Shown piece after piece: positions 1-64,000 of a DNA stretch of 64,000 bases. Under the pieces are notes generated by a model. It was given only the letters and a program-made list of their open reading frames with translations. It did no database searches and was not told where the DNA came from. Numbering within the stretch: position 1 is the first letter of the stretch; each line of letters begins with the position of its first letter. Both the position numbers and the translations under genes were made by a program. Source of the DNA: Streptomyces sp. NBC_01463 (GTDB taxonomy: Bacteria; Actinomycetota; Actinomycetes; Streptomycetales; Streptomycetaceae); assembly GCA_036227345.1 (NCBI GenBank), contig CP109468.1, forward strand, positions 7,192,001-7,256,000. The letters are read 5' to 3'.

Positions 1-1252
1 GCCGCGAGACCGGCTCCATGTCCTCGCCGAGCGGGTGCCCGGGGAGCGTGGCCAGCTTGTTCATCACCGTGCGGCCGATGTGGCGGAACGTCGTCCACTT
101 GCCGCCCGCGACCGACAGCATCCCGCCGCGGCCCTCCGTCACCACCGTCTCGCGCTTCGCCTTCGAGGTGTCACCGGGCCCGCCCGGCAGCACCCGCAGC
201 CCCGCGAAGGAGTACGTGATCAGATCGCGCGACAACTGCTGGTCCCGGATGGAGAACGCCGCCTCGTCCAGGATCTGCGCGGTGTCCTTCTCGGTCACCG
301 CGACATCCGCCGGATCGCCCTCGTACTCCTCGTCCGTCGTGCCGAGCAGCAGCATGTCCTCCCACGGCAGGGCGAACGTGATGCGGTACTTGTCGATCGG
401 TGTGGCCAGCGCGGCCTTCCAGGGGCGGGTGCGCCTGAGCACCAGGTGCGCGCCCTTGGACAGCCGGATCGACGGAGCCGCGTCCGGGTTCTCCATCTTC
501 CGCAGGTGGTCGACCCACGGCCCGGTGGCGTTGAGCACCAGCCGGGCGGTGACGCCGAACTCCGTGCCGTCCGTGCGGTCCTGGAGCTCGGCGCCGGTCA
601 CCCTGCCCCGGGTGAACCGCAGTCCGGTCACCGCCGCGTGGTTGAGGACGGTCGCCCCCGCCTCGACGGCCGCACGGACCGTCATCAGCGCCATCCGGGC
701 GTCGTTCATCTGGTCGTCGCCGTAGACCGCGACGGCCTTCAGGTTGTCCGTACGCAGCTCCGGCACGTCGCGCTGTGCCTTCGCCGGGCTGATCACATGG
801 CCGACGCCGTCGCCGAAGGCGGACAGCGCCGAGTACGCGAACACGCCCGCGCCGAGCTTGGCGGCGCCGTGCGGCCCGCCCTTGTAGACCGGCAGGTAGA
901 AGGTGAGCGGGTTGGCCAGGTGCGGGGCCACCTGACGGGACACCGCACGCCGCTCGAAGTGGTTCTCCGCGACCAGCTTCACCGCGCCGGTCTGCAGGTA
1001 GCGCAGACCGCCGTGGAGCAGCTTGGAGGAGGCGGAGGAGGTGGCGCCGGCGAAGTCACCGGCATCCACCAGGGCCACCCGCAGTCCGGACTGCGCGGCA
1101 TGCCAGGCGGTGGAGATGCCCAGGATTCCGCCGCCGATCACCAGGAGGTCGTACGTCGCCTTGGAAAGCTGCTCCCGGGTCTCGGCGCGGCTCGGAAGGG
1201 AGCCGGAGGCCGGATGCGTCCCGAGGGCGGGGACGCTCTGCAGGGTGGTCAT
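1..1252 (-). CDS. glpD: Glycerol-3-phosphate dehydrogenase GlpD (partial, C-terminus off the window)
   Basis: FAD-dependent oxidation of glycerol-3-phosphate to dihydroxyacetone phosphate, feeding glycerol carbon into glycolysis. About 417 N-terminal residues are visible; the reading frame runs off base 1, so the C-terminal domain is missing from view. The FAD-binding dinucleotide motif GGGILG lies at residues 40-45, followed by a typical GlpD stretch (SSKLLHGGLRYL). The ATG at 1252 is only 7 bp downstream of the glpK stop, so it is the last visible gene of a gylR-glpF-glpK-glpD transcript. Family assignment is firm from motif and context; only the end is unknown. Confidence 0.95.
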   Translation of the reverse strand, partial: MTTLQSVPALGTHPASGSLPSRAETREQLSKATYDLLVIGGGILGISTAWHAAQSGLRVALVDAGDFAGATSSASSKLLHGGLRYLQTGAVKLVAENHFERRAVSRQVAPHLANPLTFYLPVYKGGPHGAAKLGAGVFAYSALSAFGDGVGHVISPAKAQRDVPELRTDNLKAVAVYGDDQMNDARMALMTVRAAVEAGATVLNHAAVTGLRFTRGRVTGAELQDRTDGTEFGVTARLVLNATGPWVDHLRKMENPDAAPSIRLSKGAHLVLRRTRPWKAALATPIDKYRITFALPWEDMLLLGTTDEEYEGDPADVAVTEKDTAQILDEAAFSIRDQQLSRDLITYSFAGLRVLPGGPGDTSKAKRETVVTEGRGGMLSVAGGKWTTFRHIGRTVMNKLATLPGHPLGEDMEPVSR

Positions 1253-1259
1253 TGTCTTT

Positions 1260-2801
1260 CTACTCCTCGTCCTCGAGCCAGCCCATGGTGCGTTCCACGG
1301 CCTTGAGCCAGCTCTTGTACTCACGGTCGCGGGTGTCCGCGTCCATGCGGGGGGTCCACTCGGCGGCCCGGCGCCAGTTGGCGCGCAGCGCGTCGGTGTC
1401 CGGCCAGAAGCCGACGGCGAGGCCGGCGGCGTAGGCGGCGCCGAGGCAGGTGGTCTCGGCGACCATGGGCCGCACCACGGGTGCGTCCAGGAAGTCGGCG
1501 AGGGTCTGCATCAGCAGGTTGTTGGAGGTCATGCCGCCGTCGACCTTGAGCGCGGTCAGCTCGACGCCGGAGTCCTTCGTCATGGCGTCGCTGATCTCGC
1601 GGGTCTGCCAGGCGGTGGCCTCCAGCACGGCACGGGCGATGTGCGCCTTGGTGACGTAGCGGGTGAGACCGGCGATGACGCCGCGGGCGTCCGGCCGCCA
1701 GTACGGGGCGAACAGGCCGGAGAAGGCCGGCACGAAGTACGCGCCGCCGTTGTCCTCGACCGAGGAGGCCAGGGTCTCGATCTCGGCCGCGGACTGGATC
1801 AGGCCCATCTGGTCGCGCATCCACTGCACCAGCGAACCGGTGACGGCGATCGACCCCTCCAGGGCGTAGACCGGCTTCTGGTCGCCGATCTGGTAGCCGA
1901 CCGTGGTCAGCAGCCCGTTGTAGGAGTTGACGGGCGTCTCGCCGGTGTTCAGCAGCATGAAGGTGCCGGTGCCGTACGTCGACTTGGCCTCGCCCTCGGC
2001 GAAACACGTCTGGCCGAACAGCGCGGCCTGCTGGTCACCGAGCGCGGAGGCGACCGGCACGCCGTCGAGCACGCCGCCCTTGGCGTGGCCGTACACCTCG
2101 GCGGAGGAACGGATCTCGGGCAGCACCGCGGCCGGAATGCCGATGGAGGAGAGGATCTTGTCGTCCCACTCCATGCGGTGCAGGTTCATCAGCAGGGTGC
2201 GCGAGGCGTTGGTGACGTCGGTGACGTGCACCCCGCCGTCGGTCCCGCCGGTCAGGTTCCAGATGACCCAGGAGTCCATGGTGCCGAAGAGGATGTCGCC
2301 GCGCTCGGCACGCTCGCGCAGCCCCTCGACGTTGTCGAGCAGCCAGCGGACCTTGGGCCCGGCGAAGTACGAGGCGAGCGGCAGGCCGGTCTCGCGGCGG
2401 AAGCGGTCCTGGCCGACGTTGCGGCCGAGCTCCTTGCAGAGCGCGTCGGTGCGGGTGTCCTGCCAGACGAGGGCGTTGTGGACGGGCTCACCGGTGTGCT
2501 TGTCCCAGAGCAGCGTGGTCTCGCGCTGGTTGGTGATGCCGATCGCCTTCACGTCGGCGGCGGTGATGCCGGCCTTGACGATGGCGCCCGCCACGACCTC
2601 CTGCACGTTCTCCCAGATCTCGGTCGCGTCGTGCTCGACCCAGCCCGGCTTCGGGAAGATCTGTTCGTGCTCCTTCTGGTCGACGGAGACGATCCGGCCG
2701 TCCTTGTCGAAGACGATGCAGCGGCTGGACGTGGTGCCCTGGTCGATGGCGGCGATGAACGGCCCGGTGCCGTGGGTGCCGGTGGTGTGTGCGTCGGTCA
2801 C
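1260..2801 (-). CDS. glpK: Glycerol kinase
   Basis: Phosphorylates glycerol with ATP to sn-glycerol-3-phosphate. The 513-residue protein has the normal FGGY-family length. The N-terminal phosphate-binding loop reads [11 protein letters not shown] near residue 17, and the characteristic [10 protein letters not shown] segment is in the first half. It sits between glpF (58 bp upstream) and glpD (7 bp downstream), the standard order of the Streptomyces gyl operon, so the three products act in sequence: facilitated uptake, trapping by phosphorylation, oxidation. Induction through GylR is expected from the operator-like sites upstream of glpF and gylR. Confidence 0.97.
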
Positions 2802-2859
2802 GGTGTGCTCTCCCGGAAGTCTGTGTGGTCGTGGGGGTGACGGCTCTGGGCTCTGCGGC

Positions 2860-3651
2860 TCAGGCGAAGGCGACGTTGTAGAGCCCGCCGGCGATCGCGC
2901 CGCCGATGAGCGGTCCGACGACCGGGATCCACGCGTAGCCCCAGTCGGATCCGCCCTTGTTCGGCAGCGGAAGCAGCGCGTGCACGATACGCGGACCGAG
3001 GTCGCGAACCGGGTTGATCGCGTAGCCCGTCGGGCCGCCGAGCGAGAGACCGATCGAGACGACCACCAGTGCGGTGATCAGGGCGCCGAGCGTGCCGAGG
3101 CCGTTGCCCTCGTTGTTGAGGCCCTGGGTGAGGATCGCCAGGACCAGCACGACGGTGGCGATGATCTCGGTGACGACGTTCTGCACGGCGTTGCGGATCT
3201 CGGGGCCGGTGGAGAACACGCCGAGGACCGGTCCGGCCGCGGGGGCCGCGGCCTTGTCGACCATGCCCTCTTCACCCGTATGGGCCTTGAGGACCTCCGG
3301 GTCGGTGAGATGGGCGCGGAACTGCCCGTAGTAGGTCAGCCAGACCAGCACCGCGCCGATGATCGCGCCGAGGAGCTGGGAGCCGAGGTACAGCGGTACG
3401 TCGCTCCACTTGGTGCCGCCCTCGATCGCCAGACCGATGGTGACGGCAGGGTTGAGCTGCGCGCCGGACACGCCGCCGGCCAGATAGGCGCCGGTCAGGA
3501 CCGCGAACCCCCACCCGAAGGTGACGGCGAGCCAGCCGGCGTTCTGCGCCTTGGAGTGCTTGAGCGTCACGGCGGCACAGACACCGCCGCCGAGCAGGAT
3601 GAGTACGGCGGTACCGATGGTCTCGCCGATGAAGATGTCGGAGCTGGACAC
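2860..3651 (-). CDS. glpF: Glycerol uptake facilitator (aquaglyceroporin)
   Basis: Six-helix MIP-family channel for glycerol diffusion across the cytoplasmic membrane, 263 residues. The two half-helix pore motifs are visible: a canonical NPA at residues 67-69 (AQLNPAV) and, in the second half, NPV at 213-215 ([11 protein letters not shown]), where classical aquaporins have NPA; the following RDLGPR carries the selectivity-filter arginine typical of glycerol channels. It is the first gene after gylR on the minus strand; the 231-bp gap between them holds a likely GylR-controlled promoter. Confidence 0.95.
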
Positions 3652-3775
3652 CCGCGACTCCTTTGTCGTTCGTCCAGGGAAGCCGAACCCCGGGTCCCTC
3701 CGGTGGTCCGCGCCCTCATGTGAGGACGTTGCCGGCCCTTGGCACTGTCACACCCTAACGCTTGTTTCCGTTAGC

Positions 3776-3791
3776 TGTTCGACAATGCCGA
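3776..3791. promoter_or_regulatory. GylR operator candidate upstream of glpF
   Basis: The 16-mer TGTTCGACAATGCCGA lies 125 bp upstream of the glpF start and recurs, with one mismatch, just upstream of gylR (4668-4683). Immediately beside it, at 3755-3774, is a short inverted repeat CTAACG-N8-CGTTAG. GylR-type IclR proteins are known to autoregulate and to control the glycerol operon, so a shared sequence in both promoter regions is the expected signature. Assignment as the operator is inference. Confidence 0.55.
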
Positions 3792-3882
3792 CCGATGAAC
3801 GGCAGTGTTTCTCCCAGGTGAGAGAGGCGTCAAGGGTTGTGTGTTCTATAACTCGATCGTTACGCGTGATCCGGAGGGGTGC

Positions 3883-4647
3883 TCAGAAGCGCCTGGCGCC
3901 CAGATCCCGGGAGACCGCGCGGGCGCAGTCCCGTACCGCCGCCACGAGGTCCGGACGCAGCTCGCCGTCCGCGCAGACCCGCTCCACGGCTCCGGTCACG
4001 GCCACGGCGCCCACGGGCATCCGGCGCCGGTCGTGGATCGGGGCGGCCACCGCGGCCACGCCCTCCCAGGTCTCCTCCACGTCGGCCGCCCAGCCGCGCG
4101 CGCGGATCAGGTCGAGCATCGACTCGAACTCCTCCGGGTCGGTGACGGTGCGGGGCGTGAAGGCCTGCCGCTCGGCCTCCAGGGCCTCCGTGTGGGCCAC
4201 CGGGTCGTAGGCGGACAGCACCTTGCCCAGGGCCGTGGAGTGCAGCGGCTGCATGGCCCCGACCTCCAGGACCTGCCGGCTGTCGTCCGGCCGGAAGACG
4301 TGGTGGACGATCAGCACGCCCTGCTGGTGCAGGACGCCCAGGTGGGCGCTCTCGCCGCTGGACCGGGCCAGGTCGTCCGTCCAGACCAGGGCGCGGGCCC
4401 GCAGCTCGTGCACGTCCAGATAGCTGTTGCCCAGGCGCAGCAGCTCGGCCCCCAGCTGGTAGCGGCCGGACGCCGCGTCCTGCTCGACGAAGCCCTCGTG
4501 CTGGAGCGTGCGCAGGATGCCGTGCGCGGTGCCCTTGGCCAGGCCCAGGGAGGAGGCGATGTCGGACAGCCCCAGCCGCCGCTCGCCGCCCGCCAGCAGA
4601 CGCAGCATCGCGGCCGCCCGCTCCAGCGACTGGATGTTCTTGGCCAT
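3883..4647 (-). CDS. gylR: IclR-family glycerol operon regulator GylR
   Basis: Transcriptional regulator of glycerol catabolism. The N-terminus is a winged helix-turn-helix (LSDIASSLGLAKGTAHGILRTL) and the remainder is an IclR effector domain. I chose the ATG at 4647, giving 254 residues beginning MAKNIQSLERAAAML, because a strong GGAGGAG ribosome site lies at the right distance and this matches the length I recall for Streptomyces GylR; in-frame ATGs at 4665, 4668 and 4677 are possible but leave no good ribosome site. It is transcribed in the same direction as glpFKD and heads that cluster. Confidence 0.93.
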   Translation of the reverse strand: MAKNIQSLERAAAMLRLLAGGERRLGLSDIASSLGLAKGTAHGILRTLQHEGFVEQDAASGRYQLGAELLRLGNSYLDVHELRARALVWTDDLARSSGESAHLGVLHQQGVLIVHHVFRPDDSRQVLEVGAMQPLHSTALGKVLSAYDPVAHTEALEAERQAFTPRTVTDPEEFESMLDLIRARGWAADVEETWEGVAAVAAPIHDRRRMPVGAVAVTGAVERVCADGELRPDLVAAVRDCARAVSRDLGARRF

Positions 4648-4667
4648 CGCGCCGTACTCCTCCATCA

Positions 4668-4683
4668 TGTTCGACAATGCTGA
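4668..4683. promoter_or_regulatory. GylR operator candidate upstream of gylR
   Basis: TGTTCGACAATGCTGA, matching 15 of 16 bases of the site at 3776-3791. It sits 20 bp upstream of the chosen gylR start, directly beside its ribosome site, where a bound repressor would block its own transcription. Further GYCGA-containing sequence (CGGTCGATGCCGACC) follows at 4690-4704 and may extend the binding region. Confidence 0.55.
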
Positions 4684-4790
4684 ACACTATCGGTCGATGC
4701 CGACCCATGCTCGATCACTAGGGAAGTCTGCGGCACCTCACCGGTCCGGACGGCCGCGGGAAGCCATGCCGTCCGATTCGTGGGACAGAG

Positions 4791-4820
4791 TGACGGTCCG
4801 GGACGCCGCCCCGCTACCCT
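4791..4820 (+). promoter_or_regulatory. Predicted vegetative promoter of metH
   Basis: A TGACGG element (4791-4796) and a TACCCT element (4815-4820) are separated by 18 bp, a good match to the housekeeping-sigma pattern of Streptomyces. Transcription would begin near 4827, giving a leader of roughly 58 nt before the metH ATG. That leader is too short to hold a cobalamin or SAM riboswitch aptamer. Confidence 0.5.
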
Positions 4821-4884
4821 GGCCGGGTGCGCCTTCCGCCGAAGACGCAAAGCCGACAGCCGTCGCATCCCTGGGAGTACATCC

Positions 4885-7800
4885 ATGGCCTCGTCGCCGA
4901 CCCCTTCCGCCGACAGCCGGAACCGAGCCGCAGCCCTCCGCGAGGCGCTCGCCACCCGCGTGGTGGTGGCCGACGGTGCCATGGGCACCATGCTCCAGGC
5001 ACAGGACCCCACGCTGGAGGACTTCGAGAACCTCGAAGGCTGCAACGAGATCCTGAATCTCACCCGCCCCGACATCGTGCGCTCCGTGCACGAGGAGTAC
5101 TTCGCGGTCGGTGTGGACTGCGTGGAGACGAACACCTTCGGCGCGAACCACTCGGCGGCGAACGAGTACGAGATCGCCGACCGGATCTTCGAACTGTCCG
5201 AGGCGGGCGCCCGCATCGCCCGTGAGGTCGCCGACGAGTTCGGTGCGAAGGACGGCCGCCAGCGCTGGGTCCTCGGCTCCGTCGGCCCCGGCACCAAGCT
5301 GCCGTCGCTCGGCCACATCGCGTACGACGTGCTGCGGGACGGCTACCAGCAGAACGCCGAGGGCCTGCTCGCCGGCGGCGCGGACGCCCTGATCGTGGAG
5401 ACCACGCAGGACCTGCTCCAGACCAAGTCCAGCCTCATCGGCGCACGCCGCGCGATGGAGGCCCTGGGCGCCGACGTGCCGCTGATCTGCTCGCTGGCCT
5501 TCGAGACGACCGGCGTCATGCTGCTCGGCTCCGAGATCGGCGCCGCGCTGACCGCCCTGGAGCCCCTGGGCATCGATCTGATCGGGCTGAACTGCTCGAC
5601 GGGCCCGGCCGAGATGAGCGAGCACCTGCGCTATCTGGCCCGGCACTCGCGCACCCCGCTGATGTGCATGCCGAACGCGGGCCTGCCCGTCCTGACCAAG
5701 GACGGCGCGCACTTCCCGCTCGGCCCGGAGGGGCTGGCGGACGCGCAGGAAGCCTTCGTGAGCGACTACGGTCTCTCCCTGATCGGCGGCTGCTGCGGTA
5801 CGACGCCCGAGCATCTGCGCCAGGTCGTCGACCGGGCCCGCGGTCTCACCCCCGCCGTCCGCGACCCGCGCCCCGAGCCCGGCGCCGCCTCGCTCTACCA
5901 GACCGTGCCGTTCCGCCAGGACACCTCGTACCTCGCGATCGGTGAGCGTACGAACGCCAACGGGTCCAAGAAGTTCCGCGAGGCCATGCTGGAGGCGCGC
6001 TGGGACGACTGCGTGGAGATGGCCCGGGACCAGATCCGCGAGGGCGCGCACATGCTCGACCTGTGCGTCGACTACGTCGGCCGCGACGGCGTCGCCGACA
6101 TGAACGAACTGGCCGGCCGTTTCGCCACCGCCTCCACGCTGCCGATCGTGCTGGACTCCACCGAGCTGCCGGTGCTGCGGGCCGGGCTGGAGAAGCTCGG
6201 CGGGCGCGCGGTCCTCAACTCCGTGAACTACGAGGACGGCGACGGCCCCGAGTCGCGCTTCGTCAAGGTCACCCAGCTGGCCGCCGAGCACGGCGCCGCG
6301 CTGATCGCGCTGACCATCGACGAGGAGGGCCAGGCCCGCACCGTCGAGCACAAGGTCACCATCGCCGAGCGGCTGATCGAGGACCTGACCGGCAACTGGG
6401 GCATCAACGAGTCGGACATCCTCATCGACTGCCTCACCTTCACCATCTGTACCGGGCAGGAGGAGTCCCGCAAGGACGGCATCGCCACCATCGAGGCGAT
6501 CCGTGAGCTGAAGAAGCGCCACCCCGAGGTGCAGACCACGCTGGGCCTCTCCAACATCTCCTTCGGGCTGAACCCGGCGGCCCGCGTCGTCCTGAACTCC
6601 GTCTTCCTCGACGAGTGCGTCAAGGCCGGTCTGGACTCCGCGATCGTGCACGCCTCGAAGATCCTGCCCATCGCCCGGCTGGAGGAGGAGCAGGTCAAGG
6701 TCGCCCACGACCTGATCTACGACCGCCGCGCCGAGGGGTACGACCCGCTGCAGCGGCTCATGGAGCTCTTCGAGGGCGTCAACATGAAGTCGATGAAGGA
6801 GGGCAAGGCCGAGGAGCTCCTCGCCCTGCCGCTCGACGAGCGCCTCCAGCGCCGGATCATCGACGGCGAGAAGAAGGGTCTTGAGGCCGACCTCGACGAG
6901 GCCCTGCAGACCCGGCCCGCCCTCGACATCGTCAACGACACCCTGCTGGAAGGCATGAAGGTCGTCGGCGAGCTCTTCGGCTCCGGCCAGATGCAGCTGC
7001 CGTTCGTGCTCCAGTCCGCCGAGGTCATGAAGTCCGCGGTGGCCCATCTGGAGCCGCACATGGAGAAGTCGGACGCGGAGGGCAAGGGCACCATCGTCCT
7101 GGCCACCGTCCGCGGCGACGTCCACGACATCGGCAAGAACCTCGTCGACATCATCCTGTCGAACAACGGCTACAACGTCGTCAACATCGGCATCAAGCAG
7201 CCCGTCTCCGCGATCCTGGAAGCCGCCGAGGAGAACCGCGCCGACGTCATCGGCATGTCCGGCCTCCTGGTCAAGTCCACCGTGATCATGAAGGAGAACC
7301 TCCAGGAGCTGAACCAGCGCAAGCTGGCGGCCGAGTACCCGGTCATCCTCGGCGGCGCGGCCCTCACCCGCGCCTACGTCGAGCAGGACCTGCACGAGAT
7401 CTACGAGGGCGAGGTCCGCTACGCGCGGGACGCCTTCGAGGGGCTGCGTCTCATGGACGCGCTCATCGGGGTCAAGCGCGGCGTCCCGGGTGCCGTCCTC
7501 CCCGAGCTCAAGCAGCGCCGCGTGCCCAAGCGGGACACGGCCGTGCTGGAGGTCGAGGAGCCGGAGGAGGGCGTCCGCTCGGACGTCGCCGTCGACAACC
7601 CCGTCCCCACCCCGCCGTTCTGGGGAAGCAGGGTCGTCAAGGGCATCCAGCTCAAGGAGTACGCCTCCTGGCTGGACGAGGGCGCCCTCTTCAAGGGCCA
7701 GTGGGGCCTCAAGCAGGCCCGGGCCGGCGACGGACCGACGTACGAGGAGCTGGCCGAGACCGAGGGCCGCCCGCACCTGCGCGGCTGGCTCGACAAGCTG

Positions 7801-8397
7801 CACACCGAGAACCTCCTCGAGGCAGCCGTCGTCTACGGCTACTACCCCTGCGTCTCCAAGGGCGACGACCTGATCCTGCTCCACGAGGACGGCTCGGAGC
7901 GCACCCGCTTCACCTTCCCGCGCCAGCGCCGGGGCCGCCGGCTGTGCCTCGCGGACTTCTTCCGCCCGGAGGAGTCCGGCGAGACCGACGTGATCGGCCT
8001 CCAGGTCGTCACCGTCGGTTCGAGGATCGGCGGCGAGACCGCCAAGCTCTTCGAGGCCAACTCCTACCGCGACTACCTGGAGCTGCACGGCCTGTCCGTC
8101 CAGCTCGCCGAGGCCCTCGCCGAGTACTGGCACGCCCGGGTCCGCTCGGAGCTCGGCTTCGCCGGCGAGGACCCGTCCGAGGTCGAGGACATGTTCGCGC
8201 TGAAGTACCGGGGCGCGCGGTTCTCGCTCGGCTACGGCGCGTGCCCGGACCTGGAGGACCGCGCGAAGATCGCCGACCTGCTCCAGCCGGAGCGGATCGG
8301 TGTGCACCTCTCGGAGGAGTTCCAGCTCCACCCCGAGCAGTCCACCGACGCGATCGTCATCCACCACCCCGAAGCGAAGTACTTCAACGCGCGGTAA
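4885..8397 (+). CDS. metH: Cobalamin-dependent methionine synthase
   Basis: Transfers the methyl group of 5-methyltetrahydrofolate to homocysteine through methylcobalamin. The 1170-residue protein has all four modules in order: homocysteine domain with zinc ligands C237 (GLNCSTGP) and C303-C304 (GGCCGTTPEHL); pterin-binding domain (about 355-620, starting near AIGERTNANGSKKF); cobalamin domain with the lower-axial histidine H747 in DVHDIG; and a C-terminal SAM-dependent reactivation domain ending in YFNAR. The ATG at 4885 is preceded by a GGGAG ribosome site; upstream in-frame codons lack one. It is divergent from gylR. Confidence 0.97.
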   Translation: MASSPTPSADSRNRAAALREALATRVVVADGAMGTMLQAQDPTLEDFENLEGCNEILNLTRPDIVRSVHEEYFAVGVDCVETNTFGANHSAANEYEIADRIFELSEAGARIAREVADEFGAKDGRQRWVLGSVGPGTKLPSLGHIAYDVLRDGYQQNAEGLLAGGADALIVETTQDLLQTKSSLIGARRAMEALGADVPLICSLAFETTGVMLLGSEIGAALTALEPLGIDLIGLNCSTGPAEMSEHLRYLARHSRTPLMCMPNAGLPVLTKDGAHFPLGPEGLADAQEAFVSDYGLSLIGGCCGTTPEHLRQVVDRARGLTPAVRDPRPEPGAASLYQTVPFRQDTSYLAIGERTNANGSKKFREAMLEARWDDCVEMARDQIREGAHMLDLCVDYVGRDGVADMNELAGRFATASTLPIVLDSTELPVLRAGLEKLGGRAVLNSVNYEDGDGPESRFVKVTQLAAEHGAALIALTIDEEGQARTVEHKVTIAERLIEDLTGNWGINESDILIDCLTFTICTGQEESRKDGIATIEAIRELKKRHPEVQTTLGLSNISFGLNPAARVVLNSVFLDECVKAGLDSAIVHASKILPIARLEEEQVKVAHDLIYDRRAEGYDPLQRLMELFEGVNMKSMKEGKAEELLALPLDERLQRRIIDGEKKGLEADLDEALQTRPALDIVNDTLLEGMKVVGELFGSGQMQLPFVLQSAEVMKSAVAHLEPHMEKSDAEGKGTIVLATVRGDVHDIGKNLVDIILSNNGYNVVNIGIKQPVSAILEAAEENRADVIGMSGLLVKSTVIMKENLQELNQRKLAAEYPVILGGAALTRAYVEQDLHEIYEGEVRYARDAFEGLRLMDALIGVKRGVPGAVLPELKQRRVPKRDTAVLEVEEPEEGVRSDVAVDNPVPTPPFWGSRVVKGIQLKEYASWLDEGALFKGQWGLKQARAGDGPTYEELAETEGRPHLRGWLDKLHTENLLEAAVVYGYYPCVSKGDDLILLHEDGSERTRFTFPRQRRGRRLCLADFFRPEESGETDVIGLQVVTVGSRIGGETAKLFEANSYRDYLELHGLSVQLAEALAEYWHARVRSELGFAGEDPSEVEDMFALKYRGARFSLGYGACPDLEDRAKIADLLQPERIGVHLSEEFQLHPEQSTDAIVIHHPEAKYFNAR

Positions 8398-8451
8398 GAC
8401 GCCGTTCGACGCGCGGTAGCCGTACGAGTCGTACACTGGTCGGTCCAGTGC

Positions 8452-8490
8452 AGGCCGGTCGCCCTCCCTCCCGGGAAAGGTGGCCGGCCT
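8452..8490 (+). terminator. Hairpin between metH and the HAD gene
   Basis: Inverted repeat with 12-bp arms (AGGCCGGTCGCC and GGTGGCCGGCCT, two wobble pairs) and a 15-nt loop, followed by TTCTCGTC. It probably ends metH transcription. A TACACT hexamer at 8432 could start the next gene upstream of the hairpin, in which case the stem would lie in that leader; the two readings cannot be separated from sequence. Confidence 0.5.
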
Positions 8491-8517
8491 TCTCGTCCCT
8501 CATGGAAGGTGTGCCGG

Positions 8518-9219
8518 ATGACCAGTACGATCCCCGCGTCCCTGACCCGTACGGCCGAGGGTGGCGCCCTTCAGGCCGTCTTCCTCGACATGGACGGCAC
8601 CCTGGTCGACACCGAGGGCTTCTGGTGGGACGCCGAGGTGTCGGTCTTCGCCGATCTGGGGCACCGGCTGGACGAGGCGTGGAAGGACGTGGTCGTCGGC
8701 GGCCCGATGACGCGCAGCGCCGGGTACCTCATGGACGTCACCGGTGCGGACGTCACCCTCGACGAACTGACCGTGCTGCTCAACGACCGCTTCGAGAAGC
8801 GCATCGCCGCCGGGGTGCCGCTGATGCCGGGCGCCGCCCGGCTGCTCGCCGAGCTGGCCCAGCACGAGATCCCGACCGCGCTGGTCTCCGCCTCGCACCG
8901 GCGGATCATCGAACGGGTCCTGGACTCGGTGGGCCGGCACCACTTCGCGCTCACCGTGGCGGGCGACGAGGTGACCCGCACCAAGCCCCACCCCGAGCCC
9001 TATCTCACCGCCGCGAGCGGCTTCGGGGCCGATCCCCGGCTCTGTGCCGTCATCGAGGACACCGCGACCGGTGTGGCCGCCGCGGAGGCCGCGGGGTGCC
9101 GGGTGGTGGCCGTGCCGTCCGTGTCGCCGATCGCACCGGCGGCCGGCCGGGTGGTCGTCGGTTCGCTCGAAGAAGTCGATCTCGCATTTCTCAGGGGACT
9201 GGTCACCGGTATGCGCTGA
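8518..9219 (+). CDS. HAD-superfamily phosphatase (beta-phosphoglucomutase/phosphoglycolate phosphatase-like)
   Basis: Predicted hydrolase of a small phosphorylated metabolite, 233 residues. HAD motif I is DMDGTLVDTEG with the nucleophile D24 and acid D26; motif II is the ALVSAS segment, motif III the lysine in TRTKPHPEPYL, and motif IV VIEDTATGVAAAEAAG. An alpha-helical cap is inserted after motif I, as in the beta-PGM class. The ATG at 8518 has a GGAAGG ribosome site 8 bp upstream; GTG at 8509 is an alternative but overlaps that site. The substrate cannot be read from sequence. Confidence 0.88.
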   Translation: MTSTIPASLTRTAEGGALQAVFLDMDGTLVDTEGFWWDAEVSVFADLGHRLDEAWKDVVVGGPMTRSAGYLMDVTGADVTLDELTVLLNDRFEKRIAAGVPLMPGAARLLAELAQHEIPTALVSASHRRIIERVLDSVGRHHFALTVAGDEVTRTKPHPEPYLTAASGFGADPRLCAVIEDTATGVAAAEAAGCRVVAVPSVSPIAPAAGRVVVGSLEEVDLAFLRGLVTGMR

Positions 9220-9581
9220 TCCGCATACCGAGAGTATTTCTGTGAATGAATGGAAAAGCTCTCGCGTGCGGCCGTGCGCTTTATGTTGCGCCCGAGTGTG
9301 GATAAGTCGGGGACATGTCAAATTCGCAAAAGTGTCCACCGCGTGACCTTTGTCACTCATTCGAGCGCCGCTAAGCCCGTGAACTCTTCCGTGCTGCCCG
9401 TTCCGTGTACCCAAGTGTCCCGATACATGAATCTCTGTACGAATCATTCCGGGAACCGGAAATCGGCTCGCCACCGATTCCGTACACGCTCCGATTACGC
9501 GGCAGCGGCACCGGTCCGGCATTGCCGGCGACGCCTACTAATGTCGTTTTCTCCATGACCGCATGAGGGAGAACGACCACG
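9220..9581. other. Gene-free intergenic region, AT-richer than surroundings
   Basis: About 360 bp with no convincing coding frame: frames that stay open read as arginine/serine-rich shadow sequence with poor codon-position bias. The composition is clearly richer in A and T than the flanking genes, as in a promoter region. A short inverted repeat AATCGG-N7-CCGATT lies at 9461-9479, about 100 bp before the next gene. No recognised regulator site was identified. Confidence 0.6.
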
Positions 9582-11177
9582 ATGAACCGCAAGACTCTGG
9601 TGCTGCCGGCCGTCGTCGGCCTGCTCGCGCCCGTACTCGCCGCCTGCGGTGTGTCGGACGGCGGGAGCGAGGGCGACGGCGCCATCGCTGTCGGCACCAC
9701 GGACCAGTTCGTCGCCTCCACGGACGCCCCGGCACCCCTGGACCCGGCCATCGGCTACGAGGCGGGCGTCTGGAACGTGCTGCGGCAGACCGTGCAGACC
9801 CTCATGCACGTCCCGCGCGGCGGCGGCCTGCCGGTGCCCGAGGCGGCCGAGAGCTGCACCTTCACGGACACCGCGAACGAGAGTTACCGCTGCAAGCTGC
9901 GCGCGGGACTCGAATTCGCCGACGGCAGCGCGGTCACCGCCGAGGACGTCAAGTACTCCATCGACCGCGTCATCCGGATCAAGTCCACCAACGGGCCCGT
10001 CGCGCTGCTCAACAACATCGACACCGTCGAGACCAAGGGCGATCGCGAAGTCGTATTCCACCTCCGGACGTCGGACGCGACCTTCCCGTACAAGCTCGCC
10101 ACACCGCCCGCCGGAATAGTCCAGAAGGACAAATACCCGGCGGCCTCCGCGCGCGACGGTTTCCAGGTGGACGGCTCCGGCCCGTACACGATGAAGCCGG
10201 AAGTGAAGAACGATCAGGTCGTGAAAGTCGTCTTCACCAGGAACCCCCGGTACAAGGGTGACCTCAAGGTGCTGAACGACAAGGTGGAACTCGATCTCTT
10301 CCCCGACGCCACCGCCATGGGCAAGGCGCTCGACGAGAAGAAGATCGACATGATGACCCGCACCATGTCGCCCGAGCAGTCCCGGCGGATGCTGGAGAAG
10401 CCCGAGGACGACATCAAGCTGACCGAGATGCCCGGCCTCGCGATCGGCTACCTCGGCTTCGACACCGAGGACCCCGCGGTGAAGAACAAGGCGGTCCGCC
10501 AGGCCATGGCCCAGATCATCGACCGCGGCCGGATCGCGAGCGAGGTGTACGGCACCACGGCCGAACCGCTGTACTCACTGATCCCGACCAGCATCACCGG
10601 GCACACCAACTCGTTTTTCAACAAGTACGGCGAGCCCAGCACCGCGAAGGCCGCCGCCATCCTGAAGGACGCCGGGATCCACACCCCGGTGAAGTTCACC
10701 CTGCACTACACGACCGACCACTACGGCGAGGCGACCGCCGCCGAGTACCGGATGCTGAAGAAGCAGTTCAACGACACCGGCCTGTTCGACATCTCCGTCG
10801 AGGGCACCCCCTGGGCCAAGTACCGGCCGGCCGAGGTGCGCGGTGACTACGCCGCCTACGGCATGGGCTGGTTCCCCGACTTCCCGGACCCGGACAACTA
10901 CACGGCGCCGTTCCTCGACAAGGACAACTTCCTCAACTCGCCCTACCGGTCGGCCGAGGCCCAGAAGACCCTCATCCCGCAGTCCCGCCGCGAGGACGAC
11001 CGCAGCGCCGCCGCCAGGACCTTCCAGCAGCTCCAGGACATCGTCGCCGAGGACGTCCCCGTCCTCCCCGTCTGGCAGGGCAAGCAGTACGTCGCCTCCC
11101 GCGAGGGCCTCACCGGCGTCGAGTGGGCGGTCAACTCCTCCGCCGACCTCCAGCTCTGGGAACTCGGCCGCGGCTGA
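9582..11177 (+). CDS. ABC transporter family-5 solute-binding lipoprotein (peptide/oligopeptide type)
   Basis: Extracellular substrate-binding protein tethered by a lipid. A basic N-terminus and hydrophobic stretch end in a lipobox LAAC, with lipidated C22. The remaining body of the 531-residue protein is a family-5 (DppA/OppA-like) binding domain, including ADGSAVTAEDVKYSIDRV and VWQGKQYVASREGL near the end. No permease or ATPase gene is adjacent: metH/HAD lie upstream and a convergent regulator downstream, so it is an orphan that must use transporter subunits encoded elsewhere or act as a sensor. Ligand unknown. Confidence 0.9.
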   Translation: MNRKTLVLPAVVGLLAPVLAACGVSDGGSEGDGAIAVGTTDQFVASTDAPAPLDPAIGYEAGVWNVLRQTVQTLMHVPRGGGLPVPEAAESCTFTDTANESYRCKLRAGLEFADGSAVTAEDVKYSIDRVIRIKSTNGPVALLNNIDTVETKGDREVVFHLRTSDATFPYKLATPPAGIVQKDKYPAASARDGFQVDGSGPYTMKPEVKNDQVVKVVFTRNPRYKGDLKVLNDKVELDLFPDATAMGKALDEKKIDMMTRTMSPEQSRRMLEKPEDDIKLTEMPGLAIGYLGFDTEDPAVKNKAVRQAMAQIIDRGRIASEVYGTTAEPLYSLIPTSITGHTNSFFNKYGEPSTAKAAAILKDAGIHTPVKFTLHYTTDHYGEATAAEYRMLKKQFNDTGLFDISVEGTPWAKYRPAEVRGDYAAYGMGWFPDFPDPDNYTAPFLDKDNFLNSPYRSAEAQKTLIPQSRREDDRSAAARTFQQLQDIVAEDVPVLPVWQGKQYVASREGLTGVEWAVNSSADLQLWELGRG

Positions 11178-11193
11178 CCGGCCGGGACACCGC

Positions 11194-11216
11194 CCCGGTG
11201 CCGGGCCCCCACCGGG
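11194..11216. terminator. Short bidirectional hairpin between convergent genes
   Basis: Arms CCCGGTG and CACCGGG (7 bp) with a 9-nt loop fill the space between the convergent ends of the binding-protein gene (11177) and the response regulator (11217). No T-run follows, as is usual in this genus. Confidence 0.45.
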
Positions 11217-11888
11217 TCACTGAGCGCCGGGGCGCACCAGTCCGCTCTCGTACGCGTACACCGCGGCCTGCACCCGGTCGCGCAGCCCCAGCTTCGTCAG
11301 CACATGGCCCACGTGCGTCTTGACCGTGGTCTCGCTGACGAACAGGTCCGCGGCGATCTCCGCGTTCGACAGACCGCGCGCCACCAGCTTCAGGACCTCG
11401 ACCTCGCGGTCCGTGAGCGTGTGCAGCGTGTCCGGGACCGGATCCTCGCCGGACGGCAGATGGTCCGCGTACTTGTCGAGCAGCCGGCGCGTGATGCTCG
11501 GGGCGAGCATCGCCTCACCGCCCGCGACCACCCGGATCGCCTGTACCAGCTCATTGGCCGGGGCGTCCTTCAGCAGGAAGCCGCTCGCGCCGGCGCGCAG
11601 TGCCTCCACCACGTACTCGTCGAGATCGAAGGTCGTCAGCACCAGCACCTTCGCCGGACCGTCCCGGCCGGGACCGGTGATCTGACGGGTCGCCTCGACG
11701 CCGTCCATCCGCGGCATCCGGATGTCCATCAGCACCACGTCGGGCTGGAGCGCCCGCACCTGGTCGAGCGCCTGGAGACCGTCACCGGCCTCGCCCACCA
11801 CCGCGAGATCACCCTCCGCCTCCAGAATCATCCGGAAGCCGGTGCGCAGCAGCGGTTGGTCGTCGACCAGTAGGACGCGGATAGCCAC
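11217..11888 (-). CDS. NarL/LuxR-type response regulator (orphan)
   Basis: Two-component DNA-binding regulator, 223 residues. The receiver domain has the acidic pair D9-D10, the phosphoacceptor D55 (VVLMDIRMPRMDG) and a conserved lysine in GFLLKDAP. A LuxR-type helix-turn-helix follows (LTDREVEVLKLVARGLSNAEIA and SETTVKTHVGHVLTKL). Start is GTG at 11888 with GGAG upstream. It lies only 9 bp after the RecB-like nuclease gene and its ribosome site overlaps that gene's end, so the two are probably co-translated. No histidine kinase gene is adjacent. Confidence 0.93.
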   Translation of the reverse strand: MAIRVLLVDDQPLLRTGFRMILEAEGDLAVVGEAGDGLQALDQVRALQPDVVLMDIRMPRMDGVEATRQITGPGRDGPAKVLVLTTFDLDEYVVEALRAGASGFLLKDAPANELVQAIRVVAGGEAMLAPSITRRLLDKYADHLPSGEDPVPDTLHTLTDREVEVLKLVARGLSNAEIAADLFVSETTVKTHVGHVLTKLGLRDRVQAAVYAYESGLVRPGAQ

Positions 11889-11897
11889 GGGATCTCC

Positions 11898-12809
11898 TCA
11901 ATGTCCTTCAAGGACCTCAGGCCGGCCGGCCTCAGCCCGGACCGGATCCATTCTGCCCTGGACATCCTGTCCCGATTCCGCCGGGCGCACCGACAGCGGA
12001 TAGACCGGGGGAGTCCCGCCGAATTCCGGACAGAGCGCCTGGTGGTCGCACCAGCCGCACAGCTTCGTCGGCCGCGGCCGCCACTCGCCCGTCTCCGTGG
12101 CCAGCGAGATCGCCTCCCACAGGGCCAGCAGCTTGCGCTCCACCCGCTCCAGGTCCGCCACCACCGGGTCGTACGTCAGCACGTCGCCGCTGCCGAGATA
12201 GACCAGCTGGAGCCGGCGCGGCACCACACCCTTGAGCCGCCAGATCACCAGCGCGTAGAACTTCATCTGGAAGAGCGCGCCCTCCGCGTACTCCGGACGC
12301 GGCGCCTTCCCGGTCTTGTAGTCGACGATCCGGACCTCGCCGGTCGGCGCCACGTCGATCCGGTCGATCACCCCGCGCAGCCGCAGCCCCGACTCCAGCT
12401 CGGTCTCGACGAACAGCTCCCGCTCGGCCGGCTCCAGCCGCATCGGGTCCTCCAGCGAGAACCAGCGCTCCACCAGCCGCTCCGCCTCCGACAGCCACCC
12501 CGCGAGCCGCTCGCCCTCCGGGTCCTCGGCGAACAGCTCCGACAGCTCCGGCTTCGACTCCAGCAGCCGGTCCCACTGACCCGGGATCAGCGCCGTGGCC
12601 CGCCCCGGGGTGCGCTCCTGCGCCGGATTGTCGAAGAGGCGCTCCAGCACCGCATGCACGAGCGTGCCCCGGGTAGCCGCCTCACTGGGCTTCTGCGGCA
12701 GCTTGTCGATGACCCGGAAGCGGTACAGCAGGGGGCACTGCATGAAATCGCTCGCCCGCGACGGCGAAAGGGACGAGGGCGGCTGAGGCGGCCGCGGCAC
12801 AGAGGTCAT
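11898..12809 (-). CDS. RecB-family exonuclease with probable Fe-S cluster (PD-(D/E)XK nuclease)
   Basis: Single-domain nuclease of the AddB/RecB C-terminal class, 303 residues from the ATG at 12809. The nuclease core is visible as GTLVHAVLERLF near the N-terminus and IVDYKTGKAPRPEYAEGALFQMKFYAL, which holds the catalytic D and K. Cysteines bracket the domain: MQCPLLYRF near the start and KLCGWCDHQALCPEFG near the end, the arrangement that ligates a 4Fe-4S cluster in AddB- and Cas4-like enzymes. There is no helicase domain. The gene is divergent from the site-2 protease gene. A role in DNA end processing or repair is inferred. Confidence 0.88.
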   Translation of the reverse strand: MTSVPRPPQPPSSLSPSRASDFMQCPLLYRFRVIDKLPQKPSEAATRGTLVHAVLERLFDNPAQERTPGRATALIPGQWDRLLESKPELSELFAEDPEGERLAGWLSEAERLVERWFSLEDPMRLEPAERELFVETELESGLRLRGVIDRIDVAPTGEVRIVDYKTGKAPRPEYAEGALFQMKFYALVIWRLKGVVPRRLQLVYLGSGDVLTYDPVVADLERVERKLLALWEAISLATETGEWRPRPTKLCGWCDHQALCPEFGGTPPVYPLSVRPAESGQDVQGRMDPVRAEAGRPEVLEGH

Positions 12810-12915
12810 GACGAAGACCCTACGACCCGCCACTGACACCAACCGGCATACCATCGACCACAGACCCTCGAACACTGCATGATCGTGCCGAAACGGCACC
12901 GACCGAAGGGACCTC

Positions 12916-14166
12916 GTGGACGAGAGCGGCAACAGCGGGCGGCCGCAGCCCGGCGCAGGGGGAGCCGACCCCGGCGACGGCCCCGACAAGGGCGCACCGG
13001 GGCGCAGGGAGGATCCCGGGGGCGGCATCCTCATGGGCCGCCCCTTCGGAGTGCCCGTCTACGTCGCACCCAGCTGGTTCGTGGTGGCCGCCCTGATCAC
13101 CTGGGTGTTCGGCGGCCAGCTCGACCGCGTCCTGCCCGACCTCGGCGCCGCGCGCTACCTGGTCGCCCTCTTCTTCGCGATCGCCTTCTACGCCTCCGTG
13201 CTCGTCCACGAACTCGCGCACACGGTCGCCGCCCTGCGCTACAAGCTCCCGGTCCGCCGCATCCAGCTCCAGTTCTTCGGCGGCGTCTCGGAGATCGAGA
13301 AGGAGTCGGAGACCCCCGGCCGCGAATTCGTCCTCGCCTTCGTCGGCCCGCTGCTCTCCCTCGTCCTCGCCGGGGTCTTCTACATCCCGATGAAGTTCGT
13401 CGAGGCCGGCACCGTGCCCGGCGTCCTGCTCGGCGGACTGATGATCTCCAACCTCATCGTCGCCGCGTTCAACCTCCTGCCCGGCCTCCCGCTCGACGGC
13501 GGCCGGATGCTCCGCGCCGTCGTCTGGAAGATCACCGGCCGCCCGATGAGCGGCACCGTCGCCGCCGCCTGGGTCGGCCGCGCGCTCGCCGTCGTCACCC
13601 TCATCGGCCTCCCCCTCCTCACCCACACCGGGTCCCTGGGCAGCAGCAACCGCGACATCAGCGGCATGGACACCGTCACCGACGCCCTGCTCGCCGCGAT
13701 CCTCGCCGCGATCATCTGGACCGGCGCGGGCAACAGCCTGCGCATGGCCCGGCTCCGCGAACACCTCCCCGACCTCCAGGCCCGCGCCCTCACCAGGCGA
13801 GCCGTCCCGGTCGAGGCCGACACCCCGCTGTCCGAGGCGCTGCGCCGGGCCAACGAGGCCGGGGCCCGCGCCCTCGTCGTCGTCGACGCGACCGGCGAAC
13901 CCCAGGCCGTCGTCCGGGAGGCCGCCATCGTCGGGGTCCCCGAGCACCGCCGTCCCTGGGTCGCCGTCGGCGGCCTCGCCCAGGACCTCACCGACGGCAT
14001 GAAGGTCCCCGCCGAACTCGCCGGCGAGGCACTCCTGGACCGCCTCAAGGCCAGCCCCGCCACCGAGTACCTCGTCGTCGAGGACACCGGCGCGATCTAC
14101 GGGGTGCTGTCCACCGCCGACGTCGAGCGCGCCTTCGTCGCCGCCATGGCACGCCCCGCCGCCTGA
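12916..14166 (+). CDS. Site-2-type intramembrane metalloprotease (M50) with C-terminal CBS domains
   Basis: Membrane protease of 416 residues. Hydrophilic residues 1-45 precede membrane segments; the zinc motif HELAH is at 98-102 in an otherwise hydrophobic helix, and the third ligand region NLLPGLPLDGGRM is near residue 190. The C-terminal third contains two CBS repeats (from AVPVEADTPLSEALRRANEAGARALVVV to YLVVEDTGAIYGVLSTADVERAF), which usually bind adenine nucleotides. Start is GTG at 12916. It lies at the left edge of the proteasome island, 61 bp before trmI, a common actinobacterial arrangement. The substrate is unknown. Confidence 0.93.
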   Translation: MDESGNSGRPQPGAGGADPGDGPDKGAPGRREDPGGGILMGRPFGVPVYVAPSWFVVAALITWVFGGQLDRVLPDLGAARYLVALFFAIAFYASVLVHELAHTVAALRYKLPVRRIQLQFFGGVSEIEKESETPGREFVLAFVGPLLSLVLAGVFYIPMKFVEAGTVPGVLLGGLMISNLIVAAFNLLPGLPLDGGRMLRAVVWKITGRPMSGTVAAAWVGRALAVVTLIGLPLLTHTGSLGSSNRDISGMDTVTDALLAAILAAIIWTGAGNSLRMARLREHLPDLQARALTRRAVPVEADTPLSEALRRANEAGARALVVVDATGEPQAVVREAAIVGVPEHRRPWVAVGGLAQDLTDGMKVPAELAGEALLDRLKASPATEYLVVEDTGAIYGVLSTADVERAFVAAMARPAA

Positions 14167-14227
14167 CCCCCGCGCACCCCGCCGGGCAGGCGGTCGGAGC
14201 CCCGGGAAACACCGGTACGCTGGTCAC

Positions 14228-15133
14228 ATGTCTGAACCGACCGGTGCCGCCCGCCGACGTGGGCCCTTCAAGGTCGGGGACCAGGTCCAGCTCACCGATC
14301 CCAAGGGACGCCACTACACCTTCACGCTCGAAGCCGGAAAGAACTTCCACACCCACAAGGGTTCTTTCTCGCACGACGAGCTGATCGGTGCTCCCGAGGG
14401 CAGTGTTGTCCGTACCACGGGGAACGTCGTCTATCTGGCGCTGCGCCCCCTGCTCCCCGACTACGTCCTGTCCATGCCCCGCGGCGCCGCCGTGGTCTAC
14501 CCCAAGGACGCGGGGCAGATCCTGGCCTTCGGCGACATCTTCCCCGGCGCCCGCGTCGTGGAGGCCGGGGTCGGATCCGGCGCGCTCTCCACCTTCCTGC
14601 TCCGCGCCATCGGCGAGCAGGGCATGCTGCACTCCTACGAGCGCCGCGAGGACTTCGCCGAGATCGCCCAGCAGAACGTCGAGCGCTACTTCGGCAGCCC
14701 GCACCCCGCCTGGCAGCTCACCGTCGGCGACCTCCAGGACAACCTCACGGAAACCGACGTGGACCGCGTCGTCCTGGACATGCTCGCCCCCTGGGAGTGC
14801 CTGGACGTCGTCTCCAAGGCGCTCGTCCCCGGCGGCATCCTCTGCGCGTACGTCGCGACCACCACCCAGCTCTCCCGGACGGTCGAGTCCATCCGTGAGA
14901 TCGGGTGCTTCGCCGAACCGCAGCCGTGGGAGTCGATGATCCGCAACTGGCACGTCGAGGGTCTCGCCGTCCGCCCGGACCACCGGATGATCGGCCACAC
15001 CGGATTCCTCGTCACCGCCCGCCGGCTGGCCGACGGCGTCCAGGCCCCGCCGCGCCGTCGCCGTCCCTCCAAGGGCGCCTACGGCGAGGACTACACCGGC
15101 CCCGGCAGCCAGAGCGGCTCCGCCGCCGAGTAG
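14228..15133 (+). CDS. trmI: tRNA (adenine-58-N1)-methyltransferase TrmI
   Basis: SAM-dependent methyltransferase predicted to make m1A58 in the T-loop of tRNA. The 301-residue protein has an N-terminal small beta domain (GPFKVGDQVQLTDPKGRHYTF) and a Rossmann fold with the SAM motif VVEAGVGSGALSTFLLRAIG, followed by RVVLDMLAPWECLDVV. The C-terminus is a basic tail (PPRRRRPSKGAYGEDY). Mycobacterial and Streptomyces trmI orthologues likewise sit beside the Pup-proteasome genes. A strong hairpin terminator follows 31 bp after the stop. Confidence 0.94.
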   Translation: MSEPTGAARRRGPFKVGDQVQLTDPKGRHYTFTLEAGKNFHTHKGSFSHDELIGAPEGSVVRTTGNVVYLALRPLLPDYVLSMPRGAAVVYPKDAGQILAFGDIFPGARVVEAGVGSGALSTFLLRAIGEQGMLHSYERREDFAEIAQQNVERYFGSPHPAWQLTVGDLQDNLTETDVDRVVLDMLAPWECLDVVSKALVPGGILCAYVATTTQLSRTVESIREIGCFAEPQPWESMIRNWHVEGLAVRPDHRMIGHTGFLVTARRLADGVQAPPRRRRPSKGAYGEDYTGPGSQSGSAAE

Positions 15134-15164
15134 CCGGGAGCACCGCCCCCGCACCCGACGTACC

Positions 15165-15214
15165 GGCGCCGCCGCCGGGTTCCCGGACCGACCCGGGAAC
15201 CCGGCGGCGGCGCC
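15165..15214 (+). terminator. Strong hairpin terminator after trmI
   Basis: Perfect 22-bp arms, starting GGCGCCGCCGCCGGG and ending in its complement, with a 6-nt loop (ACCGAC), followed by CTTTCG. The stem is exceptionally long and GC-rich and begins 31 bp after the trmI stop. Confidence 0.85.
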
Positions 15215-15390
15215 CTTTCGTTGGCCGCACGGCGGGTGACGGACGGGGAAGCGATCCGTGGCGACCCCACCGTTCCGCTGCCGTGTGAGGTGTGGCACGA
15301 TGCTGGCCACCCCCACCCCGCCGCCGACGTCCCGCCGACGGCACCGCCTTTCCGGCATTCCGCACCACAGGACCACAGGAGACATCCCGC

Positions 15391-15978
15391 GTGCAGACCT
15401 CCGCGCTCCCGGACCTCGCGCACACCGACACCTCGCCGATGCACTGGCTCGCCACCGCGGCGGCCATGGCCGCCGTCGTCGCGGCCGCAGGCCTGCTCCA
15501 GCCCGACGCGCGCGCCTCGGCCTCCACCCCCCACCGCACCACCGCGCAGCACGGGGCCGCCCCCGTCGCCGCACCCGACCCGGCCCGCGCCGCCTTCCCC
15601 CTGAAGTGCGGCGGAGTGGGCACCACCGTGGCCAAGCAGGCCCCGGGCGACCTCGACGGCGACGGACGTCCGGAAACCGTCGCCGTGGTCCACTGTGCGG
15701 CCGGATCCGGTACCCCGCCCAGCGGCGTCTACGTCCTCACGCAGACAAGCGGGGCCGCACCGAGGATCGTCGCGACCCTGGTGGACCCCGCCCAGTCGAA
15801 GAGCGTCGGGGACTTCACGGTGAGTGACGGCGTCATCGCCGCCACGCTCCTCGGCTACTCCTCGCCCTCGGTGCCCTCCTGCTGCCCCGACGAGCAGGAG
15901 AAGGTCACCTGGCAGTGGCAGAACGGCGCCTTCGTGCGCAGCAGCCAGTCCGAGGAACCGGCCGGGGCCGGCGTCTGA
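15391..15978 (+). CDS. Hypothetical secreted or membrane-anchored protein
   Basis: I do not recognise a family. From GTG at 15391 (AGGAG nine bases upstream) the product has 195 residues. A hydrophobic segment at about residues 19-37 (WLATAAAMAAVVAAAGLL) followed by a small-residue/polar region suggests a signal peptide or single membrane anchor. The exported part contains DLDGDGRPETVAVVHC, an FG-GAP or EF-hand-like acidic pattern, and two further cysteines in SVPSCCPDEQEKVTWQW. It lies between trmI and the convergent ferredoxin gene. Most likely a cell-surface or secreted protein of unknown role. Confidence 0.75.
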   Translation: MQTSALPDLAHTDTSPMHWLATAAAMAAVVAAAGLLQPDARASASTPHRTTAQHGAAPVAAPDPARAAFPLKCGGVGTTVAKQAPGDLDGDGRPETVAVVHCAAGSGTPPSGVYVLTQTSGAAPRIVATLVDPAQSKSVGDFTVSDGVIAATLLGYSSPSVPSCCPDEQEKVTWQWQNGAFVRSSQSEEPAGAGV

Positions 15979-16027
15979 CCGTCACCGCGCGTGTCCGCCG
16001 CCCCGTCCGGGACGGCGGCCGGAGCGG

Positions 16028-16339
16028 TCAGGCGGCCTCGGGGCCGTAGACCTCGACGCTGTCCGAAACGCGTCGTACATGAATGCAGTCGCCCGGGCAC
16101 TCCTTGGCCGAGTCGACGACGTCCTGGAGGAGCGGCAGCGGGACCGGTGTGGTCGCGCCCTTGTGCTGGAGCAGCTCGTCCTGATCGCTCTTCACGTACG
16201 CGAGACCGTCGATGTCCAGCTCGAACACCTCGGGCGCGTACTGCACACAGATGCCGTCCCCCGTGCAGAGGTCCTGGTCGATCCAGACCTCCAGGTCCTG
16301 CGTCTCGCTGCCGGTGGGAGCGTCCTGCTGCACGGTCAT
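16028..16339 (-). CDS. Ferredoxin, single Fe-S cluster (3Fe-4S type)
   Basis: Small electron carrier of 103 residues. Ligand pattern: C25 and C31 in LCTGDGIC and C81 in CPGDC, with C85 as an additional cysteine; the central cysteine of a 4Fe-4S ferredoxin is replaced, so a 3Fe-4S cluster is likely, as in P450-partner ferredoxins. ATG at 16339 has a GGCAGGAG ribosome site. It is divergent from arc across a 241-bp region. A ferredoxin at this position is conserved in actinobacterial proteasome loci, but its partner is unknown. Confidence 0.9.
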   Translation of the reverse strand: MTVQQDAPTGSETQDLEVWIDQDLCTGDGICVQYAPEVFELDIDGLAYVKSDQDELLQHKGATTPVPLPLLQDVVDSAKECPGDCIHVRRVSDSVEVYGPEAA

Positions 16340-16536
16340 TTCTCCTGCCGTTTCCTGCGTATCCGAACCAAAAAAAGCCAGCCCTGACGGGTGTTGAACA
16401 GTTCGACGATACAACCGGCCGCTTTCCGATGTTGAAGGGTGGGTATTCCCCTGACACGAGGGAGAGCGCAAGGGTGAAGATCGGACACACCCCAGAGTCT
16501 TTGTGATCTAGGGGTTTCAATCATCACCCACCCAGG

Positions 16537-16542
16537 TAGGGT
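16537..16542 (+). promoter_or_regulatory. Predicted -10 element of the arc promoter
   Basis: TAGGGT within AGGTAGGGTC, preceded at 16-bp spacing by TTTCAA (16515-16520). The same GGTAGGGTC nonamer occurs upstream of pup and of prcB. Start of transcription would be about 30 nt before the arc start codon. Confidence 0.4.
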
Positions 16543-16580
16543 CAGGAAGCGTCCAGCTCCCCTTGGAGGAGGTGAGGACC

Positions 16581-18347
16581 GTGGCAGCCCACGACGACGA
16601 CATCAACCGCGGCATCCGGCCCGGGCGGGGGTCCGATGACCCAGCCGGCCAGGTCGCCTATCTCGAGCAGGAAATCGCCGTCCTGCGACGTAAGCTCGCC
16701 GACTCTCCGCGTCATACGAGGATTCTCGAAGAGCGGATCGTCGAGTTGCAGACCAACCTCGCAGGCGTGTCCGCGCAGAACGAGCGGCTCGCAAGCACAC
16801 TCCGGGAGGCCCGCGACCAGATCGTGGCTCTCAAGGAGGAGGTCGACCGGCTCGCACAGCCGCCGGCCGGCTTCGGAGTGTTCCTGCACGCCAACGAGGA
16901 CGGCACCTGCGACATCTTCACCGGGGGCCGCAAGCTCCGGGTGAACGTCAGTCCCAGTGTTGAGCTCAAGGACCTCCGGCGCGGCCAGGAAGTCATGCTC
17001 AACGAAGCGCTCAACGTGGTCGACGCCATGGAATTCGAGCGGGCCGGGGACATCGTCACCCTCAAGGAGATCCTTGAGGACGGCGAACGAGCCCTGGTGG
17101 TCGGGCACACCGACGAGGAACGGGTGGTGCGGCTCGCCGAGCCCTTGCTGGACATCACCATCCGTCCCGGCGACGCCCTGCTGCTCGAACCCAGGTCCGG
17201 CTACGTCTATGAAGTGGTTCCCAAGAGCGAGGTCGAAGAACTCGTCCTCGAAGAAGTCCCGGACATCGACTACAACAAGATCGGTGGCCTGGGCGACCAG
17301 ATCGAGCTGATCCGCGACGCGGTCGAGCTCCCCTACCTCCACCCGGACCTCTTCAAGGAACACGAACTGCGGCCGCCGAAGGGCATCCTGCTCTACGGCC
17401 CGCCCGGCTGCGGCAAGACACTCATCGCCAAGGCAGTGGCCAACTCCCTTGCCAAGAAGGTCGCCGAAGTCACCGGCCAGCCCGCCGGAAAGAGCTACTT
17501 CCTGAACATCAAGGGCCCCGAGCTCCTCAACAAGTACGTCGGCGAGACCGAGCGCCACATCCGCCTGGTCTTCCAGCGTGCCCGTGAGAAGGCGAGTGAG
17601 GGCACCCCCGTCATCGTCTTCTTCGACGAGATGGAGTCCCTCTTCCGTACCCGCGGTTCCGGTGTCAGCTCGGACGTGGAGAACACCATCGTCCCCCAGC
17701 TGCTCGCCGAGATCGACGGTGTGGAGGGCCTGGAGAACGTCATCGTCATCGGCGCCTCCAACCGCGAGGACATGATCGACCCCGCGATCCTGCGGCCCGG
17801 CCGTCTCGATGTGAAGATCAAGATCGAGCGTCCGGACGCGGAGGCCGCGAAGGACATCTTCGCGAAGTACCTCACGCCTTCGCTGCCGCTGCACGCGGAC
17901 GACCTCGCCGAGCACACCGGCTCCAAGGAGGCGGCGGCTCACGCCATGATCCAGTCGGTCGTCGAGCGGATGTACACCGAGTCCGAGGAGAACCGCTTCC
18001 TCGAGGTCACGTACGCCAACGGCGACAAGGAAGTCCTGTACTTCAAGGACTTCAACTCCGGCGCGATGATCCAGAACATCGTCGACCGGGCCAAGAAGAT
18101 GGCCATCAAGGCCTTCCTCGAACAGGGCCAGAAGGGCCTTCGCGTCTCCCACCTCCTCCAGGCATGCGTGGACGAGTTCAAGGAGAACGAGGACCTGCCG
18201 AACACCACCAACCCGGACGACTGGGCCAGGATCTCCGGCAAGAAGGGTGAGCGGATCGTCTTCATCCGCACACTCGTCACCGGAAAGCAGGGCGCGGACA
18301 CCGGTCGTTCCATCGACACGGTGGCGAATACGGGGCAGTACCTCTAG
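16581..18347 (+). CDS. arc: Proteasome-associated AAA ATPase ARC/Mpa
   Basis: Hexameric unfoldase that recognises pupylated proteins and feeds them into the 20S proteasome. From GTG at 16581 (preceded by an extended GGAGGAGGTGAGG site) it has 588 residues, the usual Streptomyces length. Order: N-terminal coiled coil (about 30-90) that binds Pup, two OB-fold regions (about 95-240), AAA domain with Walker A GPPGCGKT at 273-280 and Walker [10 protein letters not shown], and a C-terminal tail ending GQYL, the motif that docks into proteasome alpha rings. A perfect palindromic terminator separates it from dop. Confidence 0.97.
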
Positions 18348-18354
18348 AACGCAC

Positions 18355-18392
18355 ACCGGCTGCGGATGCCCGGCCGGGCATCCGCAGCCGGT
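18355..18392. terminator. Perfect 38-bp palindrome between arc and dop
   Basis: The sequence from ACCGGCTGCGGATGCCCGG through its exact complement forms a loopless 19-bp-arm palindrome, beginning 7 bp after the arc stop and followed by TTGCTTTCC. It is best read as the arc terminator, and means dop needs its own promoter in 18393-18584. Confidence 0.8.
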
Positions 18393-18584
18393 TGCTTTCC
18401 GGACAGCTCCCACGACACCGCAGTAATGACGTAATTGATCTCCCCAGCAGCACAGAGGCGCTCTAGGCTCTGGCGTACCGCCCGGTCGCGCAGTGCGGGG
18501 ACGGGCAGACCGCGCACGCACCGGAGAAGCAGCGGTACTTGAGCGCCGCCCCGGAAGGGAGCGACGCCGGGCAAGGAGGGCCGC

Positions 18585-20096
18585 ATGACCGTACGGCGAG
18601 TAATGGGCATCGAGACGGAGTACGGGATCTCCGTGCCCGGCCACCCCAACGCCAATGCCATGCTCACCTCGTCCCAGATCGTCAACGCCTACGCGGCGGC
18701 GATGCACCGGGCGCGGCGCGCCCGCTGGGACTTCGAGGAGGAGAACCCGCTGCGCGACGCGCGAGGCTTCGACCTCGCCCGCGAGACCGCCGACTCCAGC
18801 CAGCTCACCGACGAGGACATCGGCCTGGCCAATGTCATCCTCACCAACGGGGCACGGCTCTACGTCGACCACGCACACCCCGAGTACAGCTCGCCGGAGA
18901 TCACCAACCCCCGGGACGCGGTCCTGTGGGACAAGGCCGGCGAGCGCATCATGGCCGAGGCCGCCGAGCGCGCGGCCCAGCTGCCCGGCGCCCAGCCGAT
19001 CCACCTCTACAAGAACAACACCGACAACAAGGGCGCCTCGTACGGCACGCACGAGAACTACCTGATGAAGCGCGAGACCCCGTTCTCGGACATCGTGCGC
19101 CATCTGACGCCGTTCTTCGTCTCGCGGCAGGTCGTCACCGGCGCCGGACGGGTCGGCATCGGCCAGGACGGCCACGAGCACGGGTTCCAGATCAGCCAGC
19201 GCGCCGACTACTTCGAGGTCGAGGTGGGTCTGGAGACCACCCTCAAGCGCCCGATCATCAACACCCGCGACGAGCCGCACTCCGACGCCGAGAAGTACCG
19301 CCGGCTCCATGTGATCATCGGCGACGCGAACCTCTCGGAGATCTCCACCTACCTCAAGCTGGGCACCACCTCACTGGTCCTCTCCATGATCGAGGACGGC
19401 TTCATCAACGTCGACCTGGCCGTCGACCAGCCGGTGCGCACGCTGCACCAGGTCTCGCACGACCCGGATCTCCAGCAGCTGATCACTCTGCGCAGCGGCC
19501 GGACACTCACCGCTGTCCAGCTCCAGATGGAGTACTTCGAGCTGGGCCGCAAGTACGTCGAGGAGCGGTACGGGGCGGACGCCGACGAGCAGACCAAGGA
19601 CATCCTGGTCCGCTGGGAGGACACGCTCAACCGGCTGGAGAACGACCCGATGAGCCTGTCCCGCGAGCTGGACTGGATCGCGAAGCGGGAGCTCATGGAG
19701 GGCTACCGCCGCCGGGACGGCCTGGACTGGGACGCGGCCCGGCTGCACCTGGTGGACCTGCAGTACGCCGACGTGAGGGCCGACAAGGGCCTCTACAACC
19801 GTCTGGTGGCCCGCGGCAGGATGAAGCGCCTCCTGGACGAGAACGAGGTCGAGAAGGCCCGTACGGCGCCTCCGGAGGACACCAGGGCGTATTTCCGCGG
19901 CCGCTGCCTGGAGCAGTACGCGGACGACGTCGCCGCGGCCTCCTGGGACTCGGTCATCTTCGATCTGCCGGGCCACGACTCCCTGCAGCGGGTTCCGACC
20001 ATGGAGCCGCTGCGGGGCACCCGTGACCACGTCAAGGCGCTCCTGGACCGCTGCCGTACGGCGGAAGAGCTGGTCCGGGTGCTGTCGGGCGGCTGA
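18585..20096 (+). CDS. dop: Pup deamidase/depupylase Dop
   Basis: Glutamine-synthetase-like enzyme that removes Pup from lysines and, where Pup ends in Gln, converts that residue to Glu. The 503-residue protein begins with the Dop signature MGIETEYG (residues 7-14), which contains the nucleotide/Mg-binding glutamates, and shares with PafA the [22 protein letters not shown] block. A longer loop after residue 40 distinguishes it from the ligase PafA. Because the Pup encoded here already ends in Glu, only the depupylase activity should be needed. Confidence 0.96.
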
Positions 20097-20216
20097 AAGG
20101 GCCGCCGACTGGGAATCATTCCGATGACCTCCGGACGTTGAGACAAGTACCGGGCCAATGTCGGACCCCGTAGGTAGGGTCTGATCAAGTGCTTCGAACC
20201 GAGCGGGGTGAGCTAC

Positions 20217-20435
20217 ATGGCGACCAAGGACACCGGCGGCGGACAGCAGAAGGCGACACGTTCCACCGAGGGGACCGAGGAGCAGGCGCAGGAAGCGCAG
20301 GGTTCCGAGGACCTCAAGGAGCGGCAGGAGAAGCTGAGCGACGACGTGGACGACGTCCTCGACGAGATCGACGACGTCCTGGAGGCCAATGCCGAGGACT
20401 TCGTTCGCTCATTTGTTCAAAAGGGCGGGGAGTAA
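20217..20435 (+). CDS. pup: Prokaryotic ubiquitin-like protein Pup
   Basis: Disordered 72-residue modifier attached to substrate lysines by PafA. From the ATG at 20217 it begins MATKDTGGGQQKATR; an in-frame GTG at 20208 would add three residues but leaves a poorer ribosome site. The C-terminal half has the helical Mpa-binding pattern (ERQEKLSDDVDDVLDEIDDVL) and ends FVQKGGE. The di-glycine plus terminal glutamate is the ligation-ready form, in contrast to GGQ Pups that need deamidation. It lies 120 bp after dop and is followed by a hairpin. Confidence 0.97.
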   Translation: MATKDTGGGQQKATRSTEGTEEQAQEAQGSEDLKERQEKLSDDVDDVLDEIDDVLEANAEDFVRSFVQKGGE

Positions 20436-20464
20436 CCGGCCCGGCGCCCTCACCGGTGACCGGC

Positions 20465-20494
20465 GTGCGGCACGGGCTCCGGCCCGTGCCGCAC
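20465..20494 (+). terminator. Hairpin terminator after pup
   Basis: Perfect 12-bp arms GTGCGGCACGGG and CCCGTGCCGCAC around a 6-nt loop, 30 bp after the pup stop. It separates pup from prcB, whose own promoter candidate (TAGGGT at 20591) follows. Confidence 0.75.
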
Positions 20495-20588
20495 GACCGC
20501 CGGCACGCCTCGGGGACACACCTCGCGGGCGCGGACCGCGATCGGTCCGAATGCCTCCGCCACACATGTGGATCACCGTCGTCGGACG

Positions 20589-20597
20589 GGTAGGGTC
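20589..20597 (+). promoter_or_regulatory. GGTAGGGTC element upstream of prcB
   Basis: The nonamer GGTAGGGTC, shared with the arc (16535-16543) and pup (20173-20181) upstream regions, contains a TAGGGT -10-like hexamer. It is about 100 bp upstream of the prcB start and downstream of the pup terminator, so it is a reasonable start point for the prcBA transcript. Confidence 0.35.
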
Positions 20598-20695
20598 CGT
20601 GGCATACGGTGCTTCAACTGCAATTCGGCCGTAGGCAAGTTGGGAGATGCTCCTGACACCTTGCGCAGGGCCATCGCTTACCTGGAGGGAAACGC

Positions 20696-21541
20696 GTGGA
20701 AGCCAACACTCGTAGCACCGGGCGTCTACCAGCTGCCTTCCTGACGCCCGGGTCCTCTTCCTTCATGGACTTCCTGTCCGACCAGTCGCCCGGGATGCTC
20801 CCGGGCAACCGGCAGCTGCCGCCCATGAAGGGGGCCATCGAGGCGCCGCACGGCACCACGATCGTCGCGGCGTCCTTCCCCGGCGGCGTCGTCCTGGCCG
20901 GTGACCGGCGGGCGACCATGGGCAACATGATCGCGCAGCGCGACATCGAGAAGGTCTTCCCGGCCGACGAGTACTCGGCGGTGGGCATCGCCGGTACGGC
21001 CGGTCTGGCCGTGGAGATGGTCAAGCTCTTCCAGCTGGAGCTGGAGCACTTCGAGAAGGTCGAGGGGGCCCAGCTCTCCCTGGAGGGCAAGGCGAACCGG
21101 CTCTCCACGATGATCCGCGGCAATCTGGCCATGGCCATGCAGGGTCTCGCCGTGGTGCCGCTCTTCGCCGGCTACGACGTCGACCGTGAGCGGGGCCGGA
21201 TCTTCAGCTACGACGTCACGGGCGGCCGCTCCGAGGAGCACGGGTACGCGTCGACGGGCTCCGGCTCGATCTTCGCCCGCAACTCGATGAAGAAGCTCTA
21301 CCGCGAGGACCTGACGGAGGAGCAGACGCTCACGCTGGTCGTACAGGCGCTGTACGACGCGGCGGACGACGATTCCGCGACCGGTGGACCGGACGTGGGC
21401 CGTCGTATCTATCCGATCCTCACCGTCATCACCGACGAGGGCTTCCGGAAGCTGACCGAGACGGAATCCTCCGAGATTGCCCGCTCGATTCTGGAACGCC
21501 GGCTGGAACAGCCCGACGGCCCGCGCGCCGCGCTGCTCTGA
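20696..21541 (+). CDS. prcB: Proteasome beta subunit PrcB
   Basis: Catalytic subunit of the 20S core. The 281-residue precursor has a 53-residue propeptide that is cleaved at HG|TT, leaving T54 as the N-terminal threonine nucleophile ([23 protein letters not shown]). The downstream lysine and aspartates of the active site are in AGDRRA. Start is GTG at 20696 with a GGAGGG ribosome site. prcA follows after 59 bp, in the beta-then-alpha order usual in actinobacteria. Confidence 0.97.
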
Positions 21542-21600
21542 CCGCCCGTACCGAGGCTTCTTCGATGCTCTTGTCACTGACAGAAAGGGACGGATAGCCG

Positions 21601-22464
21601 GTGTCGACGCCGTTCTATGTCTCACCTCAGCAGGCCATGGCCGACCGGGCGGAATACGCCCGGAAGGGCATCGCCCGTGGTCGCAGCCTGGTTGTGCTGC
21701 AGTACGCCGACGGCATTGTGTTCGTCGGCGAGAACCCGTCCCGCGCGCTGCACAAGTTCAGCGAGATCTATGACCGGATCGGTTTCGCCGCCGCCGGAAA
21801 GTACAACGAGTACGAGAATCTCCGCATCGGCGGAGTGCGCTATGCGGATCTGCGCGGATACACCTATGACCGCGACGACGTGACGGCGCGTGGACTGGCG
21901 AACGTCTACGCGCAGACGCTCGGCACCATCTTCTCCAGTGCGGCCGAGAAGCCGTACGAGGTGGAGCTGGTGGTCGCCGAGGTCGGCGCCGGGCCCGAGG
22001 GCGACCAGATCTACCGGCTGCCGCACGACGGCTCGATCGTGGACGAGCACGGCTCGGTCGCGGTCGGCGGCAACGCCGAGCAGATCAGCACCTTCCTGGA
22101 CCAGCGCCACCGTGACGGGATGTCGCTCGCCGAGGCGCTGAAGCTGGCGGTGCAGGCGCTGTCCCGCGATCCCAACGGCAGCGAGCGGGAGATCCCCGCG
22201 GAGCGGCTGGAGGTCGCGGTCCTGGACCGTACGCGGCCGCAGCAGCGCAAGTTCAAGCGGATCGTCGGCCGTCAGCTGGCCCGCCTGCTGGAGGCGGACG
22301 GCGCGGATTCGACGCCCACGGACGCCCCTTCGGACACCGAGGACGGCGAGGGCGCGGACACCTCCGCGGCCGCGACGGACACCGGCAAGCCGGGCGCCAA
22401 GAAGGCCGCCCCGGATGCCTCCGATGCCGGGGACTCCACCGATTCCGGCGGCGACGTCGAGTAG
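21601..22464 (+). CDS. prcA: Proteasome alpha subunit PrcA
   Basis: Structural gate-forming subunit of the 20S core, 287 residues from GTG at 21601. The N-terminus ([26 protein letters not shown]) is the actinobacterial gating segment plus H0 helix; the core proteasome fold follows ([18 protein letters not shown]). The last 55 or so residues are a low-complexity tail rich in Asp, Thr, Ser, Ala and Gly, beyond the folded domain. It overlaps no other gene and ends before a strong convergent terminator. Confidence 0.97.
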
Positions 22465-22481
22465 CCCGTCCCGCACGTCCC

Positions 22482-22523
22482 GACGGTGCCCCGGTCCGCC
22501 CTTCGGCGGGCCGGGGCACCGTC
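22482..22523. terminator. Bidirectional terminator between prcA and the LacI gene
   Basis: 19-bp arms (GACGGTGCCCCGG... and its complement, one wobble pair) with a CTTC tetraloop. It overlaps the last codon of the convergent LacI-family gene and serves both transcripts. Confidence 0.8.
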
Positions 22524-23559
22524 ATACGGCCTGGCCGGCGGGCGGTGGCGCGCTGGAGCCGCGCACGACGAGCCGCACCGGCAGTCTCCCCGGCTCGGCC
22601 TGCCGGCCGTCCAGCACCGCCAGCAGGGCGCTCATGCCGCGCTCGCCGACCTGTTCGGCGGGCAGCCGCACCGTGGTGAGCTCCGGCTCGACCGCCGTGG
22701 CCAGGGCCAGATCGTCGAAGCCGGTGACGGAGAGGTCGTCCGGGACCCGCAGCCCGAGCCGGCGGGCGGCCTTGCAGGCGCCCGCCGCCAGGATGTCGTC
22801 GTCGCACACGAGGGCGGTGGGGCGCGGGCCCGGGGCCGCCAGCGCGCGCTCGGTGGCCTCGCGTCCCGCCCGTACGTCCAGGGCGGCCGCGACGGTACGC
22901 ACCTCCGTGCCCGCCACGCCGCCGAGGGCCGCGTGGAGCGCACGGGCGCGGACCGCGAAGGTCCAGGTGTCCACGGACGACGAGACATGCAGGAAACGGC
23001 GGTGGCCGAGGGCGAGCAGGTGTTCCGTCACCTGCCGCATGCCGTCGGCGATGTCCAGGTTGACCCGGGCGGCGGGTCCCGGCGCCGCCGGGTCGCTGTC
23101 GAGCATGACCAGGGGGAGACCCGCTCCTTGCAGGGCGCCCAGGGCGTCGGCCGCCATCGAGGAGGCGATCACCCCGTCCAGCGCGGCGCGGGCCGAGGCG
23201 AAGGGGTCCCGGGCCGGGCCCGTGCCGTCGGGTGACGGGTAGAGGACGACGCCGAAACCGTGCTCGGCGGCGACCGCGGCGGCGCCGGTGTACACCCGGG
23301 CGAAGAACTCGTTGGTGAGCGCGGGCACGACGAGCAGAGCGGTTCGGGTACTGCCCAGACGCAGGTTGCGGGCCGCGAGATTGGGCCGGTAGCCGAGTCC
23401 GCGGGCGGCCTCGCGCACCCGGCCGGCGGTGGCCTCGGAGACCCGGCCGCGCCATTTGTCACCGACGACCAGGGAGACGGTGGCCTGGGAGACGCCGGCG
23501 GCCCGGGCCACGTCGCGGCTGGTGGGCCGGGGCGGGCCGGGTGGTGCTGGGCTGGTCAC
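22522..23559 (-). CDS. LacI-family transcriptional regulator
   Basis: DNA-binding repressor of 345 residues from GTG at 23559, with GGAGG five bases upstream. The N-terminal HTH is TSRDVARAAGVSQATVSLVVG, followed by the hinge region (GYRPNLAARNLRLGSTRTALLVV) and a periplasmic-binding-protein-like sensor domain (TALVCDDDILAAGACKAARRLGL). It is divergent from an MFS transporter gene with an operator-like inverted repeat between them, so that transporter is the likely target. Its inducer is unknown. It interrupts the proteasome genes but is transcribed on the opposite strand. Confidence 0.92.
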   Translation of the reverse strand: MTSPAPPGPPRPTSRDVARAAGVSQATVSLVVGDKWRGRVSEATAGRVREAARGLGYRPNLAARNLRLGSTRTALLVVPALTNEFFARVYTGAAAVAAEHGFGVVLYPSPDGTGPARDPFASARAALDGVIASSMAADALGALQGAGLPLVMLDSDPAAPGPAARVNLDIADGMRQVTEHLLALGHRRFLHVSSSVDTWTFAVRARALHAALGGVAGTEVRTVAAALDVRAGREATERALAAPGPRPTALVCDDDILAAGACKAARRLGLRVPDDLSVTGFDDLALATAVEPELTTVRLPAEQVGERGMSALLAVLDGRQAEPGRLPVRLVVRGSSAPPPAGQAV

Positions 23560-23620
23560 GCGGGCCTCCGGGCCGGTCGGGGCAGGCACGGCGAGGTGGA
23601 CCTGCGGACTGGGCTCATGG

Positions 23621-23647
23621 TACGTATGAACCTTGAAGTTATACGTA
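23621..23647. promoter_or_regulatory. Operator-like inverted repeat between the LacI gene and the MFS gene
   Basis: TACGTATGAAC and GTTATACGTA form nearly symmetric arms around CTTGAA. It is an A+T-rich island in very GC-rich surroundings, about 60 bp upstream of each divergent start codon, as expected for a repressor site overlapping two promoters. Binding by the adjacent LacI protein is inferred. Confidence 0.6.
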
Positions 23648-23692
23648 AAACCTCGGGCGGCCGGACGGGCGCTCCAAGGAGAGGGGCGGGAC

Positions 23693-24952
23693 ATGGCCGC
23701 GGGATATCTGGACATCCTCCGGGCGCGGCATGCCGCCAGGCTGCTCACGGGCACCCTGGTGGGCCGGCTGCCGAACGGCACCGCCCCCATCGCGATCGTC
23801 CTGTTCACCCGCGCGGAGGGCGGCAGCTACGCCCTCGCGGGCGCGCTCGCGGCGGTGTACGGGCTGGGCACGGCGGTCGGTCAGCCGCTGCTGGGCCGCG
23901 CCGTGGACCTCTACGGCCAGCCGCGCGTCCAGCTGCCCGCCGCCGTCGTCTCCGCACTCGGCATGGTCCTGCTCGCCGTGGCGGGCTTCGGATCGCTGCC
24001 GCTCGCCTATGGGGCAGTGGCCGTCGCCGGAGTGTTCACGCCGCCCCTGGAGGGCGGCCTGCGGGCCCTGTGGCCGAGCGTCCTCGGCAGCGAGGACCGG
24101 GTGCACCGGGCCTATGCCATGGACGCGGTCGCGCAGGAGGTCATGTTCACGGTCGGGCCGCTCCTGGTGACCGTGCTGGTCTCCCTCTGGTCGCCGGCCG
24201 CCGCCCTGCTCGTCATCAACGCGATCGGCGTCCTCGGGGCGCTCTCCGTCGTCCTGTCCGAGCCGTCCAGGGCCTGGCGTTCCGCGCCGCGCGAGGCGCA
24301 CTGGCTGGGGGCGCTGCGCTCGCCCGGGCTGCTGGCGCTGCTCGGCTCCTTCTTCTTCGTCGGTCTGGCGCTGGGCTCCATCACGGTGGCGGGCGTGGCG
24401 TACGCCGACGACCAGGGCCAGGAGTCGGTCTACGGCTGGCTGATGGCGGCCCTGGGGCTCGGCGCGCTGATCGGCGGCACGGTCTACGGGGCGCGGCAGT
24501 GGTCGGGGCCGCCCGAGCGCAGGCTCCGGGTGATCGTCGCCCTGCTGGCGCTCGGCTACCTCCCCCTGGTGCTGACCCCGGGTGTGGTGGCGATGACCGT
24601 GCTGGCCGCCGTCGCCGGGGTGTTCCTGGCCCCGGCCATCGCCTGCTCGTTCATCGTCGTCGACCGGCACGCCCCGCGGGGCACGGTGACGGAGGCGTTC
24701 TCCTGGCTCGTGACGACGTTCGGGGTGGGCGCGGCGGCGGGCACGGCCGTGGCGGGTCCGGCCGTGGAGTGGGGCGGGACGGCGTGGAGCTTCGCCGTGG
24801 CGGGGGCCGGTGGAGTGGCCGCGCTGGCCGTTCTGCTGGCCACCGGAAAGGTCCTCGCAGCTCCCGGGCGTAGTGCCGTAGCGGTGCGAGGATCGGAAAA
24901 TGATCGAAACGGTGCCGTCGAACCCGGTTTCAGCTCGGGCCATCAGGCGTAA
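23693..24952 (+). CDS. Major facilitator superfamily transporter
   Basis: Integral membrane transporter of 419 residues with about twelve hydrophobic segments and the inter-repeat layout of MFS proteins. The ATG at 23693 is preceded by AAGGAGAGG; an upstream in-frame ATG at 23633 lies inside the operator and is unlikely. Substrate not predictable; the family resemblance is to sugar/drug efflux permeases. The gene ends 9 bp before pafA, so read-through into pafA is possible and would couple PafA level to the LacI-controlled promoter. Confidence 0.9.
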   Translation: MAAGYLDILRARHAARLLTGTLVGRLPNGTAPIAIVLFTRAEGGSYALAGALAAVYGLGTAVGQPLLGRAVDLYGQPRVQLPAAVVSALGMVLLAVAGFGSLPLAYGAVAVAGVFTPPLEGGLRALWPSVLGSEDRVHRAYAMDAVAQEVMFTVGPLLVTVLVSLWSPAAALLVINAIGVLGALSVVLSEPSRAWRSAPREAHWLGALRSPGLLALLGSFFFVGLALGSITVAGVAYADDQGQESVYGWLMAALGLGALIGGTVYGARQWSGPPERRLRVIVALLALGYLPLVLTPGVVAMTVLAAVAGVFLAPAIACSFIVVDRHAPRGTVTEAFSWLVTTFGVGAAAGTAVAGPAVEWGGTAWSFAVAGAGGVAALAVLLATGKVLAAPGRSAVAVRGSENDRNGAVEPGFSSGHQA

Positions 24953-24961
24953 TGTTCAGTC

Positions 24962-26323
24962 ATGGACCGCCGCATTTTCGGGCTGGAGAACGAGTACGGC
25001 GTCACGTGCACGTTCAGGGGACAGCGCCGACTGTCTCCTGATGAAGTGGCGCGCTACCTCTTCCGCCGTGTTGTGTCATGGGGCCGCAGCAGCAATGTCT
25101 TTCTGCGGAACGGCGCCCGCCTCTACCTCGACGTGGGATCGCATCCGGAATATGCAACCCCCGAATGCGACAACCTGACCGAACTGGTCACTCACGACAA
25201 GGCCGGCGAGCGCATTCTCGAAGGCCTGCTCGTCGACGCCGAGCGCCGCCTGCACGAGGAGGGAATCGCGGGCGACGTCTATCTCTTCAAGAACAACACC
25301 GACTCGGCGGGAAACTCCTACGGATGCCATGAGAACTACCTCGTGGCCCGGCACGGAGAATTCTCCCGGCTCGCGGACATCCTCATTCCCTTCCTCGTCA
25401 CGAGGCAGCTGATCTGCGGCGCCGGCAAGGTGCTGCAGACCCCGCGGGGCGCCGTCTACTGCGTCAGCCAGCGTGCCGAGCACATCTGGGAGGGCGTCAG
25501 CTCCGCGACGACGCGCTCCCGTCCCATCATCAACACCCGGGACGAACCGCACGCGGACGCGGAGCGGTACCGCCGCCTCCACGTCATCGTCGGCGACTCC
25601 AACATGTCCGAGACGACCATGCTCCTCAAGGTCGGCGCGACCGACCTGGTGCTCCGCATGATCGAGGCGGGCACGGTGATGCGGGACCTGACCCTGGAGA
25701 ACCCGATCCGGGCGATCCGCGAGGTCAGCCACGACATCACGGGACAGCGCAAGGTCCGCCTCGCCAGCGGCCGCGAGGCGTCCGCCATCGAGGTGCAGCG
25801 CGAGTACTACGAGAAGGCCGTGGACTTCGTGGACCGCCGCGGCATCCGTACGGGCAACGTCGAGAAGGTCCTCGAACTGTGGGGCCGCACACTCGACGCG
25901 ATCGAGGCCGAGGACCTCGACCGGATCGGCACCGAGATCGACTGGGTCATGAAGTACAAGCTCATCGAGCGGTACCGGGCCAAGCACAACATGACCATGT
26001 CGAATCCGCGGGTCGCCCAGATAGACCTCGCCTACCACGACATCCACCGCCGCCGCGGCCTGTACTACCTGCTGGAGCGCAAGGGACAGGCCGCCCGCAT
26101 CTGCAACGACCTGAAGATCTTCGAGGGCAAGTCGGTGCCCCCGCAGACGACCCGGGCGCGGCTGCGGGGCGACTTCATCCGGCGGGCCCAGGAGCAGCGG
26201 CGGGACTTCACCGTCGACTGGGTCCATCTCAAGCTCAACGACCAGGCGCAGCGCACGGTGTTGTGCAAGGACCCGTTCCGATCCGTCGACGACCGAGTGG
26301 AGAAGCTCATCGCGGGTATGTGA
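24962..26323 (+). CDS. pafA: Pup-protein ligase PafA
   Basis: ATP-dependent enzyme that phosphorylates the C-terminal Glu of Pup and forms an isopeptide bond with substrate lysines. The 453-residue protein starts [16 protein letters not shown], with catalytic-site E9 and E11 in LENEYG, and shares the [29 protein letters not shown] block with Dop; the C-terminal small domain that binds Pup includes [20 protein letters not shown]. Length is typical. It is followed by a perfect hairpin terminator at 26360-26388. Confidence 0.97.
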
Positions 26324-26359
26324 GCCGGCGCAGGACGCGCCTCGGCCCTCGCGCGACTC

Positions 26360-26388
26360 GGGCCCCGTACGTTCCTCGTACGGGGCCC
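26360..26388 (+). terminator. Hairpin terminator after pafA
   Basis: Perfect 12-bp arms GGGCCCCGTACG and CGTACGGGGCCC around TTCCT, 36 bp after the pafA stop. Confidence 0.8.
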
Positions 26389-26450
26389 TGCGCACGCCCT
26401 AGAGTGTCCGGGACCCCCTACACATGTGTCGTCTGAGATCTGAGGAACCA

Positions 26451-27407
26451 GTGCGCCGAATTGCCGGCCTTCTCGTCGTCCCCCTGCTGCTGCTGTCAGC
26501 GGCCTGCGGCAACGACGACAAGGGCTCCGACTCCGCTTCCGCCTCCGCGTCCGCCCCCACCAAGGACGGCTTCCCCGCCATCACCGCGGGCGCGAAGTTC
26601 GGCGAGAAGCCCACCCTGGCCAAGGGCACGGGAACGCCGCCCAAGGAGCTGAAGACCAACGTTGTCAGTGAGGGTGACGGCGCGAAGCTCAAGAACGGCG
26701 ACGCGATCCAGGTCAACTACCTGGGACAGGCCTGGGACTCCGACAAGCCGTTCGACAACAGCTTCGACCGCAAGCAGGCGTTCGACCTCACCCTCGGGGC
26801 CGGCATGGTCATCCAGGGCTGGGACAAGGGCCTGGTCGGTCAGAAGGTCGGCAGCAGGGTCGAGCTCGTGATCCCGCCGGACCTCGGTTACGGCGCGCAG
26901 GGCCAGGGCGACATCAAGCCCAACGCCACCCTCGTCTTCGTCGTCGACGTCCTGAAGGCGAAGCAGATCCCGGCGACGGCCAAGGGCACCGAGGTCGCCC
27001 AGGACAACGTCGACCTGCCGAAGGTGGGCACCAACACCGACGGCAAGGCCCCGAGCGTCAAGATCCCCACCAAGTCCACCCCGCCCAAGAAGCTGGTCTC
27101 CAACTACGTCCTGGAGTCCAAGGGCGAGGTCGTCAAGGAGACCGACAGCGTCGTCGTGAACTACGTGGGCCTGCTGTGGAAGGACGGCAAGACGTTCGAC
27201 AGCACCTACGCGACCGGCAAGACGCAGACCTTCCCGCTGGCCCAGGTCACGCTCAAGGGCCTGAAGACCGGTCTGATCGGCAAGAAGATCGGCAGCCGGG
27301 TGCTGCTCGTCATCCCGCCGGACCAGGCCTTCGGCGACAAGGCGCAGCAGACCATCCCCAAGAACTCGACGCTCGTCTTCGCCGTGGACATCCTGGCAAA
27401 GATGTAA
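26451..27407 (+). CDS. FKBP-type peptidyl-prolyl isomerase lipoprotein with two FKBP domains
   Basis: Exported folding catalyst, 318 residues from GTG at 26451 (GAGGA seven bases upstream). A lipoprotein signal ends LLLLSAAC with lipidated C19, then a Ser/Ala-rich linker. Two FKBP domains follow: about 75-180 (GDAIQVNYLGQAWDSDKPFDNSFD ... VIPPDLGYGAQG) and about 215-318 (SVVVNYVGLLWKDGKTFDSTY ... VIPPDQAFGDKA). The second appears more divergent at aromatic active-site positions. It precedes a single-domain cytoplasmic FKBP by 43 bp, probably as an operon. Confidence 0.92.
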   Translation: MRRIAGLLVVPLLLLSAACGNDDKGSDSASASASAPTKDGFPAITAGAKFGEKPTLAKGTGTPPKELKTNVVSEGDGAKLKNGDAIQVNYLGQAWDSDKPFDNSFDRKQAFDLTLGAGMVIQGWDKGLVGQKVGSRVELVIPPDLGYGAQGQGDIKPNATLVFVVDVLKAKQIPATAKGTEVAQDNVDLPKVGTNTDGKAPSVKIPTKSTPPKKLVSNYVLESKGEVVKETDSVVVNYVGLLWKDGKTFDSTYATGKTQTFPLAQVTLKGLKTGLIGKKIGSRVLLVIPPDQAFGDKAQQTIPKNSTLVFAVDILAKM

Positions 27408-27450
27408 GACTGTCCCGGTTGCCCAGTTCATCATTTAGAGGAGCAAGTCA

Positions 27451-27825
27451 GTGAGCATCGAGAAGCCCGAGATCGACTTCCCGGGTGGCGAGCCGCCGGC
27501 CGACCTGGAGATCAAGGAGATCTGGGAAGGCGACGGTCCCGTCGCCCAGGCCGGTCAGACCGTCTCCGTCCACTACGTCGGCGTGGCCTTCTCCACCGGC
27601 GAGGAGTTCGACGCCTCCTGGAACCGCGGTACGCCGCTCCAGTTCCAGCTCGGTGCCGGCCAGGTCATCAAGGGCTGGGACCAGGGCGTGCAGGGCATGA
27701 AGGTCGGCGGCCGTCGCCAGCTGACCATCCCCTCGCACCTCGCGTACGGCGAGCGCGGCGCCGGCGGCGGCGCGATCGCCCCGGGCGAGACGCTGATCTT
27801 CGTCTGCGACCTGGTCGCCGTCTGA
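27451..27825 (+). CDS. Cytoplasmic FKBP-type peptidyl-prolyl cis-trans isomerase
   Basis: Single FKBP domain, 124 residues from GTG at 27451 with GAGGAG upstream. Canonical active-site segments: VSVHYVGVAFSTGEEFDASW, the FQLGAGQVIKGWDQGV block including the conserved tryptophan, and IPSHLAYGERGAGGG. No signal peptide. The gene is conserved immediately before pafB in Streptomyces. Two overlapping hairpins follow. Confidence 0.95.
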   Translation: MSIEKPEIDFPGGEPPADLEIKEIWEGDGPVAQAGQTVSVHYVGVAFSTGEEFDASWNRGTPLQFQLGAGQVIKGWDQGVQGMKVGGRRQLTIPSHLAYGERGAGGGAIAPGETLIFVCDLVAV

Positions 27826-27846
27826 TCCGGCGCCTCCGCGCTTCCA

Positions 27847-27874
27847 GGGGCCCGCGCCGCAAGGCGCGGGCCCC
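27847..27874 (+). terminator. Hairpin terminator 1 after the FKBP gene
   Basis: Perfect 12-bp arms GGGGCCCGCGCC and GGCGCGGGCCCC with a GCAA (GNRA) tetraloop, 21 bp after the stop codon. Its last two bases are also the first two of the next hairpin. Confidence 0.8.
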
Positions 27875-27930
27875 AGTGCCGCGGCAGGCAACGTGCGCTC
27901 CGCCGCAGACGTTGCCTGCCGCGGCACTGG
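27873..27930 (+). terminator. Hairpin terminator 2, 22-bp perfect arms
   Basis: Arms starting CCAGTGCCGCGGCAGGC and ending in the exact complement, loop of 14 nt, followed by CTTTTG. It overlaps hairpin 1 by two bases, so both stems could form with slight fraying. It lies 64 bp upstream of pafB and insulates it from the FKBP genes. Confidence 0.8.
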
Positions 27931-27994
27931 CTTTTGTCCGGACACCCCGGGGCGGTACGGTCGAGGGTCGTAGAGCAAAACAGAAAGGGCGTCG

Positions 27995-28948
27995 ATGGCG
28001 ATTGCCAAGGCCGAGCGGCTGATGAACCTGGCGCTGTGTCTGCTGGGGACCCGGCGCCCGCTCAGCAAGCGCGAACTGCGCGGTTCCATCGAGGCCTACC
28101 TCGAAGCGGGGTCCGACGACGCCTTCAACCGGATGTTCGAGCGCGACAAGGACGATCTGCGCGAGCTCGGCCTGGTCATCGAGACCGTGGAGAACCTGGA
28201 CGGGGACACCGGCTACCTCGCCCGCCGCGACAGCAACCGGCTGCCCCCGATCACGCTGGACGCCGAGGAGGCCGCCGCCCTCGGACTGGCCGCCAAGGTC
28301 TGGCAGCAGGCCCGGCTGGCCGGCGCGGCCAGCGGCGCCCTCCAGAAACTGCGGGCCGCCGGCATGCCGGAGGCCGAGGACGCCTACGAGGTGCACAGCG
28401 CGCTCGAACCCCGTATCCCCGTCCACGAGGCCGCGTTCGAACCCCTGATGCTGGCCTGCCGCGACCGCCGTCCGGTGACCTTCGACTACCGCAAGGCGAA
28501 CGCCGCGCGCCCCGAGCAGCGCCAGGTCGAGCCGTGGACGCTGGAGTGCTGGCGCGGCCACTGGTACCTGGCCGGCTGGGACCGGGAGCGAGCCGCTGAG
28601 CGGGTGTTCCGGCTCTCCCGGATCGCCGGCAAGGTCCGCTCCCGGGCCGGTGCCTTCACCGCCGAGGTGCCCGACGTGGTCACCGTCCGCGAGACCGTCG
28701 AGAGCTGGGCGGGCGAGACGGCGACGCGTACCGCGCTGATCAGGCTGCGGGCCGGCTCCGGCTACCCGCTCCGGGCCCGGGCGATATCGGTCCGGGAACT
28801 CGGGGACGGGTGGGAGGAGTTGGAGATCCCGTACGGACACGGTCTGGACGCCTGGCTCGTGGAGTTCGGCCCGGACGTCGTCGTGACCGAACCTGCGGAT
28901 CTGCGGGCCGACGTGGTGGACCGGCTGCGCGCCGTGGCCAAGGACTGA
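27995..28948 (+). CDS. pafB: WYL-domain regulator PafB
   Basis: One half of the PafBC transcriptional activator, which in mycobacteria drives the LexA-independent DNA damage response. The 317-residue protein has an N-terminal winged HTH (AERLMNLALCLLGTRRPLSKRELRG), a WYL domain (RRPVTFDYRKANAARPEQRQVEPW then GHWYLAGWDRERAAERVFRLSRI) and a C-terminal WCX region. pafC follows after 13 bp, so the two are co-transcribed and probably form a heterodimer. Confidence 0.94.
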   Translation: MAIAKAERLMNLALCLLGTRRPLSKRELRGSIEAYLEAGSDDAFNRMFERDKDDLRELGLVIETVENLDGDTGYLARRDSNRLPPITLDAEEAAALGLAAKVWQQARLAGAASGALQKLRAAGMPEAEDAYEVHSALEPRIPVHEAAFEPLMLACRDRRPVTFDYRKANAARPEQRQVEPWTLECWRGHWYLAGWDRERAAERVFRLSRIAGKVRSRAGAFTAEVPDVVTVRETVESWAGETATRTALIRLRAGSGYPLRARAISVRELGDGWEELEIPYGHGLDAWLVEFGPDVVVTEPADLRADVVDRLRAVAKD

Positions 28949-28961
28949 GGGGACCGTATTC

Positions 28962-29918
28962 ATGGCCACGAACGCCATCGACCAGACCCGCCGGATGCTC
29001 TCCCTGGTGACGTATCTGCGTGAGCGCCCCGGCGCCCATGTCCAGGACGTCGCACGGGCCTTCGGGATCACCGAGGACGAACTGATCTCGGACCTCGACG
29101 TCCTGCCCATGTGCGGGACGAGCTTCCGCGGCGGCGACCTGCTGGACATCGACACCGACGGCGACCGCATCTGGTGGCACAACCCGGACGACGTCGCCGA
29201 ACCGCTGCGGCTCGCGGCCGACGAGGCGACGGCCCTGCTGGTCGCCGCACGCGCCGTCGCGACGCTCCCCGGACTGCGCGAGAGCGACCGCCAGGCCCTG
29301 CTGCGGGCCACCGCCAAGCTGGAGGCCGCCGCCGGTGAGGTGGGGGCCGCCAGCTCCCGGCTCTCCGTCACCTTCGAGTCCGAGGGCGGCGTCTTCGCCG
29401 ACGTGGACCGGGCGATCTCCGAGCGCCGCCGCCTCTGGCTGCGCTACTACTCGCCCGCGCGCGACGAGCTGACCGAGCGCGAGGTGGACCCGATCCGGCT
29501 GTTCGCCGTCGGACACACCTACATGGAGGCCTGGTGCCGGTCCTCCGAGGACCGGCGTACGTTCCGCCTCGACCGGGTCGCCGAGATCCGGCTGCTCGAC
29601 GAGCCGGCCGCGCCGCCGGAGCTCGAACTCCGGGACCTGTCGGAAGGGCTGGTCCAGCCCGCCGCCGAGGACCCGGAGGTCGTGGTCGAGGTCGGTCCCG
29701 GGGGGCGCTGGGTGGCCGAGTACTACCCGCACGACAGCGCCGACGAACTGCCCGACGGCGGTCTGCGGATCACGCTGCGGACCCCCGACCCGGCGTCGCT
29801 GCGCAGGCTCGCGCTCCGGCTCGGCAGGGAAGGACGCATCGTCTCGCCGCCGGAGCTGGCCCAGAGCGCACAGCGTGCGGCCCGTGCGGCGCTCGCCGCG
29901 TACGACGGCCCGGTCTGA
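28962..29918 (+). CDS. pafC: WYL-domain regulator PafC
   Basis: Partner of PafB, 318 residues from the ATG at 28962. N-terminal HTH (QTRRMLSLVTYLRERPGAHVQDVARAFGI), WYL domain with the motif drifted to a tyrosine-rich form (RRLWLRYYSPARDELTEREVDP, then HTYMEAWCRSSEDRRTFRLDRV) and a C-terminal WCX region. The degenerated WYL motif is normal for PafC. The name reflects gene linkage to the Pup ligase rather than a direct role in pupylation. Confidence 0.94.
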   Translation: MATNAIDQTRRMLSLVTYLRERPGAHVQDVARAFGITEDELISDLDVLPMCGTSFRGGDLLDIDTDGDRIWWHNPDDVAEPLRLAADEATALLVAARAVATLPGLRESDRQALLRATAKLEAAAGEVGAASSRLSVTFESEGGVFADVDRAISERRRLWLRYYSPARDELTEREVDPIRLFAVGHTYMEAWCRSSEDRRTFRLDRVAEIRLLDEPAAPPELELRDLSEGLVQPAAEDPEVVVEVGPGGRWVAEYYPHDSADELPDGGLRITLRTPDPASLRRLALRLGREGRIVSPPELAQSAQRAARAALAAYDGPV

Positions 29919-29936
29919 GAGGAAGCCTGAGGAGCC

Positions 29937-30254
29937 ATGCCCCCTTTGTCCGTGGTGTCGGGTGTTTCCGCCGTGCCGACCGTGGTCGTTCCGGAGTCCG
30001 TACGGTTCCGGGCCGCCTGCCCGGAGTGCCGGGCGCGGTTCGAACTGGCGGCGGCCGAGTTCCGGCTCGCGATCGGCGCCAGCAGCAGGACCACGTTCTA
30101 CTCCTTCACCTGCCCCGCGTGCGACGCGGCGGTCCGCAGGCCCGCGGGGGAGCGGATAGTGGAACTTCTCACCGGTGGCGGGGTGCGGACGCTGCGCCTC
30201 CACACCGGTGCCCGACCTGTCACCCCCGGTCACTCCGGACCGGCCGGACACTAG
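29937..30254 (+). CDS. Hypothetical zinc-ribbon protein
   Basis: I do not recognise a named family. The 105-residue protein carries CPEC at residues 28-31 and CPAC at 59-62, a four-cysteine zinc-ribbon arrangement, with an acidic/hydrophobic segment in between and a Gly/Pro/His-rich tail. It begins 18 bp after pafC and probably belongs to that transcript. A regulatory or nucleic-acid-binding role is possible but unsupported. Confidence 0.75.
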   Translation: MPPLSVVSGVSAVPTVVVPESVRFRAACPECRARFELAAAEFRLAIGASSRTTFYSFTCPACDAAVRRPAGERIVELLTGGGVRTLRLHTGARPVTPGHSGPAGH

Positions 30255-30273
30255 AAACATCGAGGCTCTGCGC

Positions 30274-30471
30274 ATGTTCTGGCCCATGCTCGCCATCGCC
30301 CTGGGGTTCCTCGGGATCGCCGTACTCGGGGTGCTCGCCGTCAAGGTCTTCATCGAGGCCCAGCGCCTCGGACACCAGGTGACAAGCACCACCGAGCGCA
30401 TCAACCGGGCCGCCGAGGACCTGGAGCGCGCGGCCACGAACCTCGCGGCCACGGGCGAAACCCTGCGCTAG
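30274..30471 (+). CDS. Small single-pass membrane protein
   Basis: 65 residues from ATG at 30274, with GAGG eight bases upstream; longer in-frame starts overlap the previous gene. An N-terminal transmembrane helix (FWPMLAIALGFLGIAVLGVLAVKVF) is followed by an amphipathic heptad-like segment (STTERINRAAEDLERAATNLAA), suggesting a membrane-anchored short coiled coil. Homologous small proteins recur between pafC and tatA in Streptomyces. Function unknown. Confidence 0.75.
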   Translation: MFWPMLAIALGFLGIAVLGVLAVKVFIEAQRLGHQVTSTTERINRAAEDLERAATNLAATGETLR

Positions 30472-30708
30472 CCGGCGCCCGGGGCCGGATCGATCCGGGA
30501 GGGCGCGGCCTCCTTTTTCTCAGTTGCGGGAGGTACGCTGCTGGTGACGGCCCTGTGAGCGAGGCGTTGGGCCGTAATCGCAAGGATGCATGGGTATTGC
30601 CCTGCGTTTACTCCTGCGGGATACGATCGCTGACAGTTCGACGATCGGACGTCCGTCCGACGTTCGGTCCGCCCCACCCCTGCTGCCTCGGTGAGAAGGT
30701 ACACGCAT

Positions 30709-31005
30709 ATGTTCGGAAGGCTCGGCGCTCCCGAGATCATCCTGATCCTCGTCGTCATTGTTCTGCTGTTCGGCGCGAAGAAGCTTCCTGACATGGCTCG
30801 CTCGCTCGGCAAGTCGGCCCGCATCCTCAAGAGCGAGGCCAAGGCCATGAAGTCCGAGGGCGGCCCGTCGGCCACCCCGGCCGAGCCCGCCGCCAAGGAC
30901 GCCGCTCAGGACCAGACCGCCCCGCGCACCATCCAGGCCGCCCCCGGTGACGTCACCAGCTCCCGTCCGGTCGCTGAGCCGACCGACTCGACGATCAAGC
31001 ACTGA
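30709..31005 (+). CDS. tatA: Sec-independent translocase subunit TatA
   Basis: Forms the variable-size pore of the twin-arginine pathway. The 98-residue protein starts [22 protein letters not shown] with the single transmembrane helix and an FGAKKLP hinge, then an amphipathic helix ([23 protein letters not shown]) and a disordered Pro/Ala-rich tail. ATG at 30709 follows GAGAAGG. tatC is 73 bp downstream; tatB is not in the window, as is normal in Streptomyces, where it is elsewhere. Confidence 0.95.
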
Positions 31006-31078
31006 CACACACACCAACCGGGCCGAAAAGCAGGCGCCCTGACCGGTAACGGCCTGCTGCACGAGATGAGGACGTGGG

Positions 31079-32029
31079 TTGCTCAAGTCTGCCCGCACAC
31101 AGGAGACGGATCCAGAGGGCCGCATGCCCCTGGTGGAGCACCTGCGTGAGCTGCGGAACCGGCTGACGAAGGCCCTGCTGGCGATCGTGGTCGTCACCAT
31201 CGTCGCCGCGTTCTTCTACAAGGGGATCATCGAGTTCTTCACCGACCCCGTGCTGAAGGCGGTCGGCTGCGAGTACAGCTTCGCGGAGCTGGCCAAGCAG
31301 AAGGACGGCACCTGCGCGCGCATCGTCCTGAACGGACTGCTCACCCCGTTCACCCTCGCGCTCAAGGTGTCGCTGATGGCGGGAGTCGTCTTCTCCTCGC
31401 CGATCTGGCTCTACCAGCTCTGGGCCTTCGTGGCGCCGGGACTGCACAGGCACGAGAAGAAGTACTCGCTCGCGTTCGTCGGAGCGGGCTTCCCCCTGTT
31501 CCTCGCGGGTGGCTTCTTCGCCTACAAGACCCTGCCGACGATGGCCGAGGTCCTGCTGGAGTTCTCGCCGGCGGACCTGGACAACCAGCTGCCGCTGGAC
31601 GACCTGCTGGACCTCATCACACGCATGGTGGTGGTCTTCGGGCTCTCCTTCGAACTGCCGCTGCTCCTGGTGATGCTGAACTTCGGCGGTGTCATCACCG
31701 GCAAGCGCATGCTCGGCTGGTGGCGCGGCATGATCATGGGCATCACGCTCTTCGCGGCCCTGGCGACCCCGAGCACCGACCCGCTGACGATGCTGGCGCT
31801 CGCCGGTCCGATCTGGGTCCTCTACTTCGTCGCCACCGCGATCTCCCTCCTCAACGACCGCCGCAAGGCGCAGCGTGAGGCGGAGGGCCCCGGCGACGAC
31901 GAGGCCTCGGAACTGGACCTCACTCCCGAGGACATCGGGGAGAGCGAGTCGGTCTCCGCGAGCCGGTCGCTGCCCGCGCAGGCGTCCTCGGACCGTGACC
32001 GGGTGAACGGTTACGACGACATCACCTGA
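31079..32029 (+). CDS. tatC: Sec-independent translocase subunit TatC
   Basis: Six-helix receptor for twin-arginine signal peptides, 316 residues. The family signature MPLVEHLRELRNRL is at residues 16-29, and hydrophobic helices follow to about 262; the C-terminus is an acidic/Ser-rich cytoplasmic tail. I chose the TTG at 31079 because GAGG lies at the right spacing; the next candidate, ATG at 31124, would start directly at the signature and lacks a ribosome site. A TTG start is unusual here and may keep TatC low relative to TatA. Confidence 0.94.
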   Translation: MLKSARTQETDPEGRMPLVEHLRELRNRLTKALLAIVVVTIVAAFFYKGIIEFFTDPVLKAVGCEYSFAELAKQKDGTCARIVLNGLLTPFTLALKVSLMAGVVFSSPIWLYQLWAFVAPGLHRHEKKYSLAFVGAGFPLFLAGGFFAYKTLPTMAEVLLEFSPADLDNQLPLDDLLDLITRMVVVFGLSFELPLLLVMLNFGGVITGKRMLGWWRGMIMGITLFAALATPSTDPLTMLALAGPIWVLYFVATAISLLNDRRKAQREAEGPGDDEASELDLTPEDIGESESVSASRSLPAQASSDRDRVNGYDDIT

Positions 32030-32047
32030 CCTTGTAAGGTCCCCCGG

Positions 32048-33001
32048 GTGACCAGCGAGATCACCCTTTTCGTCAATCCCACCGCAGGACGCGGCCGGGG
32101 CGCGCACGCCGCGCAGCCGGCCGCTTCCGCGTTGCGGGACGCCGGATTCTCCGTCCGTACGGTCCTCGGTGAGGACGCCGGTGACGCGCTGCGGCGGGCG
32201 CGCGAGGCCGTGGCCGGCGGGACGGGCGCGCTCATAGCCGTCGGCGGGGACGGCATGATGTCCCTCGCCCTCCAGGCGGTCGCCGGAACGCTCACCCCGC
32301 TCGGCGTCGTCGCGGTCGGCACCGGGAACGACTTCGCCCGCGCCCTCGGCATGCCGGTACGGGACCCGGCGGCGGCGGGGCGGCTGGCCGCCCGCGCGCT
32401 CAAGGGCGGCGCCGTCCGCGAGATCGACCTCGGCCGGGTGGGCGACCGGTGGTTCGGGTCCGTGCTCGCCACCGGATTCGACTCCCGGGTCAACGACCGC
32501 GGCAACCGGATGCGCTGGGGCGGCCGGTTCAAGTACGACCTGGCGATTCTCGCCGAACTCGCCGCGTTCAGGCCCGTCGCGTACCGGATGAGTCTGGACG
32601 GCGGGCCGGTCCGGGAGATCGAGGCGACGCTCATCGCCGTCGGGAACGGATCCACGTACGGCGGTGGCATGCGGATCTGTGCGGACGCCGTCATGGACGA
32701 CGGCCTGTTCGACGTGACGGTCGTCGGCGACTGCAGCCGCACCACGCTCCTCAAGGTGTTCCCCCGGGTCTACAAGGGGACGCACCTCAGCCATCCCGTC
32801 GTCACCACGCACCGGGTCTCCTCCATCGCGCTCGAAGCGGTCGGTGTCACCGCGTACGCGGACGGTGAACCGCTCGGGGCGCTGCCGCTGACCGCCACCT
32901 GTGCGCCGGGCGCGGTCCGGGTGCTCGGGGCGGGCCCGCCCGCGGTCACCTCCACTGGTTCGCCGGCCGGTGCTCCGACGGGTTCTCCCACGGGGAATTA
33001 A
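32048..33001 (+). CDS. Diacylglycerol kinase-like lipid kinase
   Basis: DAGK catalytic-domain protein of 317 residues. The nucleotide-binding segments are ITLFVNPTAGRGRG at the N-terminus and GGDG at residues 66-69 (IAVGGDGMMSLAL), with GTGNDFARALG downstream; this is the DgkB/YegS pattern. Start is GTG at 32048, 18 bp after tatC. The product would phosphorylate diacylglycerol or a related lipid at the cytoplasmic face of the membrane. Exact lipid unknown. Confidence 0.92.
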   Translation: MTSEITLFVNPTAGRGRGAHAAQPAASALRDAGFSVRTVLGEDAGDALRRAREAVAGGTGALIAVGGDGMMSLALQAVAGTLTPLGVVAVGTGNDFARALGMPVRDPAAAGRLAARALKGGAVREIDLGRVGDRWFGSVLATGFDSRVNDRGNRMRWGGRFKYDLAILAELAAFRPVAYRMSLDGGPVREIEATLIAVGNGSTYGGGMRICADAVMDDGLFDVTVVGDCSRTTLLKVFPRVYKGTHLSHPVVTTHRVSSIALEAVGVTAYADGEPLGALPLTATCAPGAVRVLGAGPPAVTSTGSPAGAPTGSPTGN

Positions 33002-33036
33002 AGATCGCGTCACTGTCAGAGGCGGCGGGTAGGCTC

Positions 33037-35880
33037 GTGGACAAGATGACAGAGGACCTCTCACCAGCTGAGCGCTATCAGGCTTCCCGGATCCGAGCCG
33101 CCGAGCAGGCGACCGCACTCGGGCCGTTCCGCGAGATGTACGAGTTCGATCTGGACCCCTATCAGATCGAGGCCTGCACCGCGCTGGAGGCCGGCAAGGG
33201 CGTGCTCGTCGCGGCCCCGACCGGTTCGGGCAAGACGATCGTCGGCGAGTTCGCCGTGCACCTGGCCCTGGAGCAGGGCCGCAAGTGCTTCTACACGACG
33301 CCGATCAAGGCCCTGTCCAACCAGAAGTTCGCCGACCTGGTCAAGCGCTACGGCGCCGACAAGGTCGGCCTGCTGACGGGGGACAACAGCGTCAACTCCG
33401 ACGCACCGGTGGTCGTCATGACCACCGAGGTGCTGAGGAACATGCTGTACGCGGGCTCCCAGGCGCTGAACGGCCTCGGATACGTGGTGATGGACGAGGT
33501 GCACTACCTCTCCGACCGCTTCCGGGGCGCGGTGTGGGAGGAAGTGATCATCCACCTGCCGGAGTCCGTCACCCTGGTGTCCCTGTCGGCGACCGTGTCC
33601 AACGCCGAGGAGTTCGGCGACTGGCTGGACACCGTGCGCGGCGACACCGAGGTGATCGTCTCCGAGCACCGGCCGGTGCCGCTCTGGCAGCACGTGCTGG
33701 CCGGCCGCCGGATGTACGACCTCTTCGAGGAGGAGAGCGACCACGGCGGCCGCGGTGCCGGACGCCGTGAGGTCAATCCCGACCTCGTCCGGCTCGCCCG
33801 GATGGAGAACCAGCGCGGGTACAACCCGCGCGAGCGCCGCCGCGGAAAGATGGTGCGCGAGGCCGACCGGGAGCGCGAGCGGCGCCAGCGCAGCCGGATC
33901 TGGACCCCTTCGCGGGCCGAGGTCATCGACCGGCTGGACTCCGAGGGACTGCTGCCCGCCATCACCTTCATCTTCAGCCGGGCCGGCTGCGAGGCCGCGG
34001 TGCAGCAGTGCCTGCACGCCGGACTGCGGCTCAACGACGAGGACAAGCGCCGGCTGGTCCGGGAGATCGTCGAGGAGCGGACCGCGTCCATCCCCGGCGA
34101 GGACCTCCACGTCCTCGGCTACTACGAATGGCTCGAAGGCCTGGAGCGGGGCATCGCCGCGCACCACGCCGGAATGCTGCCGACGTTCAAGGAGGTCGTC
34201 GAGGAGCTCTTCGTCCGCGGCCTCGTGAAGGCGGTCTTCGCGACGGAGACCCTCGCGCTCGGCATCAACATGCCCGCGCGCTCGGTGGTCCTGGAGAAGC
34301 TCGTCAAGTGGAACGGCGAGCAGCACGCCGACATCACCCCCGGCGAGTACACCCAGCTCACCGGCCGGGCCGGCCGGCGCGGCATCGACGTCGAGGGCCA
34401 CGCGGTGGTCCTCTGGCAGCGCGGCATGGACCCGGGCGCGCTGGCCGGACTCGCGGGCACGCGTACGTATCCGCTGCGCTCCAGCTTCCGGCCCTCGTAC
34501 AACATGGCCGTCAACCTGGTGCAGCAGTTCGGGCGGCACCGGTCGCGCGAGCTGCTGGAGACCTCCTTCGCGCAGTTCCAGGCGGACCGCTCGGTGGTCG
34601 GGATCTCCCGCCAGGTCCAGAAGAACGAGGAGGGCCTTGAGGGCTACCGGGAGGGCATGACCTGCCACCTCGGTGACTTCGAGGAGTACGCGCGGCTGCG
34701 CCGCGACCTCAAGGACCGGGAGACGGAGCTCGCCAAGCAGGGCGCCTCGCAGCGGCGGGCCGCGGCGGCGGCGTCCCTGGAGAAGCTCAAGCCCGGCGAC
34801 GTCATCCATGTGCCGACCGGCAAGTTCGCCGGGCTCGCGCTCGTCCTCGACCCCGGGCTTCCGGCCGGCCGGACCAACGGGCACGGTCACCGGGGCATGG
34901 AGTACCACGACGGGCCGCGGCCTCTGGTGCTCACCGCGGAGCGACAGGTGAAGCGGCTGGCCTCGATCGACTTCCCGGTGCCCGTCGAGGCGCTGGAGCG
35001 GATGCGCGTCCCGAAGTCGTTCAACGCGCGCTCGCCGCAGTCGCGCCGTGATCTGGCCTCCGCGCTGCGGACCAAGGCCGGGCACATCGTGCCGGACCGG
35101 CACCGCCGGGAGCGGGCCGTCGCCGCCGACGACCGCGAGATCGCGCGCTACCGGGCCGAGTTGCGCGCGCACCCGTGCCACGGGTGCGACGAGCGCGAGG
35201 ACCACGCGCGGTGGGCCGAGCGGTATCACCGGCTGCAGCGGGACACCCGTCAGCTGGAGCGGCGGATCGAGGGGCGGACGAACACGATCGCCCGCACCTT
35301 CGACCGGATCGTCGCCCTGCTCACCGAGCTCGACTATCTGCGGGGCAGCGAGGTCACCGAGCACGGGAAGCGGCTGGCCCGGCTCTACGGCGAGCTGGAC
35401 CTGCTGGCGAGCGAGTGCCTGCGGGCGGGGGTCTGGGAAGGCCTCGCACCGGCGGAACTCGCGGCGTGCGTCTCGGCGTTGGTGTACGAGGCGCGGCAGT
35501 CCGACGACGCGGTGGCGCCGAAGCTGCCGTCCGGGCCGGCGAAGACCGCGATGGGCGAGATGGTCCGGATCTGGGGGCGGCTCGATGCCCTGGAGGAGGA
35601 CTTCAAGATCAACCAGGCCGAAGGGGTCGGGCAGCGCGAGCCCGATCTCGGGTTCGCCTGGGCGGTGTACATGTGGGCGTCCGGGCGGACGCTGGACGAG
35701 GTGCTGCGCGAGGCGGAGATGCCGGCGGGGGACTTCGTCCGTTGGTGCAAGCAGGTGATCGACGTGCTGGGGCAGGTGGCTGCGGCGGCTCCTCGGGAGG
35801 GGAGTTCTGTGGGGCGGAATGCGCGTAAGGCGGTTGATGAGGTGTTGCGCGGGGTTGTGGCGTACAGCTCCGTGGGATGA
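33037..35880 (+). CDS. helY: Superfamily 2 RNA helicase, HelY/Ski2-Mtr4-like
   Basis: ATP-dependent helicase of 947 residues. Walker A is APTGSGKT at 60-67, motif II is MDEVHYLSDR near 152, motif III LSAT, and motif VI TGRAGRRGID. The C-terminus has a DSHCT region (EHGKRLARLYGELDLLASECLRAGVWEGLAPAELAACVSALVYEAR), which defines the Ski2/Mtr4/HelY branch. A lysine/arginine-rich segment around 245-290 is typical of bacterial members. Start is GTG 33037 or ATG 33046. Helicase action on structured RNA is inferred from family. The last codons show noticeably lower GC than the body. Confidence 0.93.
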   Translation: MDKMTEDLSPAERYQASRIRAAEQATALGPFREMYEFDLDPYQIEACTALEAGKGVLVAAPTGSGKTIVGEFAVHLALEQGRKCFYTTPIKALSNQKFADLVKRYGADKVGLLTGDNSVNSDAPVVVMTTEVLRNMLYAGSQALNGLGYVVMDEVHYLSDRFRGAVWEEVIIHLPESVTLVSLSATVSNAEEFGDWLDTVRGDTEVIVSEHRPVPLWQHVLAGRRMYDLFEEESDHGGRGAGRREVNPDLVRLARMENQRGYNPRERRRGKMVREADRERERRQRSRIWTPSRAEVIDRLDSEGLLPAITFIFSRAGCEAAVQQCLHAGLRLNDEDKRRLVREIVEERTASIPGEDLHVLGYYEWLEGLERGIAAHHAGMLPTFKEVVEELFVRGLVKAVFATETLALGINMPARSVVLEKLVKWNGEQHADITPGEYTQLTGRAGRRGIDVEGHAVVLWQRGMDPGALAGLAGTRTYPLRSSFRPSYNMAVNLVQQFGRHRSRELLETSFAQFQADRSVVGISRQVQKNEEGLEGYREGMTCHLGDFEEYARLRRDLKDRETELAKQGASQRRAAAAASLEKLKPGDVIHVPTGKFAGLALVLDPGLPAGRTNGHGHRGMEYHDGPRPLVLTAERQVKRLASIDFPVPVEALERMRVPKSFNARSPQSRRDLASALRTKAGHIVPDRHRRERAVAADDREIARYRAELRAHPCHGCDEREDHARWAERYHRLQRDTRQLERRIEGRTNTIARTFDRIVALLTELDYLRGSEVTEHGKRLARLYGELDLLASECLRAGVWEGLAPAELAACVSALVYEARQSDDAVAPKLPSGPAKTAMGEMVRIWGRLDALEEDFKINQAEGVGQREPDLGFAWAVYMWASGRTLDEVLREAEMPAGDFVRWCKQVIDVLGQVAAAAPREGSSVGRNARKAVDEVLRGVVAYSSVG

Positions 35881-35974
35881 GCGTCCGGGGGCGTTGTTGT
35901 CGGGTGCGGGCGGGGGCGCGCGCAAGTGGGTGCGCCTGCGGCGGGGCTTGTCCCCTACCCGCCCCTTCCCGTGA

Positions 35975-36040
35975 CCGGGGCTCTGCCCCGGACCCCGCTC
36001 CTCAATCGCCGGAGGGGCTGACAGGGGCGCCGGAGGGGCT
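35975..36040. repeat. Streptomyces-type dispersed intergenic hairpin repeat
   Basis: CCGGGGC-TCT-GCCCCGG hairpin (35975-35991) followed by ACCCCGCTCCTCAATCGCC and two direct copies of CGCCGGAGGGGCTGA (36008-36022 and 36030-36044). This resembles the short palindromic repeat family that is scattered between genes in many Streptomyces chromosomes, recognised from memory. It separates convergent helY and allophanate hydrolase, where it may terminate both, and it extends into the end of the hydrolase gene. Confidence 0.55.
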
Positions 36041-37693
36041 GAAGTGTGTGCCGGATCTGTACGCGCGCCAGCCGCCGTGCTCCGTGATGTCCTTCGATCC
36101 CGCCACCGCGTACGGCTCGCAGAGGAAGCCGGGTGCCGTGGTGCCGTCCGACAGGTCGACTCTGCCCAGCGTCATGGGGTGGGGGAGGGCTGCCGTGAGG
36201 GTGCCGAGGCCCTCGGGCGGCAGTTCCCAGATCTCTGTCTCGATGGCGGCGCCTCCCTCGTCCGTGCGGACCAGGCCCGGTTTCGGTGGTGTGGTCGCCA
36301 GCGCGTGCAGGCGGTAGACGGGGGCCGTGGTCGTCGTGCGGAGCAGACGGGCGCCCAGTGACAGGAGCTGGGGGTTGAGCGGCTCGCCGGTCAGGTGGGC
36401 GCCGACCACCGCGAGGCGGACGGGCGGGGTCAGCAGGGCGGCGATCCGGGGCAGGCGTTCGTCCGTGTGCGCCCGGCCGATCAGCATCACGCCGAACGGC
36501 AGGCCCGCCACCTCGCCCGCGGGCGCTGCCACCGCGCACAGGTCGAACAGGTTGGTGGAGTTGGTGAACCGGCCCAGGCGGGCGTTCGCGCCCAGCGGGT
36601 CGGCCTCCACGTCCGCGAGCGCGGGGTGGCCGGGGGCGGTGGGGAGCAGCAGCGCGTCCGCGTCGCCCAGCGCGTCCTCGGCCGCGCTCCGGAGCTCCGC
36701 CAGCCGGTCCCGGTCCGCGAACAGCCGGTGGGCCGGGATGTCCCGGGCCGCCGTGATGATGCCCGCCACCGTGGGGTCCAGGCCGGACGGGCCGCTGTCG
36801 ACGAACGCGCCCACCGCCGTGTAGCGCTCCGCCACGAACGCCCCCGCGTACAGCATCGCCGCCGCCTCGCTGAAGGGGGACAGATCGAGGGGAACCAGGA
36901 CGGCGCCTGCTGCGCGGAGGCGGTCGGCCGTGGCCTCGTAGGCCTCCGCCCAGCCCGGGTCCAGTTCGCCCAGCTGGTCCGTCGGCGGTACCGCGATCCG
37001 CCACGGCCCCGGGGTCCGGGCGGGGACGGGGCGGGCGGTGGGGGTGGTCATCAGGGCGAGTGCCGACTCCGCCTCGGGGAGCGTACGGGCGAAGACGGTG
37101 ACGCAGTCCAGGCTCGCGCAGGCCGGGACCACGCCCTCCGTCGGGACGAGGCCGCGGGTCGGCTTCAGGCCCACGATGCCGTTGAAAGCGGCCGGGACCC
37201 GGCCGGAGCCCGCCGTGTCCGTACCGAGGGCGAGATCCGCGATGCCGAGCGCCACGGCCACCGCCGAACCCGAGCTGGAACCGCCGCTGATCCGGTCGGG
37301 GGCGTGGGCGTTGCGGACCGCGCCGTACGGGGACCGGGTGCCGACGAGGCCGGTGGCGAACTGGTCCAGGTTGGTCGTGCCGATCACCAGGGCGCCCGCG
37401 GCCCGCAGGCGGGCCACGGCGGGGGCGTCCGCCGCCGGTTCGTACGCGTAGGACGGGCAGCCCGCCGTGGTGGGCAGGCCGGCCACGTCGATGTTGCCCT
37501 TGACGGCCAGCAGCCGGCCCGCCAGGGGGAGGAACTCACCTGCCGCGAGGCGGGTTCCGAGCGCGTGGGCCTCCTCCTCCAGGTCGGACTGCGGGCGCAG
37601 GCCGATCCAGATCTCCGGGCGGTCCACCGCCTCGATGCGGGCGTACGCGGCGCAGATCCGGGCGAGGACGGGTGCGAGCGAGGTGCTGGGCAT
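36002..37693 (-). CDS. atzF: Allophanate hydrolase
   Basis: Amidase-signature enzyme that hydrolyses allophanate to two ammonia and two CO2, the last step of urea/guanidine carboxylase pathways. The 563-residue protein has the Ser-cisSer-Lys machinery: K65 in AVKGNIDVAG, the GGSSSGSA loop at 137-144, and nucleophile S163 in DTAGSGRVPA. After about residue 440 comes the extra C-terminal domain of full-length allophanate hydrolases (ETEIWELPPEGLG ... LCEPYAVAGSKDITEHGGW). Its start overlaps the stop of the upstream carboxylase by four bases (ATGA). The last 12 residues come from repeat DNA. Confidence 0.93.
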   Translation of the reverse strand: MPSTSLAPVLARICAAYARIEAVDRPEIWIGLRPQSDLEEEAHALGTRLAAGEFLPLAGRLLAVKGNIDVAGLPTTAGCPSYAYEPAADAPAVARLRAAGALVIGTTNLDQFATGLVGTRSPYGAVRNAHAPDRISGGSSSGSAVAVALGIADLALGTDTAGSGRVPAAFNGIVGLKPTRGLVPTEGVVPACASLDCVTVFARTLPEAESALALMTTPTARPVPARTPGPWRIAVPPTDQLGELDPGWAEAYEATADRLRAAGAVLVPLDLSPFSEAAAMLYAGAFVAERYTAVGAFVDSGPSGLDPTVAGIITAARDIPAHRLFADRDRLAELRSAAEDALGDADALLLPTAPGHPALADVEADPLGANARLGRFTNSTNLFDLCAVAAPAGEVAGLPFGVMLIGRAHTDERLPRIAALLTPPVRLAVVGAHLTGEPLNPQLLSLGARLLRTTTTAPVYRLHALATTPPKPGLVRTDEGGAAIETEIWELPPEGLGTLTAALPHPMTLGRVDLSDGTTAPGFLCEPYAVAGSKDITEHGGWRAYRSGTHFSPSGAPVSPSGD

Positions 37694-40600
37694 CAGGGGG
37701 CTCCTGGGTTCGTGCGGGCGAGGGGGGCCAGGGTGACCAGGGCCGTGCCGGCCTCCACCTGGGCGCCCGGGCGGGTGAGGATCCTTTCCACCACGCCGTC
37801 AGCCGGGGCGTGGACCCGGGACTCCATCTTCATCGCCTCCAGCGCCAGCAGCGGCTGACCCGCCGTCACCGTGTCGCCCTCGGCCACGTTGAGCTGCCAG
37901 ACCGAGGCCGCGAACTCGGCCTCCACCAGCCGTCCGCCCGGCGGCACCGTCACCTCGGCGGCCGGGGGCGCCGGGGCGTCGGCGGCCTCCGCCCGGGCGA
38001 ACTCGCCCGCCGCCTCCCAGGCGTCCCGCTCGGCGGCGAAGGCCGTGCCCTGGCGGCTGCGGAACGCGGCGATCGAGTCCGCGTTCCCGGCCAGGAACTC
38101 CTCGTACCGGGCCAGTGAGAACTCGCCCTCCTCGATCTTCGGGACGAACCGGCCGGAGATGATGTCGGCGCGCAGCTCCAGGAGTTCGTCGGCCTCCACC
38201 GGATACCACTTGATGCGGTCGAAGAAGCGGAGCAGCCACGGGGAGCCCGGTTCGAAGGCGCCGCGCTGCTGCCAGCCGGACCAGACCTGGGTGGTGCGGC
38301 CGACGAACTGGTAGCCGCCCGGCCCCTCCATGCCGTAGACGCACAGGTAGGCGCCGCCGATGCCGACGGAGTTCTCCGCGGTCCAGGTACGGGCCGGGTT
38401 GTACTTGGTGGTGACCAGCCGGTGGCGCGGGTCCAGCGGAGTGGCCACCGGGGCACCGAGGTACACGTCGCCGAGGCCCATCACCAGGTACTCGGCGTCG
38501 AAGACCGTGCGGTACACGTCGTCGACCGAGTCCAGGCCGTTGACCCGGCGGATGAACTCGATGTTCCACGGGCACCAGGGCGCGTCGTCCCGGACCCCCG
38601 CCATGTAGCGGGCGATGGCCTCGCGGGTCGCCGGATCGTCCCAGGACAGCGGCAGGTGCACGGTGCGGGACGGGACGGTCAGGGCGTCGGTGGGCGGGAG
38701 CGCCGCCTCGGTGCGGTGGAGCAGGTCCAGGAGCGCGGTCTGCGGGAGCACCGCGGGGTCCGTCTGGATCTGGAGCGAACGGATGCCCGGCGTCAGGCCG
38801 GTGATGCCCGGGACGGCCGCGGCCGTCAGGGCTTCCATCAGGGCGTGGACCCGCATCCGCAGCGCCAGGTCCAGCTGCATCGGCCCGTACTCGACCAGCA
38901 CGTTGTCGTCGCCGCTGCGGCGGTAGGTGACGGCGTCGTCGCGGTACAGGACGCCGCCGTCGGTGATCTCGGGGCGGGACTCTCCCGTCACCGTCACGGG
39001 CAGGAAGCGGACGGTGTCGCCGGGGCGCAGCTGGCCCAGCTTCCAGCGTTCGGCGGTCACCACCGTCGCCGGGCAGACGAAGCCGCCCAGCGACGGGCCG
39101 TCGGGACCGAGCAGCACGGGCATGTCGCCGGTGTAGTCGACCGCGCCCACGGAGTACGGCGTGTCGTGGATGTTCGACGGGTGCAGCCCGGCCTCGCCAC
39201 CGTCCGCCCGGGCCCAGCGCGGCTTCGGGCCGATCAGGCGGACCCCGGTGCGGGCCGAGTTGAAGTGGACCTTCCAGTCGGCCGCGTAGAAGTCGTGGAT
39301 GTCCTCCTCGGTGAAGAACTCCGGCGCCGCGTGCGGGCCCTCGGCGGCGGCGATCTGCCAGGTGCCCGTGAGGCTCGGCCGTCCGGCCACGGGGACCGGG
39401 AGGGCCTCCGGTGCGGTGGCGCCCCCGTGCAGCACGTCGCCGGTGCGCAGGGCCCGGCCGCCGTGCCCGCCGAAACCGCCGAGCGTGAACGTGGCCGCGC
39501 TGCCCAGGAACTCCGGGACGTCCAGACCGCCGCCGGCGAACAGGACGTACGTACGCAGTCCGTGCCCGTCCGGTGCGCCGACCGCGAGTGCGGCACCCGC
39601 CGGGACGGTCAGCGGCTCCCACTGGGGGACCGGTGCGCCGTCGAGGGTCACCGGGGCCGGGGCGCCGGTGACGCACACGGTCGTGGCGTGCGTGAAACGG
39701 AGGGTGGGGCCCTGGAGGGTGCATTCGAGTCCGGGGGCGCCGGGGGTGTTGCCGAGGGCGGTGTTGCCGAGCCGGAACGACAGGTCGTCCATCGGGCCCG
39801 ACGGGGGGACGCCGACCTGCCAGTAGCCGGTGCGTCCCGGCCAGTCCTGGACGGTGGTGAGGGTGCCGCCGGAGACCACCTCGACACGGGGCGTCGGGTC
39901 GTCGATGGTGGCGAGCGTGGCCGTGGAGTGTGTCGCGGTACGGACCCGGTCGTCGGCCAGTGCGGCCCGGACCAGGCCGAGGTTGGTCTCGATGCCGTCG
40001 ACGCGGGTCGCGGCGAGCGCCGCGTCCAGCCGGGCCAGGGCCTCCGCGCGGTCGGTGCCGTGGGCGACGACCTTGGCCAGCATCGGGTCGTACGCCGTCG
40101 TCACCTCCGTGCCCGTCTCGATCCAGCTGTCCACCCGCAGGCCCTCGCCCCGGGGGAAGTCGACCCGGGTCAGCAGACCGGCGCCGGGGCGGTGGTCGCG
40201 GCTCGGGTCCTCGGCGTAGACCCGCGCCTCGACGGCGTGGCCGCGGGGTGCGTCGGGCTGCCGCACGACGGCGGTCTCGCCCTGGGCCAGGCGCAGCATC
40301 CACTCGACGAGGTCGACGCCGTGGATCTCCTCGGTGACCGGGTGCTCCACCTGGAGCCGGGTGTTGACCTCCAGGAAGTACGCCTCGGCGCGCGCCGCGT
40401 CGTAGACGAACTCCACCGTCCCGGCCGAGCGGTAGCCGACCGAGGCGCACAGCTCCCGCGCGGAGTCGGTCAGCCGGCTCCGGATGCGGGCGGGGAGGCC
40501 GGGCGCGGGCGCCTCCTCCAGGACCTTCTGGTTGCGGCGCTGCAGCGAGCAGTCGCGGTCGCCGAACGTCACCACCCGGCCGTTCCCGTCCCCGAACACC

Positions 40601-41271
40601 TGCACCTCGACATGGCGGGCGTTCTCCACCAGGCGTTCCAGGAAGACGCCGGCCGAGGAGAACGACGCGGCGGCGACCCGCTGCACCCGCTCCCAGGCGC
40701 CGGCGAGCTCCTGGGCCGACCGGCAGGCCGACATGCCGATCCCGCCGCCCCCGCCGGTGGCCTTCAGCATCACCGGGTAACCGATGCGCTCCGCGGCCGC
40801 CAGCGCGGCCGGCAGATCCGGCAGCAGCCCGGTGCCGGGGGCGAGCGGGACGCCCGCCGCCTCGGCCGCGGCACGTGCCGTGTGCTTGGCGCCGAACAGC
40901 TCCAGCTGGGCGGCGGTCGGGCCGACGAAGACGATCCCGGCCTCCTCGCAGCGCCGCGCGAACTCCGCGTCCTCGGAGAGGAATCCGTACCCCGGGTGGA
41001 TGGCCCCGGCCCCGGTGTCCTTCGCCGCCCTCAGCACCAGATCGGCGTCGAGATAGGACTCCTTGGCGGGCGCCGGGCCCAGCCGGACGGCCTCGTCGGC
41101 GAGCCGGACGTGCGGGGCCGAGCGGTCCGGGTCGGAGAAGACGGCGACCGTGCGCAGACCGAGGCGGCGGGCCGTACGGATGATGCGGACGGCGATCTCG
41201 CCCCGGTTGGCGATCAGCAGCGTGCCGAAGGCCGCAGGTGTGTCGAGGGCCGTCGGAGGATCGAACGTCAT
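37693..41271 (-). CDS. Biotin-dependent urea or guanidine carboxylase
   Basis: Single-chain carboxylase of 1192 residues. Order: biotin carboxylase (about 15-460, starting LLIANRGEIAVRIIRTARRLG), a KipA/AHS2-like carboxyltransferase half (VSGGTLTTVQDWPGRTGYWQVG), a KipI/AHS1-like half (QLDLALRMRVHALMEALT), and a C-terminal biotinyl domain with K1148 in EAMKM. Enzymes of this architecture next to DUF1989 genes have been shown in other bacteria to be guanidine rather than urea carboxylases. Start ATG at 41271 overlaps the upstream DUF1989 stop (ATGA). Product feeds allophanate hydrolase. Confidence 0.92.
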   Translation of the reverse strand: MTFDPPTALDTPAAFGTLLIANRGEIAVRIIRTARRLGLRTVAVFSDPDRSAPHVRLADEAVRLGPAPAKESYLDADLVLRAAKDTGAGAIHPGYGFLSEDAEFARRCEEAGIVFVGPTAAQLELFGAKHTARAAAEAAGVPLAPGTGLLPDLPAALAAAERIGYPVMLKATGGGGGIGMSACRSAQELAGAWERVQRVAAASFSSAGVFLERLVENARHVEVQVFGDGNGRVVTFGDRDCSLQRRNQKVLEEAPAPGLPARIRSRLTDSARELCASVGYRSAGTVEFVYDAARAEAYFLEVNTRLQVEHPVTEEIHGVDLVEWMLRLAQGETAVVRQPDAPRGHAVEARVYAEDPSRDHRPGAGLLTRVDFPRGEGLRVDSWIETGTEVTTAYDPMLAKVVAHGTDRAEALARLDAALAATRVDGIETNLGLVRAALADDRVRTATHSTATLATIDDPTPRVEVVSGGTLTTVQDWPGRTGYWQVGVPPSGPMDDLSFRLGNTALGNTPGAPGLECTLQGPTLRFTHATTVCVTGAPAPVTLDGAPVPQWEPLTVPAGAALAVGAPDGHGLRTYVLFAGGGLDVPEFLGSAATFTLGGFGGHGGRALRTGDVLHGGATAPEALPVPVAGRPSLTGTWQIAAAEGPHAAPEFFTEEDIHDFYAADWKVHFNSARTGVRLIGPKPRWARADGGEAGLHPSNIHDTPYSVGAVDYTGDMPVLLGPDGPSLGGFVCPATVVTAERWKLGQLRPGDTVRFLPVTVTGESRPEITDGGVLYRDDAVTYRRSGDDNVLVEYGPMQLDLALRMRVHALMEALTAAAVPGITGLTPGIRSLQIQTDPAVLPQTALLDLLHRTEAALPPTDALTVPSRTVHLPLSWDDPATREAIARYMAGVRDDAPWCPWNIEFIRRVNGLDSVDDVYRTVFDAEYLVMGLGDVYLGAPVATPLDPRHRLVTTKYNPARTWTAENSVGIGGAYLCVYGMEGPGGYQFVGRTTQVWSGWQQRGAFEPGSPWLLRFFDRIKWYPVEADELLELRADIISGRFVPKIEEGEFSLARYEEFLAGNADSIAAFRSRQGTAFAAERDAWEAAGEFARAEAADAPAPPAAEVTVPPGGRLVEAEFAASVWQLNVAEGDTVTAGQPLLALEAMKMESRVHAPADGVVERILTRPGAQVEAGTALVTLAPLARTNPGAP

Positions 41272-41870
41272 CGGCTTGTCCCGGTGAGAGTGGCTTCTAC
41301 CGCCGTCGGCTCGAAACCGTTGCAGGGGTTGTTGATCTGGGGGCAGTTGGAGATCAGCACGAGCACGTCCGTCTCGGCCCGCAGCGTGAGGGAGAGGCCG
41401 GGCGCCGAGAGTCCGTCGACGATGCCGAGCGTGCCGTCCGGTTCCACCGGCACGTTCATGTACCAATTGACGTTGGACACCAGATCGCGCTTGCCGAGCC
41501 CGTGCCGGGCGCCCTCCGCCAGGAAGTTGTCCACGCAGGCGTGCTGCGACCAGGTGTGGTGGCCGTAGCGCAGGGTGTTGGACTCCTTCGAGCACGCGCC
41601 GCCGACCGTGTCGTGCCGGCCGCAGCCGTCCGCCGTGACCGTCATCAGGGGGCTGTACTCGTTCGACATCAGCACGCTGCCGGTGGTGAGGAAGATGCCC
41701 CCGCCGGCCTGGATCGTGTCGGGCGCGCTGTAGCGGACGGCCGTGTCGTGGGCGTCGTACACCAGGAAGTCCACCGCCTGGTTGCCGTGCAGATCGGTGA
41801 GCGTGAGGTGCTCACCCGCGCGGACCTTCGCGGACCAGGCCGCGCGGGCGGGGATGGTGGTGGTCGTCAT
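41268..41870 (-). CDS. DUF1989 protein, urea-carboxylase-associated protein 2 / carboxyguanidine deiminase subunit
   Basis: 200-residue DUF1989 protein. Family features include VRAGEHLTLTDLHGNQAVDFLVYDA, a C/H-containing stretch HDTVGGACSKESNTLRYG and the C-terminal LISNCPQINNPCNGF. Paired DUF1989 proteins in carboxylase operons have been shown to form carboxyguanidine deiminase, converting carboxyguanidine to allophanate. Start ATG at 41870 overlaps the upstream gene's stop, and its own stop overlaps the carboxylase start, so synthesis of all members is coupled. Assignment to deiminase rather than an accessory role is from known family work. Confidence 0.88.
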   Translation of the reverse strand: MTTTTIPARAAWSAKVRAGEHLTLTDLHGNQAVDFLVYDAHDTAVRYSAPDTIQAGGGIFLTTGSVLMSNEYSPLMTVTADGCGRHDTVGGACSKESNTLRYGHHTWSQHACVDNFLAEGARHGLGKRDLVSNVNWYMNVPVEPDGTLGIVDGLSAPGLSLTLRAETDVLVLISNCPQINNPCNGFEPTAVEATLTGTSR

Positions 41871-42685
41871 GCGAGCCCCCGGGCGGTGAGGAAGTCGAGT
41901 GTGTTGAGGAAGGCGCGGCGGCTCTCCGGTGCCGCGTCCCAGAGGGCGTCGCCCGGGGCCGTCGGCCGGGCGCGCCAGGCCAGGACCTCCAGCGGGGTGC
42001 TGGTGTAGGCGGGGCGCGGGTCCAGCGGATGCGGGACGTTCGCGATCAGCACGGTCAGGTCCTGCTCGGCGCGCAGGGTCACCGAGCCGCCCGCCCCGGC
42101 CGAGCCGGTGAACTCCGTGGTGCCGTCCCCGCCGATCCGTACGCCCTGGAAGAAGGAGAGCGAGGGTGGCAGATCGCGCGGCTCCAGGCCGTTCTTCAGG
42201 GCGGCCAGCTTCAGCAGTTCGCGGCCGGCGGGGGAGGCCGACTGCGGGGTGCCGTCGCCGTAGCGGCGGGTGTTCCGGCCCAGGGTGGAGGTGCCGCACA
42301 GGGCGTCGTGCCGGCCCGAGGAGTCCGCGGTCACCGAGGCGAGCACCCGCCCCTGGTCGGACAGGAGCAGCCGGCCGGCACCCAGGTAGGCGTTCCACTG
42401 CACCTTCACCGTGTCCGCGGTGTTGAGCCGCTCCCACGGCCGGCCGTCCGCGTACAGCAGCAGATGGGCGCAGGCGTCCCCCGCGAGGTCGGTGAGCCGC
42501 AGCTCGGTGCCGCGGGCCAGGACGCGGTGCGTGTAGTTGCCGCCCCCGACCGTCTCGGCCCAGACCGGGGTGCCCGGGGTGGCGTCCGGCCAGTCGCTCG
42601 CGGGCACCACCGGCATGGCACCGGTACGGGTGCCGTCCTGGGCACGGGCGTGGTCCCGGGCCCCGTGTGTCGTCGCTGTCGCCAT
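41867..42685 (-). CDS. DUF1989 protein, urea-carboxylase-associated protein 1 / carboxyguanidine deiminase subunit
   Basis: 272-residue paralogue of the downstream DUF1989 protein (shared blocks RGTELRLTDLAGDACAHLLLYA, RHDALCGTSTLGRNTRRYG and LIANVPHPLDPR). It is the first gene of the four-gene operon cgd-like 1, cgd-like 2, carboxylase, allophanate hydrolase, with four-base overlaps throughout. ATG at 42685 lies 36 bp downstream of a perfect 20-bp palindrome that is the likely TetR operator. The predicted heteromer deiminates carboxyguanidine. Confidence 0.88.
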   Translation of the reverse strand: MATATTHGARDHARAQDGTRTGAMPVVPASDWPDATPGTPVWAETVGGGNYTHRVLARGTELRLTDLAGDACAHLLLYADGRPWERLNTADTVKVQWNAYLGAGRLLLSDQGRVLASVTADSSGRHDALCGTSTLGRNTRRYGDGTPQSASPAGRELLKLAALKNGLEPRDLPPSLSFFQGVRIGGDGTTEFTGSAGAGGSVTLRAEQDLTVLIANVPHPLDPRPAYTSTPLEVLAWRARPTAPGDALWDAAPESRRAFLNTLDFLTARGLA

Positions 42686-42721
42686 GGCTGAACCTCCGGC
42701 TCGACGTGTTGCCGATGCTTG

Positions 42722-42741
42722 TTTCTGTCGCGCGACAGAAA
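42722..42741. promoter_or_regulatory. Perfect palindromic operator, site 1 (catabolic operon/tetR)
   Basis: TTTCTGTCGCGCGACAGAAA is an exact 20-bp palindrome in the divergent region between the DUF1989 operon and the TetR gene. With the adjoining ATTAGGG it matches 22 of 23 bases of a site upstream of the APC permease (46664-46686). On the minus strand, TAATTT inside the shared flank could be the -10 element, so a bound repressor would cover the promoter. Confidence 0.8.
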
Positions 42742-42841
42742 TTAGGGGGCCGGGGAGTCGTGGCCATTGCCCGTTCGTTGCGCGGGAGTTACCGAGTGCT
42801 CACCAAGATCGTGGCGCCCGGGGATGTGGGACGATCGGCCC

Positions 42842-43498
42842 ATGTCCAGTACCTCGGGAACCGGCGGCGGCCGCCGGGTCGGCCGGCCGCGCGCCACCCA
42901 GCGACCGGACACCGGACTGTCCGCACGGGAGGAACTCCTGTCCGCCGCGGCCGAGTTGTTCACCACTCGTGGATACGCGGCCACCACCACCCGGGCCGTC
43001 GCCGAACGGGCGGGTATGCGCCAGGCCACGATGTACCACTACGTGGCGGGCAAGGAGGATCTGCTCGCGGCGCTGCTGGAGTCAACCGTCACCCCGTCGC
43101 TCGCGCTCGCCGGGAAGCTGCTCGCGGACGCGTCGCGGCCGGCCGAGGACCGGCTGTGGGAGCTGTGCCGCGCGGATGTGGCGCTGCTGTGCGGCGGCCC
43201 GTACAACCTGGGCGCGCTGTACGTCCTGCCGGAGGTGCGGGCCGAGCGGTTCGCGGACTTCCACCGGGTGCGGGCGGCGCTGCGGGCCGCGTACGGGGAA
43301 CTGCTGGCCGCCACCGGGGCGGGCGCGGCGCTCGGCGCGGACGAGGCGCGGCTCCGCGCCGATCTGGTCTTCGGGCTCATCGAGGGCGTGATCCTCGTGC
43401 ATCTGTCGGAGCCCGGGCGGGCGACGGAGACGTTCGCGGCGGCCACGGCGGACGCGGCGCTTCGGATCGTGGGCGTGGGGGCGGATTCCGCCGGGTGA
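42842..43498 (+). CDS. TetR-family transcriptional regulator of the urea/guanidine operon
   Basis: 218-residue regulator. The HTH lies at about residues 30-75 (LLSAAAELFTTRGYAATTTRAVAERAGMRQATMYHYVAGKEDLLAALL), the rest is an effector-binding helical domain. ATG at 42842; the arginine/glycine-rich first 20 residues (GGGRRVGRPRATQ) are common in this family. It is divergent from the DUF1989/carboxylase operon with one palindromic operator in between. Control of both that operon and the distant permease is inferred from the repeated operator. Confidence 0.9.
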   Translation: MSSTSGTGGGRRVGRPRATQRPDTGLSAREELLSAAAELFTTRGYAATTTRAVAERAGMRQATMYHYVAGKEDLLAALLESTVTPSLALAGKLLADASRPAEDRLWELCRADVALLCGGPYNLGALYVLPEVRAERFADFHRVRAALRAAYGELLAATGAGAALGADEARLRADLVFGLIEGVILVHLSEPGRATETFAAATADAALRIVGVGADSAG

Positions 43499-43507
43499 TC
43501 GTGGTGC

Positions 43508-43536
43508 GGCCGGGACCGCTGTCCGCGGACCCGGCC
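43508..43536. terminator. Bidirectional hairpin between tetR and the SPW gene
   Basis: Arms GGCCGGG and CCCGGCC around a 15-nt loop that itself contains TCCGCGGA. It lies just after the tetR stop, facing the convergent SPW-repeat gene. Confidence 0.5.
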
Positions 43537-43574
43537 GGTGACGATGGTCCCTTCCGTGGTGGGGGTGACACGCC

Positions 43575-44015
43575 CTAAGTGCGGTTGCCGCTCCTCATCG
43601 AGGCGCCCGCGCAGACCAGCCCCAGCAGGACGGTCAGACCGCCGATGATGACGTTGTTGAGCACGACGCCCATGTCCGGGCTGCTGCCCACCACCCAGGG
43701 CGAGATGATCATCCAGGCGCCCATCGCGCAGATGGCCCAGCTCAGGCCGTACATGCGCTGCGGCATCACGGTGAATCCCAGCCCCAGCACGGCGATCGCG
43801 ATACCCATGATCAGGTTGTGCGTCACGAGGGACGACTGGGACGTCGTGAAGTGCAGCACCCAGGGCGATACGGCGCAGTACAGACCGACCAGGAACACCG
43901 GCCCGTCGACGAGCGCCACGTCGCGGCCGCCCATCATCCGGTCGTACCGGTCGCGCATTTCGGAGACGTCGGGGTGTCCGGTCATGTCGTGACCGGTGTG
44001 CGAGACGTTTGACAT
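43575..44015 (-). CDS. SPW-repeat integral membrane protein
   Basis: 146-residue membrane protein from ATG at 44015. After a hydrophilic N-terminus (SNVSHTGHDMTGHPDVSEMRDRYDRMMGGRD) come four hydrophobic helices in two repeats, each containing the SPW signature: YCAVSPWVLHF and WMIISPWVVGSSP. The family is widespread but has no established function. Upstream in-frame starts lack a ribosome site. It is transcribed in the same direction as the ADP-ribosylglycohydrolase 96 bp upstream. Confidence 0.85.
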   Translation of the reverse strand: MSNVSHTGHDMTGHPDVSEMRDRYDRMMGGRDVALVDGPVFLVGLYCAVSPWVLHFTTSQSSLVTHNLIMGIAIAVLGLGFTVMPQRMYGLSWAICAMGAWMIISPWVVGSSPDMGVVLNNVIIGGLTVLLGLVCAGASMRSGNRT

Positions 44016-44111
44016 GGTTCGTCTCCCTTGCTTTCGCAGGCCTGGCCGCCGCTGTGTGCGGCAAGCGACCCGCTCTGCCATTGTGCTCTTATATGCCCCT
44101 TATGTGTAGGT

Positions 44112-45101
44112 TCAAGGCAGCTGAATCTCCGCAGGATGCGCATCGGTGCTCCGGTCGTCCAGCCGCCGGGCCAGCGCGATCAGGTCCGGGGTGCGCAGCA
44201 CCCGGTCGCCGTACCCCGGCAGCGGGACGTGCAGCGGCCCGGTCCAGTGCGACGGGATCGCCCCGAGCCCGTACACCGCACCCGTCAGCGCCCCCGTCAC
44301 CGCGGCCACGGTGTCGGTGTCCCCGCCCACGTCGATCGCCGCGGCCAGCGCGTCCTCGTACGCACGCGTCGTGCGCAGCGCCCACAGCGCCGTACCGAGG
44401 CAGGGCCACACCGCGCCGTTGAACTCGGTCGCCAGGTCCGGATGCCAGTCGGGTGCGAGGACGGCGGCCCAGCGCTCCCGGTGGGCCGCGTGCACGGCGG
44501 CCAGTGCGTCGGGGACGGCGTCGAGCGGATCGGCCCCGTTCAGCGCCACCCGGATCAGTTCGTGCAGGACGGCGGTGCCCTCCCAGGCGGCGCGGTCGCC
44601 GTGCGTCAGGGCGGCGATCCGGCGGGCCGCTTCCATGGTCGCGGCCCGGGCCTCCGCCTCCGGCCGCTCCGGCCCGGCGAAGTACACGGCCGAGGTGGCG
44701 GCGCGCATCAGCGAACCGTTGCCCGCCGCCCGGCCGTTGATCCGGAAGTGCAGCGCCGCGGCGAGGTCCCACGGATCACCACTGGTCAGGACGGCCTCCG
44801 TCTGGAGGCCGATGTCCTTGGGATCGCCGGCCGCCCACCGCCGGAACCGGCCGAACAGGTCGGGCAGGTCGAGACCGCCGCACTCCAGCAGCGAATCCGC
44901 GACGAGCACGGCCATCTGCGTGTCGTCCGTCGCCTCGCCCGGGTCCCAGCCACCGCCGCCGCACATCGTGCCGGAGCCGTCCGGGAAGCGGGCGGTGTGG
45001 ACGCCGGCCGGACCGAACTCGAACGGCGCGCCCAGCGCGTCGCCGACGGCCGATCCGACCACCGCGCCGGCCGCCCGGTCCTGTCTTCTCGGGGAGTCCA
45101 T
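44112..45101 (-). CDS. ADP-ribosylglycohydrolase (DraG/ARH family)
   Basis: Predicted Mg-dependent hydrolase that removes ADP-ribose from proteins or small molecules, 329 residues. Family motifs are GSAVGDALGAPFEFG at the N-terminus, the metal-binding ATDDTQMAVLVADSL and GGDTDTVAAVTGALTGAVYG near the C-terminus. The start is 4 bp after the permease stop, so it is translated with the permease. DraG-type enzymes in other bacteria control nitrogen enzymes, which fits the nitrogen-related surroundings, but the target here is unknown. Confidence 0.92.
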   Translation of the reverse strand: MDSPRRQDRAAGAVVGSAVGDALGAPFEFGPAGVHTARFPDGSGTMCGGGGWDPGEATDDTQMAVLVADSLLECGGLDLPDLFGRFRRWAAGDPKDIGLQTEAVLTSGDPWDLAAALHFRINGRAAGNGSLMRAATSAVYFAGPERPEAEARAATMEAARRIAALTHGDRAAWEGTAVLHELIRVALNGADPLDAVPDALAAVHAAHRERWAAVLAPDWHPDLATEFNGAVWPCLGTALWALRTTRAYEDALAAAIDVGGDTDTVAAVTGALTGAVYGLGAIPSHWTGPLHVPLPGYGDRVLRTPDLIALARRLDDRSTDAHPAEIQLP

Positions 45102-45105
45102 CCGG

Positions 45106-46641
45106 TCAGCGTACGGAGGCCGGCCGTTTCACGCAGGCGCGATACACGGCCCCGAGCAGCACCGTGGCGCCCAGGAAGAGCACCGTGAACCACTGGAAGT
45201 ACCAGTGCCCGCCCGCCGGGTCGTACACCGCCGCCCTCGGCCAGGCCAGGTTGACGGTCATCACCGCTCCGTACCCGAAGGCCAGCGCGTTGACGGGGAG
45301 TCCCCAACGGCCGAGCGAGAAGAGCGGTTCGCCCGTCTCGTCGTGCGGCGGGCCGGAGGCGGGCGAGAGCGGCAGGCGGCGCAGCCGGCGCAGCAGCATC
45401 GGGCCCGTGACCATGGCGTACGCGAGGTAGAGCATCGCGATGCACGTGGTGCCGATGGCCAGGAACGCCTCAGGGGACGCCAGGTTGAGCAGGCCGAGTG
45501 CCGCGGCCGCCGCGCCGACGAACAGGGCGGGTGCGGCGGGCATTCCGGTGCGCGGGGAGACCTTGGCGAGGCGGGCGGAGAAGGGCAGTACACCGTCGCG
45601 CGCCATCGAGAACAGCATCCGCGAGCCGGCCGTCTGGATGGCGAGGGTCGCCACCGCCACGGCGACCGCCACGTCGGCCAGCAGGAAGCGGCCGACCCCG
45701 TCCCCGAGGCTGCTGGTCAGCACGTACGAGAGGCCCTCCGTGGCCAGCCGGCCGTCCGTCAGGTCCGGTGCGGCCAGGATGCCGGCGAGCACCAGCAGTC
45801 CGCCGAGCACACCCGCCGAGGTCAGTGCGAGCAGGATCGTGCGCGGGGCGGTGCGGCGCGGGGAGCGGGTCTCCTCGCTCATCTCGCCCGCGCTGTCGAA
45901 GCCGATCAGGACGTAGGCCGCGGTGAAGGAACCGACCAGCAGGGCGCCGAGCGCGCCGCCCTGGCCGCCGGTGTGCAGCGTGACGCCGGGGGTGCGTTCG
46001 GTGTGGGTGAACAGGAGGACCAGGATGAGGACCGCGCCGATGATCTCGGCCGTCACTCCGACGCGGTTGACGACCGACATGACCCTGTTGTCGAGCAGGT
46101 TCACCGTCGTGGTGAGGGCGAGGAGGACGACGGCCAGCAGCGCGGCGTTGGCCGCGCCCGTCGCCGTGGTGGGTGCCGGATCGCCGCCCACCAGCTGGAA
46201 TCCGGACCAGATCGCGGGCAGCACCACCTGGAGCGCGAGCGCGGCGGCCGCGACCACGACGATCTGTCCGATCACCATGATCCATCCGGCGAACCAGCCG
46301 AAGGCGGGGGTGCTCAGCCGGGTCGACCACTGGTAGATCGCCCCGGACAGCGGGTAACGGGCGGCGAGTTCGGCGAAGCACGCGGCGACCAGCAGCTGGC
46401 CCACGAGCACGGCCGGCCAGGTCCAGAAGAAGGCCGCGCCGCCGAAGGAGAAGCCGAACGCGAAGAACTGGAAGACGGTGGTGAGGACGGAGATGAAGGA
46501 GAAACCGGCCGCGAACGAGGCGTAGCGCCCCATGGAGCGGTGCAACTCCTGGCGATAGCCGAAACCGGCCAGGGAGGTGTGGTCGCCCTGGCCGGTTCCG
46601 GCGGGATCCGGACGTACGTCCGTTGGTGCGGTGGCGGTCAT
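45106..46641 (-). CDS. APC-superfamily amino acid/amine permease
   Basis: 511-residue transporter with about 12 to 14 hydrophobic helices. The first helices include a SFISVLTTVFQFFAFGF-like segment and the AELAARYPLSGAIYQW block typical of APC (GABA/choline permease-like) proteins. An operator nearly identical to the one before the carboxylase operon lies about 19-39 bp upstream of the ATG. Guanidine, a guanidino compound or urea is therefore a candidate substrate. It is co-transcribed with the ADP-ribosylglycohydrolase gene. Confidence 0.92.
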   Translation of the reverse strand: MTATAPTDVRPDPAGTGQGDHTSLAGFGYRQELHRSMGRYASFAAGFSFISVLTTVFQFFAFGFSFGGAAFFWTWPAVLVGQLLVAACFAELAARYPLSGAIYQWSTRLSTPAFGWFAGWIMVIGQIVVVAAAALALQVVLPAIWSGFQLVGGDPAPTTATGAANAALLAVVLLALTTTVNLLDNRVMSVVNRVGVTAEIIGAVLILVLLFTHTERTPGVTLHTGGQGGALGALLVGSFTAAYVLIGFDSAGEMSEETRSPRRTAPRTILLALTSAGVLGGLLVLAGILAAPDLTDGRLATEGLSYVLTSSLGDGVGRFLLADVAVAVAVATLAIQTAGSRMLFSMARDGVLPFSARLAKVSPRTGMPAAPALFVGAAAAALGLLNLASPEAFLAIGTTCIAMLYLAYAMVTGPMLLRRLRRLPLSPASGPPHDETGEPLFSLGRWGLPVNALAFGYGAVMTVNLAWPRAAVYDPAGGHWYFQWFTVLFLGATVLLGAVYRACVKRPASVR

Positions 46642-46659
46642 GTCAGCCCCTGTCGCCGA

Positions 46660-46686
46660 TTTCCTGTCGGGCGACAGAAATTAGGG
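46660..46686. promoter_or_regulatory. Operator site 2, upstream of the APC permease
   Basis: TTTCCTGTCGGGCGACAGAAA plus TTAGGG: a near-palindrome sharing 22 of 23 bases of CTGTCGSGCGACAGAAATTAGGG with site 1 (42725-42747), 3.9 kb away and in the same orientation to its gene. Such identity between unrelated promoters points to one DNA-binding protein, most simply the TetR regulator at 42842. Confidence 0.75.
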
Positions 46687-46737
46687 ACGCGCTGTTTCCG
46701 GGGCGTGACGTGACCGTGTCCGGGCGGGGCCGAAGTG

Positions 46738-46772
46738 CTCACGCCCTCCGGCGGGTTGCCGAAGGGCGTGAG
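46738..46772 (-). terminator. Hairpin terminator after the fasciclin gene
   Basis: Perfect 10-bp arms CTCACGCCCT and AGGGCGTGAG around 15 nt that contain a further CGGC/GCCG pair. It lies 24 bp beyond the fasciclin stop on the minus strand and insulates the permease promoter. Confidence 0.7.
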
Positions 46773-46795
46773 CGCGGGCCCGCGCGGAAGGACCG

Positions 46796-47446
46796 CTACT
46801 TGGCGGGCATCAGGACCGTGTCGACGATGTAGACCGTCGCGTTGGCGGTCGGGACGTTGCCGCAGACGACCTTCGAGGAGTCGTTCACGGTGTACGTCAT
46901 GTCCGAACCGGACGTCGTCAGCTCGCTCTTCTCCAGGGTGTCGAAGGAGCCCTTCTCCAGCTGCTTCGGCGTCAGCTTCTGGCCCACCACGTGGTAGGTG
47001 AGGACCTTGGTGAGCGCGGCCTTGTCGGCGAGCAGCTTGTCCAGGTCGGCCTTCGGGACCTTGGCGAAGGCGTCGTTGGTCGGGGCGAACACCGTGATGT
47101 TCTGCGCGTTGTTCAGGGTGTCGACCAGGCCGGCCTTCTTGACCGCGGTGACCAGGGTGGACAGCGCCGGGTTGTGCGAGGCGGCCGTGGCGACCGGGTC
47201 CTTCGCCATGCCGTCGAAGGAGCCCGCACCGTTCTTCGGCACCGACGAACAGGCGGGGCCGAAGGGCTGGTCCATGGGCATCGTGTCGCTCGCGGACGCC
47301 GACGCCGGGTCCGAGGCCTTCGCCGAACTGGCCGAGGAGCCGGACGCGCTGTCCTTGGAGTCGCTGGAGCAGGCCGAAAGGGCCAGCGGCAGGACGAACG
47401 CCGCCGAGATGGCGACGGCGGCACGACGCGCGTGGGTGACCTTCAT
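46796..47446 (-). CDS. Fasciclin-domain lipoprotein (MPT83-like)
   Basis: Exported lipoprotein, 216 residues. A basic N-terminus and hydrophobic core end in LSAC with lipidated C26, followed by a Ser/Ala/Asp linker. The single fasciclin domain spans about 85-214, including the family segments NITVFAPTNDAFAKVP and LTYHVVGQKLTPKQL and a terminal VYIVDTVLMPAK. Mycobacterial MPT70/MPT83 have the same design and are targets of SigK. It lies 117 bp downstream of the molybdoenzyme gene on the same strand and could be on the same transcript. Confidence 0.92.
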   Translation of the reverse strand: MKVTHARRAAVAISAAFVLPLALSACSSDSKDSASGSSASSAKASDPASASASDTMPMDQPFGPACSSVPKNGAGSFDGMAKDPVATAASHNPALSTLVTAVKKAGLVDTLNNAQNITVFAPTNDAFAKVPKADLDKLLADKAALTKVLTYHVVGQKLTPKQLEKGSFDTLEKSELTTSGSDMTYTVNDSSKVVCGNVPTANATVYIVDTVLMPAK

Positions 47447-47563
47447 GATGGTTCTCCTGGTTCGTATGGGTGACCGAATGATTACGGTCGGTAAGGGGGT
47501 TGGGCTGTGCGAAACGCTGCTCCTCGCGGAGCGCGTGAGTAAGGGGAGGTGGTGACCGTCCGG

Positions 47564-49192
47564 TCAGGACACGTCGACCACCACCGAGTGCCAGCCCGTC
47601 GCACCGTTGGGTACGGTGCCGACGCGCCGGTCGGTCTGAGTGGCGCCGGTGCGGTCCGTCGCACGGACCTCCAGGGTGTGGTTGCCGGAGGTGGCCGGCC
47701 ACTCCCACACCCACTGGCGCCAGGTGTCACGGCTGTCCTCGGCCGCCAGCTTCGCGGGATTCCACGGGCCGCCGTCCACCCGGACCTCGACCCGCTGGAT
47801 ACCGCGGTGCTGGGCCCAGGCGACCCCGGCGACCGGAATGGTGCCGGCCTTCGGGGAGGCGAAGGGGCGGGGGGTGTCGATCCGGGACTCGGTCTTGATC
47901 GGTGCCTGCTTGGACCAGGAACGCTTGACCCAGTAGGCGTCGTAGTCGTCGAACGTGGTCAGCTCGATGTCCTTGATCCACTTGCAGGCCGAGACGTATC
48001 CGTACAGGCCGGGAACGACCATCCGGACCGGGAAGCCGTGGTCGAAGGGCAGCGGCTCACCGTTCATGCCGAGGGCGAGCAGCGCGTCGCGTCCGTCCAT
48101 GACGTCCTCGACCGGCGTGCCGATCGTCATGCCGTCCACCGAACGCGCCACGATCTGGTCGGCGGGTCCACCGCCGGACGGCGGCTTCACCCCCGCCTCG
48201 CGCAGCAGATCGGCCAGTCGCACACCGATCCATCGCGCGTTGCCGACATACGGTCCGCCCACCTCGTTGGACACGCAGGTCAGAGTGATGTCGCGCTCGA
48301 TGATCTCGCGGCGCAACAGGTCCTGGAAGCTGAGCGTCAGGGGCGTCTTCACGCCCTTGCCGTGGATCCTCAGCCGCCAGTCGTTCGCGTCGATCCGCGG
48401 CACGACCAGCGCCGTGTCCACCCGGTAGAAGCTCTTGTTCGGGGTGACGAACGAGCTCAGCCCCCGGATCTTCAGATCGGCGCCCGCGGGTACGGCGGGC
48501 GCCCGCGAGCCGGGTACGGGCAGCACCAGGTCGTTCCGTGAGGCGGTGGCCCCGGCCTGGACGGCGGAGGTGAGCCGCCGCCCGAGCAGACCGGCACCGG
48601 CCGAGGCGACCGCCGCGGCGCTCGCCGCGATGACGAAGCCCCGCCGGTCGAAGGTGCCGCGGACCGGCTCCCCGTCCCTCCCGCCAGCCGCGGGGGAGGG
48701 GCCGGGAGCCGGAGCCAGCCGTCCGACCAGGAAGTACAGCAGTCCTGCGGCCAGCACGGTACCCACCACCGAGGGCAGGGCGTCGGACGGGCGGCCCTCC
48801 GGCCGCCCGATCGCCGCGACCGCCCCGACCACGCCGAAGACCAGAACGGCCGCCGAACCGATCAGCCGGTGCCGCAGTGCCAGCATCCCGACCGCCACGG
48901 CGAAGACCGCCAGCAGGGCCAGAATCCCGAGCTCCAGGACCAGCTTGTCGTTGGTGCCGAAATGGCGGACCGCGAAGTCCTTCAGCGCCGGGGGAGTGCG
49001 GTCGATCACCGCACCGCCCACCACCGCGACCGGACCCGCCTCGGGACGCACGACCGCCGCCACGAGCTCGGCGACGGCCAGGGCGCAGAACCCGGCGATC
49101 ACACCGCTGAGCGCGGCGCAGGCTGCTCGTGCCCAGCGGGACCGCCGGGACCCGGGGGCCCCGCTCTTCGCTTCGTTCCGATCTTCGCTCAC
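47564..49192 (-). CDS. Membrane-anchored sulfite oxidase-family molybdenum oxidoreductase
   Basis: 542-residue protein. About four N-terminal membrane helices (from residue 20 to 160) precede an exported molybdopterin domain; residues 180-205 (FDRRGFVIAASAAAVASAGAGLLG) look like an internal twin-arginine-like export segment. The molybdenum-ligating cysteine is C306 in TLTCVSNEVGG, with a C-terminal Ig-like dimerisation domain (VEVRVDGGPWNPAKL). Start is GTG at 49192, with a predicted SigK-like promoter so close that the message would be leaderless or nearly so. The substrate may be sulfite or protein methionine sulfoxide; not determinable. Confidence 0.9.
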   Translation of the reverse strand: MSEDRNEAKSGAPGSRRSRWARAACAALSGVIAGFCALAVAELVAAVVRPEAGPVAVVGGAVIDRTPPALKDFAVRHFGTNDKLVLELGILALLAVFAVAVGMLALRHRLIGSAAVLVFGVVGAVAAIGRPEGRPSDALPSVVGTVLAAGLLYFLVGRLAPAPGPSPAAGGRDGEPVRGTFDRRGFVIAASAAAVASAGAGLLGRRLTSAVQAGATASRNDLVLPVPGSRAPAVPAGADLKIRGLSSFVTPNKSFYRVDTALVVPRIDANDWRLRIHGKGVKTPLTLSFQDLLRREIIERDITLTCVSNEVGGPYVGNARWIGVRLADLLREAGVKPPSGGGPADQIVARSVDGMTIGTPVEDVMDGRDALLALGMNGEPLPFDHGFPVRMVVPGLYGYVSACKWIKDIELTTFDDYDAYWVKRSWSKQAPIKTESRIDTPRPFASPKAGTIPVAGVAWAQHRGIQRVEVRVDGGPWNPAKLAAEDSRDTWRQWVWEWPATSGNHTLEVRATDRTGATQTDRRVGTVPNGATGWHSVVVDVS

Positions 49193-49198
49193 AACCGG

Positions 49199-49227
49199 GA
49201 TTCGTGGCCGGTCGGCCCGCGGATTGG
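49199..49227 (-). promoter_or_regulatory. SigK-like promoter of the molybdoenzyme-fasciclin genes
   Basis: On the minus strand: CCAATCC (49227-49221), 16 bp, CGAATC (49204-49199). The same elements and spacing occur upstream of the sigma factor gene and, as CCAATCC-N16-CGAACC, upstream of the lipid operon. The -10 ends only 7 bp from the GTG start codon. Confidence 0.7.
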
Positions 49228-49260
49228 TCTGTCACCCGAACGAATGAGAGTCGGTCCCGG

Positions 49261-49289
49261 CCAATCCGCGGCGCGACCTGTAACGAACC
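49261..49289 (+). promoter_or_regulatory. SigK-like promoter of the lipid-modification operon
   Basis: CCAATCC (49261-49267), 16 bp, CGAACC (49284-49289), about 72 bp upstream of the oxidoreductase ATG. It faces away from the promoter at 49199-49227, so both operons start from one 90-bp region. Confidence 0.7.
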
Positions 49290-49307
49290 ACAGTTGAGAG
49301 GCCTCGC

Positions 49308-49333
49308 CGCTCGCGCGCGTCAGCGCGCGAGCG
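49308..49333 (+). other. Stem-loop in the leader of the lipid-modification operon
   Basis: Perfect 11-bp arms CGCTCGCGCGC and GCGCGCGAGCG with a GTCA loop. It lies between the predicted transcription start and the ribosome site, ending 28 bp before the ATG. It could stabilise the message or affect initiation. Confidence 0.55.
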
Positions 49334-49361
49334 CGGGGCACGGGCAGGCGGAGGGAACGGC

Positions 49362-50636
49362 ATGACAGGCAGGCGGCAACGTACAGCGGTGGTGGGGAGC
49401 GGGGTGGCGGGACTGACCGCCGCGCACATCCTGCGCACGGCCCACGACGTGACGCTGTTCGAGGCGGACGACCGGGTGGGCGGCCACGCGCACACCCACG
49501 ACCTGCCCGCGTCGGACGGCCGCGTCCACCGCGTCGACTCCGGCTTCATCGTGCACAACCGGCGCACCTACCCGCATCTGCTGCGGCTCTTCGCGGAGCT
49601 CGCCGTCCCGACCCAGGAGTCGGAGATGAGCATGTCGGTGCGGTGCGAGGGATGCGGCCTGGAGTACGCGGGTGCCCGCGGCCCGGCCGGTCTGCTCGCC
49701 CGGCCCGCCCAGCTCCGGGACCCCGCCTATCTGCGGATGCTGGCCGCCGTGCCGCGCTTCCACCGGGCCGCCCGCCGCCTCCTGGCCGACGGCGGACCGG
49801 ACGCGGACACGATGACGCTCGGCGAGTTCGCCGCCCGCGGCCGCTTCTCCCCGTACTTCACCGCCCATTTCCTCACCCCCGTGGTCTCCGCGGTCTGGTC
49901 CTGCGACCCGGTGACCGCGATGCTGTACCCCGCCCGCTACCTCTTCCGCTTCCTCGACCACCACGGGATGCTCGCGGTCGGCGGCTCCCCGGTGTGGCGG
50001 ACGGTCACCGGCGGTTCGGGCGCCTACGTCGAACGGGTCACCAAGCAGCTCGCCGCCGTCCGCACCGCGACCCCGGTCCGTGCCGTGCGCCGGCACGCGG
50101 ACGGCGTCGACCTCGTCACCGCCGACGACACCACCGAGGCGTTCGACTCCGTCGTCATCGCCACCCACCCCGACCAGGCGCTGCGCATCCTCGCCGACCC
50201 GACGGACGAGGAACGCCGCACCCTGGGCGCCTTCCGCTACTCCCGCAACCCCACCCTGCTGCACACCGACACCCGGCTGCTGCCGAGCGCCCGCGGCGCC
50301 CGCGCCTCCTGGAACTACCTGATGCCGGACTGCTCGGCCGACGCCCGGCACGTCACCGTCAGCTACGACATGAACCGGCTCCAGCGGCTCGACGCCCCCG
50401 AGACCTTCGTCGTCACCCTGAACGGCGCCGACCGCGTCGCCCCCGGCCTCGTCCGCGCCCGCATGGTCTACGAACACCCCGTCTTCACCCCGGAGTCGGT
50501 GGCCGCGCAGGCCCGGCTGCCCGCCCTGTCCGGCCCGGTCACCGCCTACGCGGGGGCGTACCACGGCTGGGGATTCCACGAGGACGGCTGCCGCTCGGGG
50601 GCCGAGGCCGCCGCCGCCCTGGGGGTGGACTGGTGA
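49362..50636 (+). CDS. FAD-dependent amine-oxidase-like oxidoreductase (Rv0449c-like)
   Basis: 424-residue flavoprotein with the dinucleotide motif GSGVAG at 12-17 (VVGSGVAGLTAAHILR) and the FAD-binding FEADDRVGGHAHTH. The family regularly precedes DUF1365 and cyclopropane fatty acid synthase genes; in 10-methyl fatty acid synthesis a flavin enzyme reduces the methylene intermediate made by the methyltransferase, a possible role here. First gene of a five-gene operon with four-base overlaps. A GGAGGGAA ribosome site precedes the ATG. Confidence 0.88.
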   Translation: MTGRRQRTAVVGSGVAGLTAAHILRTAHDVTLFEADDRVGGHAHTHDLPASDGRVHRVDSGFIVHNRRTYPHLLRLFAELAVPTQESEMSMSVRCEGCGLEYAGARGPAGLLARPAQLRDPAYLRMLAAVPRFHRAARRLLADGGPDADTMTLGEFAARGRFSPYFTAHFLTPVVSAVWSCDPVTAMLYPARYLFRFLDHHGMLAVGGSPVWRTVTGGSGAYVERVTKQLAAVRTATPVRAVRRHADGVDLVTADDTTEAFDSVVIATHPDQALRILADPTDEERRTLGAFRYSRNPTLLHTDTRLLPSARGARASWNYLMPDCSADARHVTVSYDMNRLQRLDAPETFVVTLNGADRVAPGLVRARMVYEHPVFTPESVAAQARLPALSGPVTAYAGAYHGWGFHEDGCRSGAEAAAALGVDW

Positions 50637-51355
50637 ACGCCCTCTACCCCTGCACCATCGCCCACGTACGGAGTGCGCCGGGCAAGTACGCGTTCCGGCA
50701 CCGCACCTACCTGTGGCTGATCGACCCGGACGGGCCGCCACCGCTGCCCGCGGCCCTGCGCCTGCTGGCGGGTTTCGACCCGCGCGACCACTTCGGCGGC
50801 ACGGCCCCGACCATCCGGGACGGACTGAGCCGCTTCCTGGCCGCGAACGGCGTCGACCTCGCCGACGGCAGCGTGCGGATGCTCACCCAGGCCCGGGTGT
50901 TCGGCCACGTCTTCAACCCGCTGACCGTCTACTGGTGCCGCCGCGCGGACGGCAGCCCGCTCTGCACGGTCGCCGAGGTGCACAACACGTACGGCGAACG
51001 CCACTGCTACCTGCTGCGCCCGGACGCCGACGGCCGGGCGTCCACCGGCAAGGACTTCTACGTCTCGCCGTTCTTCGACGTGACCGGCTCCTACCGGATG
51101 CGGCTCCCCGAGCCGGGGCCCCGGCTCGACCTGACGGTGCACCTGGAACGGGCCGGCATCCGGCCCTTCACCGCCACGGTCCGCGGAGTGCGCCGCCCGG
51201 TCACCCCGCGCGCCCTGCTCCGGCTGGCGCTGCTCCACCCCTGGTCCACCGCCGTCGTCTCGGCCGCCATCCGGCTGCACGGCATCCGCCTGCTGCTGCG
51301 CGGACTGCCCGTACAGCCCCGTCCCCACCACCGCCCCCAGGAAGGAATGCAGTGA
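50633..51355 (+). CDS. DUF1365 family protein
   Basis: 240-residue protein of unknown biochemical function. GTG at 50633 overlaps the stop of the oxidoreductase by four bases. Family features: YPCTIAHVRSAPGKYAFRHRTYLWLIDPD at the N-terminus, LTQARVFGHVFNPLTVYWC, and YVSPFFDVTGSYRM. It is always found with the flavoprotein and methyltransferase partners, so a shared role in fatty acyl modification is inferred, but no reaction is known. Confidence 0.9.
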   Translation: MNALYPCTIAHVRSAPGKYAFRHRTYLWLIDPDGPPPLPAALRLLAGFDPRDHFGGTAPTIRDGLSRFLAANGVDLADGSVRMLTQARVFGHVFNPLTVYWCRRADGSPLCTVAEVHNTYGERHCYLLRPDADGRASTGKDFYVSPFFDVTGSYRMRLPEPGPRLDLTVHLERAGIRPFTATVRGVRRPVTPRALLRLALLHPWSTAVVSAAIRLHGIRLLLRGLPVQPRPHHRPQEGMQ

Positions 51356-52641
51356 GCGTGTCCACGTCCCACTCCCCGTCCCCCTCCACCTCGCCCCCGG
51401 TGCACGCCACCGCGGACATCGACCCCGGGCGCTGGCCCGATGTCGTGCGGCCGCCGCGCGGCTCAAGGCTGCGGACCCTCATCGCCGAACGGCTCGTCCG
51501 CCATGCCCTGGACCGCCTCCCGCTCCGGGTCCGGCTCGCCGGACGCGAGGACCTCGGCCTCGGCGGCCCGCTGATGGACGTACGCGACCCCGCCACGTTC
51601 TTCCGCAGAATCGGCGTCGACGGACTGATCGGCTTCGGCGAGTCCTACATGGCGGGGGAGTGGGACTCACCCGACCCGGTGGGCGTGCTGACCGTCCTCG
51701 CCGACCAGGTCGCCACCCTGATCCCGCAGCCCCTCCAGCGGCTGCGGGGCGTCTGGGCCCGCCGCCGCCCCGCCGGACAGCTCGGCACCCGTGAGGGCGC
51801 CCGCGACAACATCAGCCACCACTACGACCTGTCCAACGAGCTCTTCGCGCTCTTCCTCGACGAGACGCTCAGCTACTCCTCCGCGATCTTCCGCGGCTTC
51901 CCCGCCGAGCACGCCCTGCTGCCCGCCGCCCAGCACCGCAAGATCGACCGGCTGCTCGACCTCACCGAGGTCGGGCCCGGCACCCAGCTCCTGGAGATCG
52001 GCACGGGCTGGGGCGAACTCGCGATCCGGGCCGCCGCCCGCGGCGCCCGCGTCGTCTCCGTCACCCTCTCGCGCGAGCAGCAGGAACTGGCCCGCCGCCG
52101 GATCAGGGACGCCGGGTTCGAGGACCGTGTCGAGGTCCGGCTCAGCGACTACCGGGACGTCGAGGGCGAGTACGACGCGATCATCAGCGTCGAGATGATC
52201 GAGGCGGTCGGCGCCGAGTTCTGGCCGGTCTACTTCCGCACCCTGGAGGAGCGGCTCGCCCCCGGCGGCAGGATCGCCCTCCAGGCCATCACCATGCCGG
52301 ACGACCGGCTGCGCGCCGGCGGGAGCACCTACACCTGGATCCAGAAGTACATCTTCCCCGGCGGACTCCTCCCGTCCGTCGAGGCCGTCGGACAGGTCAC
52401 CGCCGAGCACACCGGCCTGCGCGTCGAGCGCTGCGACGACTTCGGCACCCACTACGCCGAGACCCTGCGGCTGTGGCGGGAACGCTTCACCGAACGGACC
52501 GACGACGTCGACGCGCTCGGCTTCGACGCCACCTTCCGCCGGATGTGGACCTTCTACCTGGCCTACTCCGAAGCGGGATTCCGCTCCGGCTACCTCCATG
52601 TGCAGCAGATGCTGCTGACCCGTCAGGAAACAGCGCGATGA
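51352..52641 (+). CDS. Cyclopropane/methyl fatty acid synthase-like methyltransferase, copy 1
   Basis: 429-residue SAM-dependent methyltransferase of the CfaA/UfaA1 class, starting with GTG at 51352 (four-base overlap). Features: NISHHYDLSNELFALFLDETLSYSSAIF, SAM-binding LLEIGTGWGELAIRAA, then VSVEMIEAVGAEFWPVYF and YIFPGGLLPSVEAV. An extra N-terminal region of about 110 residues precedes the catalytic domain. Acts on unsaturated phospholipid acyl chains, adding a methylene/methyl carbon. Differs clearly in sequence from copy 2 immediately downstream. Confidence 0.9.
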   Translation: MSVSTSHSPSPSTSPPVHATADIDPGRWPDVVRPPRGSRLRTLIAERLVRHALDRLPLRVRLAGREDLGLGGPLMDVRDPATFFRRIGVDGLIGFGESYMAGEWDSPDPVGVLTVLADQVATLIPQPLQRLRGVWARRRPAGQLGTREGARDNISHHYDLSNELFALFLDETLSYSSAIFRGFPAEHALLPAAQHRKIDRLLDLTEVGPGTQLLEIGTGWGELAIRAAARGARVVSVTLSREQQELARRRIRDAGFEDRVEVRLSDYRDVEGEYDAIISVEMIEAVGAEFWPVYFRTLEERLAPGGRIALQAITMPDDRLRAGGSTYTWIQKYIFPGGLLPSVEAVGQVTAEHTGLRVERCDDFGTHYAETLRLWRERFTERTDDVDALGFDATFRRMWTFYLAYSEAGFRSGYLHVQQMLLTRQETAR

Positions 52642-54008
52642 CACTCACGGCCAAGCAGACCGCCGCCCCCGGCGCTGCGCAACGCCTCGAACCGCTCGTC
52701 GAGCAGCTGCTCGGCGGCGAACTGCCGGTCAGGGTACGGATGTGGGACGGCAGCGAGACCGGCGCCCCCGACGGGCCCCTGGTCCACGTCCGCTCCCGCC
52801 GCGCACTGCGCCGGCTCCTGTGGGCCCCGGGCGAACTCGGCCTCGCCGAGGCCTACATCACCGGGGACATCGACATCGAAGGTGATCTCGCCACCGGTCT
52901 GCGGGCGATGCGCCACGCGGTGCGCGAACGCGGACTGCGCCCGCCGAGCCCCGGTGCCGGCGGCCGGCTGCGGGCGCTGGGCACCGCGCTGCGGCTGGGC
53001 GCCGTCGGCCCCCGGCCACCGGTACCCGCCGCCCGCGCCGGACTCCACGGCGTGCTGCACAGCAAGGCCCGCGACCGGGCCGCCGTCAGCCACCACTACG
53101 ACCTCTCCAACGCCTTCTACGCGCTGCTCCTCGACGAGACGATGGCCTACTCCTGCGGCTACTGGACCAGTGACGCCCCCGGTTACGGCCCCGCGGACGC
53201 GCAGCGCGACAAGCTCGAACTGATCTGCCGCAAGCTGGGACTGCGTCCGGGCGCCCGGCTGCTGGACATCGGCTGCGGCTGGGGATCGCTCACGCTGTAC
53301 GCCGCGCAGCGGCACGGCGTCCGCGTCACCGCGGTCACCCTCGCCCGGGAACAGGCGGCGTACGTCCGCCACCAGGTGGCCGAACGGAACCTGGAGGACC
53401 TCGTCGAGGTCCGCTGCTGCGACTACCGCGACATCGCCCCGGCGCCGGGCCACGAGGGCGGGTACGACGCGGTGTCCACCATCGAGATGGGCGAGCACGT
53501 CGGGGACGAGCAGTACCCGGCCTTCGCCGGGACGCTGCACGCCATGGTGCGGCCGCGCGGCCGGGTGCTCGTCCAGCAGATGTCACGCGGGCGCGACGCC
53601 CCGGGCGGCGGCGCGTTCATCGAGTCGTACATCGCGCCCGACATGCACATGCGCCCGCTCGGCGAGACGGTGACGCTGCTGGAGGGCGCCGGCCTCGAAG
53701 TGCGTGACGTCGAGGGGCTGCGCGAGCACTACGTGCGGACCGTCGACGCGTGGCGGCGCACCCTGGAGGAGAACCACCAGGAGTTCACGGACCTCGTCGG
53801 CGAGGAGACCGTGCGGGTGTGGCGGCTCTACCTGGCAGGCGGCGCCCTGGCGTTCGACGAACGGCGGATGGGCGTGGACCAGATCCTCTCCGTACGGCCG
53901 GAGACGACCGGTGCGGCCGGGATGCCGGACACCCGCAACGGCTGGTACGCGGCTTCGGCCGAGGTGCCGGCCGCGCGTGACGGGGCGACGGCCGGACTCG
54001 CGGAATGA
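52638..54008 (+). CDS. Cyclopropane/methyl fatty acid synthase-like methyltransferase, copy 2
   Basis: 456-residue paralogue from ATG at 52638, overlapping copy 1 by four bases. Features: AVSHHYDLSNAFYALLLDETMAYSCGYW, SAM motif LLDIGCGWGSLTLYAA, and VSTIEMGEHVGDEQYPAF in place of the VEMIEAVG of copy 1. Copy 2 has the cysteine-containing GCGWG that is usual in CFA synthases, while copy 1 has GTGWG. The two tandem enzymes may use different acyl positions or form a heteromer; which reaction each does is not determinable. Confidence 0.9.
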   Translation: MTLTAKQTAAPGAAQRLEPLVEQLLGGELPVRVRMWDGSETGAPDGPLVHVRSRRALRRLLWAPGELGLAEAYITGDIDIEGDLATGLRAMRHAVRERGLRPPSPGAGGRLRALGTALRLGAVGPRPPVPAARAGLHGVLHSKARDRAAVSHHYDLSNAFYALLLDETMAYSCGYWTSDAPGYGPADAQRDKLELICRKLGLRPGARLLDIGCGWGSLTLYAAQRHGVRVTAVTLAREQAAYVRHQVAERNLEDLVEVRCCDYRDIAPAPGHEGGYDAVSTIEMGEHVGDEQYPAFAGTLHAMVRPRGRVLVQQMSRGRDAPGGGAFIESYIAPDMHMRPLGETVTLLEGAGLEVRDVEGLREHYVRTVDAWRRTLEENHQEFTDLVGEETVRVWRLYLAGGALAFDERRMGVDQILSVRPETTGAAGMPDTRNGWYAASAEVPAARDGATAGLAE

Positions 54009-54808
54009 GCGGCTTCGCATGGGCGGCGTTCGCACAGGGCCTGCTGCCCTGTGCGGGCGCCGCCCTGGCCGTCATGCTCGCGACGTTCGCCGTCGCCCTG
54101 CGCATGGGTGTGCACCGGGTCGTGGACGTCGCCTGGGGCCTGGGCTTCACCGCCGTGGCCCTCGTCTCGTACGCAGCGTCGGCCGGCGACGGGGACGGCA
54201 CCCGCCGGCTCCTGGTCACCGTGCTCACCGCCGTGTGGGGGCTGCGCCTGGCCTGGCACATCGCCCGGCGGGGCAGGGGGCACGGCGAGGACCCGCGGTA
54301 CGCGGCGATGCTCGCCAGGGCGCCGGGCGACCCGCGGCTGTACGCCCTGCGGAAGGTGTACCTGCTCCAGGGCGCCCTGGTCTGGCTGATCTCGCTCCCG
54401 GTGCAGGCGGCCGGGTACCTGACGGGACCGGCCGGCGCGTGGGCCTGGGCCGGTGCGGGCGTGTGGGCGGTGGGGCTGGTCTTCGAAGCGGTGGGGGACC
54501 GCCAGCTGGCCCGGTTCAAGACAGACCCGGCGAACCGCGGGAAGATCATGGACCGCGGACTGTGGTCCTGGACCCGGCATCCGAACTACTTCGGCGACTT
54601 CTGCGTGTGGTGGGGCCTGTTCCTGATCGTGTGCCCGGCGCCCGGCGCGGCCGCCGCCACCCTGGTGGCACCCGTCCTGATGAGCTTCCTGCTCATCGGC
54701 GGCAGCGGAAAGGCGCTCCTGGAACGGCACATGGCCGAGCGCCCCGGCTTCGCCGCGTACAGGGACCGGACCAGCGGGTTCTTCCCGCGCCCGCCGCGCC
54801 GCGGCTGA
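54005..54808 (+). CDS. DUF1295 membrane protein (steroid 5-alpha-reductase-like)
   Basis: 267-residue integral membrane protein with about seven hydrophobic helices and the family motif WSWTRHPNYFGDFCVWWGLFL near the C-terminus. DUF1295 proteins are related to isoprenylcysteine methyltransferases and 5-alpha-reductases, so a SAM- or NADPH-dependent step on a lipid is plausible. ATG at 54005 overlaps the previous stop (ATGA). It is the last gene of the operon and converges with the anti-sigma factor gene. Confidence 0.9.
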   Translation: MSGFAWAAFAQGLLPCAGAALAVMLATFAVALRMGVHRVVDVAWGLGFTAVALVSYAASAGDGDGTRRLLVTVLTAVWGLRLAWHIARRGRGHGEDPRYAAMLARAPGDPRLYALRKVYLLQGALVWLISLPVQAAGYLTGPAGAWAWAGAGVWAVGLVFEAVGDRQLARFKTDPANRGKIMDRGLWSWTRHPNYFGDFCVWWGLFLIVCPAPGAAAATLVAPVLMSFLLIGGSGKALLERHMAERPGFAAYRDRTSGFFPRPPRRG

Positions 54809-55023
54809 GCCGCCCGCCGGGAGGGAGCCAGTGTGCCCCGTACCCCGGCCGCCTCCCAACGGCCGAAGTACGGGGTGGACACCGCGAAATGGCCACGGCC
54901 CACCGGGACGACCCGACCCGGGGCGAGCGCGTGCGGCCACTGCGTCAGGGGCCCGGACGAGCGACTGCGCCGGTCACCAACGGGTGCCCGGCGCAGCCGT
55001 CGCTCATGCGGCGGGGCGCTCGC
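54809..55023. other. Convergent intergenic spacer without a gene
   Basis: 215 bp between the convergent DUF1295 and anti-sigma genes. Only short GC-rich inverted repeats were seen (for example GCGGC-TGA-GCCGC at the left end). No coding frame with convincing codon bias. Confidence 0.5.
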
Positions 55024-55800
55024 TCATGCCGACGGAAGGTTCATCAGGGCCAGCGGGGCCGAGGTCGGCTGCGCCGATCCGCCCGCCGGCTCGACGGTGA
55101 CACCCATGCCGGTCGCCTGGTCCACCGGGCCGTCGAGCAGGCTGGCGTACGTCGTCGGCGAGGTGCCCGACGCCTGCATCAGACCGGCGGAGCGCATCGT
55201 GCCGTCGTCGTCGAACCACAGCTGGTAGACCTTGCCCGCGGGCGCCTCGGCGAGTCCCGAGGCGAGGAACACGGCGCGGTTCTGGCTCTTGGACACCACG
55301 ACCGTGCCCTTCCCGCCGTCCTCCAGGGACCCGGACCGGGTCTGTGCGTCGGGTGCGGCGAGGACCTGCGCGAGCTGGTCGCTCTCCTGCTGGGCGGCGC
55401 GGGAGTCCTGCCGGGCCTCCTGTGCCTCCTGGTTCTGCCACACCGCGATCCCGCCGAAGCCGGCGGCGGCGGCCAGGCTCGCGGCGAGCGCGAACTTCGG
55501 CCACCGGGACGTGCGGCTCGCGGTGGTACGGCCGGCGCTCGTGGTGCGGGCGCGGTGGCCGCCGGACGGCGGCTCCTGGCGCACGGTCGCGATCTCCTGC
55601 AGCACCCGCTCGCGCAGTTCCCGCGGCGGTGCGGCCGAGACGGCGAGCCCGAGCCGGGTCGCGGTCTCCGAGAGCTCGCGCACCTCGACGGAGCAGGCCT
55701 CGCAGTCGCCCAGGTGGCGTTCGAACTCCCGGCGTTCGGAGTCCGGCAGCGCGTGCAGGGCGTAGGCCCCGGTCATCGTGTGCAGTCCGGCGTCGCTCAT
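55024..55800 (-). CDS. rskA: Anti-sigma-K factor RskA-like, membrane-bound
   Basis: 258-residue regulator. N-terminal zinc-binding anti-sigma motif H29-x3-C33-x2-C36 (RHLGDCEAC), a transmembrane helix at about 103-121 (FALAASLAAAAGFGGIAVW), then an exported RskA domain (VYQLWFDDDGTMRSAGLMQ). It would hold the sigma factor at the membrane until regulated proteolysis releases it. Start overlaps the sigma factor stop by four bases (ATGA), giving stoichiometric translation. Synteny with the mycobacterial sigK-rskA pair supports the name. Confidence 0.93.
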   Translation of the reverse strand: MSDAGLHTMTGAYALHALPDSERREFERHLGDCEACSVEVRELSETATRLGLAVSAAPPRELRERVLQEIATVRQEPPSGGHRARTTSAGRTTASRTSRWPKFALAASLAAAAGFGGIAVWQNQEAQEARQDSRAAQQESDQLAQVLAAPDAQTRSGSLEDGGKGTVVVSKSQNRAVFLASGLAEAPAGKVYQLWFDDDGTMRSAGLMQASGTSPTTYASLLDGPVDQATGMGVTVEPAGGSAQPTSAPLALMNLPSA

Positions 55801-56381
55801 GCGCTCACCCCGAGGCAGTCGCGCAGCCGGATCAGTCCGTCGCGCAGTCGAGTCTTGATGGTTCCCAGCGGTGTCGCGAGCAGCTCTGCCACTTCGCGAT
55901 AGGTCAGTCCGCGGTAGTACGCGAGGGTGACGGACTCGCGCTGGAGTTCGGACAGGGTCCGCATGCAGCGGCGGACCTGTTCCCGCTCCAGCCGGCTCTC
56001 CACCTGTTCGGTGACGTCGTCGAAGGCGGGGGTGCGGTCGAGCAGCGCCGCCTTGTGCTCACGGGCCGTTGTCGCCTCGACCGAGCGCACCCGGTCCACC
56101 GCCCGGTGGTGGGCCAGCGTCAGCACCCAGTTCATGGCGCTCCCGCGGGCGGCCCGGAAGCGCGGCGCCGTGCGCCACACCTCGACCAGTACCTCCTGCG
56201 CGACCTCCTCCGACTGGGCGGGATCGCGCAGGACGCTGCGCACCAGACCGAGCACCGGCCCGCAGACGGCCTCGTACACCTGCGCGAACGCATCCTGATC
56301 GCCCCGGGCGACCATCCCCAGGAGCTCCTGGAGATCGGGCCCCGCCGAGGCCAATCCGCTGATGTGCACGGCTTCTTTCAC
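55797..56381 (-). CDS. sigK: ECF RNA polymerase sigma factor SigK-like
   Basis: 194-residue sigma-70 family factor with only regions 2 and 4. Region 2 spans about 40-110 (DPAQSEEVAQEVLVEVWRTAPRF and WVLTLAHHRAVDRVRS), region 4 about 135-190 (LSELQRESVTLAYYRGLTYREVAELLATPLGTIKTRLRDGL). Paired with the anti-sigma gene downstream. Its own promoter candidate, CCAATCC-N16-CGAATC, lies at 56421-56449 and matches those of the neighbouring operons, so it probably autoregulates. The nearby fasciclin and lipid genes resemble the mycobacterial SigK targets. Confidence 0.93.
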   Translation of the reverse strand: MKEAVHISGLASAGPDLQELLGMVARGDQDAFAQVYEAVCGPVLGLVRSVLRDPAQSEEVAQEVLVEVWRTAPRFRAARGSAMNWVLTLAHHRAVDRVRSVEATTAREHKAALLDRTPAFDDVTEQVESRLEREQVRRCMRTLSELQRESVTLAYYRGLTYREVAELLATPLGTIKTRLRDGLIRLRDCLGVSA

Positions 56382-56420
56382 GCGGGCTTCCTTCCGGGAT
56401 GCTCATCGGTCTCCACGGGT

Positions 56421-56449
56421 GATTCGGAGCCGGTGACGGTGCGGATTGG
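56421..56449 (-). promoter_or_regulatory. SigK-like autoregulated promoter of sigK-rskA
   Basis: On the minus strand: CCAATCC (56449-56443), 16 bp, CGAATC (56426-56421), about 40 bp upstream of the ATG. Elements and spacing are identical to the promoter of the molybdoenzyme operon. This is the third copy in 7.3 kb. Confidence 0.7.
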
Positions 56450-56499
56450 TCAGGGGACGGAATCCTTCCACGCCCTGCGCGATACGCGATACATCGTGG

Positions 56500-56529
56500 T
56501 TGACGTGTCGCGGAGAATCGAGATATGTT
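56500..56529 (+). promoter_or_regulatory. Predicted promoter of the padR gene
   Basis: TTGACG (56500-56505), 18 bp, TATGTT (56524-56529). Good housekeeping-type match in the divergent region between sigK and padR. Confidence 0.5.
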
Positions 56530-56552
56530 CGGTGACGAGTATTCGGTGACGA
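56528..56552. repeat. Direct repeat of 11 bp at the padR start region
   Basis: TTCGGTGACGA occurs twice (56528-56538 and 56542-56552), three bases apart, immediately downstream of the predicted padR -10 element. The 14-bp period suits side-by-side binding by a regulator; PadR autoregulation is one possibility. Confidence 0.55.
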
Positions 56553-56560
56553 AGTGAGGG

Positions 56561-57241
56561 GTGGTGAGGGCGGTGGCCAAGCGGCGCAAGCTCGGCAATC
56601 CACTGGCACTCACGGTGATGGTGCTGCTCGCGGAGCGCCCCATGCATCCGTACGAGATTGCCCAGACCCTCCGCCGGCGCGGCAAGCAGCACAGCGTCAA
56701 GATCAATTTCGGCTCGCTCTACACCGTGGTCCAGAACCTGGAGAAGCACGGCTATGTGGAGGTCACGGGCGTGCAGCGGCAGGGCAACCGCCCCGAGCGC
56801 ACGCTGTACGGCATCACCGGGGCCGGGCGCGCCGAGATGCTGGACTGGTTGTCCGATCTGATCGCGGTGCCCGCCGCCGAGTTCCCCGTCTTCGACACCG
56901 CCCTGTCGCTGCTTCCGGTGCTGCCGCCGGACGAGGTGGCGGAGCTGCTGACCGACCGGGAGCAGGCGCAGACCGTCCAGGCGGCGGCCCTCCGGGGCGT
57001 GCTCGCCCAACTGGGTGACGCGCTGCCCCGGGTCTTCGTCGTCGAGACGGAGTACCAGCTCCACATGATCGAGGCGCAGCTGGAGTGGATCAGGGGGTTC
57101 CGCAAGGAGCTCACCGACTCCGCCATCAGCGGCATCGAGGAGTGGAAGTCGTTCCACGAGACCGGCGAGGTGCCCCAGGACTGGCAGGAACTGGACGAGC
57201 AGGCCATCGTCCCTGCCCCCGGCCCCGAAAGCGGGGCGTGA
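56561..57241 (+). CDS. PadR-family transcriptional regulator
   Basis: 226-residue regulator if started at GTG 56561; GTG at 56573 (VAKRRKLGNPLALTV) is an alternative and the ribosome sites do not decide between them. N-terminal winged HTH (LTVMVLLAERPMHPYEIAQTLRRRGKQHSVKINFGSLYTVVQNLEKHGYVE) and a C-terminal helical dimerisation domain. It lies upstream of an ABC exporter, a common PadR target arrangement (as with drug pumps). Both are on the plus strand, 220 bp apart. Confidence 0.9.
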   Translation: MVRAVAKRRKLGNPLALTVMVLLAERPMHPYEIAQTLRRRGKQHSVKINFGSLYTVVQNLEKHGYVEVTGVQRQGNRPERTLYGITGAGRAEMLDWLSDLIAVPAAEFPVFDTALSLLPVLPPDEVAELLTDREQAQTVQAAALRGVLAQLGDALPRVFVVETEYQLHMIEAQLEWIRGFRKELTDSAISGIEEWKSFHETGEVPQDWQELDEQAIVPAPGPESGA

Positions 57242-57271
57242 CGGAGGAGGACGGACCCGGAAAGAAGAAAA

Positions 57272-57311
57272 GACCCCGGCAGGAGCTGTTGGAGCAGCGC
57301 CCGCCGAGGTC
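57272..57311 (-). terminator. Hairpin with T-rich tail reading on the minus strand
   Basis: Arms GACCCCGGC and GCCGAGGTC (one wobble) with a 22-nt loop. On the minus strand the stem is followed by TTTTCTTCTTT, an intrinsic terminator pattern that is rare in this genome. No gene on the minus strand ends here, so it points to an unannotated minus-strand transcript in the padR-ABC gap. Confidence 0.45.
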
Positions 57312-57461
57312 TCGAACCCCGGACCGGACAAGCCGTGAAGGCACGCCAGGCGATCGAGGTGCGGCACACCCAGGATAGCCCGGCACTCCTCACGCGGACC
57401 GGCTCGGCCCACCGGGCACTCGGAGACCCGAGTGTCCAGCCGACCACAGGAGAGCTCCGCC

Positions 57462-58475
57462 ATGAGCACCCGTGCGCCCGCCGTCCAGGCGCGGCAGCTG
57501 ATCAAGACCTATCCAGGTGAGGTCACCGCGCTGAGCGGGATGGACCTCACCGTCGCGCCCGGCACCGTCTTCGGGCTCCTCGGCCCCAACGGGGCCGGGA
57601 AGTCCACCACCGTCAAGATCCTCACCACGCTCGCCCGCCCCGACTCCGGGACCGCGTCCGTCGCCGGGCACGACGTCCTGCGCCACCCCGACCGGGTCCG
57701 CGGGGCGATCGGTGTCGTCGCCCAGAAGTCCGGCGCCGACCCCGTCGCCACCGGCCGGGAGAACCTGGTGCTCCAGGGCCGCCTGTACGGGATGCGCGGC
57801 GCCGCCGTCCAGCGGCGGGCCGATGAGCTGCTGGACCGCTTCGACCTCGCCGACGCCGGGAAGCGCCAGGTCAAGGGGTACTCCGGCGGGATGCAGCGCC
57901 GCCTCGACGTGGCGCTCGGTCTCGTCCACCGCCCCGAGGTGCTCTTCCTCGACGAGCCGACCACCGGCCTCGACCCGGAGGCCCGCACGGCGATGTGGGA
58001 GGAGATCGCGCGGCTGGCCGCCGACGAGGGCCTCACGATCGTGCTCACCACGCACTACCTCGAAGAGGCCGACCGGCTCGCCGAGCGCATCGCGATCGTC
58101 GACCGCGGCCGCATCGTCGTCGAGGGCACCCCCGACGAACTCAAGGGCGAACTGCGCGGCGACGCCGTGCACATGGAGCTGCGCGCCGACGGCGACCGCG
58201 CCGCCACCGGCGCGGCGCTCGCCGGACTGCCCGGTGTCCACGAGGTGCTGGTCGAGGGCCGCCGGGTCAGCGTCCGTGCCGACGACGGCGCGGCCGCCGT
58301 CCCGGTGCTGCTCGCCGCGCTGGAACGGGCCGGGGCGGCCGTGGCCGCCGCCACGGTCGCCCGCCCCTCCCTCGACGACGTCTATCTGCGCTACGCCGGC
58401 CGCCGCTTCTCCGAGGCGGAGACCGCGGCCCCGCACCGCGTCCCCGCCCAGGCCGCCGCAGGAGGAACCCGATGA
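57462..58475 (+). CDS. ABC exporter ATP-binding protein (DrrA-like)
   Basis: 337-residue ATPase for an export pump. Walker A GPNGAGKST, signature motif YSGGMQRRLDVALGL, Walker B VLFLDEPTTGLDPEAR and the switch histidine in LTTHYLEEADRLAE; a DrrA-type C-terminal extension (about 240-337) follows, ending LDDVYLRYAGRRF. ATG at 57462 has AGGAG upstream. It overlaps the permease start by four bases. The family exports anthracyclines or other lipophilic molecules. Confidence 0.93.
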   Translation: MSTRAPAVQARQLIKTYPGEVTALSGMDLTVAPGTVFGLLGPNGAGKSTTVKILTTLARPDSGTASVAGHDVLRHPDRVRGAIGVVAQKSGADPVATGRENLVLQGRLYGMRGAAVQRRADELLDRFDLADAGKRQVKGYSGGMQRRLDVALGLVHRPEVLFLDEPTTGLDPEARTAMWEEIARLAADEGLTIVLTTHYLEEADRLAERIAIVDRGRIVVEGTPDELKGELRGDAVHMELRADGDRAATGAALAGLPGVHEVLVEGRRVSVRADDGAAAVPVLLAALERAGAAVAAATVARPSLDDVYLRYAGRRFSEAETAAPHRVPAQAAAGGTR

Positions 58476-59251
58476 GCAGTCAGGCCCTCGCCCAGACCTG
58501 GTACATGACCCAGCGCCAGCTGACGGCGATCCTCCGGCAGCCGGTCTTCCTGGTGATCTCGCTGATCCAGCCGGTGATCTGGCTGTTCCTGTTCGGCAAC
58601 CTCTTCAGGAAGGTCGTCGAACTCGGCGGCTTCGGCACCACGTCGTACCTGGACTACCTGATCCCGGGCATCGTCGTGATGAGCGCCCTGGGGTCGAGCA
58701 TGTGGGCCGGCATGGGCACCCTGGAGGAGATCGAACGGGGCACGCTCAACCGCTTTCTGACGACACCCGTCAGCCGCAACGCCCTGATGAACGCCAACGT
58801 CGTGCAGAACGGCATCAGCACCGCCGTGCAGTCCCTGGTCATCGTCCTGCTCGGCTGGGCCGCGGGCGCCACCTACCCGGGCGGGGCGGGCGGACTGCTG
58901 ATCCTGGTCGTCGCCTCGATCCTGCTCGGCACGGTCTTCGGGGCGTTCTCCAACGCCCTGGGCATGCTGGTCCGCCAGCGTGAGTCGATCATCGGCATCA
59001 ACACCTTCCTGCTGCTGCCGCTGACCTTCCTGTCGTCGTCCTTCATGGCCCCGAGCCAGATGCCGTCCTGGATGCGCCACATCGCCGACTTCAACCCGGT
59101 CAACTGGGCGATGGTGGCCGGACGTTCGGCACTGACCCGGGAACCCGACTGGGGACTGGTGCTCAGCCGCGGGGGAGCGCTGCTGGCCCTCGCCGTGATC
59201 GCGGTGTGGCTGTCGACCCGCACCTTCCGCTCGTACCAGAAGTCCGTCTGA
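58472..59251 (+). CDS. ABC exporter membrane permease (DrrB-like)
   Basis: 259-residue ABC-2 type permease with six hydrophobic helices (for example PVFLVISLIQPVIWLFLFG and AVIAVWLSTRTF near the end) and the family segment GSSMWAGMGTLEEIERGTLNRFLTTPVSR. ATG at 58472 overlaps the ATPase stop (ATGA), so the pair is translationally coupled. Together they form a homodimeric-type export pump of unknown substrate, probably under PadR control. Confidence 0.92.
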   Translation: MSSQALAQTWYMTQRQLTAILRQPVFLVISLIQPVIWLFLFGNLFRKVVELGGFGTTSYLDYLIPGIVVMSALGSSMWAGMGTLEEIERGTLNRFLTTPVSRNALMNANVVQNGISTAVQSLVIVLLGWAAGATYPGGAGGLLILVVASILLGTVFGAFSNALGMLVRQRESIIGINTFLLLPLTFLSSSFMAPSQMPSWMRHIADFNPVNWAMVAGRSALTREPDWGLVLSRGGALLALAVIAVWLSTRTFRSYQKSV

Positions 59252-59262
59252 CGGCAGCGGCC

Positions 59263-59736
59263 TCACCGGCCCGCCACCACACCGTCCGCCCGGTCCGGGA
59301 GCCCGCTCCCGGACCGGGCGCCCCGGTTGCGGACCGCGCGCAGCACCAGGAAGACCAGCAGTCCGAACGGTGAGAGCAGGATGGTCAGGACCAGCAGCGG
59401 TCCCATCACGTACGGCGGGATGCCCAGCCGGCGGCTCTCCAGGAACATCCACTGCCCCAGCAGCAGGTCCCAGGCGATGACCTGGGCCCACACCGCTCCC
59501 GCCCCGTTCGACAGCGCGGTCAGATCGCGGAACGTGTCGATGTCCGGGCTGCGCACCGCCGTCCACAGCTCGGGGAGGACCGGCAGGGCCATCGCCACAT
59601 AGACGGCGAGGACCGGCAGGACGGTCAGGGGCGAGGCGGCGATCCGGGAGGTGACCGCCCGGCCCGGCGCGAAGATCATGAGCAGCCAGAAGGGTGCGGC
59701 CAGCAGGAACGCGATCTCGAACAGTGCGCCGGTCAT
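59263..59736 (-). CDS. ABA4-like / DUF4281 membrane protein
   Basis: 157-residue protein with about four hydrophobic helices (FEIAFLLAAPFWLLMIFAP, WMFLESRRLGIPPYVMGPLLVLTILLSPFGLLVFLVLRAV) and the WDLLLGQWMFLESR segment that marks the ABA4 family. The plant member is involved in neoxanthin synthesis, but bacterial homologues have no established role. Its start overlaps the stop of the upstream 320-residue membrane protein by four bases, so the two are coupled. Confidence 0.8.
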   Translation of the reverse strand: MTGALFEIAFLLAAPFWLLMIFAPGRAVTSRIAASPLTVLPVLAVYVAMALPVLPELWTAVRSPDIDTFRDLTALSNGAGAVWAQVIAWDLLLGQWMFLESRRLGIPPYVMGPLLVLTILLSPFGLLVFLVLRAVRNRGARSGSGLPDRADGVVAGR

Positions 59737-60695
59737 GACACGAGCTCCTTGTCGGTGGTGCGGGAGGTGTGTGCGGGGGAGGAGGGGCGCAGCGCGCCGT
59801 ACGTCCCGGCGGCCGTGGCGGCCAGGACCAGCGCGGTGGCGACGAGCGTCGCGGCGTCGGGGTGGATCAGCGGCTGGCCGCGCAACGCCTGCCAGGCGAC
59901 CAGGGCGGTGACCGCGGCATAGGAGCCGGAGGCGACCAGGACCAGGCGCAGCCGGACCCGGGGGTCGCGCAGCCGGGCGAGGCGCGGCGCCAGGGCGACC
60001 AGCGCCATCAGGAAGAGGGGGAGCAGTTGCAGAGCGTGCATCCCCACGAAGTGCGGGACGCGCAGATCGCCGCCGGTCGTCGACCAGCCGGTGAGCGCCA
60101 TCGAGGGTCCGCCGTCCGGTACCCCCACGGAGTGCGCGCCGATCACATCGGCCGTGTCCAGGTTCCCGGCCGCGCGCTGCTCCTGCGAGGGCCGGGTCAT
60201 CAGGAAGCCGAAGCCGGCGCCCACCAGCGCCAGGACGACGCCGGACCGGATCGCCCAGGCGGAGGCGCGGTCCGCGATGCGGGCGCGCATCAGCAGGATC
60301 GCGATGACCAGGGTGCCGGCCCACAGGATGACCACGGTGGCGCCCATCGCGGCGAAGAGCGACGCATCGAACGGGGTGGCGTTGTTGAAGTGGCTGCGCT
60401 TCCCCCGGACGACCTGCCCGACGATGATCGCCATCTCGGCGAGACTGGCCAGCGCGACCACGGTCCCGGCCCACCAGCCGGTGCGACGGCCCCGCGTGAG
60501 CAGTGTCAGCATCCAGGCGAGGGCGAGGGCGTACGCCACGAAGGAGACCGCGAACTTGAAGGGCTTGAACCAGATCGCCGAGCCCGCCAGGACCCGGTCG
60601 TCGACCAGCAGGCCGATGCCCGAGACGACCGCCGTCACGGCCATGGCGGCGGCGAAGACGACTAATGGACGGTGCCAGGTACGCCATTGCGGCAT
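59733..60695 (-). CDS. Polytopic membrane protein of unknown function
   Basis: 320 residues with about eight hydrophobic helices. Features include GSAIWFKPFKFAVSFVAYALALAW, MAIIVGQVVRGKRSHFNNATPFDASLF and VPHFVGMHALQLLPLFLMALVALAP; conserved histidines in SHFNNATPFD and VPHFVGMHALQ suggest a haem or metal site. I do not recognise a named family with certainty. It is divergent from a MerR gene across a short region with inverted repeats, which suggests regulation by that protein. Confidence 0.8.
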   Translation of the reverse strand: MPQWRTWHRPLVVFAAAMAVTAVVSGIGLLVDDRVLAGSAIWFKPFKFAVSFVAYALALAWMLTLLTRGRRTGWWAGTVVALASLAEMAIIVGQVVRGKRSHFNNATPFDASLFAAMGATVVILWAGTLVIAILLMRARIADRASAWAIRSGVVLALVGAGFGFLMTRPSQEQRAAGNLDTADVIGAHSVGVPDGGPSMALTGWSTTGGDLRVPHFVGMHALQLLPLFLMALVALAPRLARLRDPRVRLRLVLVASGSYAAVTALVAWQALRGQPLIHPDAATLVATALVLAATAAGTYGALRPSSPAHTSRTTDKELVS

Positions 60696-60718
60696 GAGAT
60701 CCCCCTGAGATGATTATG

Positions 60719-60741
60719 GATAGCAGCGCTCTCCGCTATCC
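60719..60741. promoter_or_regulatory. MerR operator candidate
   Basis: GGATAGC-N9-GCTATCC (60719-60725 and 60735-60741) with a second, overlapping GATAG-N5-CTATC pair at 60742-60756. These lie between the divergent membrane-protein and MerR genes; a TATGAT hexamer at 60757-60762 could be the -10 of the MerR gene. Confidence 0.55.
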
Positions 60742-60801
60742 GATAGGGGAACTATCTATGATGAGGTGCGGGATGGCAAGCAGGAAAAGGGAGAACGCGC
60801 G

Positions 60802-61440
60802 GTGCGCATAGGCGAGTTGAGCCGCCGGTCCGGGGTTCCGGTACCGACGATCAAGTACTACGTACGGGAGGGGCTGCTGCCCGCGGGGCAGCTGACCAGC
60901 CCGAACCAGGCGAGTTACGACGCCGGGCACGAGCGCAGACTGCGGCTCATCCGCGCCCTCCTGGATGTCGGCGGGCTGCCGCTGGCGGCCATCGGGGACG
61001 TGCTGCGGGCGATGGAGGACCCCGCGCAGCCCGTGCACGAGGTGCTGGGCGCGGCGGCCAAGCGTCTCTCGCCGTCGCAGGGCGAGGAAGCCGGAGCCGA
61101 ACTGGCCGACGCCCGCGAGGACGTGGCGGAACTGCTGCGGCGCAGGGGCTGGCTCTCCGGCGCGGACAGTCCGGGCGGGGAGTCCCTGGCCGAGGTGCTG
61201 GTGGCGGTGCGTCAGGCCGGGCACGGGGCGTTCGTCGAACTGCTCGACGACTACGCGGCGGCCGCCGAGCAGATCGCCCGGGTCGACCTCGACTGGGTCG
61301 GCAAACGCGAAGCGCGGGAGGACCTGGTGGAGCGCGTGGTCGTCGGCACGGTGCTGGGCGAGGCGATGTTCAACGCCCTGCGACGGCTCGCGCACGTGGA
61401 CGCGTCGGCGCGGGCGTACAGCGAGGAGGCGGACGGCTGA
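60802..61440 (+). CDS. MerR-family transcriptional regulator
   Basis: 212-residue regulator from GTG at 60802 (AGGGAG upstream). N-terminal HTH and wing (RIGELSRRSGVPVPTIKYYVREGLLPAG, with NQASYDAGHERRLRLIRALLDVG), then a long helical effector domain unlike the short metal-sensing MerR proteins. No cysteine-rich metal site is visible. It is divergent from the DUF4281 pair, its likely target, with operator-like repeats between. The inducer is unknown. Confidence 0.9.
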   Translation: MRIGELSRRSGVPVPTIKYYVREGLLPAGQLTSPNQASYDAGHERRLRLIRALLDVGGLPLAAIGDVLRAMEDPAQPVHEVLGAAAKRLSPSQGEEAGAELADAREDVAELLRRRGWLSGADSPGGESLAEVLVAVRQAGHGAFVELLDDYAAAAEQIARVDLDWVGKREAREDLVERVVVGTVLGEAMFNALRRLAHVDASARAYSEEADG

Positions 61441-61464
61441 CCGGGCGCCGGAGCGCCCCGGCGG

Positions 61465-61508
61465 ACATGGCAGTGCCCCGGTCCGTGAGGGCCGGGGCAC
61501 TGCCATGT
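61465..61508. terminator. Bidirectional hairpin terminator between merR and the siderophore-interacting protein
   Basis: Perfect 17-bp arms, ACATGGCAGTGCCCCGG and its complement, with a 10-nt loop, in the 82-bp convergent gap. Confidence 0.85.
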
Positions 61509-61522
61509 CATGGGCGAAGGCG

Positions 61523-62365
61523 TTACTCGGCGCTCTCCTGCTCGCGCTCCACCTGCGCGTTCCACTCGCGCTTGACCGAGCGCCAGGCGTCGTCGTTCTG
61601 GCCGAGCCGCCAGTAGCCGGAGATCGACAGCTGCGGCAGCGGGATCCCGCGGTCCAGCCGCAGATGGCGGCGGATCTCCTTGACGAAGCCGGCCTCGCCG
61701 TGGACGAAGGCCTGGACGTCGCCCGCGGGGAACTCCAGCCCCTTCACCGCGGCGGTGAGCGCCTCGCCGACGGGGCGGTCGCCCCGGTGCAGCCAGGTGA
61801 CCTCGACGCCGTCCGGCGAGGCGATCTTCTGCTCCTCGGAGGCGTCCGAGACCTCGATGAACGCGTGCACCACCGCGCCCGCGGGCATCTGCTCCAGCGC
61901 CGCGGCCACGGCGGGCAGCGCGCTCTCGTCGCCCACCAGGAGGTGCCAGTCGGCCGAGGCGTCGGGGCCGTAACCCCCGCCGGGGCCCAGGAAGGTCACC
62001 TGGTCACCGGCCGCCGCACGCGCCGCCCACGGACCGGCCAGGCCCTCGTCGCCGTGCACCACGAAGTCGATCGCCAGCTCCCGGGCGGCCGGGTCCCAGG
62101 AACGCACCGTGTACGTGCGGGTGGTGGGCCACAGTTCGCGCGGGAACTCCTCGCGGATGCGGGCCATGTCGAAGGGGTGCGCGTAGTCCGCACCCTCGGG
62201 CGCGAAGCACAGCTTGACGTAGTGGTCGGTGAAGCCGGAGAGCGCGAAGCCGGCGAGACCGTCGCCGCCGAGCACCACCCGGATCATGTGCGGGGTGATC
62301 TGCTCGGTGCGCAGGACCTGCGCACCCTGCGCCGTGGGTGCCTGCCGCGCCGGTCGTTCTGCCAC
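61523..62365 (-). CDS. Siderophore-interacting FAD/NAD(P)H reductase
   Basis: 280-residue flavin reductase predicted to release iron from ferric siderophores. N-terminal FAD-binding beta barrel with RTYTVRSWD, then an NAD(P)-binding SIP domain (LLVGDESALPAVAAALEQMP and FVHGEAGFVKEIRRHLR), the ViuB/YqjH layout. GTG at 62365 has GGGAGA upstream; an earlier in-frame ATG at 62410 is nearer the operator and less likely. An iron-box 58 bp upstream predicts repression by an IdeR/DmdR-type regulator when iron is sufficient. Confidence 0.92.
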   Translation of the reverse strand: MAERPARQAPTAQGAQVLRTEQITPHMIRVVLGGDGLAGFALSGFTDHYVKLCFAPEGADYAHPFDMARIREEFPRELWPTTRTYTVRSWDPAARELAIDFVVHGDEGLAGPWAARAAAGDQVTFLGPGGGYGPDASADWHLLVGDESALPAVAAALEQMPAGAVVHAFIEVSDASEEQKIASPDGVEVTWLHRGDRPVGEALTAAVKGLEFPAGDVQAFVHGEAGFVKEIRRHLRLDRGIPLPQLSISGYWRLGQNDDAWRSVKREWNAQVEREQESAE

Positions 62366-62422
62366 GAGGTTGTCTCCCTGGTACGGATGCCGAACCGGTG
62401 GTTCATACACGGACCATCGGTC

Positions 62423-62441
62423 TTAGGGTTACCTAACTTAA
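62423..62441. promoter_or_regulatory. Iron box (IdeR/DmdR1-type operator)
   Basis: TTAGGGTTACCTAACTTAA; the minus strand reads TTAAGTTAGGTAACCCTAA and matches 15 of 19 positions of the consensus TTAGGTTAGGCTAACCTAA. Located 58 bp upstream of the siderophore-interacting protein start. Confidence 0.75.
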
Positions 62442-62476
62442 CACCCCGGCGCCGGGGTGGGGAGGTAATCGATCCC

Positions 62477-63400
62477 TCAGGCCGTGAGCGTGACGAGCAG
62501 CCGTTGCAGGGCGCCGCCCAGCCCCCACTGGTCGGCGAGCGCCTCCAGCGTCGCGGGATCGCGCGGTTCGGCCGGCAGTACGGGGTCGAACCCGGGCAGC
62601 GGTACGTCCCCGGCGACCCGGACCACCGTCGGCGCGACGGCCACGTAGTCACGGGCCTCGTCGAGCCGCTTGCGCTGCGAGGGCGTCAGCCTGGCCGCCG
62701 GATCGCCGACCGCTGCCATGATCCCGGCGAGGTCGCCGAACGCGTCCAGCAGCTTCGCCGCCGTCTTCTCCCCGATGCCGGGGACGCCGGGCAGTCCGTC
62801 GCTCGGGTCGCCGCGCAGCAGCGCCAGGTCGACATAGCCGGAGCCGTCCACCCCGTACTTCTCGCGCAGCCAGGCCTCGTCCGTCACCTGGAGGGAGCCG
62901 ACGCCCTTCAGCGGGTACAGCACCCGCACCCCGCGGGCGTCGTCGACCAGCTGGTAGAGGTCGCGGTCGCCGGTGACGATGTCGACCGGGCCGGTCGCCA
63001 GACCGGTCAGCGTGCCGATCACGTCGTCCGCCTCGTAGCCGTCGACGCCGACCCGGGCGATGCCGAGGGCGTCGAGCACGTCCGCGATGACCGGGACCTG
63101 CGGGGCCAGCGTGTCGGGCGTCTCCTCCTCGTCGGGCTGCCCCTCGCCGGTCTCCACCGCGACGCGGTGCGCCTTGTACGAGGGGATCAGGTCGACCCGC
63201 CACTGCGGACGCCAGTCGTTGTCCCAGCAGGCGACCAGATCGTCCGGCCGGTGGTCCTGCACGAGCCGGCCGATGAAGTCCAGCAGTCCGCGGACGGCGT
63301 TGACCGGGGTCCCGTCCGGTGCGCGCACCGAGTCGGGCACCCCGAAGTAGGCGCGGTAGTAGAGGGAGGCGGTGTCGAGGAGCATCAGGCGTCGCGTCAC
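62477..63400 (-). CDS. 5'-3' exonuclease (FEN domain of the PolA type)
   Basis: 307-residue flap-type nuclease similar to the N-terminal domain of DNA polymerase I, without polymerase. Acidic metal-binding sites are visible in LLDTASLYYRAYFG, ARVGVDGYEADDVIGTL and VTGDRDLYQLVDD, with the helix-hairpin-helix GVPGIGEKTAAKLLDAFGDL. GTG at 63400 gives VTRRLMLLDTA; an ATG at 63418 would add six residues. Probable role in RNA primer removal or repair as a stand-alone exonuclease. Confidence 0.92.
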   Translation of the reverse strand: MTRRLMLLDTASLYYRAYFGVPDSVRAPDGTPVNAVRGLLDFIGRLVQDHRPDDLVACWDNDWRPQWRVDLIPSYKAHRVAVETGEGQPDEEETPDTLAPQVPVIADVLDALGIARVGVDGYEADDVIGTLTGLATGPVDIVTGDRDLYQLVDDARGVRVLYPLKGVGSLQVTDEAWLREKYGVDGSGYVDLALLRGDPSDGLPGVPGIGEKTAAKLLDAFGDLAGIMAAVGDPAARLTPSQRKRLDEARDYVAVAPTVVRVAGDVPLPGFDPVLPAEPRDPATLEALADQWGLGGALQRLLVTLTA

Positions 63401-63591
63401 ACCCCGATGATGCCGCACCCCACCGACAGTGGCCGCCGCGGACGCGGTTCCCGGACCGGGGCCGCTCTTCTGTGAGCTGGCTCACTCTTGTGTTTGCCCC
63501 GCATAAGCGGGGGCAGGCGCGGCATCGGAGCGGACCACGTCGCATTTTCAACTAGTGCACGTGCCATGCGGACCGAATCCGCACCGCTCCA

Positions 63592-63623
63592 CGGTCTGCC
63601 GGAGGGGGTGGCAGACCGTTTTT
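63592..63623 (+). terminator. Intrinsic terminator or attenuator before the betaine transporter gene
   Basis: Arms CGGTCTGCC and GGCAGACCG with a 9-nt loop, directly followed by TTTTT. It ends only 22 bp before the ABC ATPase start codon, too close to be a terminator of an upstream plus-strand gene (there is none), so it is a candidate attenuator of the transporter operon. Confidence 0.6.
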
Positions 63624-63645
63624 CGGTTCAACGCGTGAGGTGTAT

Positions 63646-64000
63646 GTGTCTAGGCTGCAAGCCGAACACTTGTACAAGGTCTTCGGCAGACGACCCGATC
63701 AAGCCGTGCAGAAACTCGAGAGCGGCACGGACCGCGACGAGTTGCGCGCCGACGGAACGACCGCAGCGGTGATCGACGCATCGTTCACCGTGGAACCGGG
63801 CCAGATCTTCGTCGTGATGGGTCTGTCCGGGTCCGGCAAGTCCACGTTGCTGCGCATGCTCAACGGACTGCTGGAGCCCACCGCGGGCAAGGTGCTCTTC
63901 GACGGACAGGACCTGACCGCCCTGAGCCCCGCCGAACTCCGCCACGTCCGCTCCACCAAGATCAGCATGGTGTTCCAGCACTTCGCGCTGTTCCCCCACC
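63646..64000 (+). CDS. proV: Glycine betaine/proline ABC transporter ATP-binding protein (partial)
   Basis: N-terminal 118 residues of an ATPase that runs off the window. GTG at 63646 follows GTGAGG. Walker A is MGLSGSGKST near residue 58, and the Q-loop lies in SMVFQHFALFPH at the window edge. The N-terminal extension (LQAEHLYKVFGRRPDQAVQKLESGTDRDEL) is the pattern of OpuAA/ProV quaternary-amine ATPases. It would energise import of osmoprotectants. A hairpin with a T-run sits in its leader. Confidence 0.88.
   Translation, partial: MSRLQAEHLYKVFGRRPDQAVQKLESGTDRDELRADGTTAAVIDASFTVEPGQIFVVMGLSGSGKSTLLRMLNGLLEPTAGKVLFDGQDLTALSPAELRHVRSTKISMVFQHFALFPH

What the first reader, a model, noticed from the sequence alone, without database searches (positions are those of the whole stretch)
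46796..56449. Self-contained SigK-type regulon with three spacing-matched promoters
A SigK/RskA-like pair, a fasciclin lipoprotein, a molybdoenzyme and a methyl-fatty-acid operon are contiguous. In Mycobacterium tuberculosis the equivalent genes (sigK, rskA, the DUF1295, UfaA1, DUF1365, flavoprotein cluster and the MPT70/83 fasciclins) belong to the SigK regulon, though the fasciclins lie elsewhere. I read CCAATCC-N16-CGAATC upstream of sigK and of the molybdoenzyme gene, and CCAATCC-N16-CGAACC upstream of the lipid operon, all with exactly 16 bp between elements; they resemble the mycobacterial SigK consensus as I remember it. This predicts one signal switching membrane lipid methylation and an exported redox enzyme.
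Basis: partly seen in the sequence, partly recalled or inferred. Interest (0 to 1): 0.8.

Follow-up and report, generated by a model that had tools for sequence, protein, structure and literature searches.

The report
SigK switch for photo-oxidative lipid defence
In a Streptomyces-type genome, three gene groups lying side by side and a fourth far away start with the same two-part promoter sequence, so one regulator (SigK) is predicted to switch them on together; several of the genes match those that unrelated bacteria use against light-generated singlet oxygen, so this is likely the same defence, which would include making protective membrane fatty acids, run by a different switch.

Summary
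CCAATCC-N16-CGAAYC stands exactly in front of sigK-rskA, the molybdoenzyme-fasciclin pair and the lipid operon (no exact match in 100 shuffles). Genome-wide there are 5 exact matches: these three, one before a second, secreted fasciclin 1.55 Mb away, and one without a clear target; so the regulon has four promoters and is not self-contained. Boxes and spacer are conserved in most related loci. The lipid operon's first three genes are homologues, in the same order, of UfaD, UfaO (DUF1365) and UfaM, the furan-fatty-acid enzymes of alphaproteobacteria, which there belong with a fasciclin and a photolyase to the singlet-oxygen regulon of RpoE-ChrR. In nine alphaproteobacterial plasmid loci ufaD and ufaO lie near rpoE-chrR, usually behind an RpoE-type and never a SigK-type promoter. 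In 20 of 80 Streptomyces-group loci a photolyase or light-regulator homologue lies by the cluster. Most likely SigK-RskA is an actinobacterial counterpart of RpoE-ChrR; stimulus and furan product are inferred, not shown. SigK sites across Actinobacteria and a fasciclin-sigK-rskA cassette are already in print; the Ufa/ChrR parallel I did not find in print. Interest 0.63, new variant of a known kind.

The parts
46796..47446 (-). Fasciclin lipoprotein (MPT83-like): lipobox LSAC, one FAS1 domain
   Evidence: Pfam Fasciclin 117.5 bits; MPT70 structure 1nyo matched over residues 62-214, E 2e-32; N-terminus MKVTHARRAAVAISAAFVLPLALSAC
47564..49192 (-). Membrane-anchored molybdoenzyme of the sulfite-oxidase fold family: four hydrophobic segments, then a DRRGF twin-arginine-like motif with a fifth, then the molybdopterin domain
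   Evidence: Pfam Oxidored_molyb; NCBIfam SorA/SoxC/SorT/MsrP all far below cut-off; closest solved chain 2blf, sulfite:cytochrome c oxidoreductase; hydropathy
49199..49227 (-). SigK-type promoter of the molybdoenzyme-fasciclin pair; GTG start 6 nt after the -10 box, so probably a leaderless transcript
49261..49289 (+). SigK-type promoter of the lipid operon, back to back with the previous one
49362..50636 (+). ufaD-like NAD/FAD oxidoreductase
   Evidence: Pfam Amino_oxidase, NAD_binding_8; 44% identical over 414 aa to the flavoprotein beside rpoE-chrR in Mesorhizobium
50633..51355 (+). ufaO-like DUF1365 protein; predicted mainly beta barrel
   Evidence: Pfam DUF1365 221.6 bits; 32% to the Mesorhizobium homologue; invariant residues; model pLDDT 89.8
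51352..52641 (+). ufaM-like SAM-dependent fatty-acyl methyltransferase (CMAS family); GTG start overlaps the ufaO stop codon
   Evidence: Pfam CMAS; start codon; 40% over 346 aa to the UfaM-position protein of the Mesorhizobium operon, 27% to its other CFA protein
52638..54008 (+). Second CMAS-family methyltransferase, role unknown
   Evidence: Pfam CMAS; best NCBIfam CfaB, below cut-off
54005..54808 (+). DUF1295 membrane protein, last gene of the operon
   Evidence: Pfam DUF1295; 33% to the DUF1295 protein of the Mesorhizobium cluster
55024..55800 (-). RskA-type anti-sigma factor, one hydrophobic segment at 103-122
   Evidence: Pfam RskA_N, RskA_C, zf-HC2; NCBIfam anti-sigma over cut-off
55797..56381 (-). 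SigK, ECF sigma factor, with both conserved cysteines (C139, C189)
   Evidence: PRK09646 over cut-off; aligned to 4nqw; only one match at E<=1e-20 in the genome
56421..56449 (-). SigK-type promoter of sigK-rskA (predicted autoregulation)

Best explanation
Three neighbouring gene groups and one distant fasciclin gene carry the same two-box promoter, so they are predicted to be switched on together by SigK once RskA releases it, likely in answer to photo-oxidative (singlet-oxygen) stress, and the lipid operon would then turn membrane unsaturated fatty acids into methylated, probably furan, fatty acids. Shown here: the four promoter matches, the conservation of three of them with a 16-bp spacer, the homology and order of ufaD-ufaO-ufaM, and the exchange of sigma/anti-sigma pair and promoter type between phyla. 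Reported elsewhere (papers seen in passages): in Rhodobacter and Rhodopseudomonas UfaM methylates vaccenate, UfaD desaturates the product, UfaO with O2 closes the furan ring; these genes, a fasciclin and a photolyase are RpoE-ChrR targets induced by photo-oxidative stress, and furan-fatty-acid synthesis is part of the feedback that frees RpoE. Inferred: that the Streptomyces enzymes do the same chemistry; that SigK-RskA takes the place of RpoE-ChrR and closes the same loop (stress, release of SigK, more SigK and more scavenger lipid); that the exported molybdoenzyme repairs or detoxifies oxidised sulfur outside the membrane; and that the lipoprotein and secreted fasciclins (MPT83- and MPT70-like) act at the envelope, perhaps as carriers of hydrophobic antioxidants.
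For: Promoters: 3 in window, 0/100 shuffles; 5 genome-wide, 4 in front of this gene group. Conservation at spacer 16 with <=2 mismatches: sigK 49/55, molybdoenzyme 30/38, ufaD 63/79, fasciclin 9/48 against 2/55, 1/38, 3/79, 0/48 for the reversed sequence; other spacers give far fewer, at most 9/38 (spacer 17, molybdoenzyme). Outside the family, in 5 of 7 loci of the class (L101, L140, L149, L150, L196; not L136, L142) a SigK-type site with 1-2 mismatches stands 6-31 nt before the lead gene, mostly as CCCATCC-N16-CGAAT(A/G). Homology to a ChrR-linked cluster: UfaD 44%, UfaO 32%, UfaM 40%, fasciclin 41%, DUF1295 33%, molybdoenzyme 26%; this one Mesorhizobium plasmid has ufaD-ufaO-ufaM, fasciclin, msrPQ, DUF1295 and a second CFA gene around rpoE-chrR. 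All 9 alphaproteobacterial plasmid loci fetched have an ECF gene and a ChrR-type gene near ufaD and ufaO, with a UfaM homologue in 7; RpoE-type promoter in front of ufaD 7/9 and rpoE 8/9, SigK-type 0/18, reversed control 0/18. Streptomyces relatives: photolyase 18/80, LitR homologue 10/80, LitS homologue 9/80, any of them 20/80, including rskA-phr on one strand within 2.5 kb in 10 loci; the 9-Mb own genome has one photolyase. R. sphaeroides genes listed as RpoE regulon with rise under photo-oxidative stress: rpoE, chrR, RSP_2144 (cfaS, the UfaM gene), phrA, RSP_1091, RSP_1090, fasciclin RSP_1409; R. capsulatus has a SigK-RskA-like pair, rpoE induced log2 3.7 (PMC7074977, passages and Table 1). 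Light raises the M. kansasii fasciclins mpk83/mpk70 (PMC9861118, passages). UfaD/O/M functions: PMC7380195 (abstract and passages); feedback: PMC6852236 (passages).
Against: No expression or lipid data. The window genome's single photolyase (C1:8375261) has no exact or one-mismatch motif, and no LitR homologue was found in it, so the light link comes from relatives, and 60 of 80 related loci show none of the three light genes in the fetched stretch (16 of the 80 stretches are shorter than 20 kb). In the phylum sample 16 of 22 DUF1365 regions show none of the regulators I queried. Fasciclin plus msrPQ beside ChrR occurs in 1 of 9 alphaproteobacterial loci. The molybdoenzyme is not MsrP by score. 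The CMAS proteins score below the NCBIfam equivalog cut-offs, so cyclopropane or 10-methyl products are not excluded; M. tuberculosis UfaA1 is reported to make 10-methylstearate in vitro (PMC5660069, passages). The Ufa sequences of R. sphaeroides/R. palustris themselves were not held and not compared. SigK carries the redox cysteines, which point to thiol chemistry. In M. kansasii dipZ, a presumed SigK target, was not light-regulated, and in the passages seen only the two fasciclins of that regulon were. The distant fasciclin's exact promoter is not general: of 30 fasciclin loci of the genus 6 have a site with <=2 mismatches, reversed control 1.
Confidence: 0.6

Rival explanations
1. The regulon is as described, but its signal is thiol/disulfide redox change rather than photo-oxidation: the two SigK cysteines and RskA sense redox state and the molybdoenzyme handles oxidised sulfur.
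For: Both cysteines (C139, C189) are conserved and align with cysteines of SigK 4nqw; PMC7509140 (passages) reports them in 94% of ECF18 and 56% of ECF19 and ties them to RskA; the closest solved molybdoenzymes are sulfite oxidases.
Against: It does not explain the gene set shared with the singlet-oxygen regulon, nor photolyase and LitR/LitS homologues by the cluster in 20 of 80 relatives.
Confidence: 0.2
2. The lipid operon makes 10-methyl-branched (tuberculostearic-type) or cyclopropane fatty acids as an envelope adaptation; the DUF1365 protein and the flavoprotein act as reductase or accessory, and no furan is made.
Against: The same paper notes that unidentified E. coli proteins may have done the reduction in the UfaA1 assay and itself pairs another methyltransferase with a FAD-binding oxidoreductase; the one role I found shown for DUF1365 proteins is furan closure (PMC7380195, passages), and the window's DUF1365 keeps the residues that are invariant across SigK- and ChrR-linked copies (H11, R13, D52, R88, N118, T119, K140).
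Confidence: 0.25
3. The promoter is recognised by SigK-like sigma factors in general, so the groups may be driven by more than one sigma factor and need not form one regulon.
For: Of 31 exact-motif loci examined in the genus, 23 lie at this cluster or at another SigK-like or ECF/anti-sigma gene group (one of these, L171, without an ECF gene in the stretch), 18 of them not this cluster.
Against: In this genome only one protein matches SigK at E<=1e-20 and all but one of the five exact copies serve this gene group.
Confidence: 0.1
4. The motif matches are chance.
For: 8 of 31 exact matches examined in the genus have no fitting gene, so a background exists.
Against: 0 of 100 shuffles; position and spacer conserved in most of 80 loci.
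Confidence: 0.01

Closest known systems
Mycobacterial SigK-RskA regulon (sigK, rskA, lipid genes, MPT70/MPT83) and the mpt83-sigK-rskA cassette
   Same: SigK and RskA families, flavoprotein-DUF1365-CMAS-DUF1295 order, a lipid-anchored and a secreted fasciclin, SigK-type promoter with 16-bp spacer. PMC7509140 (passages) already says that SigK sites are highly conserved among Actinobacteria and that an mpt83-sigK-rskA cassette exists even in Gram-negatives
   Different: -35 box CCAATCC where the Rhodococcus, Tsukamurella and two unnamed loci have CCCATCC; sigK has its own promoter and is convergent with the lipid operon; a molybdoenzyme and a second CMAS gene belong to it
RpoE-ChrR (ECF11) singlet-oxygen regulon of R. 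sphaeroides and relatives
   Same: ufaD, ufaO, ufaM homologues, fasciclin; a molybdoenzyme, DUF1295 and a second CFA gene in the Mesorhizobium case
   Different: Anti-sigma factor is RskA type, not ChrR; promoter is CCAATCC-N16-CGAAYC, not TGATC-N-CGTA; photolyase not in this genome's predicted regulon
Furan-fatty-acid pathway UfaM-UfaD-UfaO (R. sphaeroides, R. palustris)
   Same: Three homologous genes in the order ufaD-ufaO-ufaM, as locus tags RPA2571-2570-2569
   Different: Product unknown; second methyltransferase and DUF1295 added in the same operon
LitR/LitS light-response genes of Streptomyces (names recalled)
   Same: Homologues lie next to sigK or ufaD in some Streptomyces
   Different: No LitR homologue found in this genome

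Membership tests
SigK-RskA (ECF18/19) system | Sigma factor scores over the curated SigK model | tested here: met
   PRK09646 286.7 bits, cut-off 226
SigK-RskA (ECF18/19) system | Overlapping anti-sigma gene with RskA domains and a membrane segment | tested here: met
   RskA_N, RskA_C, hydrophobic segment 103-122, 4-nt overlap with sigK (coordinates)
SigK-RskA (ECF18/19) system | Two conserved cysteines of SigK | tested here: met
   C139 and C189 align with cysteines of 4nqw
SigK-RskA (ECF18/19) system | SigK drives the promoters, RskA restrains it | not testable with these tools
   needs mutants and RNA
Furan-fatty-acid pathway (UfaM-UfaD-UfaO) | DUF1365 (UfaO) and NAD/FAD protein (UfaD) adjacent, SAM methylase (UfaM) in the same operon | tested here: met
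   same order as the R. palustris locus tags
Furan-fatty-acid pathway (UfaM-UfaD-UfaO) | Sequence relation to the tested R. sphaeroides/R. palustris enzymes themselves | not tested
   those sequences were not held; homologues beside rpoE-chrR were used instead
Furan-fatty-acid pathway (UfaM-UfaD-UfaO) | UfaM methylates without making cyclopropane | tested here: inconclusive
   40% to the UfaM-position protein, 27% to the other CFA protein; below the equivalog cut-offs
Furan-fatty-acid pathway (UfaM-UfaD-UfaO) | Furan acyl chains in the lipids | not testable with these tools
   needs GC-MS
RpoE-ChrR (ECF11) singlet-oxygen system | ChrR-type anti-sigma factor | tested here: not met
   No ChrR model among its NCBIfam matches at E<=0.001; the Mesorhizobium one passes TIGR02451
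RpoE-ChrR (ECF11) singlet-oxygen system | RpoE-type promoter in front of ufaD and the sigma gene | tested here: not met
   None in the window's three upstream regions; 2/80 and 0/56 in Streptomyces relatives; 7/9 and 8/9 in alphaproteobacteria
RpoE-ChrR (ECF11) singlet-oxygen system | Photolyase in the regulon | tested here: not met
   Own photolyase has no exact or one-mismatch motif; in 10 relatives phr follows rskA on the same strand
MsrP methionine-sulfoxide reductase | Score over the MsrP model; MsrQ partner | tested here: not met
   43.4 bits, cut-off 207; no MsrQ match in the window
SorA/SoxC sulfite dehydrogenase | Score over the equivalog models | tested here: not met
   124.3 of 600 and 114.7 of 420 bits

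The most novel reading that the evidence does not exclude
SigK-RskA is the actinobacterial singlet-oxygen switch: distant phyla run one and the same defence cassette (furan-fatty-acid enzymes, fasciclins, exported molybdoenzyme, photolyase) from different sigma/anti-sigma pairs, and the furan fatty acids are both scavenger and messenger. The MPT70/MPT83-type fasciclins would then be envelope carriers or guards of hydrophobic antioxidants, like the photo-oxidation-induced carotenoid-binding fasciclins of algae, and the mycobacterial antigens would be part of a photo/lipid-oxidation defence.
Probability: 0.4. Interest if true: 0.85.

Novelty: new variant of a known kind. Interest (0 to 1): 0.63.

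Why it matters
The stimulus of SigK-RskA is called obscure in print (PMC9861118, passages), and what MPT70/MPT83 and UfaA1 with its neighbours do is, as far as I know, open. Recognising the same genes in the singlet-oxygen regulon of alphaproteobacteria, with the sigma pair and the promoter exchanged, gives a stimulus and a product that can be tested in a harmless Streptomyces. It would also be a clear example of a stress regulon kept while its master regulator and its promoter were replaced. In the held papers I searched I did not find the link: PMC6852236 has no occurrence of SigK, Mycobacterium or Actinobacteria, PMC7380195 none of Actinobacteria; the nearest remark is that the R. capsulatus pair resembles SigK-RskA (PMC7074977). 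Most subscription papers, among them Veyrier 2008, Dufour 2008 and Lemke 2014, were not held, so it may be in print there.
Full report
What was checked. With two mismatches allowed the pattern is not rarer than chance (3 observed, 3.07 expected), so the strength lies in exactness, position and conservation.

Genome-wide. Five exact matches exist. Four stand in front of genes of this group: sigK-rskA, molybdoenzyme-fasciclin, lipid operon, and at C1:8799807-8799835 a second fasciclin gene (C1:8799109-8799687, 119 nt downstream), 1.55 Mb away. The fifth has no clear target. The 12 one-mismatch loci and the fifth exact one hold no relative of the cluster proteins. The local fasciclin has a lipobox (LSAC), the distant one a cleavable-type signal sequence; the local one matches the MPT70 structure 1nyo over residues 62-214. 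PMC7509140 (passages) says MPT83 has a lipid anchor and is the ancestral copy; the pair here looks alike.

Conservation. One scan with the DUF1365 protein found 388 relatives, of which the best 80 were kept as loci; their titles are Streptomyces and close relatives. With up to two mismatches at spacer 16 the motif is in front of sigK in 49 of 55, of the molybdoenzyme in 30 of 38, of ufaD in 63 of 79 and of the fasciclin in 9 of 48 (often second gene behind the molybdoenzyme); the reversed sequences give 2, 1, 3 and 0; other spacers give at most 9 of 38 (spacer 17, molybdoenzyme). The 16 inner bases vary while the boxes stay. In the window and the 6 relatives with an exact site there, the molybdoenzyme start lies 6-9 nt after the -10 box, which suggests a leaderless transcript. 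Of 7 loci of the class outside the family, 5 have a SigK-type site with 1-2 mismatches before the lead gene (L101 Rhodococcus, L196 Tsukamurella, unnamed L140, L149, L150; not L136, L142); in four of them it reads CCCATCC-N16-CGAAT(A/G) and the start codon follows after 6 nt.

The motif belongs to SigK-type sigma factors in general. In 41 genomes of the genus there are 38 exact matches in 22 genomes and none of the reversed pattern. Of 31 of these loci examined (L001, L005, L161-L189), 5 are this cluster or its fasciclin, 10 stand in front of an anti-sigma gene behind another ECF gene, 7 in front of a secreted protein of about 487 aa (next to a SigK-RskA pair in 6 of 7), 1 near another RskA-like gene, and 8 have no fitting gene. 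That SigK sites are highly conserved among Actinobacteria is already stated in PMC7509140, citing Veyrier 2008 (passages; the cited paper was not held).

What the lipid operon is. The genes overlap by 4 bases throughout (coordinates and start codons). The first three are a NAD/FAD protein, a DUF1365 protein and a CMAS-type methyltransferase. In PMC7380195 (abstract and passages) UfaM methylates vaccenate, UfaD, a NAD/FAD protein, desaturates the product, and UfaO, a DUF1365 protein, forms the furan with oxygen from O2; in R. palustris the three have consecutive locus tags (RPA2569-2571). The window proteins are 44%, 32% and 40% identical to the flavoprotein, DUF1365 and methyltransferase of a Mesorhizobium plasmid operon that lies divergent to rpoE-chrR. 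That plasmid also holds a fasciclin, msrP-msrQ, DUF1295 and a second CFA gene: nearly the window's gene list around a different sigma pair.

The regulator is exchanged, and the promoter with it. All 9 alphaproteobacterial plasmid loci fetched (L098, L099, L100, L102, L103, L192-L195) have an ECF gene and a ChrR-type gene near ufaD and ufaO; a UfaM homologue was found in 7. In front of ufaD an RpoE-type site (TGATY, 16-19 bases, then YRWA; loosened from TGATC-N18-CGTAT in PMC5241685, passages) is found in 7 of 9 and in front of rpoE in 8 of 9; SigK-type sites 0 of 18, reversed control 0 of 18. In Streptomyces the RpoE-type site is found in 2 of 80 ufaD and 0 of 56 sigK regions, and in none of the window's three. 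Salinivibrio has MerR-phrB ahead of the operon; one Streptomyces plasmid has SigK-RskA, another a MerR gene, Tsukamurella SigK-RskA with a lipocalin gene, a Rhodococcus plasmid no annotated regulator in the fetched stretch. A tree of the joined UfaD-UfaO-UfaM proteins of 49 loci largely follows taxonomy, with SigK-, LitR- and ChrR-linked members in different places (support values were not looked at and no test was made). Proteobacterial relatives of the fasciclin lie beside an ECF gene and an anti-sigma gene in 6 of 7 loci fetched; the anti-sigma has the RskA_C domain in 5 of 5 tested, while the 5 ECF proteins tested are below the SigK cut-off, three of them above that of another sigma model, PRK12514. 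Such a fasciclin-sigK-rskA cassette in Gram-negatives is known (PMC7509140, passages).

The light connection. In R. sphaeroides the RpoE regulon table lists rpoE, chrR, cfaS (RSP_2144, the UfaM gene), phrA, RSP_1091 and RSP_1090 (UfaD, UfaO), and the fasciclin RSP_1409, all up under photo-oxidative stress; the R. capsulatus pair that takes this place is closer to M. tuberculosis SigK-RskA and is induced (PMC7074977, passages and Table 1). Singlet oxygen promotes destruction of furan fatty acids, and the enzymes that make them are needed for ChrR turnover (PMC6852236, passages). In the 80 Streptomyces-group loci a photolyase homologue lies within the fetched stretch in 18, a LitR homologue in 10, a LitS homologue in 9, any in 20; rskA-phr on one strand in 10, LitS next to sigK in 5, LitS/LitR next to ufaD in 3. 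These are three arrangements, not one inherited block, though within each the loci are related. The own genome has one photolyase, elsewhere, and no LitR hit. In M. kansasii light raises mpk83 and mpk70 but not dipZ (PMC9861118, passages). UV lowers RskA in a high-altitude actinobacterium (PMC8965627, passages).

Against a simple story. In a phylum sample 26 of 198 genomes have DUF1365; of 22 regions looked at in this sample (L130-L151), 19 have the UfaD homologue beside it, 4 have SigK/RskA, 2 LitR, and 16 none of the regulators queried (some stretches are cut by contig ends). So the Ufa operon has other, unseen regulators. The redox cysteines of SigK are present. The methyltransferases cannot be told from cyclopropane or 10-methyl enzymes by score, and UfaA1 has been reported to make 10-methylstearate in vitro, a result on which PMC5660069 casts some doubt (passages).

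Other parts. The molybdoenzyme is a sulfite-oxidase-fold protein with four hydrophobic segments before a DRRGF motif and a fifth after it, so its active domain is probably outside the membrane; it is neither SorA, SoxC nor MsrP by curated score. Of 30 fasciclin loci of the genus read (the tool's best 30, own distant one included), 17 have the molybdoenzyme and 7 a SigK-RskA pair within the stretch of about 3.5 kb, 1 UfaD; 6 of 30 have a SigK-type site with <=2 mismatches ahead, reversed control 1. Among solved relatives of the fasciclin are carotenoid-binding algal proteins (8c18, 9wm8), described as photo-oxidative-stress-inducible (PMC7477208, PMC10147662; search listing only); this is the basis for the carrier idea, which is speculation. 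UfaO is predicted as a mainly beta, barrel-like protein with weak likeness to small lipid-binding-type barrels.

Verdict. The best reading is a SigK-RskA counterpart of the RpoE-ChrR singlet-oxygen regulon with furan-fatty-acid genes; the co-regulation is well supported by sequence, the stimulus and the product are predictions.

Noticed in passing
L163-L167, L169, L182, L184, L187, L189: In other Streptomyces the same promoter stands between another ECF gene and its anti-sigma gene (protein start MRSLERHRDV), 104-111 nt ahead of the anti-sigma start.
   Followed up: partly
L168, L170, L171, L172, L173, L183, L186: The same promoter stands in front of a secreted protein of about 487 aa (recalled label DUF4331, not scanned), next to a SigK-RskA paralogue in 6 of 7: a second type of SigK regulon.
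   Followed up: no
L196 11047-11643; L193 12796-13323; L205 11207-12274: Lipocalin-type genes occur in the Tsukamurella sigK operon, in an Ensifer ChrR cluster and near an Agrobacterium fasciclin, possibly one more shared member.
   Followed up: no
window 43575-44081 (-) and L053 7954-8394 (-): A small membrane-type protein near the cluster (GGRDVALVDGPVFL...) has a look-alike next to ufaD in L053 (seen by eye).
   Followed up: no
L206 3644-7224: Leisingera plasmid: DUF4394, ECF, RskA_C anti-sigma, fasciclin and a methionine-(R)-sulfoxide reductase in a row.
   Followed up: no
L118 / L142: The DUF1365 frame of one same-class genome (G207) contains a TGA; left as it is.
   Followed up: no
G000:C1:1208805-1210534: Two adjacent SQS_PSY genes in the own genome; such pairs are often hopanoid genes (recalled), so carotenoid synthesis may be missing here.
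   Followed up: no
L101 5024-5052 (+): A Rhodococcus plasmid without sigK in the fetched stretch keeps CCCATCC-N16-CGAATG 6 nt ahead of a hydrolase gene that leads its ufaD operon.
   Followed up: partly
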